From Treponema sp. (GTDB lineage: Bacteria > Spirochaetota > Spirochaetia > Treponematales > Breznakiellaceae), in contig JAIRWM010000142.1 of assembly GCA_031268975.1 (NCBI GenBank), positions 1-43,145 on the forward strand: DNA of 43,145 nucleotides, read 5' to 3'. Below the pieces are notes generated by a model that saw nothing but the letters and a program-made list of their open reading frames with translations, was not told the DNA's origin and made no database searches. Shown one piece after another: positions 1 through 43,145 of this stretch. Position 1 is the stretch's first letter. Each line of letters begins with the position of its first letter. A program made the translations under genes and the position numbers.

Positions 1-68
1 AATTTATCGGGGAAAGCGAATTCAAGTATTAGGGAAGAAAAAGCCAACCATCACCCCGCCCTGCCCCG

Positions 69-185
69 CTAAACTTGACCCATGACTCAAAGTGTGGTTT
101 TTCAGGAAGAATTCCACCATGAAGAATTCCAAAGGACGGCTTGGTGGTTACAATTCTTTTTATTCCGTCTGTGGGCCAAGTTTAG
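69..185. mobile_element. MITE-like inverted-repeat element A (117 bp)
   Basis: The ends are imperfect 12-bp terminal inverted repeats: CTAAACTTGACC at 69-80 and GGCCAAGTTTAG at 174-185 (11 of 12 match). A 9-bp direct repeat, CCTGCCCCG, flanks the element at 60-68 and 186-194, which looks like a target-site duplication. There is no room for a transposase. Its right half (134-164) is a 31-bp exact match to 41621-41651 inside a second element that has the same termini. I infer a non-autonomous element mobilised by a transposase outside this window. The family is not recognised. Confidence 0.6.
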
Positions 186-255
186 CCTGCCCCGCCGGGC
201 CTTTCCGGGACCGGCAAGCGCCTGCCGTTGGCCGGCATCTGCCTGCCGCCGGCAG

Positions 256-423
256 GAAAGTACATCCCTGCGGTCCGCAAGTACATACGCACGGTCCGCA
301 AGTACATACGCACGGTCCGTAACTACATACGCGCGGTCCGTAACTACATACGCACGGTCCGTAACTACATACGCGCCGTTCGTAACTACATCCGCGCGGT
401 CCGGAAGTACATCCCTGCGGTAC
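256..423. repeat. 21-bp tandem repeat array, 8 units
   Basis: Eight head-to-tail 21-bp units run from 256 to 423. Units at 277-297 and 298-318 are identical, and the others differ at a few positions. The typical unit is GTAACTACATACGCACGGTC plus a final C. The array ends on the first base of the fliJ stop codon (423-425), so it fills the space just downstream of fliJ. Because 21 is a multiple of three, the array is open in several frames and yields spurious heptapeptide-repeat reading frames. A hairpin, CCTGCC/GGCAGG at 242-256, lies just before it without a T tract. I see no gene in 1-422. Confidence 0.9.
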
Positions 424-854
424 TAGGCCCGCGCGAAACGGCCGGCGGAAATGTCGTCGAGGGTCAGTATTTCTTCGGCGGAAGCCTTTTTGCGGTATTC
501 TTTTTCGCGGCGCTCTTTCAGCTTGTCAAGGACTTTCCGGTCCCGCGAAGCTTCAATATAGAGCGCGCGGGCTTCTTCAACGGCAAGGTCCGCTTTCGCC
601 GCCGCTGTAAGAAGGGCGTCTTTTACCGAGTCCAGCCTTCGTATGTAATTGTCGTAGGATAGAATTTCCGAAACGCCGTGGGTTTTGCCAAAACGGGCCG
701 CGGCAGCCAGGACTTTTTCTTCGGCGGTGCGTTTGATGTTGTTTTCCAGATCCGCAAGCGTGCCGATGGCTTTTCCCAGTTCAAGTTCCGTTTCTCGTTC
801 CTTGTTCAGCCTGAGGGCGAGTATTTTTTCAAGCTTAAAGTGAAACTGCTTCAA
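423..854 (-). CDS. fliJ: Flagellar export chaperone FliJ
   Basis: This 143-residue protein is predicted to be almost entirely a charged, heptad-patterned coiled coil, as in FliJ, the soluble component of the flagellar type III export apparatus that sits in the FliI ATPase ring and escorts unladen chaperones. Sequence conservation in FliJ is low, so the call rests on length, coiled-coil character and position. It follows fliI with a 4-bp ATGA overlap (851-854), and fliH and fliI lie immediately upstream, which is the standard order. It is the last gene of the long minus-strand run. A 21-bp repeat array abuts its TAG stop and could have been involved in setting the C-terminus. Confidence 0.85.
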   Translation of the reverse strand: MKQFHFKLEKILALRLNKERETELELGKAIGTLADLENNIKRTAEEKVLAAAARFGKTHGVSEILSYDNYIRRLDSVKDALLTAAAKADLAVEEARALYIEASRDRKVLDKLKERREKEYRKKASAEEILTLDDISAGRFARA

Positions 855-2338
855 CGCGCCGTTTCCGTTTCCGCCGCGGGGAGGAGGGCGGCTTCTCCGG
901 GAGAAACTTTATCTGCCGCGTCCTGTCCGCCGCCGTCTTCGGGGCCGCCGGTTTTGTCTTCCGCCGGAAAAATCCCCGTGCCGGCGGTCTTAAACCCTTC
1001 CATTTCCTCCACGGGAATGGTCAAGCCGGTAATCTCGCTCATAACCTGAAGCGTTTCCACCAGCGAGGATTTTTCCTCAACCGTCTGAACAAGAAACGAG
1101 TCTATGGCCGGTTTTTTGGCGACAGCTTCGTCTATGGCCGGGTTAGTCCCCTGGTGGTACGCTCCCACGTTGATAAGGTCTTCCGATTCGCCGTACACGG
1201 CAAGCAGCCGGCGTATGTATCCCGCCGCTTTCCGCGTTACCTCGCCGGAGACTTTCGGGGCCAGGCGGGAAATGCTTCCCAGAACGTCGACCGCGGGGTA
1301 ATGATTCGCTTCGGCAAGGCGGCGGGAAAGCACGATGTGGCCGTCAAGCGTGCCGCGGACGGTATCGGAAACAGGTTCGTCCAGATCATCACCGTCAACA
1401 AGAATCGTATAAAAACCGGTTATGGTTCCCTTGTCGCTGGTTCCGCATCGTTCAAGCAATTTCGGCATTGAGTCAAAGACGCTTGGGGTATAGCCCCTGG
1501 TCGCGGGGGGTTCACCGGAGGCGAGGCCGATTTCCCGCTGGGCGCGGGCAAAACGGGTAACGGAATCAAAGAGCAGCATAACGTCAAGGCCCAGGTCGCG
1601 GAAATATTCGGCTACGGCGGTAGCGGTATACGCGCCCCGAAGCCGCGCCAGGGGCGGCGAGTTTGACGGCGAAACGACAATAACGCTGCGGGCGAGCCCT
1701 TCGGGGCCCAGATCGCCGGCGATAAAGTCGTTTACTTCGCGGCCGCGTTCACCGATAAGGGCGACAACGTTGACATCCGCGCTGGTGTTCCGGGCAATCA
1801 TTCCAAGCAGGGTTGATTTTCCCACGCCCGATCCGGCGAATATACCCAGCCGCTGGCCCCTGCCCACCGCCAAAAGCCCGTCGATGGACCTGACGCCGGT
1901 AACAATACGCTGGGTTACCCGGCGGCGGGTAAGCGGCTCGGGGGGGGTGTTTACCGCGGGATACCGTATGTTGGACGCGATGTCGCTTCTGCCGTCAACG
2001 GTGTGGCCCATGCAGTCAAGCACCCTGCCCAAAAGCTGCCTTGATACGGGAATCTCAAGCCGCCCTCCGGAGGCGATTACCCGGTTCCCGACTTCAATGC
2101 CGTCGGTATCCTCGTATGCCATAAGCTGGACGATATCTTCCCTGAGGCCGACAACTTCCGCGTGGATACGTCCCCTGCCTTTGGGAACTTCTATCCGGCA
2201 CAGTTCCCCGATAATTGCCTGCGGGCCCCGGCTTTCAATCAACAGTCCCTGAACCTTTACAATCCTGCCGATACATTTTATCGGATCAACTTCTTCGGTG
2301 GTTTCCAAATATTTATCAATAATTGATGCCGACGCCAT
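851..2338 (-). CDS. fliI: Flagellum-specific ATPase FliI
   Basis: FliI is the F1-beta-like ATPase that energises loading of substrates into the flagellar type III secretion gate on the cytoplasmic side of the basal body. The Walker A motif GSGVGKST is at about residues 169-176 and the Walker B strand VMLLFD at about 253-258, in a typical catalytic core with the export-ATPase N-terminal barrel ahead of it. At 495 residues it is longer than the usual 430-450. The excess is a low-complexity Gly/Ala/Glu-rich C-terminal tail after about residue 450, absent from most FliI proteins. The gene starts directly after the fliH stop codon (no gap) and overlaps fliJ by 4 bp, suggesting tight translational coupling of the three export components. 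Confidence 0.97.
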   Translation of the reverse strand: MASASIIDKYLETTEEVDPIKCIGRIVKVQGLLIESRGPQAIIGELCRIEVPKGRGRIHAEVVGLREDIVQLMAYEDTDGIEVGNRVIASGGRLEIPVSRQLLGRVLDCMGHTVDGRSDIASNIRYPAVNTPPEPLTRRRVTQRIVTGVRSIDGLLAVGRGQRLGIFAGSGVGKSTLLGMIARNTSADVNVVALIGERGREVNDFIAGDLGPEGLARSVIVVSPSNSPPLARLRGAYTATAVAEYFRDLGLDVMLLFDSVTRFARAQREIGLASGEPPATRGYTPSVFDSMPKLLERCGTSDKGTITGFYTILVDGDDLDEPVSDTVRGTLDGHIVLSRRLAEANHYPAVDVLGSISRLAPKVSGEVTRKAAGYIRRLLAVYGESEDLINVGAYHQGTNPAIDEAVAKKPAIDSFLVQTVEEKSSLVETLQVMSEITGLTIPVEEMEGFKTAGTGIFPAEDKTGGPEDGGGQDAADKVSPGEAALLPAAETETAR

Positions 2339-3295
2339 TTATACGCCTTCTCCCGCCGAGGCTGTTTTTGCCCGCGTCTTGATTGGGGTAACTTCGAGTA
2401 TTTTTGATTCCAGTTCCGCAAGCTGGCTTGAGATTCTGGCGTCAATTTCGCCGAAGTCCGTCTCAATTACGCAGCCGCCCGGATCAACCGTAGAATCTTC
2501 AATAATCTGGAGTGATTTTACGCCTTCCACAAGCTGGATAAATTCCTTTGTATGATCGGTGGTAAGCTTTACGTCAACAAGATTTACTTTAATAATAATG
2601 TTCCCGCGGCCTTTGACTTTACGCAGCGCCTGTATCACATTGGAAATAACCACTTCGCGCTGATTTTCCGAAATAATCTTGATAACCTTGCGGGAAATAA
2701 GCAGGACAAGGCTGATGATCTGCTGTTCCGTTTCCGTAAGTATCTCTTCCCGTTTGTCCTGGGCCCGTTCAAGTATCGTCTGGGTGCGACGGACAAGCCG
2801 CTCGGATTCGGCCCGGCCTTCTTCGAACCCCACTTCGCGGCCGGCAAGCCTTCCCTGTTCTTCGGCGTCCCGGCGCTCGTTCTCGAACGCGGCAAGAGAA
2901 TCGGCTTCAATCTGCTTTGCCTTTGTCTTTGCGCCTGAGATGATTTTTTCGGCTTCGTCTTCGGCTTCGCGCTTTGCGGACTGGGCCAGATCTGTTTTCC
3001 GTTTAACTTCCCTGAACGCGGCTTCTTCGGCTTCCTTGATAATCGTATCCGCCTCTGCCCTGGCGGACCGTATCATCGCTTCCTTTTCCTGCTCCCACTG
3101 GGTTTTGAACAGTTCCGCTTCACGGCGGATGTCGTCTGCCGTAGGGCCTGAGTATTCGTCAACTTCTTCCATTTCTTCGACGGCTTCTTCCACCGGGGCA
3201 AGGTGTTCAAGCCCCGGAAAAGAATGAGGCGGATCAAGAACTATCCTGCTGCCCATAAGAGTAACTTCGCCGGGCCTGAAAACCGCTTTTGCCAT
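2339..3295 (-). CDS. fliH: Flagellar export ATPase regulator FliH
   Basis: FliH forms a homodimer that binds and restrains FliI and tethers it to the C-ring through FliN. Here it has 318 residues: a variable acidic N-terminus, a long Glu/Arg/Ala-rich coiled-coil stalk (about residues 55-190) and a C-terminal globular domain related to V/F-type ATPase peripheral-stalk subunits (about 195-300). It is longer than the enteric protein (about 230), as is common in spirochaetes, where the export assembly is large. It lies between fliG and fliI. The start follows an AAAGAGG-type ribosome binding site, and the stop touches the fliI start. Confidence 0.92.
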   Translation of the reverse strand: MAKAVFRPGEVTLMGSRIVLDPPHSFPGLEHLAPVEEAVEEMEEVDEYSGPTADDIRREAELFKTQWEQEKEAMIRSARAEADTIIKEAEEAAFREVKRKTDLAQSAKREAEDEAEKIISGAKTKAKQIEADSLAAFENERRDAEEQGRLAGREVGFEEGRAESERLVRRTQTILERAQDKREEILTETEQQIISLVLLISRKVIKIISENQREVVISNVIQALRKVKGRGNIIIKVNLVDVKLTTDHTKEFIQLVEGVKSLQIIEDSTVDPGGCVIETDFGEIDARISSQLAELESKILEVTPIKTRAKTASAGEGV

Positions 3296-3307
3296 ATATA
3301 CCTCTTT

Positions 3308-4363
3308 TTACACGACAAGCTCGTCTTCGCCGGAACGGGCGACGACAATTTCGCCGGTATCTTCCAGATGGCGGATTATGGAAACTATTTTCTGCTGGGC
3401 TTCTTCAACGTCTTTAAGGCGTATGGGGCCCATGTATTCCATATCTTCCTTGAGCATTCCCGCCGCGCGTTTACTCATGTTGCGGAATATTTTATCCTGT
3501 ACTTCCGTATCCACGCTCTTGAGGGCCTTGGCCAGCTCCTGCGAATCGACTTCGCGCATAACCTTCTGGATGGCCCGGTCGTCGAGCATGACAATATCCT
3601 CGAACACGAACATGCGCTTCTTGATTTCTTCCGCAAGCTCCGGGTCTTCGTCTTCCAGCGCCTCAATAATCTGTTTTTCAGAGGAACGGTCGACAAGGTT
3701 GAGGATTTCCACGATGCTTTCAACGCCGCCGGCCGCCGTATAGTCTTCGCTGGACAGGGTGGACAGCTTCTTCTCCAGAACCCGTTCCACTTCCCTGAGC
3801 ACTTCGGGGCTTGTTCTGTCCATTGTGGCGATACGCCGCGCCACGTCGCTCTGCACTTCGTGGGGAAGATTTTGCAGGATGATCGACGCCTTGTTCGGTT
3901 CAAGATACGCCAGTATAAGGGCGATGGTCTGGGGATGTTCCTGCTGGATAAAGTTGAGGAGATGAGCCGGATCTGTCCGGCGTATAAAGTCAAACGGACG
4001 CACCTGAAGGCTCGAAGTCAGCCGGGGGATGATGTCTATGGCCTTCTGGCTGCCAAGGGATTTTTCCAGCAGTTCCCGGGCATAGTCGATTCCGCCGGTG
4101 GTGATAAACTGGTTGGCCATCATGAGTTCCTGGAACTCCATGAGTATGGCGTCTTTCTGTTCCGGCTCTATGGTTTCAAGGCGGGCAATTTCGAATGTAA
4201 GCGTCTCTATCTCGTCTTCCCGGAGGTACTTGAAAATCTCCGCGGAAATTTCAGACCCTATGCTTACAAGGAATATGGCGGCTTTCTGCCTGCCTGAAAA
4301 TTCCTTTCCGCCTTTTTTCTTGGAAGAAGAACCGCTCTGTGTCGTACCGGTGCTTTGGGCCAT
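3308..4363 (-). CDS. fliG: Flagellar motor switch protein FliG (FliG2-type)
   Basis: FliG is the rotor protein of the C-ring that touches the stator and generates torque. The 351-residue sequence has the conserved EHPQ motif at 142-145 (middle domain, FliM binding), a second armadillo-like segment, and an MFVF motif at 251-254 leading into a charged helix that carries the torque residues (about 255-282). The N-terminal domain that binds the FliF tail is intact, behind a Ser/Lys-rich leader of about 20 residues. Spirochaetes often carry two fliG genes; the copy in the fliF-fliH operon with a full torque helix corresponds to the motor-essential FliG2. The gap to fliF is 3 bp. Confidence 0.97.
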   Translation of the reverse strand: MAQSTGTTQSGSSSKKKGGKEFSGRQKAAIFLVSIGSEISAEIFKYLREDEIETLTFEIARLETIEPEQKDAILMEFQELMMANQFITTGGIDYARELLEKSLGSQKAIDIIPRLTSSLQVRPFDFIRRTDPAHLLNFIQQEHPQTIALILAYLEPNKASIILQNLPHEVQSDVARRIATMDRTSPEVLREVERVLEKKLSTLSSEDYTAAGGVESIVEILNLVDRSSEKQIIEALEDEDPELAEEIKKRMFVFEDIVMLDDRAIQKVMREVDSQELAKALKSVDTEVQDKIFRNMSKRAAGMLKEDMEYMGPIRLKDVEEAQQKIVSIIRHLEDTGEIVVARSGEDELVV

Positions 4364-4366
4364 GCT

Positions 4367-6070
4367 TTAATCCTCCAACAGCCAGGTTCTGATAAGCTGT
4401 GCGGCATCTTCGGGATGATCCTTGGCCATGCTGATAACATTCTCCTGAAGTTCCATCCGCTTTCTTTCTTCAACGGACATGGAAACTTCCACGCCTTCCT
4501 GTTCCGCCCGGAGCAGCGCGTCTTCTCTGGCGGCCTGCCGTTCGCGGGCAAGGGCCTCTTCGTCGGCCAGCCGTTTCCGCTCAACGGCCTTGGACACAAG
4601 CCTGAACCCGAGGAAGGCTATCAAAAGCACCGCGATGCCTACAAGGACAACCAGAATCGTGTTCTGTATGTTCCGTTCCCTGAAAAAAGCCGCGTCTTCT
4701 TCGGTAAACTGCCTGGTTCTGTCAAAGCGTATGTTCTGCACGGTAACCGAATCGCCTTTGTTCTGATTGTAGCCAATGGCGTCCTGCACCAAAGCCGTTG
4801 TCGCCCGTAAATCTTCCTGGGTAATGGGGGTGTATTCCCGCTCCAGGGTGTTGTTCGGCAGAATTATCGGCTTTCCGTTCTCATCGTACTTTTTTGTCCA
4901 CTTTCCGTCAATGTTTACCGACACGGTTACCCGGTCTATTCTGGGTTTGCGTTCTTCTTCCGTTATTTCGCTGGAAACATTTTCGTTTCTTTTCACGACA
5001 TGCTGGGTAACTTCGCCCTGGACATTGGTCATATCAGTATACGCCGGCATGACGTTCGGCTCCATTCCCGGAGGACCTTCCGGGTTAAAGCCCGTCCCCT
5101 TGTACGTGGTGTCGTACGTTTCAGTCGAATACGTGACAGAATCCTGTATGTCCGAATCATCGTAAACGGTATTGGGGTTGTCCGTTTTTTTGACAAACGG
5201 CAGGTATCTGGTACTGCTGACAGACTTTTTGGACATGTCCATGTCTATTTTGATGTTAAGATCCCGTACCCGGTCTTCGGTAAATATTTTTTGAAGGGAG
5301 CCTAAAATAACGGCCCGGTATTTCGCTTCCAGCTGGAGTATGTTTTTCTGCTGCCGTTCCACAAGGCTCTGTTCATCCCAGCCCCTTGTCCCCTCAAAGT
5401 CGTTCAGCACATTGCCTTTTTGATCGGTAATGACGATGTTCTCGTCTTTAAGGCCCTCGACGGCGTATTTGAGGAGCTTTTGTATGCCTTCAACTTGCCC
5501 GCGGTTTTCGGTAATGCCGCTCCCCGGAGTGGGAATAAGAATGACACTGGCCGTAGCCGGATTTTGATCCGACAGAAACAGGGCTTCTTTGGGAAAGACA
5601 ATCGTTACATTGGCGTCGTCGACCCCGTCCAGCGCCCTGATATGTTCCCTGACCATCTGGGTGTGGGCCCTCTGAAAATTGACATTTCTCTCTATGTCGG
5701 TCAGGGTCCAGCGTTCCCGGTCGAATATATTCCAGGGATCGGTTCCGCCGGGGATAAGGTCTTCCCGAATCAGCATGCCCCGCATTTTTTTCGCGACAGC
5801 CTCGTCGGAAACCATAATGGTTCCGTTGGCGGAAATTGTTGTTCTGTAGCCTGCTTCGTTAATCCTGGTTGTGATACGATCCCTGGCGTCGGCGTCGGCA
5901 ATGGGCGCGTCGATGACCGGGATCATGGCCGGCGACGACGACACCGAAACAAGGGCGCACAGTCCCACGATAAACGCGAGAACAATGCCCGCGAGTACAA
6001 GCTTTTGTATGAGGCTCCACTTGCCCCACAGGTTCTTGACCTGCTCAAGCAGTCTTTTTAAAAAGTCCAT
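4367..6070 (-). CDS. fliF: Flagellar MS-ring protein FliF
   Basis: FliF forms the MS ring in the inner membrane, the platform for the rod, the export gate and the C-ring. The 567-residue protein has two membrane segments, one at about 24-44 and one at about 470-492, enclosing a periplasmic region with ring-building motifs and a loop rich in Thr, Ser and Tyr. The cytoplasmic tail after residue 492 is highly charged and ends in a Trp-Leu-Leu-Glu-Asp helix that binds the FliG N-terminus. A strong GGGGGAGGGG-type ribosome binding site precedes the ATG. A 36-bp gap to fliE contains a short GGCGG/CCGCC hairpin without a T tract. Confidence 0.97.
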   Translation of the reverse strand: MDFLKRLLEQVKNLWGKWSLIQKLVLAGIVLAFIVGLCALVSVSSSPAMIPVIDAPIADADARDRITTRINEAGYRTTISANGTIMVSDEAVAKKMRGMLIREDLIPGGTDPWNIFDRERWTLTDIERNVNFQRAHTQMVREHIRALDGVDDANVTIVFPKEALFLSDQNPATASVILIPTPGSGITENRGQVEGIQKLLKYAVEGLKDENIVITDQKGNVLNDFEGTRGWDEQSLVERQQKNILQLEAKYRAVILGSLQKIFTEDRVRDLNIKIDMDMSKKSVSSTRYLPFVKKTDNPNTVYDDSDIQDSVTYSTETYDTTYKGTGFNPEGPPGMEPNVMPAYTDMTNVQGEVTQHVVKRNENVSSEITEEERKPRIDRVTVSVNIDGKWTKKYDENGKPIILPNNTLEREYTPITQEDLRATTALVQDAIGYNQNKGDSVTVQNIRFDRTRQFTEEDAAFFRERNIQNTILVVLVGIAVLLIAFLGFRLVSKAVERKRLADEEALARERQAAREDALLRAEQEGVEVSMSVEERKRMELQENVISMAKDHPEDAAQLIRTWLLED

Positions 6071-6106
6071 TTCCCCTCCCCCTGGCGGCGGCTGTCCGCC
6101 GTGTTT

Positions 6107-6487
6107 CTATCTGGAATTAATAATATCTCTCCATGCCTGAACCACGCGGTTCAGTATTGTTTTTGACACATTAAGCATCATCTCCGCCTTCGCCTGGGCG
6201 TCTGTAATTTCGTGAACCTCCACGGATTCCGGATCCACGATCATCTGCTTGTACAGTTCCTCATAGTTCTGTCGATACGCGTTAACCCTGTCCAGCGCCT
6301 TGAGCATTACCTTGTCGAATGTACCGTCGCCATAGAGGCCGTCCGCGCCGATTACTTTTCCCATTTTTGAAATACCGCCTCCGGTAGCGTTGTAAAATTC
6401 TTCGTTGTACACCTTCGGCCTGAAATCCGGAAACTGGGAAGAACCCTCAGGCTGCGGAATGGGCGCTAAAACCGGTTTAACTGTCAT
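6107..6487 (-). CDS. fliE: Flagellar hook-basal body adaptor FliE
   Basis: FliE is the small adaptor joining the MS ring to the proximal rod. At 126 residues it is slightly longer than the enteric protein (104), with an extra Pro-rich N-terminus. The C-terminal half has the family signature: a Val/Glu/Thr-rich helix leading to A-x-A-x-M-M-L-N-V and a final R-V-V-Q-A-W-R-D-I. It sits in the canonical flgB-flgC-fliE-fliF order, 3 bp after flgC, with a GGAGGAGG ribosome binding site that supports the ATG chosen. Confidence 0.95.
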   Translation of the reverse strand: MTVKPVLAPIPQPEGSSQFPDFRPKVYNEEFYNATGGGISKMGKVIGADGLYGDGTFDKVMLKALDRVNAYRQNYEELYKQMIVDPESVEVHEITDAQAKAEMMLNVSKTILNRVVQAWRDIINSR

Positions 6488-6490
6488 ATA

Positions 6491-6949
6491 CTACCTCCTC
6501 CCTATTTCCAGGGCTTTTTGAAACATTGATTTATACCCTTCCACTATCTGGGCGCTGGCTTCGTAAGCTCTGGACGCCTCAAGCATATCTACCATTTCCG
6601 TAACCACATCCACGTTCGGCATAAGTACATAGTCCTTTTTCTGCCCTTCCCTGATTCTGTCGGGATGGGTCGGATCGTACACTTCCCGGAGCGGGCCGTC
6701 GTCTTTTTCCAGCGCGGCAACCCGTACTCCGGCGCCCGGCCCGTTATCCAGCATTCCCGGTAAAAACGGCGAGCGCCAGTACGGCTGCTGTACCCGGGGT
6801 CTCATAATGACGCGGGTACGCCTGTAGGGGCCTCCCTCGTCGGTCCGCGTGGTGTTCACATTGGCGATATTGTCGGCGATAACGTCGAGCCGTAACCGCT
6901 GGGCGCTCATTCCCGAAGAAGCTATGTTAATTGACGAAAAAAGTCCCAT
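6491..6949 (-). CDS. flgC: Flagellar proximal rod protein FlgC
   Basis: FlgC is one of the proximal rod subunits that cross the periplasm between the MS ring and the hook. The 152-residue sequence begins with the rod/hook family signature (S-S-I-N-I-A-S-S-G-M-S-A-Q-R-L-R) and has the N-terminal NIAN-type motif around residue 27-32. The C-terminal helix pairs with the N-terminal one, as in all axial proteins, and ends with an E-A-S-R-A-Y-E-A-style repeat. There is no cleaved signal; axial proteins leave through the type III gate. The gene is 10 bp downstream of flgB and 3 bp upstream of fliE. Confidence 0.97.
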   Translation of the reverse strand: MGLFSSINIASSGMSAQRLRLDVIADNIANVNTTRTDEGGPYRRTRVIMRPRVQQPYWRSPFLPGMLDNGPGAGVRVAALEKDDGPLREVYDPTHPDRIREGQKKDYVLMPNVDVVTEMVDMLEASRAYEASAQIVEGYKSMFQKALEIGRR

Positions 6950-6959
6950 TTACTGTCTC

Positions 6960-7373
6960 CTATGCCCGTAATACCAGGTTTATCTGGCTGTATTCAAACG
7001 CCGCCGCCTGCGCGTACAGGGTGTATTGAAGCTGATTTTTCAGAATCCGGTTAAATTCCTCCTCCGGGTCCACGTTGTTTCCGGTGTTGTCGTATGCCGA
7101 AAGGTAATCAAGCACCCGCCTGGGTTTGACATTCCGGTAATCAAGCTGCGTCCACGAAGAAATATGGCGCGAATCCGCCCTGGCCATTTCAAAACTTGGC
7201 TTGTAGTCCTGTGAATTCAGGGCTTTTTCAAGCGACGCCTCAAAATTTACCTCGGAACGCTTGAAACCGGACACGTCTTTATTCACCAGGTTATCGGCAT
7301 AGACAGAGTCCCTGAGCATGCTTACATCCATCGCGCGGCTCAGTAAATCAAGGGTTTTGGCAAAACTACTCAC
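6960..7373 (-). CDS. flgB: Flagellar proximal rod protein FlgB
   Basis: FlgB is the innermost rod subunit. This 137-residue protein shows the axial family pattern of a long N-terminal helix with a D-N-x-x-N-K-D-V-S-G-F-K motif near residues 28-38 and a C-terminal amphipathic helix. The start codon is GTG, behind an AGAGAGG ribosome binding site. It begins the flagellar block and is separated from hslU by 59 bp, the largest gap in the entire minus-strand run. That gap is the only reasonable place for an internal promoter, although I see no convincing -35/-10 pair there. Confidence 0.95.
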   Translation of the reverse strand: MSSFAKTLDLLSRAMDVSMLRDSVYADNLVNKDVSGFKRSEVNFEASLEKALNSQDYKPSFEMARADSRHISSWTQLDYRNVKPRRVLDYLSAYDNTGNNVDPEEEFNRILKNQLQYTLYAQAAAFEYSQINLVLRA

Positions 7374-7432
7374 TTTTACACCTCTCTCGATAGAATCGGT
7401 AAAACATCAGCGTTCCTTTACCTTCGGGCCTG

Positions 7433-8995
7433 TCATAAAATGTACCTGCCCAGATCCTGATCCATCGCGAGGTCCGCGAGTTTTTCGTTCACATATTCCT
7501 CCGTAATAACCACTTTTTTGGGGGCAATATCCGGCGCGTCAAAAGAAAGCTCTTCAAGCAGGGTTTCCATGATCGTATGGAGACGGCGCGCGCCTATATT
7601 TTCAAGCCGTGAATTGACTTCCGCGGCCAGAGCCGCCAGCGTTTCCACCGCCTGGGGGGTAAACTCAATTTCAATGTTTTCCGTTCCCAGAAGGTCGGTG
7701 TACTGTTTTGTAAGGGCGTTTTTCGGCTCGGTTAATATGCGCAAAAACTCGTCTTTTCCCAGCGAATCAAGCTCCACCCTGAGGGGAAAGCGCCCCTGGA
7801 GTTCCGGGATAAGATCCGACGGCTTGCTTACATTGAAAGCGCCGGCCGCGATAAAGAGTATGTGGGATGTGTCTACCTGACCCCATTTTGTATTGACCCG
7901 GGCGCCTTCGACAATCGGCAGAATATCCCGCTGTACGCCTTCCCGGGATACATCAGGTCCGCCGCCCCGGTCTCCCCTGATAGCGATTTTATCGATTTCA
8001 TCGACAAACACAATGCCTGTTTCTTCCACCCGTTTTCTGGCTTCGTCGCTTACCTTGTCCCGGTCAATAAGCTTTTCCGCTTCTTCGGCGATGATTATTT
8101 CCCTTGCCCGTTTGACGCTTACCAGTTTTTTCTTTTTTGATCCGCCGAAAATACCGGCGATTCCCGAAAGGCTCGATTCCAGATCCTCAAAGCCGCCTCC
8201 CATCATTTCCATTGACGGAAACTGGGGATTCTGGTTTACCGTAATTTCCACGGTTTTATCCTCAAGCTTGCCTTCCTTGAGCCACTGCCGGAACTTTTCC
8301 CTGGTACTGTCCTCGGTGGCCGCGTTTTTTGAAAACGCTTCCCCGCCGGAATCGCCGTCCGCCGGAGCGCCGGTTTTTTCCGCCACGGATTCTTCGTATT
8401 GTTCATTGCTTTTGTTCAGGAGGGGGATCCCAACCTGAATGGCCGTTCCCATAATGCCCGCGCCGTTGTCGTTGTTAAACGTGAACGCCCCCATCGGTTT
8501 AATGACCGGTCCCGGCGGCTTTGTTTCCCTGGATTTTTTCCCCGGCCGGGGAACAAGCAGATCCAGCAGGGCGTCTTCGGCCCGTTTTTCCGCTTCGGCG
8601 TTTACCTGATCCTGCATCTCTTCTTTTACCATTTGTACACCCGCGGCCATAAGATCGCGGATCATCGACTCTACGTCCCTTCCGACATAGCCTACTTCGG
8701 TGTACTTTGTCGCTTCCACTTTTATGAACGGGGAATTGGCGAGCCGGGCAAGCCGCCGGGCTATTTCTGTTTTGCCGACCCCTGTCGGGCCGATCATAAG
8801 AATGTTTTTCGGGGCGATGTCTTCCCGTACTTCCGGATCCAGCTTGATCCTCCGTATCCGGTTGCGCAGCGCGACGGCAACCGCCCGCTTTGCTTTTTTC
8901 TGTCCAACAATGTATTTATCAAGCTCGGAAACAATTTCCCGGGGAGTCAGGCGATCCAGATTTTTTGTTTCATTGCCGGTTGTTTCGACACTCAT
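7433..8995 (-). CDS. hslU: HslU, ATPase subunit of the HslUV protease
   Basis: HslU is the AAA+ unfoldase that feeds substrates to HslV. The Walker A motif GPTGVGKT is at 69-76, the Walker B VFVDEID at about 329-335, and the C-terminal tail DLGRYIL matches the family peptide that docks into HslV and activates it. At 520 residues it is about 75 longer than the usual 440-450. The surplus sits in the I-domain, between about residues 150 and 225, as a Gly/Asn/Ser/Glu-rich stretch that looks disordered. The gene overlaps hslV by 4 bp (8992-8995). hslUV immediately upstream of flgB is also known from other spirochaetes. Confidence 0.97.
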
Positions 8996-9534
8996 GGCTT
9001 TAGCTCCTCAATGGTGATTTGACTGTTTGTATAAATACAAATATTTCCCGCAATCTCAAGGCTGCGCCTGGCTATTTCCGCCGCGGAAAGTTCACTGCCG
9101 TCAAGATACGCCAGGGCGGCGGCATAGGCGTAGTTTCCGCCGGAACCGATTGCGAGGGCGCTTTCAGCCGGTTCAATAACGTCCCCGGTTCCGGAAATAA
9201 GCAGGGTTTTGTTGAGATCGGCGGCCAAGAGCAGGGCTTCAAGCCGGCGCAGGGCGCGGTCTGTCCGCCAGTCTTTTGCGAGTTCCACCGCCGCCCTGGC
9301 AAGATCCCCGGAATATTCCTTCAGCTTGCTTTCAAAGCGGTCAAAAAGGGTAAAGGCGTCGGCGGTGGCGCCGGCGAACCCGCAGAGAACTTTGCCGTCC
9401 CACAGCCGCCGTACCTTGCGGGCGTTGTTTTTCATTACCGTTTCGCCCATGGTCACCTGCCCGTCGCCGGCCATGGCGACTTCCCCTGACCGCCTGACTG
9501 CCAGAACAGTGGTTGATCGTATTTTTGTATTCAT
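8992..9534 (-). CDS. hslV: HslV, peptidase subunit of the HslUV protease
   Basis: HslV forms the proteasome-like dodecameric peptidase chamber. The catalytic N-terminal Thr aligns with Thr8 of T-T-V-L-A-V, so a seven-residue leader must be removed for activity; many HslV proteins need only Met removal, but short propeptides also occur. Conserved blocks include GDGQVT, a FAGATADA segment, AKDWRTD and IGSGGNYA. The length of 180 is normal. The start overlaps the xerC stop by 4 bp and the stop overlaps the hslU start by 4 bp, so the peptidase and unfoldase should be co-translated. The protein acts in the cytoplasm. Confidence 0.96.
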
Positions 9535-10490
9535 GATTTTCTCCTTTGCGGACGCGGCGCCGGATCCGCGCTTTGAACTTCGCCGCCGGGGGCGGCATGG
9601 GCGTGCGGATGGGCGCTCATATAGGCCCGGCGCAGATGTTCCATATCAACATGGGTATAACGCTGGGTTGTGGAAATGCTTGCGTGACCGAGCATCTCCT
9701 GCACCACCCGTACATCGCAGCCGGAATTAACCAGATGCGTGGCAAAGCTGTGCCGCAGCGCGTGGGGGTGCACATGCTTGTCAAGGCCGGATCGGTCGCC
9801 GTAGCGGTTAATAATCCACCGCACGCCGGGAACCGAAATGGCCGTGCCGCGCCTGTTGATAAACAGCCTGTCCGTCCGGGCGGCCGAAAGCCGGGTGTTT
9901 CGGGCGGGAAGGTATTCGCCCAGCGCACTTGCGGCCTCATCGGAAAAAAACACAAAGCGTTCTTTCCCGCCCTTGCCCAAAACCCGCGCGCCGGAAAGAG
10001 CCGGATCCAGTTCTGCCATTGACAGCGAAACAAGCTCCGAAATACGCAGGCCTGCGGAATACATTACCAGTATGAGCGCCTTGTCCCTGACAGGCCAGAG
10101 TATGCCCGCTTTTTCAGGAAGTCCGGCAAAAGCCGCCATTTCACCTTCCCACAAAAAAGCCGGAAGGGACCTTGGGGTTTTTAAATTTCTGATATTCGCG
10201 GAAGGATCGTCGGTTCTCCGCCCAAAACGGATAAGCCAGCGGTAAAAACCCCTGACGGAAGACAGAGCCCTGTTGACGGAAACCGAAGCGGTTCCTTCGG
10301 CGCCAAGGTCGGCGATAAAATGTTCAACTTCTCCGGCCGAGGCGGTTTCCGGGGCAAGACCTGAATTTTCGCAGTACGAGCTAAAGTGTTCAAGGTCTTT
10401 TCCGTAAGCCGCGAGGGTCCGCTCCGAAACGCCCCTGACCGCCTTTAAATACGACAAATATTCGCCTGTAACCCCGTTACGGTTTATCAT
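9531..10490 (-). CDS. xerC: Tyrosine recombinase XerC-type
   Basis: This is a site-specific recombinase of the XerC/XerD class, which resolves chromosome dimers at dif together with a partner. The full catalytic set is visible: Arg149 (AGLRISE), Lys173, His243 and Arg246 ([11 protein letters not shown]), His269 (LGHAS) and nucleophile Tyr278 (TTQRYTH). I chose the ATG at 10490 because it overlaps the topA stop as ATGA; the longer frame from 10529 would add 13 Arg-rich residues inside topA. The product is 319 residues. It sits between topA and hslV, the codV/xerC place in other bacteria, and a second recombinase (xerD) lies 4 kb upstream in the same run. Confidence 0.9.
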
Positions 10491-12649
10491 GCGTCTTCCC
10501 CTTCCTCGCTTGAGTGAAGGTAATCGCAATCGGGGTTAATGCAGCCTTTGTGCGATCCGTTTTTCTTGTCGTACTTTTCCACCAGAAACCATCCGCATTT
10601 CGGGCAGCTTTGGCCGGGCAGGGGCTTAAAGTGGCTGATAAAGTCGCATTCAGGATACCCGGTACATCCGTAAAATTCTTTCCCCCGTCCCTTTGTTTTT
10701 CTCGCCACAATATCGCCTCCGCATTTTGGGCATGCGGCAAGCGGAATGGAACGGGTATTCCGGCATTCGGGAAAACCCTGGCAGGCGAGAAAAAAGCCGA
10801 ACCGGCCGAGTTTTTTTACCATGTGTTTTCCGCACTTTTCGCAGACAAGGTCTGTTATTTCGTCCAGAGAACCTTTGTAGGACTCAAGGGTTTTGCCGAC
10901 TTCGTCAACCTGCGTTTTAAACGGATCATAAAATTCCCGGATCATTTTGGGCCAGCTGGTGCGGTTGTCCTCCACTTCGTCAAGCTTTGTTTCCATTGTG
11001 GCGGTAAACGCCGCGTCGACAACGTGGGGGAAATATTCGCCCAGCATGTCGCTGATCATTTTTCCCAGGATGGTCGGCACAAGCTGCCTGTTTGACCGTG
11101 TTACGTAGTAACGGTCAAGAAGCACCGAAATGGTCGGCGCGTAGGTGGAAGGCCGGCCAATCCCTTTTTCTTCAAGTATTTTAACGATGGAAGCGTCCGT
11201 ATAACGGGGCGGCCCCTGGGTAAAATGCTGTTCACTGTAAAACTTTTCCGCGGTAAGAATGTCTCCTGTTTTTACGGCGGGAACAGATCCGCCTTTTTCG
11301 TCTTTTGCCGGAAGCAGTTTCAACACCTGCATAAAACCTTTCTTCAGCACTTTTGTTCCGGCCACCCTGAAAATCCCCTCGCCCGCGCCAATGTCGATAC
11401 TTATGGTGTTTGTTTTGGCGCTTTCCATCTGGCAGGCTACAAAGCGTTCCCAAATAACCGCGTAAAGCCTGTATTGATCCTTCGTAAGGGATTCTTTTAT
11501 CGAATCGGGTGTGTAATCAACGTATGTCGGACGAATTGCTTCGTGTGCGTCCTGGGCTTTTTTTCCCACGGCATATTCCACAGGGGCGCCGGGCAGATCG
11601 CCGGGATAGTTTTTCCCAATCCACGCCCGCACTTCCTGGATGGCAAGCTGGGAAATACGCACGGAGTCTGTACGCATATATGTAATAAGCCCGACCCTGC
11701 CCTCGCCGATGTTTACCCCTTCGTAGAGCTGCTGGGCAACCTGCATGGTTTTTTTGCTGGTAAAGCCAAGCCTGTTCGCCGCTGTCTGCTGCATCTGGCT
11801 TGTGGTAAAAGGCGGTTTGGGCTTTACCGTTTTTTCCGTCTGCCGTATGTCTTTAACCACACATTCGGTGTTTTGCAGTTTTTCAATAAGGGCCGTGACT
11901 TCCGCCTCTGATTTTAGTTCCGGCTTTTTTCCCTGCCACAAAACAAGCTGGGCGGTGAACGCCGAATGCCGCGACGAAGTTTTTTCCGTCTTGAAATCTG
12001 CGTCCAGGGTCCAGTATTCTTCGGGAGTAAACGACTCAACTTCCTTTTCACGTTCGCATATAAGGCGTAACGCTACCGACTGAACACGTCCGGCGGAAAG
12101 GCCGTTCTTTACTTTTTTCCAGAGCAGCGGCGAAAGGCTGTATCCCACAAGCCGGTCAAGAACCCGCCGGGCTTTTTGGGCGTTTACTTTCGCTTCGTCA
12201 ATTCCGGCCGGATTGGCGACCGCGTCTTTAATGGCCTGCGGCGTTATTTCGTTAAAGCTTATCCGCTTTATGGGAACATTTTTTGTCTTCGCGCTGATGG
12301 CGTTCCGCAAATGCCAGGCTATGGCTTCCCCTTCCCTGTCGTTATCGCTTGCCAGCAGCACTTCTCCGGATTTTTTCGCGTCACTTTGCAGCTCTTTAAG
12401 AAGCTTTGCCCTGCCCCGTACCGTTATATATTCAGGCTCAAATTCATGATCCACGTCTATCGCCATTCTGGATTTTGGGAGATCGATAAGATGACCCATG
12501 GACGCTTTGACGGTATAGGAACCTCCAAGGTATTTCTCAATGGTTTTTGCCTTGGCCGGAGATTCAACTATTACCAGTGTCTTTTTTTCGGCCTTTTTTG
12601 TTTTCCGCGCGTTTGTTCCGCCGGTTTCGGTTTTTCCGTTTTCAGTCAT
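10487..12649 (-). CDS. topA: DNA topoisomerase I
   Basis: TopA relaxes negative supercoils through a 5'-phosphotyrosine intermediate. The toprim domain has V-I-V-E-S-P-A-K-A-K at about 26-35 and the acidic S-D-N-D-R-E-G-E block at about 101-108. The active-site Tyr is about residue 324 in ITYMRTDS. The C-terminus has three four-Cys zinc ribbons, each of the C-x2-C ... C-x4-C type. I start at 12649, giving 720 residues, because this ATG overlaps the dprA stop as ATGA; the longer frame from 12781 adds 44 residues that merely shadow dprA. A Lys/Thr-rich N-terminal lead of about 22 residues precedes the toprim fold. Confidence 0.96.
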   Translation of the reverse strand: MTENGKTETGGTNARKTKKAEKKTLVIVESPAKAKTIEKYLGGSYTVKASMGHLIDLPKSRMAIDVDHEFEPEYITVRGRAKLLKELQSDAKKSGEVLLASDNDREGEAIAWHLRNAISAKTKNVPIKRISFNEITPQAIKDAVANPAGIDEAKVNAQKARRVLDRLVGYSLSPLLWKKVKNGLSAGRVQSVALRLICEREKEVESFTPEEYWTLDADFKTEKTSSRHSAFTAQLVLWQGKKPELKSEAEVTALIEKLQNTECVVKDIRQTEKTVKPKPPFTTSQMQQTAANRLGFTSKKTMQVAQQLYEGVNIGEGRVGLITYMRTDSVRISQLAIQEVRAWIGKNYPGDLPGAPVEYAVGKKAQDAHEAIRPTYVDYTPDSIKESLTKDQYRLYAVIWERFVACQMESAKTNTISIDIGAGEGIFRVAGTKVLKKGFMQVLKLLPAKDEKGGSVPAVKTGDILTAEKFYSEQHFTQGPPRYTDASIVKILEEKGIGRPSTYAPTISVLLDRYYVTRSNRQLVPTILGKMISDMLGEYFPHVVDAAFTATMETKLDEVEDNRTSWPKMIREFYDPFKTQVDEVGKTLESYKGSLDEITDLVCEKCGKHMVKKLGRFGFFLACQGFPECRNTRSIPLAACPKCGGDIVARKTKGRGKEFYGCTGYPECDFISHFKPLPGQSCPKCGWFLVEKYDKKNGSHKGCINPDCDYLHSSEEGEDA

Positions 12650-13524
12650 GGCGCCTCGCTTGTGCATACATTCCATTCGGCCAGAATATCCGCCGCGGAA
12701 ACTACTGTCCCACAGCCGTCTTCCGCCAGCTTTCTTGTTCCGCCGCCCCGGGGAGAAAGCAGACCCGCTTTTCCGGCCCAAAGATCCCTGCCCTGTTCAA
12801 GGGCAAAACGCGCCGTATGCAGCGCGCCTGAATGTTCCGGAGCTTCCACAATTACCGTCCCCCGGGCAAGGCCGGAAATAATACGGTTTCTTTCCGGGAA
12901 ATTCCACCTGTAGGGTTTTGTTCCCGGGGGATATTCGCTGACAACGGCCCCGCCCGATTCCAGAATACGTTTTGCCAGAGGCCTGTTCGACGCCGGATAA
13001 AGTTCGTCAAGACCGGAACCGAGTACGGCGACGGTAACGCCGCCTCCGTCAAGGCAGCCCCGGTGGGCCATGGCGTCAATCCCCAGCGCGAGGCCCGATA
13101 TAACGGCGATCCCCGCTTTGGCAAGGGAACGGCCAAGGGAATAAGCCTGGGCGGAACCGGCGGGGCTGGGTTTGCGGGTGCCGACAAGCGCCGCCGAAGG
13201 TTTTTCCGGATCGGGCAGACGGCCCAGATAATACAGCAAAAACGGCGGATTGTATATTTCACCAAGCAGGGGCGGATAACCGGCCTGCCCGCAGCGTACC
13301 CGGCGAATGCCCCGCGTACGGAACGCCGCTTCGTGCCGCTGTGCGCACGCGAAAATTTCATCCATTGTGCGGAACTTTCCCCGCACGGACCGTCTCAGGA
13401 AAAGTTCCAGGTCCTGCTTTGTGGAGAAGGGGAACTTTTCTTCCCTGTCAAATTTTTCCAGAACCCGAAGCCGTTCAGAGCAGCTTAGTCCCGGAATAAG
13501 GGCAACCGCTACATCGCTAACCAT
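12646..13524 (-). CDS. dprA: DNA-processing protein DprA (Smf)
   Basis: DprA binds incoming single-stranded DNA and loads RecA during transformation; it is also widespread in bacteria not known to be competent. The 292-residue protein has an N-terminal helical region (about 1-75) and the Rossmann-like core with G-T-R-K-P-S, G-L-A-L-G-I-D-A-x-A-H, and a S-E-Y-P-P-G-T-K-P segment followed by F-P-E-R-N-R-I-I. It ends soon after the core, so the C-terminal winged helix (DML1-like) found in many DprA proteins is missing. It overlaps the TPR gene by 8 bp and topA by 4 bp. The dprA-topA-xerC order is common in Gram-positive bacteria as well. Confidence 0.94.
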   Translation of the reverse strand: MVSDVAVALIPGLSCSERLRVLEKFDREEKFPFSTKQDLELFLRRSVRGKFRTMDEIFACAQRHEAAFRTRGIRRVRCGQAGYPPLLGEIYNPPFLLYYLGRLPDPEKPSAALVGTRKPSPAGSAQAYSLGRSLAKAGIAVISGLALGIDAMAHRGCLDGGGVTVAVLGSGLDELYPASNRPLAKRILESGGAVVSEYPPGTKPYRWNFPERNRIISGLARGTVIVEAPEHSGALHTARFALEQGRDLWAGKAGLLSPRGGGTRKLAEDGCGTVVSAADILAEWNVCTSEAP

Positions 13525-14254
13525 ACCACCTGTCCATTACCTGCTGTTTGTTCGCGCCGGCCTGGGCCTTTTTTTCCGGGTCTTTTGTAACGCTGATAAT
13601 CCTGTCGTAAAGGCCGACAGCCGCCTCGTAGTTTTCCGTCATATAATACGCGCGGGCAAGAAGAAACATCGCGTCTGTGTCGGATTTATTGATATCCAGA
13701 AAATTCACCAGATGGGGAACAGCCTCCGCCGGCCGTTCGAGTTCGAACACATACAATACCGAAACTCCGTACAGAGCCTTTGCGTAACGCGGATCAATAT
13801 CAATGGCCCGAAGATACGCCTGCTCCGATGTCCTGAAATAAGACGCCGCTTCCGCCTGAGAAAAATAGTCCGACGCGGCCAGTATTCCCGACGAAAGCCC
13901 GATAAGGTAATGCACGGACTCGTCTTCCGGATAATACTTCGCCGCCTGTTCCAGGGCTTCCAGAGCCTCTCCGTACAGTTCTTTGTCCATGAGCCTTGAG
14001 CCAAGAATTTTCCAGTATACGCCCGTCTGGGCCGCGTCCCGTACGTGGTTTTCTATTTTTTTTTCATAAAGGGCGATTGCCCTGCGAAGATCTTCAATCC
14101 CCTGGGGAGGAGCCCCCCGTGGACTCAGCTCGGCTATCTGCCGGGCAAGGCTGTTTCTTTCGGAAAAGCGTTTGTAGACAAACACCCCGATAAGCCCCGC
14201 AGCAAGAATAACAAGAATAACCAGTGAACGAACAGTTCCCTTTTTAATCGCCAT
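13517..14254 (-). CDS. Membrane-anchored tetratricopeptide-repeat protein
   Basis: The function is unknown. From the ATG at 14254 (ribosome binding site GGGAG) the product is 245 residues. It has a short basic cytoplasmic N-terminus, one membrane helix at about 10-28, then a soluble region with about four TPR-like helical pairs. The clearest are around W-K-I-L-G-S-R-L-M-D-K-E-L-Y-G-E-A and A-M-F-L-L-A-R-A-Y-Y-M-T-E-N-Y-E-A-A. The topology would put the repeats outside the cytoplasmic membrane. The gene sits between xerD and dprA and overlaps both (11 bp and 8 bp), so a role in division or envelope assembly is possible by context only. The longer frame from 14311 is not supported by a ribosome binding site. 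Confidence 0.8.
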   Translation of the reverse strand: MAIKKGTVRSLVILVILAAGLIGVFVYKRFSERNSLARQIAELSPRGAPPQGIEDLRRAIALYEKKIENHVRDAAQTGVYWKILGSRLMDKELYGEALEALEQAAKYYPEDESVHYLIGLSSGILAASDYFSQAEAASYFRTSEQAYLRAIDIDPRYAKALYGVSVLYVFELERPAEAVPHLVNFLDINKSDTDAMFLLARAYYMTENYEAAVGLYDRIISVTKDPEKKAQAGANKQQVMDRWYG

Positions 14255-15149
14255 ACACAGCTCCCAGCCTTGGCAGATATTTCCTGTGGTTTTCCCGCAG
14301 CATGGAAACATCTACATGGGTATAGATTTGGGTTGTGGCAAGATCCGCATGACCCAATAATTCCTGAACCTGCCTGAGACCGGCGCCGCCGGCCAGCAGT
14401 TCTGTCGCAAAACTATGCCTTAAAGTATGGAGCTTCGAGGAGGTTCCCGCCAGAGCGGCAAGCAAAGAATAGTTTTTCCAGATACTTTTCCTGGAAAGCC
14501 GCTTTCCCCGCCTGCTTAAAAACAAGGCCCTTGACTGCCGTTTCCCCGCCAAAACCGGCCGTGACTGTTCCAGGTATGCTTTAAGCGCCAGCGCTGCCTG
14601 ATCCCCGAATACCGCCATCCGCTCTTTGCTCCCCTTTCCCGTTACCCTGGTAATCCGCTCGTTAAAAAAAACATCTTTCAGATCAAGATGCACGACTTCC
14701 GAAACCCGCAGGCCCGCCGAATAAACAAGTTCGTATAAAGCCCTGTTCCGTATACCTAATGGCTTTGTACTGTCTATCGCTTCGATGATTTCCTCAATTT
14801 TTTCCCGTCCCAGTACCGCAGGAAGCCTGGGTACATGCCTGGGGGTTTCCAGCACTGCCGCCGGATTATCTTCCCGCAGTCCCCGTGAAATCAGGTAGCG
14901 GAAATAGGAACGCAGGGCGGAAACGGCCTTGGCGGCGGAACGCGGACCGATATTTTTCCGCCTTTCCTCCAGATAGTTGACAAGAAAAGCCGCGCCGGCG
15001 GTTATGCTTAAATCGCCTTTTTCGGGCGTTTGTTTCCGGGCATACTCAAGGAAAAAACGAATTTCTCCCACATACGTTTCCGCCGTCAGGGGAGAACGGC
15101 GCTCAATGGTGATAAGCCGGGAACGGTAACCCGAAAGGATATCTGTCAC
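14244..15149 (-). CDS. xerD: Tyrosine recombinase XerD-type
   Basis: This is a second full-length Xer recombinase (301 residues), probably the XerC partner for dif recombination at the septum. Catalytic residues are Arg148 (SAGLRVSE), Lys172, His241 and Arg244 (HTLRHSFATE), His267 (LLGHADL) and nucleophile Tyr276 (TTQIYTHV). It starts with GTG and overlaps the end of ftsZ by 4 bp. XerC versus XerD cannot be assigned firmly from sequence by eye. I call this one XerD from the TTQIYTHV form and the other XerC from its topA-hslV neighbourhood. No dif-like site was identified in the window. Confidence 0.85.
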   Translation of the reverse strand: MTDILSGYRSRLITIERRSPLTAETYVGEIRFFLEYARKQTPEKGDLSITAGAAFLVNYLEERRKNIGPRSAAKAVSALRSYFRYLISRGLREDNPAAVLETPRHVPRLPAVLGREKIEEIIEAIDSTKPLGIRNRALYELVYSAGLRVSEVVHLDLKDVFFNERITRVTGKGSKERMAVFGDQAALALKAYLEQSRPVLAGKRQSRALFLSRRGKRLSRKSIWKNYSLLAALAGTSSKLHTLRHSFATELLAGGAGLRQVQELLGHADLATTQIYTHVDVSMLRENHRKYLPRLGAVYGD

Positions 15150-16333
15150 AGATCCATAACTTCCCGGTTTGCGGATCCGGAAGGCTGTGTCTGTTCCGAA
15201 GAAAACCGCATTATCGCGGGTACGTCAAGATCGTCTTCGCTGTAGTTTTTCCGCAGGGTAAGGAATTCCGTTTTGCCCGCGGCAGACCGGTTTGTTATGT
15301 TTTTCCATTCGCCAATGCTGATAACTTCATTTGAAGAATCACCCGGCTGCTCCATTTTTATCGTTTTTGGCTGAAAGCCGGTAGCGATTACCGTGACCAT
15401 CACCTTTTTGCCGAGCAGGGGGTTAATGACAAGGCCCGGCTTGAGCTGAACGGAGGGATCCGCTTTTTCCTTGACAATCCGTATCGCGTTACGAAATTCG
15501 GCCATGCCCAGTTCTTCGCTGCCGGAAACATTAACAAGCAGCCGCTTTGCGCCTTCTATGGTGGTATCGTCAAGCAGGGGATTGTCCACCGCCCGTATCG
15601 CAGCTTCTTCCGCCCCGTTGTCTCCTTCACCGACACCGATTCCCATCAAGGCGTCGCCCTGGCCGCACATGGTTTTCTTTACGTCGGCAAAATCGACATT
15701 TATGAGCCCGGTCTCAAGGATAAGGTCAGATATGCTCTGTACTCCCTGATGAAGAATTTCATCAGCTTTAAGAAAAGCGTCTTTCATCGTCGCTTTTTTA
15801 TCCATCACTTCAAAAAGACGTTCGTTCTGGATAACAATAAGGCTGTCGACGGCTTCCCGCATTTTATCAATGCCTTCACCGGCAATGCACATTCTGTAGT
15901 CACCTTCAATCTCGAAGGGCTTTGTTACCACGCCCACCGTCAACGCGCCGTTTTCCCGCGCCACCTGGGCGATTATGGGCGCGGCCCCGGTACCGGTTCC
16001 TCCGCCCATGCCCGCGGTTACAAAAACCATGTGGGCGCCCTTGACGGCGTTGGCGATCATGTCACGGTCTTCAAGCGCCGCTTTTTCACCAACAAGCGGA
16101 TCCCCGCCCGCTCCGAGCCCCTGGGTAAGCTTTGAACCGATAGGAAGCTTTGTCTCCGCCCTGCACTGGTTAAGAACCTGCTGATCCGTGTTAACCGCGA
16201 TAAAGTCAACCCCGGAAAGGCCGCATTCGATCATGCGGTTCACCGCGTTACATCCGCCGCCGCCCGCGCCCACAACTTTGATAATTGTCGACCGCGAATT
16301 GGAAACGCTTTCGTCAATAACCTGAATATTCAT
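15146..16333 (-). CDS. ftsZ: Cell division GTPase FtsZ
   Basis: FtsZ polymerises into the division ring. The tubulin signature GGGTGTG is at 110-116, an N-terminal nucleotide loop G-A-G-G-G-G-C-N-A is at about 22-30, and the T7/synergy region N-V-D-F-A-D-V is present. The C-terminal linker is short (about 60 residues) and contains D-L-D-V-P-A-I-M-R, the conserved peptide that binds FtsA. After it there is an extra tail of about 18 residues, so the peptide is not at the very end as is usual. The length is 395. A GGGAGGGG ribosome binding site precedes the ATG. It lies 24 bp downstream of ftsA. Confidence 0.98.
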   Translation of the reverse strand: MNIQVIDESVSNSRSTIIKVVGAGGGGCNAVNRMIECGLSGVDFIAVNTDQQVLNQCRAETKLPIGSKLTQGLGAGGDPLVGEKAALEDRDMIANAVKGAHMVFVTAGMGGGTGTGAAPIIAQVARENGALTVGVVTKPFEIEGDYRMCIAGEGIDKMREAVDSLIVIQNERLFEVMDKKATMKDAFLKADEILHQGVQSISDLILETGLINVDFADVKKTMCGQGDALMGIGVGEGDNGAEEAAIRAVDNPLLDDTTIEGAKRLLVNVSGSEELGMAEFRNAIRIVKEKADPSVQLKPGLVINPLLGKKVMVTVIATGFQPKTIKMEQPGDSSNEVISIGEWKNITNRSAAGKTEFLTLRKNYSEDDLDVPAIMRFSSEQTQPSGSANREVMDL

Positions 16334-16357
16334 ATCCCCTCCCGATGTTTTATGGAA

Positions 16358-17608
16358 TTAAAAAAATTCCTTTCTAAGCCAGTCTGTAAACCTCTCAAAA
16401 AGAGGCTTTCCTTTTTCCCGCATCCGCGTGTCCCCTGTTTTTTCAGGGACTTTTCCTTCCCGGTCAAACGCCTCAAGGACAAGGCCGACGGCGGTTGAAT
16501 ACTCAGGACTCCGGTATTCTTCCACAAGGCCGCCCAGAGGGAGCGGATTCCCGACTCTGGCGGGAAGCCTGAAAATCCGTGATGCCAGTTCCGTTGATCC
16601 CAGCAAAAGCGATCCGCCGCCGGTAAGCACCACTCCGCCGCCAAGGGGCCTGCTAAGGGAAAGCTTTTCAAGCTTTTCTTTTACCATGGAAAAAATCTCT
16701 TCCATTCTGGGCCGTACAATTTCTTCAATTTGATAACGCGGAATGGGCAGCGGCGGCCTGCCGCCGACACCGGGAACAATAATATCATCCCCGAGCGACG
16801 CGCCTTCCCAGCAGCTTCCCGCCTCCAGCTTTATTTTTTCCGCCGTTTCAAAGGAAATGCTCTTCATAATGGAAATATCACTTGTAACCTGCGAACCACC
16901 GACCGGAATGGTCGTCGTGGAATAAGGGGCGCCTTCCGAATACACAAGGACATCGGTGGTGCCGCCTCCCAAATCTACCAGGGCCACTCCAAGCTCTTTT
17001 TCTTCTTCAGTAAGCACCGCCCGGCCCGCCGCGAGCGACTGCAGCACAAGGCCGTCTACCCGGAAACCCGCCCTGTTCACGCATTTGACAAGATTCTGGG
17101 AGCTCGTTACGGAACAGGTGATAATATGCACTTCGGCTTCCAGGCGTACCCCTATCATATCAAGCGGATCCCGAATCCCTTTTTGGTCGTCAACAATATA
17201 CGTCTGGGGGATAAGCTCAAGAACCTGCCGGTCCATAGGGATAACAACCGCCCGCGCCGCTTCAAGTACCCGTTCTATATCTTCCCCGTCAATTTCCCTT
17301 GTTTCCCGGTTTTTACCGGTAACGGCTACAACGCCGCGGGAATTGATTCCGTCAATGTGGCTGCCCCCAATGCCTGTCCACACACTGTGGACTTCCCGGC
17401 CGCTCATCATTTCCGCGGCTTCAATGGCCTGGGCCGCCGATCGAAGCGTTGCCTCAATGTTAACCACGACGCCTTTGCGCAGACCGGTGGAAGCGCAGGT
17501 TCCCACGCCGGTTATTTCGAGATTTCCGTTTTCGTTCTGTTCGCCGATAACGGCGCAGACCTTCGTCGTGCCAATGTCAAGGCCGACAGCTAATCGGTCG
17601 TTAGCCAG
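16358..17608 (-). CDS. ftsA: Cell division protein FtsA (probable CTG or ATT start)
   Basis: FtsA is the actin-like ATPase that tethers FtsZ to the membrane. The first ATG/GTG/TTG in frame is a GTG at 17506, which would delete the phosphate-1 loop. The frame stays open upstream and encodes A-V-G-L-D-I-G-T-T-K, the family's ATP-binding signature, before a TAA. Between that stop and the motif only ATT (17611-17609) and CTG (17608-17606) are candidate starts, with AAAGGAGG placed 6 nt before the CTG. I use CTG, giving 416 residues, close to the usual 420. The C-terminus ends in the amphipathic membrane-targeting helix F-T-D-W-L-R-K-E-F-F. It overlaps ftsQ by 8 bp. Confidence 0.85.
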   Translation of the reverse strand: MANDRLAVGLDIGTTKVCAVIGEQNENGNLEITGVGTCASTGLRKGVVVNIEATLRSAAQAIEAAEMMSGREVHSVWTGIGGSHIDGINSRGVVAVTGKNRETREIDGEDIERVLEAARAVVIPMDRQVLELIPQTYIVDDQKGIRDPLDMIGVRLEAEVHIITCSVTSSQNLVKCVNRAGFRVDGLVLQSLAAGRAVLTEEEKELGVALVDLGGGTTDVLVYSEGAPYSTTTIPVGGSQVTSDISIMKSISFETAEKIKLEAGSCWEGASLGDDIIVPGVGGRPPLPIPRYQIEEIVRPRMEEIFSMVKEKLEKLSLSRPLGGGVVLTGGGSLLLGSTELASRIFRLPARVGNPLPLGGLVEEYRSPEYSTAVGLVLEAFDREGKVPEKTGDTRMREKGKPLFERFTDWLRKEFF

Positions 17609-18401
17609 AATGGGCCTCCTTTAGAATGTATGACGCCGTTCCCGTCCTGAAATCTATTTCCTCGATCTCGTCCACCCTGGCGGAAAGAACATCCAGCATA
17701 AGAAGCATGTACATAATCGTTTCTCCGTTAAGCTCAGGCCCTATCCTCACCTTGACGGGAATATGGGCGGGAAAAACAGTAAGATCAAATCCGTCGTAGT
17801 TTTTCCGGTTAATCCGTATTTCCGAAACAGCCAAAAGAAGTTCCGGGGATTCACGGGCAATCTGTTCAAGACGGCCGAACAGTTTTGTATACAGCCGGGG
17901 AAGCTTCATGCCCGGAAACGCCTTGTCCAGATACAGGCCGGAAATAACCGGCAGAACCGTTTCCCCGTAGCCTTCCCCGTCGACGCTGAATATCGTGCCG
18001 TTTCCGTCAACAAGGGCGGGACGAAGCCGTCCGCCGATTTCCGTGAACATTATCGCCGCCGCCATTCTCGGTTCAAGAACAATTTCCAGGGCGGACGGAA
18101 AATGTTTTATCACGGCGGCGGATCCTATCATGGGCAGAGAAGCCAGCGCGTCTTCGGCGGCTTTCCGGTTCACCGTCATAAAAGAACTGTGCTGTCCAAT
18201 ACCCGCCGCGGCAAGCACGACCGAATCATCCAGATTGGAAACTCCGCGTATTTCAAGGCGCGAAAAAGGCATGCAGGGACGAATCCCGAAAAGCCACAAC
18301 AGTTCCGCGCCCAGTATTACGGCAATAACGGCAAGGGCATGCTTTAAAATTTTATCCCTGACAGGAACGGATCCGGAACCGGCCGCGTATACGCTAGACA
18401 T
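17601..18401 (-). CDS. ftsQ: Cell division protein FtsQ/DivIB
   Basis: FtsQ/DivIB is a bitopic divisome protein that links FtsL/FtsB with later septal proteins. The sequence shows a short cytoplasmic N-terminus, one membrane helix (about residues 20-45) and an external POTRA-like domain beginning F-S-R-L-E-I-R-G-V-S-N-L, with a beta-rich domain after it. The length from the ATG at 18401 is 266; an alternative ATG at 18416 adds five residues and lengthens the ftsW overlap from 8 to 23 bp. Its last codons contain the ribosome binding site of ftsA. Conservation in this family is low, so position supports the call as much as sequence does. Confidence 0.88.
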   Translation of the reverse strand: MSSVYAAGSGSVPVRDKILKHALAVIAVILGAELLWLFGIRPCMPFSRLEIRGVSNLDDSVVLAAAGIGQHSSFMTVNRKAAEDALASLPMIGSAAVIKHFPSALEIVLEPRMAAAIMFTEIGGRLRPALVDGNGTIFSVDGEGYGETVLPVISGLYLDKAFPGMKLPRLYTKLFGRLEQIARESPELLLAVSEIRINRKNYDGFDLTVFPAHIPVKVRIGPELNGETIMYMLLMLDVLSARVDEIEEIDFRTGTASYILKEAHSG

Positions 18402-19530
18402 TGGCTGCCCCCGCATACCGCGAATTGTTTACGACAAGGCCGGTCATAACCAGCGTAGTCGCCAGGGAAGATCCTCCCGCCGAAAAAAACGGCAGCGGAA
18501 CGCCTGTCGCGGGAATGGCCCCGACGACAACCGCGGTGTTAAGCAGTATCTGGGTGAGTATGGCGGTCGTAAGGCCAAAGCTTAAAAGCCGCCTGAACGG
18601 ATCTGAATTTCGCAGGGCGCTCCTGTAGGCGGAAAACCCAAAAACGGCAAACAGGGAAAATACCAGAAACACGCCGATGAATCCCGCCTCTTCCGAAAAG
18701 GACGAAAAAATAAAGTCGGAATGAATTTCCGGAACGCTGGCGATTTTCCTCGTTCCCTGCCCGATGCCCTTTCCCCAGAATCCGCCGGAACTTACCGTAA
18801 GAAGACTGGAACGCACCTGGTAACCCGAACCCAGAGGATCCCATTCCGGCTTAAAAAAACTGATAAAGCGCCTGAGCCGGTGATCTTTTGTAAGAATAAA
18901 ATAAGCCGACAGGGGCAGAAAAACCGCGGCCGCGCCGAGGAAAAACCGCATCCTGAACCCGGCCATGTAAAAAATAACAAGCGCGTTAAGAAGCACAAAT
19001 ACGGCGGTTGAAAAGTTGTTCTGTAGATAAATAAGGGTGAAAAAAATCACCGTTACTATCGCGGGAGGCAGCATGCCGGAAGAAAAAGAATCGAGACTGT
19101 CCTGTTTTTTCCCGAAGATATGGGCCAGATAAAACGGCAGCACAAGTTTTACCAGTTCCGAAGGCTGATACGTCGAAGACCCAATATGTATCCAGCGGGT
19201 AGCGCCGTTTCGCATTACACCGATGCCGGGAACAAATGTAAGTACGCAGAGCGTCATGGTTATTATAACCATGGGTTTTATCCATTTTCTCAAAGCTTCA
19301 AGATCTATCCGCGACGCGACAAAAAACAAAACCATTCCCACCGCGGCCAAAACAAGCTGACGCGAAATAAAATGCAGGGCGTTTCCGAAAAACCGTTCGG
19401 AAAAAGCGTACGAGGATGAATAAAGGGTAACAAGCCCTATACCGGTAAGAAGAAATATCGAGGCGACAAGAAGATGATCCGCCCGGCGGGTTTTCCCCGA
19501 CTGTTCCATTCCAAGCCGCATGTTCATCAC
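18394..19530 (-). CDS. ftsW: Septal peptidoglycan polymerase FtsW
   Basis: This is a SEDS-family glycosyltransferase that polymerises lipid II at the septum with a class B penicillin-binding protein. The 378-residue protein is strongly hydrophobic, with about ten membrane helices. SEDS landmarks include G-A-T-R-W-I-H-I-G in the extracellular loop, the region with Q-P-S-E-L-V-K-L (putative active-site environment) and a C-terminal G-V-P-L-P-F-F-S-A-G-G-S-S segment. RodA is the main alternative; the position between mraY and ftsQ supports FtsW. It overlaps mraY by 4 bp. Confidence 0.95.
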   Translation of the reverse strand: MMNMRLGMEQSGKTRRADHLLVASIFLLTGIGLVTLYSSSYAFSERFFGNALHFISRQLVLAAVGMVLFFVASRIDLEALRKWIKPMVIITMTLCVLTFVPGIGVMRNGATRWIHIGSSTYQPSELVKLVLPFYLAHIFGKKQDSLDSFSSGMLPPAIVTVIFFTLIYLQNNFSTAVFVLLNALVIFYMAGFRMRFFLGAAAVFLPLSAYFILTKDHRLRRFISFFKPEWDPLGSGYQVRSSLLTVSSGGFWGKGIGQGTRKIASVPEIHSDFIFSSFSEEAGFIGVFLVFSLFAVFGFSAYRSALRNSDPFRRLLSFGLTTAILTQILLNTAVVVGAIPATGVPLPFFSAGGSSLATTLVMTGLVVNNSRYAGAANV

Positions 19531-20606
19531 TGAATCTTCAGGGTTGAAAGGGCTATGATGGCAAACAGGGCCCCGAGTATCCAGAACCGGATGACAACTT
19601 TGTTTTCAACCCAGCCTGAAAGCTCAAAATGATGATGAAGCGGCGCCATTTTCAGAATGCGCCGTTTCCGCAGTTTAAAATAACCGACTTGTAAAATAAC
19701 CGACGCCGCCTCAAGCACGAAGACGCCGCCGATAACAAGCATAAGAACTTCTTTTTTTATGATAAGCGAAACGGTGGCAATAACGCCTCCCAAAGAAAGG
19801 CTGCCGACATCGCCCATAAAAACTTCCGCCGGATGGGAATTAAACCACAGAAAGCCGACGCAGGCCCCAACCGCCGCGAGACAAAAAACGGTAAGCTCCC
19901 CCGCGCCTTCGATGTACGGAATACCCAGATAAGAAGAGTAATCCGCGCGCCCGGAAAGATAGGTGATTATCGCCAGGGTAATGAACACCCAGATTAAAAG
20001 GCCGGTGGCAAGACCGTCAAGACCGTCGGTAAGGTTTACCGCGTTGGATTCACCTACCAAAAGAAGCACGGCAAACGGAATCCAGAACGGCCCAAGATCG
20101 ATAACGGGATTTTTGAAAAACGGAATAAAAAGGACGCTTGTTTCTTCGTCCCCGGTATAATAAAGAATAAAAGCTATGGCCAGGGCAACAACGATCTGGA
20201 GCGAAAATTTCAGCCCGGCAGAAATACCGTCCGAATTTTTCTTTGTTACCTTGATGTAATCGTCCACAAAGCCAATTGCCCCAAAAGCCAGAAACGCGCC
20301 AAGGGTTACCCACACTTTTGTGTTTGCAAGATCCTGCCAAAACAGCGACGAAAAAGTTATCGCAAGGATGATCATAATCCCGCCCATTGTGGGGGTTCCG
20401 CCTTTTTTCAGGTGGGTCGCGGGACCGTCGTTCCGTATGGACTGCCCGATCTTGAGCCGGCGGAGCGATACTATAATCGCAGGCCCAAAAAGATAGCACA
20501 GTAAAAGGGTTGTAAGCGCGGCATAGGCGCTTCGAAATGTAAGGTATTGAAATACGTTGAAAGGAGTAAAGTAACGTACTAACGGATAGAGAAACTGCAA
20601 TAACAC
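19527..20606 (-). CDS. mraY: Phospho-N-acetylmuramoyl-pentapeptide transferase MraY
   Basis: MraY makes lipid I by moving phospho-MurNAc-pentapeptide from UDP to undecaprenyl phosphate at the inner membrane. Signatures seen are F-V-D-D-Y-I-K-V (aspartate-rich motif), L-T-D-G-L-D-G-L-A and M-A-P-L-H-H-H-F-E, in a polytopic protein of 359 residues. The start codon is GTG at 20606, behind GAAAGGGG, 1 bp after the murF stop. The enzyme acts directly on the product of MurF upstream. Confidence 0.97.
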   Translation of the reverse strand: MLLQFLYPLVRYFTPFNVFQYLTFRSAYAALTTLLLCYLFGPAIIVSLRRLKIGQSIRNDGPATHLKKGGTPTMGGIMIILAITFSSLFWQDLANTKVWVTLGAFLAFGAIGFVDDYIKVTKKNSDGISAGLKFSLQIVVALAIAFILYYTGDEETSVLFIPFFKNPVIDLGPFWIPFAVLLLVGESNAVNLTDGLDGLATGLLIWVFITLAIITYLSGRADYSSYLGIPYIEGAGELTVFCLAAVGACVGFLWFNSHPAEVFMGDVGSLSLGGVIATVSLIIKKEVLMLVIGGVFVLEAASVILQVGYFKLRKRRILKMAPLHHHFELSGWVENKVVIRFWILGALFAIIALSTLKIQ

Positions 20607-20607
20607 C

Positions 20608-22017
20608 CTAGTCCCCTTTCATTAAAGCAATATCGCTGAGCTCTTCCAGGGCGCAGCCCCTGGAACCCTTTAAGAGCACCATGTCGCCGGGTTTTATAAA
20701 CACGGCCAGGGCTTTTTTTAGTTCGTCCATGGAATCAGTATGTTGATACGGACGCTTTTCCCGGGAAAGAACATCCGCCGAGGAAGAAGTTTCCTTTCCG
20801 TAAAAAAACGCCATGTCGCATTTCGAGGAAGCGACACGCTTTCCAAGTTCCGCGTGGGCTTTTTCCGAATACGGCCCCAGCTCCAGCATGGAACCGATAA
20901 CGTAAACTCTTCTGCCCGGCCACTGTACTCTATCGCAAAAACCAATCGCCTCTTCCGAGGAAACCGGGTTGGCGTTATAACAGTCCCGTATCACCGTCGT
21001 TTTTCCGCACAGTACTTCTCCCCGGCCGAAAAGCGGCTTTACCGAACCAAGAGCGTTCCGTATGGAAGCGCCGCTTATTTTTAATTCACGGGCGATTGCC
21101 GCGGCGGCAACGGCGTTTTTTACATTGTGGTTTCCGGGAAGACCGAAGACCGCGGGGATCCCCTCCCATACAATTTCTGTCCCCGCAAGTCCCCGATCCC
21201 GAATCGCTCCAAGAATTCCGTCTGCCTCAAGGCTTTGCTGTCCGTACAGTACCGTATTGCCCTTTATCCCCGCCGAAAGAAAATCCGCGAACGGATCGTC
21301 TTCCGGGATAAGGGCTGTTTCGCTTCCCGTAAAACGGGAAAAAATTTGCTTTTTTTCCAGGGCAATCGCGTCCAAACTGCCGAGAATTCCGATATGGGCG
21401 GGGCCTATGTTTGTAACAAGCGCAATGCCCGGACGCAGTACCGAGGCGAGGGAGGCTATCTCTCCTTTTGTATTCATTCCCGCTTCAAAAATTCCCACTT
21501 CATGATGACGCCGCACGGTAAACACGGAAAGGGGAAGCCCGGTTTCGGAGTTAAGATTTCCCTGATTTGTAACGACGCTTTTTTCCCCGCCTATCATGGC
21601 GGCGGCTATCTCCTTCGTGGTGGTTTTTCCGGAAGAACCGGTAATGCCCACCCGAAGCAGAGCCGGAAACCGGTCAAGGTAACCGGCGGCAAGGCGCTGA
21701 AACGCCGCAAGGGTATCGTCGACGACAATGAGGACCTTTCCCGCGGTTTCGGTATCGCGGCCGGCTTTTTTCATGCCGCTCCGGCTGACCAGGGCCGCCG
21801 CCGCGCCCCGTTCGAACGCGGCGGCAATCCAGAGGTGGCCGTCACTCTTTGACCCGGCAAGGGCCACGAACAGGGCGCCCGGTTCGGCCTTTCGGGAGTC
21901 AATGACAACCGAAGAAAAGCCGCCGGAAGCGTCTTTTGGGACAAGGTCCGCGCCGGTTCCCCGGGAAAAAAGCGTTTCAACGGCGCTTTTGTAGTCCATC
22001 AGCAGAGCCGGATTCAT
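20608..22017 (-). CDS. murF: UDP-MurNAc-tripeptide--D-Ala-D-Ala ligase MurF
   Basis: MurF adds D-Ala-D-Ala to UDP-MurNAc-tripeptide in the cytoplasm. The Mur ligase ATP-binding loop is G-I-T-G-S-S-G-K-T-T-T-K-E, and the central and C-terminal domains carry G-N-H-N-V-K-N and D-C-Y-N-A-N-P. I start at the ATG at 22017, which overlaps the ftsL stop as ATGA and gives 469 residues; the longer frame from 22167 only shadows ftsL. MurE, which would make its substrate, is not in this cluster, so the dcw operon here is abbreviated (murE, murD, murG and murC are also absent). Confidence 0.95.
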   Translation of the reverse strand: MNPALLMDYKSAVETLFSRGTGADLVPKDASGGFSSVVIDSRKAEPGALFVALAGSKSDGHLWIAAAFERGAAAALVSRSGMKKAGRDTETAGKVLIVVDDTLAAFQRLAAGYLDRFPALLRVGITGSSGKTTTKEIAAAMIGGEKSVVTNQGNLNSETGLPLSVFTVRRHHEVGIFEAGMNTKGEIASLASVLRPGIALVTNIGPAHIGILGSLDAIALEKKQIFSRFTGSETALIPEDDPFADFLSAGIKGNTVLYGQQSLEADGILGAIRDRGLAGTEIVWEGIPAVFGLPGNHNVKNAVAAAAIARELKISGASIRNALGSVKPLFGRGEVLCGKTTVIRDCYNANPVSSEEAIGFCDRVQWPGRRVYVIGSMLELGPYSEKAHAELGKRVASSKCDMAFFYGKETSSSADVLSREKRPYQHTDSMDELKKALAVFIKPGDMVLLKGSRGCALEELSDIALMKGD

Positions 22018-22295
22018 TCCTTTTTTCCGCCCGCTATGTGGATTAAAAGCACGTCTTCCGGCCGCTTTTTCTCCATTCCAAGTTCGTCCCGGGCGATGTG
22101 TTCTATCCTGTCCGGGGAAGAAAGCAGGGAAATTCCGGCGATAAGCCGCTTGTTGTTCTCCGCCCATTCCTGTTGGCTTTTTTCAAGCCGTTCCAGTTCC
22201 CGTTCAAGGTCACCGTAACGGGCGGACTGCCAGGAAACAAGACCCAAAAGCAGGGGGATTGTAAGCACCATAAAGTAAAAAAAGAGTTTTTTCAT
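22014..22295 (-). CDS. ftsL: FtsL-like divisome protein
   Basis: This small protein (93 residues) has an N-terminal membrane helix (about 4-21) followed by a heptad-patterned Leu/Glu coiled coil (about 30-60) and a conserved-looking R-I-E-H-I-A-R-D-E-L-G-M segment typical of FtsL/FtsB-type (DivIC) proteins. These form the FtsQLB complex with FtsQ and activate septal synthesis. It is placed between rsmH and murF, the normal ftsL position, and overlaps both neighbours by 4 bp. The sequence alone would not separate FtsL from FtsB; position favours FtsL. Confidence 0.8.
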   Translation of the reverse strand: MKKLFFYFMVLTIPLLLGLVSWQSARYGDLERELERLEKSQQEWAENNKRLIAGISLLSSPDRIEHIARDELGMEKKRPEDVLLIHIAGGKKE

Positions 22296-23254
22296 GCACC
22301 AGCCTTAGACGGCGGCAAAGACGCCGTCCCACTCGCTTTTTCCGCAACCCGAAGCCTCGCGCTCCGCGAGGGTGGATTACGGCGTACTTCTTCCTCACCG
22401 GCCGAAACCGCCCTGCGGGTTAGAAGGGTAACAGTACGTTTTCCCCCACATCTACATATCGGCTCAGACGGCGGACAGGTACAGTCCCTGCTTTTCCCGC
22501 GGAGAAAAACTTTTACCACCCGGTCTTCCCCCGAATGAAAGCTTATAACGCCCATCCGCCCGCCGCTTTGGAGAACGTCCAGAGCTTTTTCCAGCAAACG
22601 GGGAAGCCGTTCCAGTTCGCCGTTAACCTCGATACGCAGCGCCTGAAATGTTTTTGTCGCCGGATGAACGGGCCCCCGGCGGTATACGGCAGGAACGGCG
22701 GACAGCACACATTCCGCCAGGGCGCCGGTAGTGGTAACGGCGCCGCTTTTTTTTGCCGCCGCTACGGAACGGGCGATACGTCTTGAAAAGCGTTCCCCGG
22801 CGTTGTTCCACAGCATGTCGGCGAAACGTTCTTCGGAAAGGGAGGCGACAAGATCGGCGGCGGTTTTTCCCCGTCCCGGATCGATGCGCATGTCAAGGTA
22901 TTCGTCTTTCCGGAAGCTGAACCCCCGGCCGGATTGTTCATAGTGATACATGCTTATTCCCAAATCAAAAAGTACCGTATTGGGGCGTCCTCCAAAGTTC
23001 CTGAAAAAATCATCCGACCATCCTGAATAAAAACTCATTCTGGATCCAAACTTTTCCAGCCTTTTTTTCGCCCGTTCCTGAATAAACGGATCCGCGTCGA
23101 CCCCGATTATGGAAAGCCCCGGAAACCGTTCAAGAAAGGCCTCGCTGTGGCCGCCTTCGCCGAGCGTAGCGTCTACCATAAGCTCTCCGTCCCCGCGCGG
23201 GGCAAGATACTCAATGGTCTCCTCCAGTAAAACCGGAGTGTGAAACGCCTCCAT
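22292..23254 (-). CDS. rsmH: 16S rRNA m4C1402 methyltransferase RsmH (MraW)
   Basis: RsmH methylates N4 of C1402 in the 16S rRNA decoding centre using S-adenosylmethionine. Family motifs are H-T-P-V-L-L-E-E near the N-terminus, D-A-T-L-G-E-G-G-H-S-E (SAM motif I), a V-D-A-D motif, L-F-D-L-G-I-S, R-G-F-S-F and Q-A-L-R-I-E-V-N. I start at the ATG at 23254 (320 residues) because GGGAGG lies 5 nt before it; the frame could extend to a TTG at 23266, which overlaps that ribosome binding site. The gene is second in the dcw operon, after mraZ. The final 20 residues are Ala/Pro/Ser rich. Confidence 0.95.
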   Translation of the reverse strand: MEAFHTPVLLEETIEYLAPRGDGELMVDATLGEGGHSEAFLERFPGLSIIGVDADPFIQERAKKRLEKFGSRMSFYSGWSDDFFRNFGGRPNTVLFDLGISMYHYEQSGRGFSFRKDEYLDMRIDPGRGKTAADLVASLSEERFADMLWNNAGERFSRRIARSVAAAKKSGAVTTTGALAECVLSAVPAVYRRGPVHPATKTFQALRIEVNGELERLPRLLEKALDVLQSGGRMGVISFHSGEDRVVKVFLRGKSRDCTCPPSEPICRCGGKRTVTLLTRRAVSAGEEEVRRNPPSRSARLRVAEKASGTASLPPSKAGA

Positions 23255-23275
23255 TTTTCCTCCCAAATCCCTTTT

Positions 23276-23722
23276 TTATAAATCGAAGGATCCCATCTCC
23301 TCCAAAACATTCACTAAATGTTCATCACTGGCCTGTTCATACGAACGGTAATGTTCCATATCCCAAAGCTCAATGCGCCTGCCGTTGCTTGTCACCGTGC
23401 AATCTTTGGCAAGAAACGCGAAGTCCCGCAGTTTCTGGGGAACGGCAATGCGCCCCGCTTTGTCAATTTCGGCCTCGTAAGTTGAAAAAAGAAAACGGTG
23501 CTGGACTATGTCGGCCTTTTTTATGGACAGCGAAGCGGCATTGGCCTGAAGCCTGGAGGAAAACTGCTCCCACTGGCTCTGGGTAAAGGCCCACACGCAG
23601 CGCTCTATCCCTTTTGTAAGGACGAGTACGTTGTCGGGAATGCCTTCCCTGAACTTTGCCGGAATGCTCAGCCGTCCCTTGTCGTCAAGGGTTGCCGAAT
23701 ATTCCCCGCTTAACACCATCAT
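23276..23722 (-). CDS. mraZ: Transcriptional regulator MraZ
   Basis: MraZ is an AbrB-fold DNA-binding protein that heads dcw operons and represses or tunes its own promoter in several bacteria. It has 148 residues with two swapped-hairpin domains, each with the signature D-x-K-G-R-L-S-I-P-A-K-F-R (about 14-26) or D-K-A-G-R-I-A-V-P-Q-K-L-R (about 87-99). The start ATGATG lies behind an AAGG ribosome binding site. Three TGGG/A-type boxes spaced exactly 10 bp apart lie 20-45 bp upstream, the arrangement MraZ is known to bind, so autoregulation is likely. Confidence 0.96.
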   Translation of the reverse strand: MMVLSGEYSATLDDKGRLSIPAKFREGIPDNVLVLTKGIERCVWAFTQSQWEQFSSRLQANAASLSIKKADIVQHRFLFSTYEAEIDKAGRIAVPQKLRDFAFLAKDCTVTSNGRRIELWDMEHYRSYEQASDEHLVNVLEEMGSFDL

Positions 23723-23741
23723 AACACCTTATCCGTAGATA

Positions 23742-23766
23742 TTCCAACTTTTCCCACTTTCTCCCA
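23742..23766 (-). promoter_or_regulatory. Predicted MraZ operator, three 10-bp-spaced boxes
   Basis: On the minus strand, reading toward mraZ, the boxes are TGGGA (23766-23762), TGGGA (23756-23752) and TGGAA (23746-23742), each start exactly 10 bp from the next. MraZ binds as a ring to several TGGG-type direct repeats separated by about 5 bp, which this matches. The first box touches the -10 element and the others lie over the transcript start, so binding should block initiation. Confidence 0.7.
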
Positions 23767-23794
23767 TTATGAAAACGTTTTTTCGATTGGTCAA
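23766..23794 (-). promoter_or_regulatory. Predicted sigma70 promoter of the mraZ operon
   Basis: Reading on the minus strand there is TTGACC (23794-23789), a 17-bp spacer, and CATAAT (23771-23766). These are five of six matches to each consensus hexamer. The predicted start is near 23759, about 37 nt before the mraZ ATG. It is the only clear promoter I found for the 24-gene run. Confidence 0.7.
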
Positions 23795-23884
23795 CAGATG
23801 TTTCAAGAAAAATGATTATAAATAGTAACTTTTTTATCATTTACACTTAACACCCGTTAAGAAAAACAGGGAATATCCGGTGAA

Positions 23885-23913
23885 TTGCGGGAATTTCATC
23901 AAACGGCTATACT
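23885..23913 (+). promoter_or_regulatory. Possible promoter giving a leaderless transcript
   Basis: TTGCGG (23885-23890), a 17-bp spacer and TATACT (23908-23913) precede the ATG at 23921 by 7 nt. Transcription would begin at or one base before that ATG, and no Shine-Dalgarno sequence precedes it. This is prediction from spacing and hexamers only. Confidence 0.45.
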
Positions 23914-23920
23914 TGTTTTC

Positions 23921-24193
23921 ATGTTTCAGGAAGACTATTACATCGTTTTTCCGGAAGGCGACGTGCAGGAAATTTCGGGAAGAATCCCGATGAACAGCAT
24001 GGTGGACATGAACGGTCGTCCGCTGGCGCTGCCGCTTCCCACCAACAAAATGATCGTATTCAGGGTACAACGGGTGCGGACGGTTGAAAACAAGGGTATA
24101 AGCGAAACCTTCCATTACCTGGAACTGGTAAGCTCCGATGAACTTCTCGGCCTTGTAAAAAATTCAAGGACTGTCGTGGATGACTCCTTCTAG
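23921..24193 (+). CDS. Conserved-looking small protein of unknown function
   Basis: This 90-residue acidic, soluble protein has no membrane segment or signal peptide, and I do not recognise a family. The pattern of short hydrophobic strands separated by charged turns (Y-Y-I-V-F-P-E-G-D, K-M-I-V-F-R-V-Q-R-V, F-H-Y-L-E-L-V) suggests a small beta-rich fold. The frame is open from a TTG at 23885, but that codon lies in the predicted -35 element, so I prefer the ATG at 23921. The gene is divergent from mraZ and overlaps the next gene by 14 bp, so the two are probably co-transcribed and may work together. Confidence 0.65.
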   Translation: MFQEDYYIVFPEGDVQEISGRIPMNSMVDMNGRPLALPLPTNKMIVFRVQRVRTVENKGISETFHYLELVSSDELLGLVKNSRTVVDDSF

Positions 24194-24950
24194 GAAAAAA
24201 AAGAAAACCCACCGAATCGGTACGGAAAATGAAAGCAGCCTGCACCGGACGCTTAAATTCCGTTACGCGGATCCGGGCAAAACCGAAGAGGACCGGGCAG
24301 GGTTTGTCTGCGACGCCGTGGGCCCGGACGGCGAGGCGGTTGAAATCCAGACAGGCAATTTCAGCGCCCTGAAAAACAAAATCCCCGCCCTGGCCGCCCG
24401 GGGCAGGATACGGCTTGTTTACCCGGTAATCGTTACAAAAACCATAGAACTGTACGACATTGGCGGAAATTTAATTTCGAGGCGGAAAAGTCCCCGAAAG
24501 GGTTCCATGTGGGATATTTTCGGCGAACTTATTTACGCCCCCTCACTGATGAACCTGCGCCGCCTCACCGTGGAAATCGCTTTTGTGGACGCTACCGAGC
24601 GCCGCCGGGACGACGGACAGGGTTCCTGGAGGCGGAAGGGGGTAAGCATTGAAGACAGAAGCCTTGATCTGTTTCGTGAAAGCCTTATATTGCGAAAAAA
24701 AGCGGACTGGCGGCGTTTTCTCCCGGTAAAGGGAGAATTCACCGCCAGGGATCTGGCGGAAAAAACACACATCAGGCCGGCGCTTGCCCGCAAAACACTC
24801 TACGTACTCGAAAAGGCCGGCATTGTGGAAAAAATCCGCAAAGCCGGCCGAAGCTGGCTGTTCAGAACGGCCGCCGTAAACGGGAAAAACGTCCCGGCGC
24901 AGGCGGGCAACCCTGCGCCGGCGGATAGCCCGGGGAAGGAAGCCGGCTGA
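24180..24950 (+). CDS. Predicted PD-(D/E)XK-like protein with C-terminal winged helix
   Basis: The function is not established. The N-terminal half resembles restriction-endonuclease-fold proteins: Glu16 in G-T-E-N-E-S-S-L-H, Asp45, then a hydrophobic strand with E-I-Q (55-57) and Lys65, an E-x-Q variant of the D...E-x-K active site. It is followed by R-I-R-L-V-Y-P-V and a long charged middle. Residues about 186-232 read as a winged helix (F-T-A-R-D-L-A-E ... A-L-A-R-K-T-L-Y-V-L-E-K-A-G-I-V). The 256-residue protein ends in a Pro/Ala-rich tail. I recall similar E-I-Q-T-G proteins annotated only as domains of unknown function. It could be a DNA repair or defence nuclease, or a nuclease-derived regulator. 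Confidence 0.6.
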   Translation: MTPSRKKKKTHRIGTENESSLHRTLKFRYADPGKTEEDRAGFVCDAVGPDGEAVEIQTGNFSALKNKIPALAARGRIRLVYPVIVTKTIELYDIGGNLISRRKSPRKGSMWDIFGELIYAPSLMNLRRLTVEIAFVDATERRRDDGQGSWRRKGVSIEDRSLDLFRESLILRKKADWRRFLPVKGEFTARDLAEKTHIRPALARKTLYVLEKAGIVEKIRKAGRSWLFRTAAVNGKNVPAQAGNPAPADSPGKEAG

Positions 24951-24964
24951 GCGCCGCCTTCCCC
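24932..24964. terminator. Possible bidirectional terminator between convergent genes
   Basis: GGGGAAGG (24932-24939) pairs with CCTTCCCC (24957-24964) around the stop codon of the plus-strand gene and just before the end of the fba gene on the other strand. The loop is 17 nt and the T tract is weak, so this is a tentative call. Confidence 0.35.
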
Positions 24965-24970
24965 CGTTCT

Positions 24971-25969
24971 TTACGCCTGTCCCGCGGAACCGAGTACGTT
25001 TTTGTTTTTGTCGATGTACATTTTCTTTAACTCGTCCCGGGCGGGGCCGAGATACTTGCGGGGATCAAATTCATCCGGCTTTTCGGCAAAAACCCTGCGG
25101 ATTACGGCGGTCATCGCCAGCCGCCCATCGCTGTCAATGTTGATCTTGCATACCGCGCTCTTTGCCGCGGTACGGAGCTGTTCTTCGGGAATACCCACCG
25201 AATCGGGCAGTTTGCCGCCGTATTGCTCGATGATTTTTACATATTCAATGGGCACCGAAGACGATCCATGGAGCACGATGGGAAAACCGGGTATCTGTTT
25301 TTCGATTTCCTTCAAGATGTCAAAACGCAGCGGGGGCGGAATAAGAATGCCGTTGGCATCCTTCGTGCACTGTTCCGGTTTGAACTTCGCCCTTCCGTGA
25401 CTGGTTCCGATGGAGATAGCCAGCGAATCGACGCCGGTTTTTTTGACAAAATCGACAACCTCGGACGGCTGGGTATAGTGGCTCTGTTCCGCGGCTACGT
25501 CGTCCTCGACACCCGCCAAAACGCCCAGTTCGCCTTCCACGGTTACATAATCCTTGCGGGAGTGGGCGAATTCACAGACCTTTTTCGTCAACTCCACATT
25601 TTCGTCGTAGGATTTGCTTGACCCGTCAATCATGACACTGGAAAAACCGGTTTCTATACAATCCTTACACAGTTCAAACGTATCACCGTGATCCAGATGC
25701 AGTACGATGGGGATATCGCAGCCCAGTTCATGGGCGTATTCCACGGCGCCACGCGCCATGTTTTTCAGCAAATTCTGGTTGGCATATTTACGGGCGCCCG
25801 AAGACACCTGAAGAATGACCGGAGATTTTGTTTCCACACAGGCCTGGATGATGGCCTGCATCTGCTCCATATTGTTAAAATTGTAGGCGGGGATGGCATA
25901 TCCGCCCGAAACCGCCTTTTTAAAAAGTTCCCGGGTATTAACGAGGCCCAATTCTTTATAGCTGGTCAT
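24971..25969 (-). CDS. fba: Class II fructose-bisphosphate aldolase
   Basis: This enzyme cleaves fructose-1,6-bisphosphate into glyceraldehyde-3-phosphate and dihydroxyacetone phosphate in glycolysis. It is the zinc-dependent class II type: I-P-A-Y-N-F-N-N near residues 26-33, catalytic Asp93 and zinc ligand His94 in H-L-D-H-G-D, Glu145 in V-E-G-E-L-G, a G-T-S-H-G segment (His191) and a later L-H-G-S-S-S loop. The length of 332 is typical. A strong AAGGAG ribosome binding site precedes the ATG. It is a single gene, convergent with the nuclease-like gene and divergent from an exported unknown; an aldolase gene close to flaA is also seen in pathogenic treponemes, as far as I recall. Confidence 0.96.
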   Translation of the reverse strand: MTSYKELGLVNTRELFKKAVSGGYAIPAYNFNNMEQMQAIIQACVETKSPVILQVSSGARKYANQNLLKNMARGAVEYAHELGCDIPIVLHLDHGDTFELCKDCIETGFSSVMIDGSSKSYDENVELTKKVCEFAHSRKDYVTVEGELGVLAGVEDDVAAEQSHYTQPSEVVDFVKKTGVDSLAISIGTSHGRAKFKPEQCTKDANGILIPPPLRFDILKEIEKQIPGFPIVLHGSSSVPIEYVKIIEQYGGKLPDSVGIPEEQLRTAAKSAVCKINIDSDGRLAMTAVIRRVFAEKPDEFDPRKYLGPARDELKKMYIDKNKNVLGSAGQA

Positions 25970-25981
25970 AGTTTCTCCTTA

Positions 25982-26031
25982 CTGAAAGATTATTTATTCT
26001 GGAGTATAGTGAAAAAGCACCGCGAAGAAAA
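25982..26031. promoter_or_regulatory. Divergent promoters with overlapping -10 elements
   Basis: On the minus strand TATACT (26008-26003) lies upstream of fba with a poor -35 (TTTTCT at 26031-26026, 17-bp spacer). On the plus strand CTGAAA (25982-25987), 17 bp, TATAGT (26005-26010) could serve the gene at 26043. The two -10 hexamers overlap by four bases, so polymerase binding in one direction would exclude the other. Hexamer matches are moderate. Confidence 0.4.
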
Positions 26032-26042
26032 GAGGAGCGAAG

Positions 26043-26930
26043 GTGATACACAATCCGCCTGTTTCAAACAGGTTCCGGGCGCTTTTTGCCGTTATCTGCG
26101 GCGTTTTTCTTGCCGGCGTGGTTTTCTGCGCCCGGCGGCCCGTCGTGTTGGTCAACGACGCGGCTTTTGCCCTGCTCTATGGAAAGCGCCGTGCCTGGGT
26201 AAAAAAAGCCGGCCTGGAACTGCTGCTTTTCAGGCGGATTAAAACAGCCGTTGTCGCGGAAAGCGCCGGGCCCGATCTGGTTTCCCTCGCCGCCGCCATG
26301 GCCTCCAAACGGCCGTACGCCGTTTTTTTCCCCTACCGCTACCGGGAAGGGGCTCTGCGCTACCACAGGGATCACCCGGATGCGCCCGCCGCCCTGCTGG
26401 CAGGCCGGAAAAAACCGCCGGAAAGCGCGGCGGCGGAAGGCGGCGGGCTGGCCTGGTATTCGACGGATACGCCCACGGACCTGTACCGCGCCGGATTCTG
26501 CGCCGCCGCTCTGGCGGGAGACGGCGAAATCCTGGTTATCCACAGCGGGGCGCTCGCTCCGGAAGAAACGGCCGCTTTTCGGGCCGGGGCGGGAACGGCT
26601 TCCGTCAGCTTCGCGCCGCCGGGGATGAACGCTCCCGAAAGGACGGCCTGCGCCGTACTGCCCGGAACGGAGAAGATTCCCGAAGGAGACACGGAGCTTC
26701 CATTTATTTTGTACACCTGGCTTGATCCGGCGCTCCTCCCGGAAGAGGCCGCGGTCGTTTTCAGCGATTCCCCGTGGGAGGCCCTTCCGGCGGCGCTCGC
26801 TCTGCTGGAAGAAGGGCAGCTTCTGGGAACCATTCCTTCGGAAATAACGGTTTTGGGAAAGAAAACGCGCGATCTGTCTACAGTGCAGATAAAAAGGCTA
26901 ATTTTTTCTCCGGCGGGGGCGGATAATTAA
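26043..26930 (+). CDS. Exported or membrane-anchored protein of unknown function
   Basis: This 295-residue protein starts at GTG behind GAGGAG. It has one N-terminal hydrophobic segment (about residues 12-30) after a basic stretch, so it is exported. The Cys at the end of this segment is preceded by Val-Val-Phe, which does not fit a lipobox, so a membrane anchor is more likely than a lipoprotein. The rest alternates beta strands and helices (V-V-L-V-N-D-A-A-F-A, Y-A-V-F-F-P-Y-R-Y, I-L-V-I-H-S-G-A-L-A), reminiscent of type I periplasmic binding folds, but no specific family motif is visible. The sequence is very Ala/Pro rich. It lies just upstream of the flaA genes, though these have their own promoter. 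Confidence 0.75.
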   Translation: MIHNPPVSNRFRALFAVICGVFLAGVVFCARRPVVLVNDAAFALLYGKRRAWVKKAGLELLLFRRIKTAVVAESAGPDLVSLAAAMASKRPYAVFFPYRYREGALRYHRDHPDAPAALLAGRKKPPESAAAEGGGLAWYSTDTPTDLYRAGFCAAALAGDGEILVIHSGALAPEETAAFRAGAGTASVSFAPPGMNAPERTACAVLPGTEKIPEGDTELPFILYTWLDPALLPEEAAVVFSDSPWEALPAALALLEEGQLLGTIPSEITVLGKKTRDLSTVQIKRLIFSPAGADN

Positions 26931-26948
26931 AGAAAACCACATAGGGGT

Positions 26949-26977
26949 TTGACAAAGAGACGCTAAAGGCATATAAT
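26949..26977 (+). promoter_or_regulatory. Perfect-consensus sigma70 promoter of the flaA operon
   Basis: TTGACA (26949-26954), a 17-bp spacer and TATAAT (26972-26977) match the housekeeping consensus at all twelve positions. The start is predicted near 26984, and a strong AAAAGGAG ribosome binding site (27008-27015) precedes the ATG at 27023. Sigma70-type control of flaA, in contrast to sigma28 control of core flagellins, has been reported in other spirochaetes. Confidence 0.9.
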
Positions 26978-27022
26978 TTAGCTGACTTCATTTTCCATTG
27001 CATCGCGAAAAGGAGTATTGGG

Positions 27023-27853
27023 ATGAAACATGGTAGTTTTAGGGTTTTTCTCATCGTCTTGCTGGCGGGGGCGGCCCTGACGGCATTCGGTGATGACTTT
27101 ACCGTTAACCTGGAATCGAAAATTGTGGAGAACTTCGACAACGCGGAGGGCTCCAAATATGTCTGGAAAAAAGAAGCCAGCCGATACGCGGTCGGCAAGG
27201 ACGAAACCGACAGGGATAACCCGTCTTTCGCCAATTTTGGGCTGGAAGGCGGTGATTTTTTCCCCAAAATCGATCACAAGGAAGGATGGCCGATGGCCCT
27301 GTTCAGAAACAACAGGGACGGCAGGGATCTTAAAATTCTGGGGATCTGGGGCAAATTCAAGAGGATGGGATACAATTGGATAGACATCTACCCGACCGCG
27401 GCAGCCGACGGGGAAGACGCGGGGCCGTACGAAATTCCCCTTCCCGGCCGGGTGAGGTACCTGGATATGTGGGTCTGGGGTTCAAACCTTAACTACTATC
27501 TGGAAGCCTATATACGGGACCAGCAGGGTGTGGTCCATACCATCTACATGGGCAATCTTGGGTACCAGGGCTGGAAAAATCTCCGTTCTTCGATTCCTAC
27601 TTCCATTCCCCAGCGCCGCCGGATCATCCTGGATCCCAAATCGTCCGGCATGACCAGCGCGGAAGAACGGAACAATATTTACCTCAAATTTGTCAAATTC
27701 CGTATTTGGACTACCCCTTCGGAGGCGGTTGGTAATTTCTATATTTACCTTGACCAGTTCAAGGTATTGACCGATACATTTGAATCCCTCTACGACGGAG
27801 ACGACTTGACGGATCCCGACTGGATACGGGAAAACTGGGATTCGGGTAATTAA
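27023..27853 (+). CDS. FlaA-family flagellar filament outer-layer protein (first copy)
   Basis: FlaA-family proteins form the sheath around the FlaB core of spirochaete periplasmic filaments and are exported through Sec. The 276-residue product has a cleavable signal peptide ending A-F-G (about residue 23) and mature residues starting D-D-F-T-V. The body is beta rich, with the family's aromatic motifs: M-G-Y-N-W-I-D-I-Y-P, L-D-M-W-V-W-G-S-N-L-N-Y, I-Y-M-G-N-L-G-Y-Q-G-W-K-N-L, and F-Y-I-Y-L-D-Q-F-K near the C-terminus. Nine bases separate it from a second, shorter copy with the same motifs. I do not assign FlaA1 or FlaA2. Confidence 0.9.
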   Translation: MKHGSFRVFLIVLLAGAALTAFGDDFTVNLESKIVENFDNAEGSKYVWKKEASRYAVGKDETDRDNPSFANFGLEGGDFFPKIDHKEGWPMALFRNNRDGRDLKILGIWGKFKRMGYNWIDIYPTAAADGEDAGPYEIPLPGRVRYLDMWVWGSNLNYYLEAYIRDQQGVVHTIYMGNLGYQGWKNLRSSIPTSIPQRRRIILDPKSSGMTSAEERNNIYLKFVKFRIWTTPSEAVGNFYIYLDQFKVLTDTFESLYDGDDLTDPDWIRENWDSGN

Positions 27854-27862
27854 GGAGACGCC

Positions 27863-28579
27863 ATGAAACGCTATATTTTTACCGTCTTGATTGTTCTTCT
27901 CGCTTCAGGGCTTTTTGCCCAGGAGATTGGGGAGCCGGACGCCGCCCAGCTTGGCATAATGGAAGCCCAGCAGAAACTTAAAGAGATTTCGGTAGATAAG
28001 TTTGAATATGACGGTTTTTGGATGTCTACCATGTCAACGGACGAAGGGTATCCTACGACAAGACTGTTTGACGGGGGCCCCGCGGCCAAAGTGCCCATTC
28101 CGGAAGAAGAGGGCCTTGATATTCCGGACAAGTATGTTCTTGGCACCCGTGTGGATTTTCTCCACCGGGGCTACAACAGCTTTACCATCTACCCCATGCG
28201 GCCGGTTCCCATTGAGGGTATCACCAAAACGGTTTCCGTCTGGGTAGCCGGCAGGAACTTTAACCACGAACTTAACCTGCTTATTGAAGACGCCTTCGGA
28301 CGTTACTTTGAGCTCTACATGGGCAAGCTGAATTTCCAGGGCTGGAAAAAAATGACGGTGGCCATTCCTCCCCAGGCCCTTGACGGGGTGCACGGCATAG
28401 TACAGCGGAACTACCACTACAACAACATGATGGGCCTGCGGATTACCGGTTTCCGTATTGACTGTGATCCCATGGAAGCCTACGGTTCCTACTATATCTA
28501 CTTTGACGATCTGCGCGCCGTGACCGATCTCTTTGCCGAACAGATTAAGGATATCGACGATCCCAGCGACATGTGGTAA
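27863..28579 (+). CDS. flaA: FlaA-family flagellar filament outer-layer protein (second copy)
   Basis: This second Sec-exported sheath protein has 238 residues, with a signal peptide ending L-F-A before Q-E-I-G (cleavage near residue 19-20). Motifs match the copy upstream and other spirochaete FlaA proteins: R-G-Y-N-S-F-T-I-Y-P, V-S-V-W-V-A-G-R-N-F-N-H, L-Y-M-G-K-L-N-F-Q-G-W-K-K-M and Y-Y-I-Y-F-D-D-L-R. The two copies are clearly related but well diverged, so they probably form a heteromeric sheath rather than being redundant. It is co-transcribed with the first copy and followed by a strong terminator. A GGAGA ribosome binding site lies 5 nt before the ATG. Confidence 0.92.
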   Translation: MKRYIFTVLIVLLASGLFAQEIGEPDAAQLGIMEAQQKLKEISVDKFEYDGFWMSTMSTDEGYPTTRLFDGGPAAKVPIPEEEGLDIPDKYVLGTRVDFLHRGYNSFTIYPMRPVPIEGITKTVSVWVAGRNFNHELNLLIEDAFGRYFELYMGKLNFQGWKKMTVAIPPQALDGVHGIVQRNYHYNNMMGLRITGFRIDCDPMEAYGSYYIYFDDLRAVTDLFAEQIKDIDDPSDMW

Positions 28580-28589
28580 ACCCGTGTTG

Positions 28590-28633
28590 CCGCGATAAAA
28601 AAAGCCGCCGCATGGCGGCTTTTTTTATCGCGG
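28590..28633. terminator. Bidirectional intrinsic terminator after flaA
   Basis: This is a perfect 20-bp inverted repeat (28590-28609 and 28614-28633) with a 4-nt loop GCAT. The lower part of the stem is a run of seven A paired with seven T, so a GC-rich hairpin followed by a U tract forms on either strand. It ends the flaA transcript and would also stop antisense transcription into it. Confidence 0.92.
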
Positions 28634-28677
28634 CCCCCCCCTTGTCTTCCCCCGCCCCGCCGGGTTTCAATAGAGGC

Positions 28678-29469
28678 GTGACAAACAAAGAAAAGACCGA
28701 CATCGCCGCTTTCCTTGATACCGCGGGCGACTATCTTACCGGCGGATACCGGAGGAACCGGGTATCCGGGGAATTTGCCGGCCCCGCGCGGCGGGCTTCC
28801 GTTCGGGGCAGCGCCCCGGCGGGGCAGGAGGAACCGGCGGCGGCCGGACAGGAGGCCGACAGCCTGGACGCGGTGGCCTCGGATATTTCCCGCTGTACCC
28901 GCTGCGGGCTTTGTTCGACCCGGACAAACACCGTTCCCGGAGAAGGGGTTCCCCGGCCGCTGGTAATGGTTGTAGGCGAAGGCCCCGGCGCCGACGAAGA
29001 CGCCACAGGCAGGCCGTTTGTGGGCAGGGCCGGACAACTTCTTGACAAGATACTCGATTCGCAGGGAAAAATAGGCCTTTCCCGGAACAAAAACTGCTAT
29101 ATCGCCAACGTAGTCAAGTGCCGTCCGCCGAAAAACCGCGATCCTCTGCCCGACGAAACCGCCGCCTGCGCGGGTTTTCTCAGACGGCAGATAGCGCTTC
29201 TGAAACCGCGCGTGATTCTTACCGTAGGCAATCCCGCCTCAAAAACACTGCTTGGTACAACGGACGGGATCACAAAAATCCGGGGTACGTTTACAAACTT
29301 CAACCTGGACGGCCTGGACATTCCCCTGCTTCCCACCTTTCATCCAAGCGCCCTGCTGCGTGACGAAAGCCTTAAAGTTCCTGTCTGGAAGGATATGCAG
29401 ACACTGCGGATAAAACTGTGCGGGCTGAACGATGAATACGCCGCCCTTGTGGCAAATATGCCCTTATGA
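28678..29469 (+). CDS. udg: Family 4 uracil-DNA glycosylase
   Basis: This iron-sulfur enzyme removes uracil from DNA as the first step of base excision repair. Likely 4Fe-4S ligands are Cys73 and Cys76 (C-T-R-C) with Cys148 and Cys164 (spacing x15, as in family 4). Motif A is G-E-G-P-G-A-D-E-D (100-108, usually G-E-A-P-G), and the His motif is H-P-S-A-L-L near the C-terminus. I start at GTG 28678, giving 263 residues; the frame is open from 28573, but that would translate through the flaA terminator stem. The first 60 residues are Ala/Gly rich and poorly conserved, as in many members. It overlaps priA by 4 bp. Confidence 0.93.
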   Translation: MTNKEKTDIAAFLDTAGDYLTGGYRRNRVSGEFAGPARRASVRGSAPAGQEEPAAAGQEADSLDAVASDISRCTRCGLCSTRTNTVPGEGVPRPLVMVVGEGPGADEDATGRPFVGRAGQLLDKILDSQGKIGLSRNKNCYIANVVKCRPPKNRDPLPDETAACAGFLRRQIALLKPRVILTVGNPASKTLLGTTDGITKIRGTFTNFNLDGLDIPLLPTFHPSALLRDESLKVPVWKDMQTLRIKLCGLNDEYAALVANMPL

Positions 29470-31460
29470 ACGAATCCTCGTATGTGGATATCATATTTGA
29501 TGTACCGCTCAAGCAGACGTACAGCTACAGAAAAGACGAAAAACAGGAAGCTTCTGTGGGAAAGCGCGCCATGGTTCCCTTCGGGAAACGCGAGGCGCTG
29601 GGCTACATTATCGCCGAACGCGACAACCCGCCCGAAGGAGTAGAGAACAAAAAAATAAAAACCATACGGCGGGTTGTCGACAAGGAAGCCGTTTTTGACG
29701 AAGACAACATTGCCCTTGCCAAATGGATGGCGTCTTATTATCTGTGCGGGCCCGGCGAAGCTCTCGCCGCGATGATCCCGCAGGGACGGCGTACCGGATC
29801 GTACCCGTCGTTTGCCGATGACGACCTGCCGGAGAAAAGACTTGAGCTTTCGGATGAACAGCGGCGCGCCCTGGACGGCATAGCGGAAATGGCCGCCGCC
29901 CGGAAAAGCGGCCTTTCTTCGCCGGAAATGGCATATCTGTACGGCATAACCGGATCCGGCAAAACCGAAGTTTTTCTCAGGACGGCGGAAAAGCTGCTCG
30001 ACGCGGGGAAAACGGTGATTTACCTTGTGCCGGAAATTTCCCTTACCCGGCAAACCTCGGAACTTATGGGCCGCCGTTTCGGTTCCGCCGCGGCGACGCT
30101 TCATTCGGGAATGACCGGCAGCCAGCGGCTCACCGAATGGATGCGCATCCGCCGGGGGGAGGCCGGTATCGTAGTCGGGCCCAGAAGCGCCGTGTTCGCG
30201 CCGCTTCGGAATCTGGGACTTATCATCATTGACGAAGAACACGACGGCTCGTACAAATCGGGAAATACGCCGCGTTACCACGCACGGCAAATCGCCATGC
30301 GCCGATCTTCTTCGGAAGGGGCGCTTTTGCTGATGGGTTCCGCCACACCATCGGCGGAAGCCTGGAAACTGATGAACGACGGAACAATACGGCGCTTTTA
30401 CCTTTCCCAAAGGCTTTCCGGGGGAAAGCTGCCTGAGATCTTTCCGGTGAATCTGGCCAAAACCGAAGGCTGCCTTACAAGGGAACTAAAGGATGAAATC
30501 CGCGTTACCTCCCAAATGGGACGGCAGACCATCCTTTTTCTCAACCGCCGGGGCTTCGGTTATTTTTACCAGTGCCGTTCATGCGGATTTGAGCTTACCT
30601 GCAGGCACTGCTCGGTTTCTCTCACGTACCACAAAAGCAGGAACCGCGCCGTATGCCACTATTGCGGTTATCAGATAAAGCCGCCGGAAGCCTGCCCGGA
30701 ATGCGGATCCCTGGACGCGGGTTTCAGGGGCTTTGGAACGGAGCTTATCGAAGAAGAGGTGCGGAATTCGTTTCCGGATTTAAAGATAGGCCGGGTGGAT
30801 GCCGACACGACTAAAAAAAAAGGCAGCCTTGAACAGCTTCTGGGCGCGTTTAAAGCGGGAGAACTCGACATACTGCTGGGAACGCAAATGGTCGCCAAGG
30901 GCCTTAACTTTCCCGGAGTACGGCTTGTCGGCGTCGTTTTTGCCGATACGGGCCTTCATCTGCCGGACTTCAGGGCGGCGGAGCGGACGTTTTCCCTCAT
31001 TGTACAGGTAGCCGGCCGCGCCGGGCGCTATTTTCCCGACGGCAAGGTGATCGTTCAGACGCTGCGCCCTTCGGACCCGGCGATAAGCAGGGCCTGTTCC
31101 CTCGACGTGGAAGGCTTTTTCGCCGCCGAACTGCTTCAGCGTTCAGAACTGGGGTTCCCGCCCTATTCGCGCCTTATCCGCTTTACCGTCCGTTCCCGAA
31201 GCGCGGAAAAAGCAAAACGGGCCGCGGCCAGACTTGCCGTTCTGGTAAAACCGGCTCTGCCTCCCGGCGCGGAACTTCTTGGCCCCTGCGAATGCGCGAT
31301 AAGTCTCAGAGCCGGCAGCTACCGTCATCAAATACTTCTGCGGGGAAAAACCATGGGGCCGCTGCACAAATCCGCGTCGTTTTTACTTGAGTCCTACGGT
31401 CGTGAAAAAGAAGCGGGCGTTTATGTCGAAGCCGACGTAGACCCCATGGATCTTCTGTAA
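29466..31460 (+). CDS. priA: Primosomal replication restart helicase PriA
   Basis: PriA recognises stalled forks and D-loops and reloads the replicative helicase. At 664 residues it is a little shorter than the enteric protein (732). It has a DNA-binding N-terminal domain (about 1-105), Walker A G-I-T-G-S-G-K-T (160-167), DEEH box (256-259) and the central zinc-binding insertion with paired Cys (C-x2-C, C-x2-C, C-x2-C, C-x2-C). The later helicase motifs include L-L-G-T-Q-M-V-A-K-G and Q-V-A-G-R-A-G-R. The ATGA overlap with the glycosylase gene links base excision repair with fork restart in one operon. Confidence 0.97.
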   Translation: MNESSYVDIIFDVPLKQTYSYRKDEKQEASVGKRAMVPFGKREALGYIIAERDNPPEGVENKKIKTIRRVVDKEAVFDEDNIALAKWMASYYLCGPGEALAAMIPQGRRTGSYPSFADDDLPEKRLELSDEQRRALDGIAEMAAARKSGLSSPEMAYLYGITGSGKTEVFLRTAEKLLDAGKTVIYLVPEISLTRQTSELMGRRFGSAAATLHSGMTGSQRLTEWMRIRRGEAGIVVGPRSAVFAPLRNLGLIIIDEEHDGSYKSGNTPRYHARQIAMRRSSSEGALLLMGSATPSAEAWKLMNDGTIRRFYLSQRLSGGKLPEIFPVNLAKTEGCLTRELKDEIRVTSQMGRQTILFLNRRGFGYFYQCRSCGFELTCRHCSVSLTYHKSRNRAVCHYCGYQIKPPEACPECGSLDAGFRGFGTELIEEEVRNSFPDLKIGRVDADTTKKKGSLEQLLGAFKAGELDILLGTQMVAKGLNFPGVRLVGVVFADTGLHLPDFRAAERTFSLIVQVAGRAGRYFPDGKVIVQTLRPSDPAISRACSLDVEGFFAAELLQRSELGFPPYSRLIRFTVRSRSAEKAKRAAARLAVLVKPALPPGAELLGPCECAISLRAGSYRHQILLRGKTMGPLHKSASFLLESYGREKEAGVYVEADVDPMDLL

Positions 31461-31462
31461 TA

Positions 31463-31491
31463 TAGACAAACAGGGTTCTTTACCGCATACT
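31463..31491 (+). promoter_or_regulatory. Possible promoter of the DtxR-family gene
   Basis: TAGACA (31463-31468), a 17-bp spacer and CATACT (31486-31491) lie 6 nt before the ATG at 31498, so the transcript would be nearly or fully leaderless. The -10 matches at only four positions. Read-through from priA is an alternative. Confidence 0.35.
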
Positions 31492-31497
31492 GAGGCC

Positions 31498-31869
31498 ATG
31501 ACTGAATCTCTGGAAGATTATCTTGAGATGGTGAGTTTTCTTTCCGACACCGGCGAAGTGCGGGTAACCGACATCGCCGCCCGTCTTGGCGTCTCAAAAC
31601 CCTCGGTACATACCGCGCTTAAAAACCTCGCGGAACAGGAATTGATACAACACAAACGGTACCAAAGCGTCACGCTGACAAAAAAAGGAGCGCAGCAGGC
31701 GGCGGAGATACGGAAAAAGCACCGGTTTTTGACGGATTTTCTTACAGACATTGTCGGCGTCGACGCCGCCATAGCGGAGCGGGACGCCTGCAAAATGGAA
31801 CATTTTCTTTCACCGGAAACCCTGAAGCGGATGAAGATCCTCTCCGCGAATCTAAAAAGCGGCGGCTAG
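31498..31869 (+). CDS. DtxR/MntR/TroR-family metal-dependent regulator
   Basis: This is a short (123-residue) DtxR-family protein with a winged-helix DNA-binding domain (about 1-62, recognition helix around S-K-P-S-V-H-T-A-L-K) and the metal-binding dimerisation domain (about 63-120). It lacks the C-terminal SH3-like domain, as in MntR. Candidate metal ligands are Asp7 and Glu10 (E-D-Y-L-E), His75, Cys98, Glu101 and His102. The Cys-x2-Glu-His group is the DtxR/IdeR form, while MntR has Glu in place of that Cys, so the metal (Mn, Fe or Zn) is open. No transporter gene is next to it. A tandem repeat array starts 1 bp after its stop. Confidence 0.85.
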   Translation: MTESLEDYLEMVSFLSDTGEVRVTDIAARLGVSKPSVHTALKNLAEQELIQHKRYQSVTLTKKGAQQAAEIRKKHRFLTDFLTDIVGVDAAIAERDACKMEHFLSPETLKRMKILSANLKSGG

Positions 31870-31870
31870 G

Positions 31871-32030
31871 GCATCCGGCCGGCAGACGAGCGCATCCGGC
31901 CGGCAGACGAACGCATCCGGCCGGCAGACGAACGTATCCTGCCGGCAGACAAGCGTATCCGGCCGGCAGACGAGTGTATCCGGCCGGCAAACGAGCGTAT
32001 CCGGCCGGCAGATTAAGGCATCCGGCCGGG
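31871..32030. repeat. 21-bp tandem repeat array, 7 units plus a partial
   Basis: Seven 21-bp units run from 31871 to 32017, followed by a partial unit to about 32030. The typical unit is GCATCCGGCCGGCAGACGAA plus C. Units vary at a few positions (GTATCC, CAAACG), and the last full unit has GATTAAG at its end. The array begins directly after the stop codon of the DtxR-family gene and lies upstream of the chemoreceptor. It is a direct tandem array without spacers, so it is not CRISPR. It has the same period as the array at 256-423 but a different sequence. Confidence 0.93.
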
Positions 32031-32054
32031 GGTCCGCCGTACTTTACAAGCGTC

Positions 32055-32076
32055 AGCGGCGATTCCGCCGCTTTTT
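32055..32076 (+). terminator. Terminator-like hairpin just before the chemoreceptor gene
   Basis: AGCGGCG (32055-32061) pairs perfectly with CGCCGCT (32066-32072) around a 4-nt loop ATTC and runs into five T (32072-32076), a classical intrinsic terminator on the plus strand. It ends 14 nt before the chemoreceptor ATG (32090), so any transcript that reaches that gene from upstream must cross it. Confidence 0.75.
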
Positions 32077-32089
32077 ACGGGGGTGAAAC

Positions 32090-34159
32090 ATGAGTTTGTC
32101 AAAACGGGTGTCGGTACTTATCGGGGCCCTGGTGTTTTTTGTAACCCTCTGTACCGGGGCCGCGGCGGTGCTGATCGCCACCGGCGTCGTGGAAGACATC
32201 AGCGCCCAGTCCCTGGAAAGCCAGGCGGTTATGGGGGCCGATATGGTTACCAACATGATAGGGTCCCAGCTCCTGATCCTCCAGGAACTGGCCGCCGAAC
32301 CCCTGGTGCGGAGTCTGGAATGGGAGGCCCAGCGCGGCGCACTGATAAACGAAATAGATCAGCTTGGGTATATGGACATGGCTATTGTTTCCCCCGCCGG
32401 AACAGCCCGGTATATGCGGGAGGATACGACGGCGGAACTGGGGGACCGGGACTATATCCAAAAGGCGCTGGCCGGACAGCCGGCGGTTTCGGATGTGCTG
32501 GTCAGCCGGGTAACCAATGAGCCGGTGATGATGTTCGCCGTTCCGGTTACATCCGGCGGCGAGGTGCGGCAGGCTTTGATCGGCAGAAAAACCGGCACGT
32601 ACCTTAACGAAATCACCAAAGATATTGGCATCGGCTCCGGGGGCTACGCTTCCATCATCAACAAAAACGGCGCGGTAATTGCCCACCCGAACATGGACTA
32701 TGTGCTTGAGCAGTTTACCCCGGTGGAAGCGGCGAAAACCGAACCGGCGCTGCGGGGGCTGGCCGATATGGTGGAGGCAATGCTGTCCGCCAAACCGGGG
32801 ACGAGTTCGTATGTGGCGGAAGGCAAGACGATGCTGGCCGGTTATGCGCCGGTGCCCCAATACGGCTGGAGTCTGGCTGCCTCGGCGGAGCGGGCTGAAT
32901 TGATGAAGGGAGTCGCCGTTTTACGGAACCTGGTTGTCCTCTTTATGGCGGTCTTTATCGCCCTGGGGATTCTGGTGTCGTTCTTTATCGGCCGCTCGAT
33001 AGCCCGGCCCATTCTGAAGCTCATCCCCCTGTTGGACGGCGTGTCGCGGGGGAACCTGACCGAACAGCTTACCGTTACGTCAAAGGACGAGGTGGGGGTT
33101 ATGGCGGAAAAATACAACGCCTCCATCAGCGGCCTGGCGGCCATGATGCGGTCCACGAAAGAGGCGGCGGTGAGGATTCAGGGTATGGCGGATAAATTGT
33201 ACGAAACCATGCTTCAGACTTCCGAGGCGGTTACGTTTATTTCCCGGAGCATTGAGTCGGTAAAAGAGAAGACTATTACCCAGGCGGCGTCGGTTACCGA
33301 AACCCACGCTACTATCGGCGAAATCAGGGGGCACACGGAACGGCTCAACGACTCTATCGAAAACCAGAGCGCCGCGGTGGTGGAATCATCTTCGGCTATA
33401 GAACAGATGGTGGCCAACATTAAATCCGTGGCGGATATTCTTAACAAGAATTCCGCATCCATGGGAGAACTGCTCCAGGCGTCGGAAACCGGCAGGGACG
33501 GGATCAACCAGGTCAGCGCCATGCTCAAAACCCTGGAGACCGATTCCGACGGCCTTATCGAGGCCAGCGCCATGATCGAGAACATTGCCCAGCAGACGAA
33601 CCTGTTGGCGATGAACGCTGCCATTGAAGCCGCCCACGCGGGGGAAGCGGGCCGGGGCTTCGCCGTGGTGGCCGATGAAATCCGCAAGCTGGCGGAGAAT
33701 TCCTCCACGCAGGGGAAGTCCATTTCCACGGTGCTCGACAACCTCAAGGTCCGGATCAAGGAGGCCACGTCCCTGGCCAACGAGTCCCGGAACCGCTTTG
33801 GCCGGGTGTCGCAGCTGCTGGACCAGGTGCAAAACCAGGAGGCGGTGATCAAAAACGCCATGGACGAGCAGGCCACGGGCAGCGGCCAGGTTCTTGAGGC
33901 CATGCACGAGATCAACACGATCACTACCCAGGTCCGGGACGGGTCTGCCGAAATGCTCCAGGCCAGCGCCGCCATCCTTGAAGAGATGAATCACCTGGCG
34001 GGGGCCACCGAAGAAACCAACACCGAGATTGACGGTATCGCCGGCAACACGGACCGGATTAACACGGCCCTCAAGGACCTCGACTCCATTACCGGCGAAA
34101 CCAGGGACAGCATCTCCCACCTTTCCGCGGACGTGTCCCGGTTCCAGGTTTCAGGATAA
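32090..34159 (+). CDS. Methyl-accepting chemotaxis protein
   Basis: This transmembrane chemoreceptor signals through CheA/CheW to the flagellar switch. Of 689 residues, membrane helix 1 is at about 7-29, a periplasmic Cache-type sensor at about 30-280 (with S-x-x-G-x-x-R-Y ... [10 protein letters not shown] and V-M-M-F-A-V-P-V), membrane helix 2 at about 283-306, HAMP at about 305-358, and the signalling coiled coil to the end. The hairpin tip, [19 protein letters not shown], lies near residue 500. There is no C-terminal CheR-binding pentapeptide. The ligand cannot be read from the sequence. The ribosome binding site GGGGGTGA lies 3 bp before the ATG. Confidence 0.96.
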
Positions 34160-34193
34160 TCGCGGAAAGGCAAGATCAAAATCGGAGTTTACG

Positions 34194-34976
34194 TCAATCG
34201 GCGCGGCCGTGGGTTTTCACAAAACGCGCCACATACATGGGACCGGCGCCGCCTGAAAAATCGGGAAGGATTATCCTGCCGAACGCGGTTTTTTCGCCTT
34301 CGGGAAAACAGGGAGGATCAAGGGCGGCCTTGTCGCCGTATTTCGCGATAAGCCGCCCGGCGACGCCGTCGTTTTCTTCCGGGGAAAGGGCGCAGGTAAC
34401 GTATACAAGCGGGGCGCCCGGCTTTAGCAGAAGAAAGCAGGACGACAGCAGCGCCCACTGCCTTCGGGCAAGGAAACGGGGCCGGGCGGGCGTCCACCGG
34501 GACAGGGCGTTTTCGTTTTGAAGCACATGCCGTTCGCTTGAACAGGGCGCGTCAAGAAGTACCCCGGCAAAGCGGTTCCGCTGATCCGCCCGCCCGCCCA
34601 AAGCGGCGGCGTCAAAGCCGGATACGCTGACAAGGGCCTTCGCTTCGGCCGATAAATGGCTGTCCAGCACATTTAAAAGCCGCCGCCGCCGTTCACGGGA
34701 AACCTCGTTTGACAAAAGGGTGGCGCCTTCAAAAAGCGAAGACGCGAGGACAAGGCTTTTTCCGCCCGGCGCGGCGCAGGCGTCAAGGACAATTCCGCTT
34801 TCTGCCGGCCGCAGGGATTCCGCGGCGCGTATCGATCCGCTGTCCATGTAGTATGGCGAAACAAGGCGGGAGCCGGTAAACGGAACGGAGCGGCTTTCTT
34901 CCAGCAAAGCCCGGCGCAGGGAGGGCCAGCGTCCGCCATAAAGGGACAGGTAATAATCGTCAAAAGACTGGTTCAT
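34194..34976 (-). CDS. RsmB/Nop2-family RNA m5C methyltransferase
   Basis: This is an RNA cytosine-C5 methyltransferase of the RsmB/RsmF/Nop2 group. SAM motif I is D-A-C-A-A-P-G-G-K (about 65-73). The two catalytic Cys are both present: Cys145 in D-A-P-C-S-S and Cys195 in V-T-C-A-L-S-P-E-E-N. I start at 34976 (260 residues), 13 bp after truA; the frame is open to 35297 but that part shadows truA. At 260 residues it lacks both the NusB-like N-terminus of RsmB and the PUA-type extension of RsmF, so the target nucleotide and RNA are unknown. It is convergent with the chemoreceptor gene, and the 34-bp gap has no clear terminator. Confidence 0.9.
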   Translation of the reverse strand: MNQSFDDYYLSLYGGRWPSLRRALLEESRSVPFTGSRLVSPYYMDSGSIRAAESLRPAESGIVLDACAAPGGKSLVLASSLFEGATLLSNEVSRERRRRLLNVLDSHLSAEAKALVSVSGFDAAALGGRADQRNRFAGVLLDAPCSSERHVLQNENALSRWTPARPRFLARRQWALLSSCFLLLKPGAPLVYVTCALSPEENDGVAGRLIAKYGDKAALDPPCFPEGEKTAFGRIILPDFSGGAGPMYVARFVKTHGRAD

Positions 34977-34989
34977 TATTCCGCGCCGG

Positions 34990-35739
34990 TCAATAATCAA
35001 TTTTCCACAGGAAAAGCCCGTCCGGCGGCAGGGTCGGCCCGGCGTATTCCCGTTTCCCCGAATCGATAATGGTTTTAAATTCCGCCGCGGCGGTTTTTTT
35101 CCGCTCATAAAACAACATTGTCCCCGCGGCGGATCGTACCATTTTCCACAAAAAAGCGTTTGCCCGGATCTCAAACACAAGGGCGCCCTGTTCCATAAAA
35201 AAACAGGCGCTATGGATATACCGGCTGCGGGACTTTGACAGGTCGCGGGGAACGGCGAAAATCGTACAGTCAAACTCTCCGCGAAGCAGCCGCGCATAGG
35301 CGTTTAAAAGGGCGATGTCGGGCTGCCGCCGTAAACCAAGGGCAAAGCGGTTTTCACCGGGCAGGGACATTCGCGGCGGGATAAAAAAATACCGGTATGT
35401 GCGGGATTTCGCGTCAAAGCGGGAATGAAAATCCTTCGGGGCTTCTTCCGCCTCAAGCACCCGTATGGTTTTGGGGAGCAGGCCGTTCAGCGCAGGAACA
35501 AAGCGCTGCGCGTTCATGCCCTGTATGCCGGTATAAAAGTTCGCGACCTGGCCCGCGGCGTGAACACCCGAATCCGTCCGCCCCGATCCGGCAAGCGCCA
35601 CCGGGCGCCGGTGGATTTTTTCAAGAGCGGCTTCCATTTCGCCCTGTATGCTCCGCAGACCTTTCTGCCGCTGCCAGCCGCAGTAAGAAGATCCGTCGTA
35701 AGAAACAATCAGCTTTATGTTTCTTTCGCTTTCACTCAT
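34990..35739 (-). CDS. truA: tRNA pseudouridine(38-40) synthase TruA
   Basis: TruA isomerises uridines at positions 38, 39 and/or 40 of the anticodon stem of many tRNAs. The 249-residue protein has the catalytic Asp56 in G-S-G-R-T-D-S-G-V-H-A, the N-terminal K-L-I-V-S-Y-D-G-S-S-Y-C-G-W-Q motif and the F-L-W-K-M-V-R segment near the C-terminus. The length is normal. It overlaps the upstream DUF2225 gene by 8 bp and precedes a second RNA-modification gene, so the end of this operon is concerned with RNA modification. Confidence 0.96.
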   Translation of the reverse strand: MSESERNIKLIVSYDGSSYCGWQRQKGLRSIQGEMEAALEKIHRRPVALAGSGRTDSGVHAAGQVANFYTGIQGMNAQRFVPALNGLLPKTIRVLEAEEAPKDFHSRFDAKSRTYRYFFIPPRMSLPGENRFALGLRRQPDIALLNAYARLLRGEFDCTIFAVPRDLSKSRSRYIHSACFFMEQGALVFEIRANAFLWKMVRSAAGTMLFYERKKTAAAEFKTIIDSGKREYAGPTLPPDGLFLWKIDY

Positions 35740-36580
35740 CGGTCTCGTTTATTTCTTTACCGATACTTTCGTAAAGCTCCCTGGCATGTTCCAAAAGGGG
35801 GCCCGGCTTGCTTTTTGAAGATCTTCCCAGGCCGAAAATTTTGGCGATGGTACGCTTTGCCGCGGAAAGGGATTCCATTCTCTGCTGCGCGTCGGTTCGG
35901 GGGCCGTACTTGAGTTTAAGCAGGGCGGAAAGATACAAAGCGCCTTCGTAAGCGTAATTTTTGTCGGTATCCGGCCCGAAATTTTTTATGCCGGAAAGCG
36001 TTTCTCTTCCGGTCTGCTCTTTTGCGATGGCTTCATTGTAAAGGTATTGCGCTTTTTTCTTGAAAAGCAGGGCAAGCCAATCGTAGTGATAGCCCGGATA
36101 CGTACCGTTAAGTTCATCAAGCAGCCAGCCGGCCCTGAGGGCGGCAATGGCCTGCTTTATCGTGGGAGAAAACTCCTTTGTGTAGTAATCGTAACACACA
36201 AGAGCCAGATACCAGGAAGCCGCCCCGTTTACAAGTTCCCTTGGTTTTGTAAAATCGGCGGATGGAAAAATAAGCCGTGTTTCCCTAAAACGCTTTTCCC
36301 TGTCGTCTACCGCCCTGTTCCGGTACTGGGCGGGCAGGCCGAAAAAATCCCTGTCCACCGAAGCAAACCAGCATTCCGGACATACGGTCACCGGATACGC
36401 GAGCGGATAAACAACTCCGTACTTTGCCGACGGTTCGTAAAGCCGGTGAAGCTCGTCGGTAATCTCTCCGGCTATAAGCCTCCCGCTTCCTGAAAGCAGC
36501 TCTTCCCGGTGAAAAGCGGTTTCACAGACCGGACAACGGTATTCTTCCTTGGAGACGAACGATATTTTTTTGTCTTCCAT
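35732..36580 (-). CDS. DUF2225-family protein
   Basis: This 282-residue soluble protein is of the DUF2225 type. Two Cys pairs, C-P-V-C (16-19) and C-P-E-C (67-70), could hold one zinc in an N-terminal ribbon. The rest is predicted mostly helical, with TPR-like amphipathic helices: a Y-Y-T-K-E-F-S-P-T-I-K segment, W-L-L-D-E-L, and K-K-A-Q-Y-L-Y-N-E-A. Members are found in spirochaetes and Firmicutes without a known role. It lies between acpS and truA, with an 8-bp overlap with truA. There is no signal peptide. Confidence 0.85.
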   Translation of the reverse strand: MEDKKISFVSKEEYRCPVCETAFHREELLSGSGRLIAGEITDELHRLYEPSAKYGVVYPLAYPVTVCPECWFASVDRDFFGLPAQYRNRAVDDREKRFRETRLIFPSADFTKPRELVNGAASWYLALVCYDYYTKEFSPTIKQAIAALRAGWLLDELNGTYPGYHYDWLALLFKKKAQYLYNEAIAKEQTGRETLSGIKNFGPDTDKNYAYEGALYLSALLKLKYGPRTDAQQRMESLSAAKRTIAKIFGLGRSSKSKPGPLLEHARELYESIGKEINETDE

Positions 36581-36601
36581 TGCCTCTCCCCGGCAGTTTG
36601 T

Positions 36602-36982
36602 TCACTGCGCTCCGCTTTCCAGAATGACCGCGGCAAAAGCCATCTGCCCGTCATGGGTAAGGGAGACGTGAGCTTTTGCCGCGCCCGTTTTCCGCATCGC
36701 GCCAAGGGCGTTTCCAAAAAGTTCCAGTTCCGGCTTTCCTCCGGCCGCGGCTTTTACCATAACGTCTTTTAACCCAAAACCGGAAAGCCCCGTTCCCAGC
36801 GCCTTGCCGAACGCTTCCTTTACCGCAAACCTGGCGGCAAGGGAATGAATCATTCCCCTTCCCTTTTCCCTGCACGCCCTGATTTCGTCGGGGTGGAAAA
36901 ACCGTTCCAGCAGCCCGGAATCCCCGGCCCATTTTTCAAGCCTTGGGATAAAAACAGCGTCAATGCCAAACCCCACGATCAT
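36602..36982 (-). CDS. acpS: Holo-acyl-carrier-protein synthase AcpS
   Basis: AcpS transfers phosphopantetheine from coenzyme A to apo-acyl carrier protein for fatty acid synthesis. The 126 residues show the family's N-terminal G-F-G-I-D-A-V (Mg ligand Asp8) and the second motif A-A-R-F-A-V-K-E-A-F-G-K-A-L-G with the Mg-binding Glu57. It ends with H-V-S-L-T-H-D and an A-A-V-I-L strand. It sits 25 bp downstream of ybbR and 21 bp upstream of the DUF2225 gene, a co-location I take as operon organisation rather than functional linkage. Confidence 0.94.
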   Translation of the reverse strand: MIVGFGIDAVFIPRLEKWAGDSGLLERFFHPDEIRACREKGRGMIHSLAARFAVKEAFGKALGTGLSGFGLKDVMVKAAAGGKPELELFGNALGAMRKTGAAKAHVSLTHDGQMAFAAVILESGAQ

Positions 36983-37007
36983 GAGGCTTTGCCTCCTGTT
37001 CCGTTTA

Positions 37008-37979
37008 TCATGGCCCGGCCTTTTCGGCGTTTACCGTGATCCGCGCGGTTACTTCAAGCGGCTCCTGACGGCTGCCGGTAAACGCTTCCGGAACAAGCGC
37101 CTGTACCGGCAGCACATAAACCCCCGGCTCGGTAATTTCCGACGCGTCAACAAAAAGCATATTTTCCCCGGGTTCGAAAACCTCAATAAGCCGGAGGGCC
37201 CCCTCAAGCCGTACGCTCCCCAGCTCCGTTTCCAGCTCCGCCAGAAAATCGCCGGAAAGCCCGGTAACGGAGATCGGGACCCGGTCAAAGCTCCGAATCA
37301 TTATCGATTCCCGGATAAAGCCCCTGAATTCCGCCATGCCGTCACCGCGAATCACCAAAAGAGGATTGGGATTCACTACTTTAAGGCGAAGCACAAAATC
37401 GGCGTTTCTGTTTTGCAGATCGATGGAATCGGTGCCCAGTTCCATGATGCCGCTTATCAGGTTACCGGGCCCGTCAATAACCATCTGGTTTGGTTCCAGG
37501 ATATACGACACAAGCTCATAGCCCCGTTCAGGACTGCCTGAAAGGTTCGGGGCGACAGGCACATATTTGCTTGTCCGCGTGTCAAGTTCCACCGCCACTT
37601 CCAGAGGCTCAACCATAATTTCCAGGTTTTCCGCCTCCATCGCCGTTCCTTTTCTTCGAATTTGTACCGGCACTTTAGCGGAACCCGGATCACGGTATAC
37701 GGTCAAATCCAGATACGCCTCGACATCTTCTTCCACGACCGGATAAATACTGGCGGCGTCACCTTTCAGGGTTATTCTGACGTTACGGGGATACGAACTT
37801 GACGGAACAAGATTATTGCTGACTTCGATCTGCAGGGGAGAAGAAAAAATCCGCTCCTGAAGATTACCCAAATGATGAAACATAAAAAGGATTATCGCCG
37901 CCGCGACGGACAACACCTTAACCGGCCACTTTTCCGTAATCTTCTCCAGGAGCTGTCTGCCCTTCTGCCAGTTTACCAT
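37008..37979 (-). CDS. ybbR: YbbR-domain protein (CdaR-like regulator of CdaA)
   Basis: YbbR/CdaR proteins bind the membrane diadenylate cyclase CdaA and modulate c-di-AMP synthesis. From the ATG at 37979 (323 residues, 13 bp after cdaA) the protein has a cytoplasmic N-terminus, one membrane helix at about 22-37 and extracytoplasmic YbbR repeats with the recurring V-x-V-x-L-x-G pattern (N-V-R-I-T-L-K-G-D, Q-M-V-I-D-G-P-G-N-L, I-S-V-T-G-L-S-G-D). I count about three such repeats. The frame is open to 38159, but the extra part only shadows cdaA. The pairing with cdaA matches the conserved cdaA-cdaR gene pair. Confidence 0.9.
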   Translation of the reverse strand: MVNWQKGRQLLEKITEKWPVKVLSVAAAIILFMFHHLGNLQERIFSSPLQIEVSNNLVPSSSYPRNVRITLKGDAASIYPVVEEDVEAYLDLTVYRDPGSAKVPVQIRRKGTAMEAENLEIMVEPLEVAVELDTRTSKYVPVAPNLSGSPERGYELVSYILEPNQMVIDGPGNLISGIMELGTDSIDLQNRNADFVLRLKVVNPNPLLVIRGDGMAEFRGFIRESIMIRSFDRVPISVTGLSGDFLAELETELGSVRLEGALRLIEVFEPGENMLFVDASEITEPGVYVLPVQALVPEAFTGSRQEPLEVTARITVNAEKAGP

Positions 37980-37992
37980 TTCCCTTGAATGT

Positions 37993-38808
37993 TCACTCAA
38001 CGTCGATAGCCCCGTTTTCAGTGATGTCCGCCGCGGTACTCCGCACATTTCTGTCCAAAAGTTCCTTGAGCTTGCGCTGAACCTCCAGCGGCGAAAGGTC
38101 GTAGTACAGTTTTGATTCGTATGCCAGGGATATCGCCCCGGTTTCTTCCGACACGACAAGGATAACCGCGTCGCTCTGTTCGGACATGCCCAGGGCGGAA
38201 CGGTGGCGGGTACCGAAACTTTTCCGTATGTCCTGCTGTTCCGACAGCGGCAAAAGACAGCTCGCTGCGGTAATGCGCCCGCCCTGTACGATCATCGCCC
38301 CGTCGTGGAGGGGGCCGTCAAACTGAAACACCGCCACGATAAGGCTTGATGAAAGATCCGCGTTAAGCCGGGTTCCCGTATCAAGTATGTACCGCAGGCT
38401 TACCCTGCGGGGAAACACCAGAAGCGCCCCCCGTTTGAGCTGCGAAAGAATCTCCGCCGCGGTAACCACGGCCTCAAGCTGCCCCAGCCGGGGTTTGCTG
38501 TCCAGCCGGAAAAGTTCTCCCTGCCCGAGCCGCATAATAATCTGCCTGAGCTCCGGCTGAAAGACAATCGCCACAGCCACAAAAAGCCCCGGCGCGAGTA
38601 TGTTAAGCAGCCATTGCAGGGTCGAAAGTTTAAAAATAAACGCGACAAGAAAAATAACGGCCAAAAACCCCGCGCCCTTTAAAAGCTGGAAAGCCTGTGT
38701 TTTAAGAAGCAGATCGTACGCTTTGTAGAGAAGAAACGCGAGAATGGCGATATCAAACGCCGGGCGAATGAGATTGTAAAATTCAAATACCCTTTGGTAC
38801 CACGCCAT
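37993..38808 (-). CDS. cdaA: Diadenylate cyclase CdaA (c-di-AMP synthase)
   Basis: CdaA condenses two ATP into the second messenger c-di-AMP. The 271-residue protein has three N-terminal membrane helices (about 16-33, 42-60, 67-83) and a cytoplasmic DAC domain with the two signature motifs: D-G-A at 169-171 (H-D-G-A-M-I) and R-H-R at 201-203 (G-T-R-H-R-S-A-L-G). Both are intact, so the enzyme should be active. It precedes ybbR and overlaps the end of folP by 26 bp. In Firmicutes the usual third gene of this cluster is glmM, which is not present here; folP and acpS are neighbours instead. Confidence 0.96.
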   Translation of the reverse strand: MAWYQRVFEFYNLIRPAFDIAILAFLLYKAYDLLLKTQAFQLLKGAGFLAVIFLVAFIFKLSTLQWLLNILAPGLFVAVAIVFQPELRQIIMRLGQGELFRLDSKPRLGQLEAVVTAAEILSQLKRGALLVFPRRVSLRYILDTGTRLNADLSSSLIVAVFQFDGPLHDGAMIVQGGRITAASCLLPLSEQQDIRKSFGTRHRSALGMSEQSDAVILVVSEETGAISLAYESKLYYDLSPLEVQRKLKELLDRNVRSTAADITENGAIDVE

Positions 38809-39763
38809 GTTCTTCCGTTCCTGACAAACGAAGGGATTGAATCACCCCGACAAGATCCCGGGCCGCGGCCGTATCGTGAACCCGCAGAATATCCGCCCCG
38901 CCTGAAAGAGCCGCCGCGCCGGCCGCCAGGGTTCCCGCCAGCCGGTCTTCCGTTTCCCGGCCGGTTACCGTTCCGATAAAACTTTTCCGGGAAAGGCCTA
39001 CCATCACAGGATAATCCGGCGGACAGGTTTCCGCAAGTCGATTGAGCAGGATAAGGTTTTCCAGCGGGGTTTTGCCAAAACCAAACCCCGGATCAACGAT
39101 GATTTTTTTCCGTTCCACGCCCGCCGCCGCGGCTTTTTCGGCGGCATTCCGCAGAAAATCCCGGACTTCCCGTACTATGTCCGAATCGCCCCTGCCCTGG
39201 TTTTCGGCAGCTATTGCCCGCATGGTTTTGGGTGTCCCTCTCATGTGCATGATCACCAGCGCGGCCCCGCCGGCGGCGGCGGTTTCCGCCATGGCCGGAT
39301 CCGACAGGGCGGAAATGTCGTTAATAATGCCGGCGCCCTCCAGAATGGCCTCGCGGGCGACTTGTGCCTTGCGGGTATCCACAGACACCGGAAGCCGCGA
39401 CCGGGCGCGGAAAGCCCGCAGCACCGGGATAAGCCGGGAACGCTCCGTTTCCGCCGAAACATACTCCGAGCCCGGCCGGGTCGATTCGGCGCCGAAATCA
39501 ACGATATCGGCCCCCTCGCCTTCCGCCCTGAGCGCGGCGTCAAGCGCGTCGCCCGGCCGGAAGTTCCTGCTCTTTGGGTAAAACGAATCGGGGGTAATGT
39601 TGACAATTGACATGACAAGCGGCCGGGAAAAATCCAAAAGCGCGCCGCCCGGCAGCGAAACGGGCGCTTTCTGTGACAGAGCCGTAAAATTATGTGCTGT
39701 ATTTTTTTTTAAACCACGCCCTAACCCGCAAACCGGGTTTTGGCCTGCCGCGCGGTTTGTCAT
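38783..39763 (-). CDS. folP: Dihydropteroate synthase FolP
   Basis: FolP condenses p-aminobenzoate with the pterin pyrophosphate in folate synthesis and is the sulfonamide target. Motifs are M-S-I-V-N-I-T-P-D-S-F (about 51-61), the D-F-G-A-E-S-T-R-P-G loop, S-V-D-T-R-K-A, I-I-V-D-P-G-F-G-F-G-K-T, and G-L-S-R-K-S-F-I-G. At 326 residues it is longer than the usual 280 because of an N-terminal lead of about 38. The ATG at 39763 is supported by an ATGA overlap with the tiny gene upstream (39760-39849). No folB or folK is next to it. Confidence 0.95.
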   Translation of the reverse strand: MTNRAAGQNPVCGLGRGLKKNTAHNFTALSQKAPVSLPGGALLDFSRPLVMSIVNITPDSFYPKSRNFRPGDALDAALRAEGEGADIVDFGAESTRPGSEYVSAETERSRLIPVLRAFRARSRLPVSVDTRKAQVAREAILEGAGIINDISALSDPAMAETAAAGGAALVIMHMRGTPKTMRAIAAENQGRGDSDIVREVRDFLRNAAEKAAAAGVERKKIIVDPGFGFGKTPLENLILLNRLAETCPPDYPVMVGLSRKSFIGTVTGRETEDRLAGTLAAGAAALSGGADILRVHDTAAARDLVGVIQSLRLSGTEEHGVVPKGI

Positions 39764-39849
39764 TTATTTTTGTGTCTGTTTTTTCTGAGTTTTTTCTTTC
39801 GTTTATGAGTCGCGATCTTCCTGAGTTTGCGCTTTCTTCCGCAGGGCAC
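39760..39849 (-). CDS. 29-residue basic protein, COX24/mS38-like (putative small ribosomal protein)
   Basis: This is a GTG-started frame of 29 codons plus TGA. AAGGAG lies 8 nt before the start, and the stop overlaps the folP ATG as ATGA, so both ends are supported. The peptide starts M-P-C-G-R-K-R-K and continues to T-H-K-R-K-K-K-L-R-K-N-R-H-K; more than half the residues are Lys, Arg or His. This K-R-K-K-x-L-R-K-N-R pattern is that of the AURKAIP1/COX24 domain (mitoribosomal mS38, mycobacterial bS22), small proteins that bind the rRNA of the small subunit. The family assignment is from memory of the motif and not from a search. It lies between miaA and folP in an operon with other translation genes. 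Confidence 0.8.
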   Translation of the reverse strand: MPCGRKRKLRKIATHKRKKKLRKNRHKNK

Positions 39850-39907
39850 TTGGATGTCTCCTTAAGGTACAAATTGAGCCAAAAGCCTGATTGCGAACAA
39901 GTCCGGC

Positions 39908-40888
39908 TCAGCCTCCCCGAGTATGAACCAGTCCCGGCAAAAGATCAAGTATCCGGTCAAACGCCGCTTCCGGGGCGGCTTTTACGACAGCCGGAATGGA
40001 GGCGAAAAAGGTCATCTGCCGCTTCGCGTACCGCCGGGAATTGCGGGCCGCCAGCTTTCGTACCCCGTCAAGATCTTCCGACAGCCGCCACTTTGCCCCT
40101 TCCCCGTCCTGTACAAAGAATTCCCGGTATCCAATGGCCCGCATCCCCGGATCTTCCGGGGTGTAGCCCTTCCCGAAAAGCCCTTGTACCTCGCCGGCAA
40201 GGCCCTGGCGGAACATTTCCCCGCAGCGTTCCTCAATATGGCGGTACAGCTCTTCCCGGGGCCGGGAAAGTTCCACGACAAGAAAACGGTAACAGTCCCG
40301 GAAGGCGGACGGGCCGCCGTGAACGGCAAACGAGCTTAACGGCCGCCCGGTGAGCCGGACAACTTCAAGCGCCCTGAGCAGCCGGTAGGTATCGTTGACA
40401 TGAATGCGGGCGGCGCTTTCCCCGTCCCGCCGGGAAAGCTCATCCATCAGGGCGCCTGAGCCTTTTTCGGCCAGATCGCTTTTCAGCCCGTCCCGAACCG
40501 CCTGATCCGACGGGGGCGCTTCTCCCAGCCCGAAGATAAAATTTTTCAGATAAAAACCCGTACCCCCGGAAACCACCGGGAGTTTTCCCCGCCGCGCGAT
40601 GTCCGCGCAGGCGGCGTCGGCAAGCCGTACAAAATCCCCGGCGGTAAACTGTTCACCGGGATCCCGTATGTCTATAAGATGATGGGGAAATTCTTCACGC
40701 AGCCGGGGGGACGGCTTGGCGGTTCCGATATCCATCCCCCGGTACACCTGCATCGAATCGGCGGAAACAACCTCCGCGCCGGCGCTTTCCCGGAACAGCC
40801 GCGAAAGCAGCTCCGTCTTTCCCGAAGCGGTCGGCCCAAAAAGCACCAGAACCGGCGGCCGTGAATGTTCCCTTCGCCCGGGGCTCAT
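39908..40888 (-). CDS. miaA: tRNA dimethylallyltransferase MiaA
   Basis: MiaA transfers a dimethylallyl group to A37 of tRNAs that read codons starting with U. The P-loop G-P-T-A-S-G-K-T is at 18-25, followed by S-A-D-S-M-Q-V-Y-R-G-M-D-I-G-T-A-K-P. Later family blocks include S-G-G-T-G-F-Y, the L-R-A-L-E-V-V-R-L-T-G-R-P segment and the Q-M-T-F-F motif near the C-terminus. The 326 residues match typical MiaA. It begins 6 bp after rpoZ; a 58-bp gap separates it from the next gene. Confidence 0.96.
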   Translation of the reverse strand: MSPGRREHSRPPVLVLFGPTASGKTELLSRLFRESAGAEVVSADSMQVYRGMDIGTAKPSPRLREEFPHHLIDIRDPGEQFTAGDFVRLADAACADIARRGKLPVVSGGTGFYLKNFIFGLGEAPPSDQAVRDGLKSDLAEKGSGALMDELSRRDGESAARIHVNDTYRLLRALEVVRLTGRPLSSFAVHGGPSAFRDCYRFLVVELSRPREELYRHIEERCGEMFRQGLAGEVQGLFGKGYTPEDPGMRAIGYREFFVQDGEGAKWRLSEDLDGVRKLAARNSRRYAKRQMTFFASIPAVVKAAPEAAFDRILDLLPGLVHTRGG

Positions 40889-40894
40889 CGGGAA

Positions 40895-41113
40895 CTATTC
40901 CGCGCCAGGCTCCGGAAGATCGGACTGGTCAATGCGGAATTCGATTTCCCCGGTAAACACCTGGCTTGCGGCCAGGGAAACAACCTTGCCGTTGCTCTCT
41001 TCTATCTGTTGATCCTGGAGCATGGAAAGCTGGTAGGCCCTGCGGGAAGCCGCGCAGGTTACGGCATACATGTTCTGTTCGTACTCAATAAGGCTTTCAA
41101 GGGGAAAAATCAT
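40895..41113 (-). CDS. rpoZ: RNA polymerase omega subunit (RpoZ-like)
   Basis: Omega is the small subunit that helps fold and hold the beta' subunit. From the ATG at 41113 the protein has 72 residues: I-F-P-L-E-S-L-I-E-Y at the start, then A-V-T-C-A-A-S-R-R-A-Y-Q-L-S, corresponding to the omega motif A-x-x-A-R-x-R-A, and V-S-L-A-A-S-Q-V-F-T-G-E-I-E-F. Omega is poorly conserved, so I rate this moderate. The start is uncertain because the nearest Shine-Dalgarno-like sequence (GAAGGGA) lies about 12 nt away. The frame is open to 41197, which would add 28 residues. Confidence 0.75.
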   Translation of the reverse strand: MIFPLESLIEYEQNMYAVTCAASRRAYQLSMLQDQQIEESNGKVVSLAASQVFTGEIEFRIDQSDLPEPGAE

Positions 41114-41254
41114 GGGGAAAATATATCCCTTCGGGGGAAAAAAAGCAATACGAGCACGAAGATACGCCGCCCGTGCCTGGGCCAGGCGCGCAAACACGGT
41201 ACTGGCGGGTGGACGGCCAGGAAACCCACTGCGGATTCGGGCTCCAGGGGGTAT

Positions 41255-41672
41255 CTAAACTTGACCCATAAATGAAGAAGAATTTGACCACAAGGGACTC
41301 GAAGGGCACAAAGGGGAAGAAAAAGGTTAGAGGATAACTCACTGACTACCGTCTTTTAACCGTTTTGCATTGAAATTGAATGACGAACCTCGCGGCAGAG
41401 CCACGAGGTATCGTCGTTCTGCGAGGTATGGATTTTATGTGGGTTTAATACCCTCACAAACCAATATTTTAGCTGGCCAAAACCGCCCCGGAGGGGCGGG
41501 GTATTAAACCCACTTGCGAATAAAAAACCAGGGAAATACCGGTACATTTCGCGGTTGCCTCCCGTTCCTGCCTAATCATCCTTCTTCCTTCCTTCGTGTC
41601 CTTTGTGTCCCGCCGTCCCTGGACGGCTTGGTGGTTACAATTCTTTTTATTATTTCTGCCGGTCAAGTTTAG
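41255..41672. mobile_element. MITE-like inverted-repeat element B (418 bp)
   Basis: The ends are CTAAACTTGACC at 41255-41266 and GGTCAAGTTTAG at 41661-41672, exact inverted repeats that extend to 14 bp (41253-41266 and 41661-41674). There is no clear target duplication. The termini and an inner 31-bp block (41621-41651) match element A at 69-185, whose shorter length suggests an internal deletion. Inside there is a perfect 15-bp inverted repeat (41439-41453 and 41499-41513) enclosing a 7-bp hairpin (41483-41489/41493-41499), plus arms that are imperfect inverted copies of CACAAAG/CGAAGG-type sequence. There is no reading frame of transposase size. The rest of 41114-41742 shows no gene. Confidence 0.65.
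41439..41513. repeat. Nested palindrome inside element B
   Basis: GTGGGTTTAATACCC at 41439-41453 and its exact complement at 41499-41513 enclose CCGCCCC-GGA-GGGGCGG at 41483-41499. The outer and inner stems share one base at 41499, so they may be alternatives. Transcribed or single-stranded, the region would fold into a cruciform or stem-loop like REP-type extragenic elements. Confidence 0.8.
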
Positions 41673-41742
41673 ATCTGCGGGGCACGGCGGCGCTCCGCGG
41701 TATGGTTGACGGTCAGGGGAAAATGTAATAAACCGTGGGGAT

Positions 41743-42912
41743 ATGGCAGATTCCAGTAAAGACACCGGCGTCGATACCCGCTGCGTACACGGGGCGCGTC
41801 ATTTGTTTGAGCCGTTGACCGGCGCGGTCAGTGTGCCCATTTATCAGTGCGCCACGTTCCGCCATGGCGGCCTGGGGGAGAGTACCGGCTTTGACTACAC
41901 GAGGGTAATCAACCCGACGCGCCTGGCCCTGGAGGAAACGGTTGCCGCCCTTGAGCGCGGGAAATACGCGCTGGCTTTCGCCACCGGCATGGGGGCGATT
42001 TCCGCCATGATAAAGCTGTTTGTTCCGGCGAAGGAAGAAGCGGTGCATGTTATCGTGTCGGAAGACCTGTACGGCGGGACGTACCGCCTGTTTAACGAAT
42101 ACTACGCCAACTTCGGCTTTGAGTTTTCCTGGGTCGATACCAGCGTTCCGGAAAAAGTCGGGGCGGCGGTGCGGTCCAACACAAAGGCGCTGTTTGTGGA
42201 AACGCCGTCAAATCCCATGATGAAGGTGACGGACATACAAAAATGCGCGCATCTTATACACGGGCACGGCGGCGTTCTGATAGTGGACAACACGTTTCTC
42301 ACGCCCTGTTTTCAAAATCCCCTGGATCTGGGCGCCGATTTTGTCATCCATTCGGGGACAAAATACCTGGCGGGCCACAACGACACCCTGGCGGGCTTTA
42401 TCGTTCATTCAAACGATTTGTGCGAAGACCGGCTGCGGAATATACAAAAAAGCGAGGGCGCGACGCTTTCCCCGTTTGACGCATGGCTTACGCTGCGGGG
42501 TATCAAGACCCTGGCCCTCCGTATGGAAAAGCACCGGACCAACGGGAAGCTGGTGGCGGAGGCGCTGCGGGGCCATCCGAAGGTGGAAAAAGTTTTCTAT
42601 ACCGGTTTTCCCGATCATCCCCAGTACGCCCTTTCTTCCGCCCAGACCCGGGGGCACAGCGGGCTGTTGTCGTTTTATGTAAAGGACAAAAAGGATGCGG
42701 AGCGTGTGCTAAAAAATGTTTCCCTCGTTCTTTTCGCCGAAAGCCTGGGCGGGGTCGAATCGCTTATCACGTACCCGCTGGTCCAAACCCACAGCGCCAT
42801 CCCGGAGGCGATGCGCCGCGCTTCCGGGGTGAACGACCGGCTTCTCCGCGTCTCCGTGGGCATAGAAAACCCGCAAGACATTATCGCCGATATCTGCCAG
42901 GCGCTGGGATAA
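41743..42912 (+). CDS. Cys/Met-metabolism PLP-dependent lyase or synthase
   Basis: This 389-residue enzyme belongs to the cystathionine gamma-synthase/beta-lyase/methionine gamma-lyase family. The PLP Lys is Lys207 in S-G-T-K-Y-L-A-G-H-N-D; the cofactor-contacting Asp is Asp182 in V-D-N-T-F; the N-terminal Y-T-R-x-x-N-P-T-R loop and the C-terminal S-L-G-G-V-E-S-L-I-T-Y-P motif are present. The substrate cannot be fixed by eye; cystathionine beta-lyase or gamma-synthase are the best guesses. It lies 70 bp after element B, with GTGGGG as a weak ribosome binding site and no clear promoter. Confidence 0.93.
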   Translation: MADSSKDTGVDTRCVHGARHLFEPLTGAVSVPIYQCATFRHGGLGESTGFDYTRVINPTRLALEETVAALERGKYALAFATGMGAISAMIKLFVPAKEEAVHVIVSEDLYGGTYRLFNEYYANFGFEFSWVDTSVPEKVGAAVRSNTKALFVETPSNPMMKVTDIQKCAHLIHGHGGVLIVDNTFLTPCFQNPLDLGADFVIHSGTKYLAGHNDTLAGFIVHSNDLCEDRLRNIQKSEGATLSPFDAWLTLRGIKTLALRMEKHRTNGKLVAEALRGHPKVEKVFYTGFPDHPQYALSSAQTRGHSGLLSFYVKDKKDAERVLKNVSLVLFAESLGGVESLITYPLVQTHSAIPEAMRRASGVNDRLLRVSVGIENPQDIIADICQALG

Positions 42913-42933
42913 CCGGCGGCGGTGAATTTGACG

Positions 42934-43145
42934 ATGCTTGAGGCCCGCGCCCGGATCATCCGGGAGACGCGGGGTTTTTTTGACGCGAAGGGCTTGCTGG
43001 AAACCGACACGCCGCTGCTTTCGCCGGATTTGATCCCGGAAAGCTGTCTTGAGGTCTTTGAAACCCGTCTGGTACGGCCGCGGGGCAGCGGGAAGGAAGA
43101 ACAGACGCGGTACCTTGTTCCTTCGCCGGAAATCTGGATGAAAAA
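42934..43145 (+). CDS. EpmA/LysS-like class II synthetase, truncated by the window end
   Basis: Seventy residues of an N-terminus are visible. Motif 1-type sequence (R-A-R-I-I-R-E-T-R-G-F-F-D-A-K-G-L-L-E-T-D-T-P-L-L) and P-S-P-E-I-W-M-K (compare T-S-P-E-x-x-M-K) match the catalytic core of lysyl-tRNA synthetases. There is no OB-fold anticodon-binding domain before it, which fits EpmA/GenX/PoxA, the ligase that adds beta-lysine to elongation factor P. An in-frame GTG at 42922 is an alternative start. It follows the PLP enzyme by 21 bp and is probably co-transcribed. The 3' part is missing. Confidence 0.8.
   Translation, partial: MLEARARIIRETRGFFDAKGLLETDTPLLSPDLIPESCLEVFETRLVRPRGSGKEEQTRYLVPSPEIWMK

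Follow-up and report, generated by a model that had tools for sequence, protein, structure and literature searches.

A CoiA-like PD-EXQ protein with a C-terminal winged helix, encoded beside mraZ in a Treponema-like spirochaete

TnsA, one of the families considered here, consists of a nuclease with a C-terminal winged helix, and YaeQ is a PD-(D/E)XK variant not known to carry a winged helix. The superfamily study of Feder and Bujnicki assigns SfsA to the PD-(D/E)XK fold, reports EXQ as an active-site variant of BglII and CoiA, and describes CoiA as a PD-EXQ variant like BglII, with a conserved arginine at the place of the moved lysine of COG4636 (PMC1189080).

The window analysed here is a stretch of 43,145 nucleotides from a spirochaete draft assembly of 213 contigs, and among its relatives the named ones are Treponema-like genomes, most of them metagenome-derived. 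It encodes a protein of 256 residues (24180-24950, + strand), the fold, domain order, invariant site and distribution of which were computed here. We consider it probable that this protein is an active, metal-dependent PD-(D/E)XK DNA nuclease, composed of a CoiA-related core and a DNA-binding winged helix, and that it serves as a vertically inherited housekeeping enzyme, most likely in recombination or repair.

Gene, fold and domain architecture

The open reading frame at 24180-24950, proposed in a preliminary description made from the sequence, is present in the ORF list, and ATG 24180 is its sole in-frame start ahead of the conserved region. The dN/dS values of 0.12-0.26, obtained for four pairs of relatives, indicate that the gene is real and under purifying selection. 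Two AlphaFold2 models, of the full-length protein (pLDDT 90.9) and of the N-domain alone (pLDDT 92.0), contain the alpha-beta-beta-beta-alpha-beta core of the PD-(D/E)XK fold, on which the preliminary description had staked its nuclease claim. The successive elements are a helix (residues 20-30), three strands (34-39, 42-47 with D45, 53-56 with E55), a second helix (61-74, with K67) and a further strand (77-92).

The N-terminal restriction-endonuclease-like domain comprises residues 11-172 (24210-24695, + strand), as delimited by the separate model and by structural matches. The C-terminal winged helix occupies residues 174-230 (24699-24869, + strand); it had been anticipated, and it is recovered in the model elements, in HTH profiles that match weakly at about residues 181-230, and in structural matches to winged-helix proteins. 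These weak profiles and matches resemble the MarR/ArsR/TrmB kind, and the Pfam cut-off was not reached by any HTH match, MarR/ArsR-type included. When the whole protein served as the fold-search query, winged-helix proteins crowded the results, and the N-domain was therefore predicted and searched alone; the whole-protein search of a viral structure library gave no convincing full-length match. Similarity to eS25 and TFE, confined to the winged-helix end, was set aside.

Among PDB chains the N-domain matches have modest Z-scores, and the best of them, YaeQ (3c0u, Z 7.0, rmsd 3.6 over 109 residues), falls where the tool warns of common arrangements. Further YaeQ matches (Z 6.6, 6.6 and 6.1) are accompanied by SfsA bound to DNA (4dav, Z 5.5, rmsd 3.3 over 113), PaqCI (8epx, Z 5.3, rmsd 4.3 over 112), SPO1766 (Z 5.0), the small subunit of R.BspD6I (2p14, Z 4.4, rmsd 3.6 over 97) and BglII (1d2i, Z 4.2, rmsd 4.1 over 108), with AF2093 at rank 5. 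YaeQ and SPO1766 belong to the restriction-endonuclease-like, or PD-(D/E)XK, fold. The first plainly unrelated fold, ketopantoate reductase, stands at rank 12 and is tied with BglII (Z 4.2); lower in the list OkrAI, BamHI and XPF are interspersed with unrelated folds. Foldseek returned nothing below E 0.001 for the N-domain; its best match was again YaeQ (E 0.028), and unrelated folds appear in its own list from the fourth rank downwards.

Active site and relation to CoiA

Conservation was assessed on 126 distinct rows of at least 190 residues each, derived from 178 hits. Most of these homologues belong to the family of the window (80 loci being the best 80 of 221 relatives), and conservation is for this reason firmest there; five families of the window's order and three from other classes are represented as well. 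Eight polar residues, E18, H22, K26, E36, D45, E55, Q57 and K67, are each present in 126/126 homologues, as is S104, and the same eight are among the invariant residues of a 44-sequence alignment (A1). They are arranged as follows: (i) the helix 1 signature E18-x3-H22-x3-K26 (24231-24257, + strand), which is also invariant, with identical spacing, in the CoiA alignment; (ii) E36 on strand 1 to D45 on strand 2 (24285-24314, + strand), the latter a predicted metal ligand; (iii) the EXQ half-motif E55-I56-Q57 of strand 3 (24342-24350, + strand), the middle residue of which is V in 79 homologues and I in 47; (iv) K67 of helix 2 (24378-24380, + strand), the predicted swapped catalytic lysine, at a place taken by arginine in CoiA (PMC1189080).

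The preliminary description had read E16, D45, E-I-Q at 55-57 and K65 as a degenerate PD-(D/E)XK site. The pattern of residues is genuine and well beyond what chance would give; D45 and E-I-Q stand where they were placed, while the two outer residues were each off by two. Position 16 is E in only 37/126 homologues, and the lysine that the window has at position 65 recurs in only 60/126; the conserved residues close to them are E18 and K67. Lack of conservation at the site, named beforehand as grounds for abandoning the claim, was looked for among the 126 homologues, and conservation was found: the set E18/D45/E55-x-Q57/K67 is invariant and amounts to a PD-EXQ variant that is conserved and not degenerate. 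As far as sequence can tell, D45, E55, Q57, K67 and E18 would provide the acidic pair and the Lys/Gln of a PD-(D/E)XK member. E18, D45 and E55 would hold the metal, and Q57 and K67 would stand in for the usual lysine and complete the site; the winged helix may grip DNA and position the catalytic core, which would cut DNA intermediates of recombination or repair. The conserved site does not in itself prove that the substrate is DNA and not RNA.

The kinship with CoiA was traced through a family alignment (A3) of 15 proteins from plasmid, phage and spirochaete genes. In it E59, H63, K67, D96, E109 and Q111 are invariant and E84 and R123 nearly so, Arg123 being conserved at 90% or more. The resulting signature, E-x3-H-x3-K ... 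E ... D ... E-x-Q ... basic, is present in the window protein, with lysine replacing the arginine. A comparison of profiles with PD-(D/E)XK families, proposed in the preliminary description, matched the CoiA nuclease domain. With hhalign, the window family (44 sequences) gave E 2.3e-4, a score reached by 0/300 column shuffles, and a 127-row profile gave E 1.3e-4 (probability 54%), whereas seven unrelated families in the same 127-row comparison gave E 0.043 or more. The hhalign probability for the nuclease domain lies at 44-54%, and the full-length comparison with CoiA is weaker (E 0.0029, probability 10.6%). As positive control, the link already published between CoiA and Uma2 gave E 3.5e-5. 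SfsA (E 0.41), Mrr (E 0.065, with 4/300 shuffles reaching the score) and Uma2 (PF05685; E 0.13, 23/300 shuffles) gave no significant match to the window family.

The CoiA model PF06054 gives no match to the window protein even at E values as high as 1; across 296 genomes it matches in 3, in none of them at the nuclease gene. The N-terminal C-x2-C ... H part of CoiA, resembling a zinc ribbon and present in A3, is absent from the window protein. Because this part is missing and PF06054 scores no member, the protein was not filed under CoiA; by its sequence it is CoiA-like and not a CoiA. In three genomes of one genus of the window's order (L089, L090 and L091), a PF06054 CoiA-family gene exists besides the CoiA-like gene.

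Scans of Pfam, NCBIfam, PHROG and PADLOC with the window protein and 44 members gave no N-domain model among the matches listed (for the 44 members at most 25 families per scan, in one scan the best 25 of 27), and sequence comparison with solved structures yielded no useful E-value for the N-domain or for CoiA. The catalytic core is already known in kind; what the libraries searched did not yield is the combination of a CoiA-type core, its lysine variant, a C-terminal winged helix and a gene core to the order.

Distribution and gene neighbourhood

Homologues of the nuclease gene were detected in 46/58 relatives and in 62/296 genomes sampled from the phylum, including one winged-helix-only match (G298) and one split gene (G229). 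The same order accounts for 55 of its 59 genomes, the rest of the class for 1 (winged helix only) and other classes for 6. The gene is chromosomal, single-copy and vertical-looking, and it is kept in a reduced genome of 1.14 Mb of the window's order. Plasmid, phage and viral contigs held no relative (best E 0.2 and 1 in two collections, none in the third). The fold, shared with restriction enzymes, would suit a defence or restriction nuclease, but such a role is very improbable, because the plasmid, phage and viral contigs searched lack the gene and it is near-universal in the order. Its vertical-looking, single-copy character speaks against this role too, the PADLOC matches are weak HTH only, and no methylase partner is conserved beside the gene.

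A competence nuclease proper would, like CoiA, act on incoming DNA during natural transformation. The CoiA-like core agrees with this, as does the presence of ComEC and DprA in each of the 26 genomes tested from the order, and a study on S. pneumoniae reports that deletion of coiA strongly lowers transformation (PMC3661451). However, ComEC and DprA are found equally in 16/16 genomes from elsewhere in the class; being present in 42/42 genomes, with or without the nuclease gene, they are uninformative on a link to DNA uptake. No competence gene is adjacent to the nuclease gene, the near-universal presence of which in the order points to a broader task, and we judge a dedicated competence role quite unlikely.

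A general recombination or repair nuclease, the reading preferred here, would assign a function to a hypothetical protein that almost every member of the order retains. In T. pallidum the gene presumably bears the tag TP0665 or TP0666. The literature searched under these presumed tags contained no mention of it, and '0665' was not found in the main text of a study devoted to hypothetical proteins of T. pallidum (PMC4403809).

The nuclease gene overlaps by 14 nt (24180-24193) a small conserved gene of 90 aa (23921-24193, + strand), supported by an alignment (A5) and by its distribution; the window's small protein has no Pfam match. Both genes diverge from mraZ (23276-23722, - strand; PF02381, E 1.6e-31), the first gene of the dcw cluster. 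Overlap and divergence had both been described correctly, and from them a two-gene unit had been proposed, with co-occurrence as the check. The small gene is present in 24/296 genomes and both genes in 14, adjacent in 11 and on different contigs in 3; 10 genomes hold the small gene alone and 48 the nuclease gene alone, one of them as winged helix only. The unit thus finds partial support, the small gene being tied more to mraZ. In 8/9 loci examined away from the nuclease gene, from several families of the phylum, it is still head-to-head with mraZ, and it is thus primarily a neighbour of mraZ. The pair is a lineage-specific arrangement.

In samples biased to the window's family, mraZ is divergent in 77 of 120 distinct loci with at least 1 kb upstream, the small gene lies directly upstream in 69 of these 120, and flaA is convergent in 63 of 109 loci with at least 1.4 kb downstream. 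Outside two families the nuclease gene sits elsewhere, its neighbours are not conserved and they give no functional hint; the neighbours met with there (amidohydrolase, Mo-oxidoreductase, HrpB helicase, SpoIIE, thiolase, AAA_14 and others) differ from one family to the next. The position beside the mraZ promoter and flaA, together with a winged helix of the MarR/ArsR/TrmB kind, would suit a transcription regulator from a nuclease ancestor, binding operators such as those of mraZ or flaA and retaining the N-domain as a dead fold for dimerisation or ligand sensing. This is unlikely: the eight polar signature residues are kept in 126/126 homologues, no winged-helix position reaches 98%, and the site is also kept in other families where the gene sits away from mraZ. 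The preliminary description had left the choice between a DNA-processing enzyme and a regulator descended from one. Fold, winged helix and conserved site agree with its proposal, and an active enzyme is the likelier of the two since the site is invariant, not degenerate.

MraZ binds TGGG repeats. The shared intergenic region contains a promoter of mraZ (TTGACC-17-CATAAT) together with three TGGGA-like repeats (23742-23794, - strand). The repeats start at 23766, 23756 and 23746, with a spacing of 10 nt, and lie at -44, -34 and -24 of mraZ, just past its -10 box. TGGG-N6-TGGG occurs in 45/90 distinct mraZ upstream regions, against 0.18 expected from mononucleotide shuffles, and the array looks like a putative MraZ operator; a search of the literature on MraZ operators yielded nothing useful. 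As this region holds both the mraZ promoter and the repeats, co-regulation is possible. A broader proposal, possible but doubtful, is a new nuclease family core to the order, with a CoiA-type domain and a winged helix, that serves general homologous recombination or repair and, in part of the order, is expressed from the MraZ-repeat intergenic region, tying DNA processing to the division cluster. If true, the nuclease gene of the 1.14-Mb reduced genome would be a candidate for its unidentified recombination nuclease.

Further features of the window concern its wider gene order. A block of fba, an unknown gene and two flaA genes (24971-28579) is reversed relative to two genomes of the same genus (L002 and L045), in which flaA and the nuclease gene converge directly; it reflects either an inversion or an assembly effect. 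A 295-aa protein without a Pfam match (26043-26930, + strand) is encoded beside flaA in relatives too. A dprA homologue (12646-13524, - strand) lies about 11 kb from the nuclease gene, and in many relatives dprA is likewise 10-12 kb from the nuclease or the small gene.

Comparison with known nucleases

Alongside CoiA, the window protein would be another carrier of the CoiA-type catalytic core, distinct in construction, and the searches turned up no solved structure of this core. Among the families compared, the CoiA nuclease domain (PF06054, COG4469) is its best profile match, and both share, in the same order, E-x3-H-x3-K on helix 1, E, D, E-x-Q and a basic residue on helix 2. They differ in that residue, Arg in CoiA and Lys in the window protein, and in their ends: CoiA has an N-terminal zinc-ribbon-like C-x2-C / H part, which the window protein lacks, and has its own C-terminal region where the window protein has a winged helix. 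The YaeQ family is the best match in structure comparison (Z 7.0 over 109 residues). In Uma2 and COG4636 the basic residue has likewise moved to the next helix, as stated in the cited study (PMC1189080), but the profile comparison with the window family is not significant (E 0.13). BglII shares the PD-EXQ active-site variant, according to the same study (PMC1189080), and its fold matches at Z 4.2; it is, however, a type II restriction enzyme, the likeness of which to the window protein rests on fold and site.
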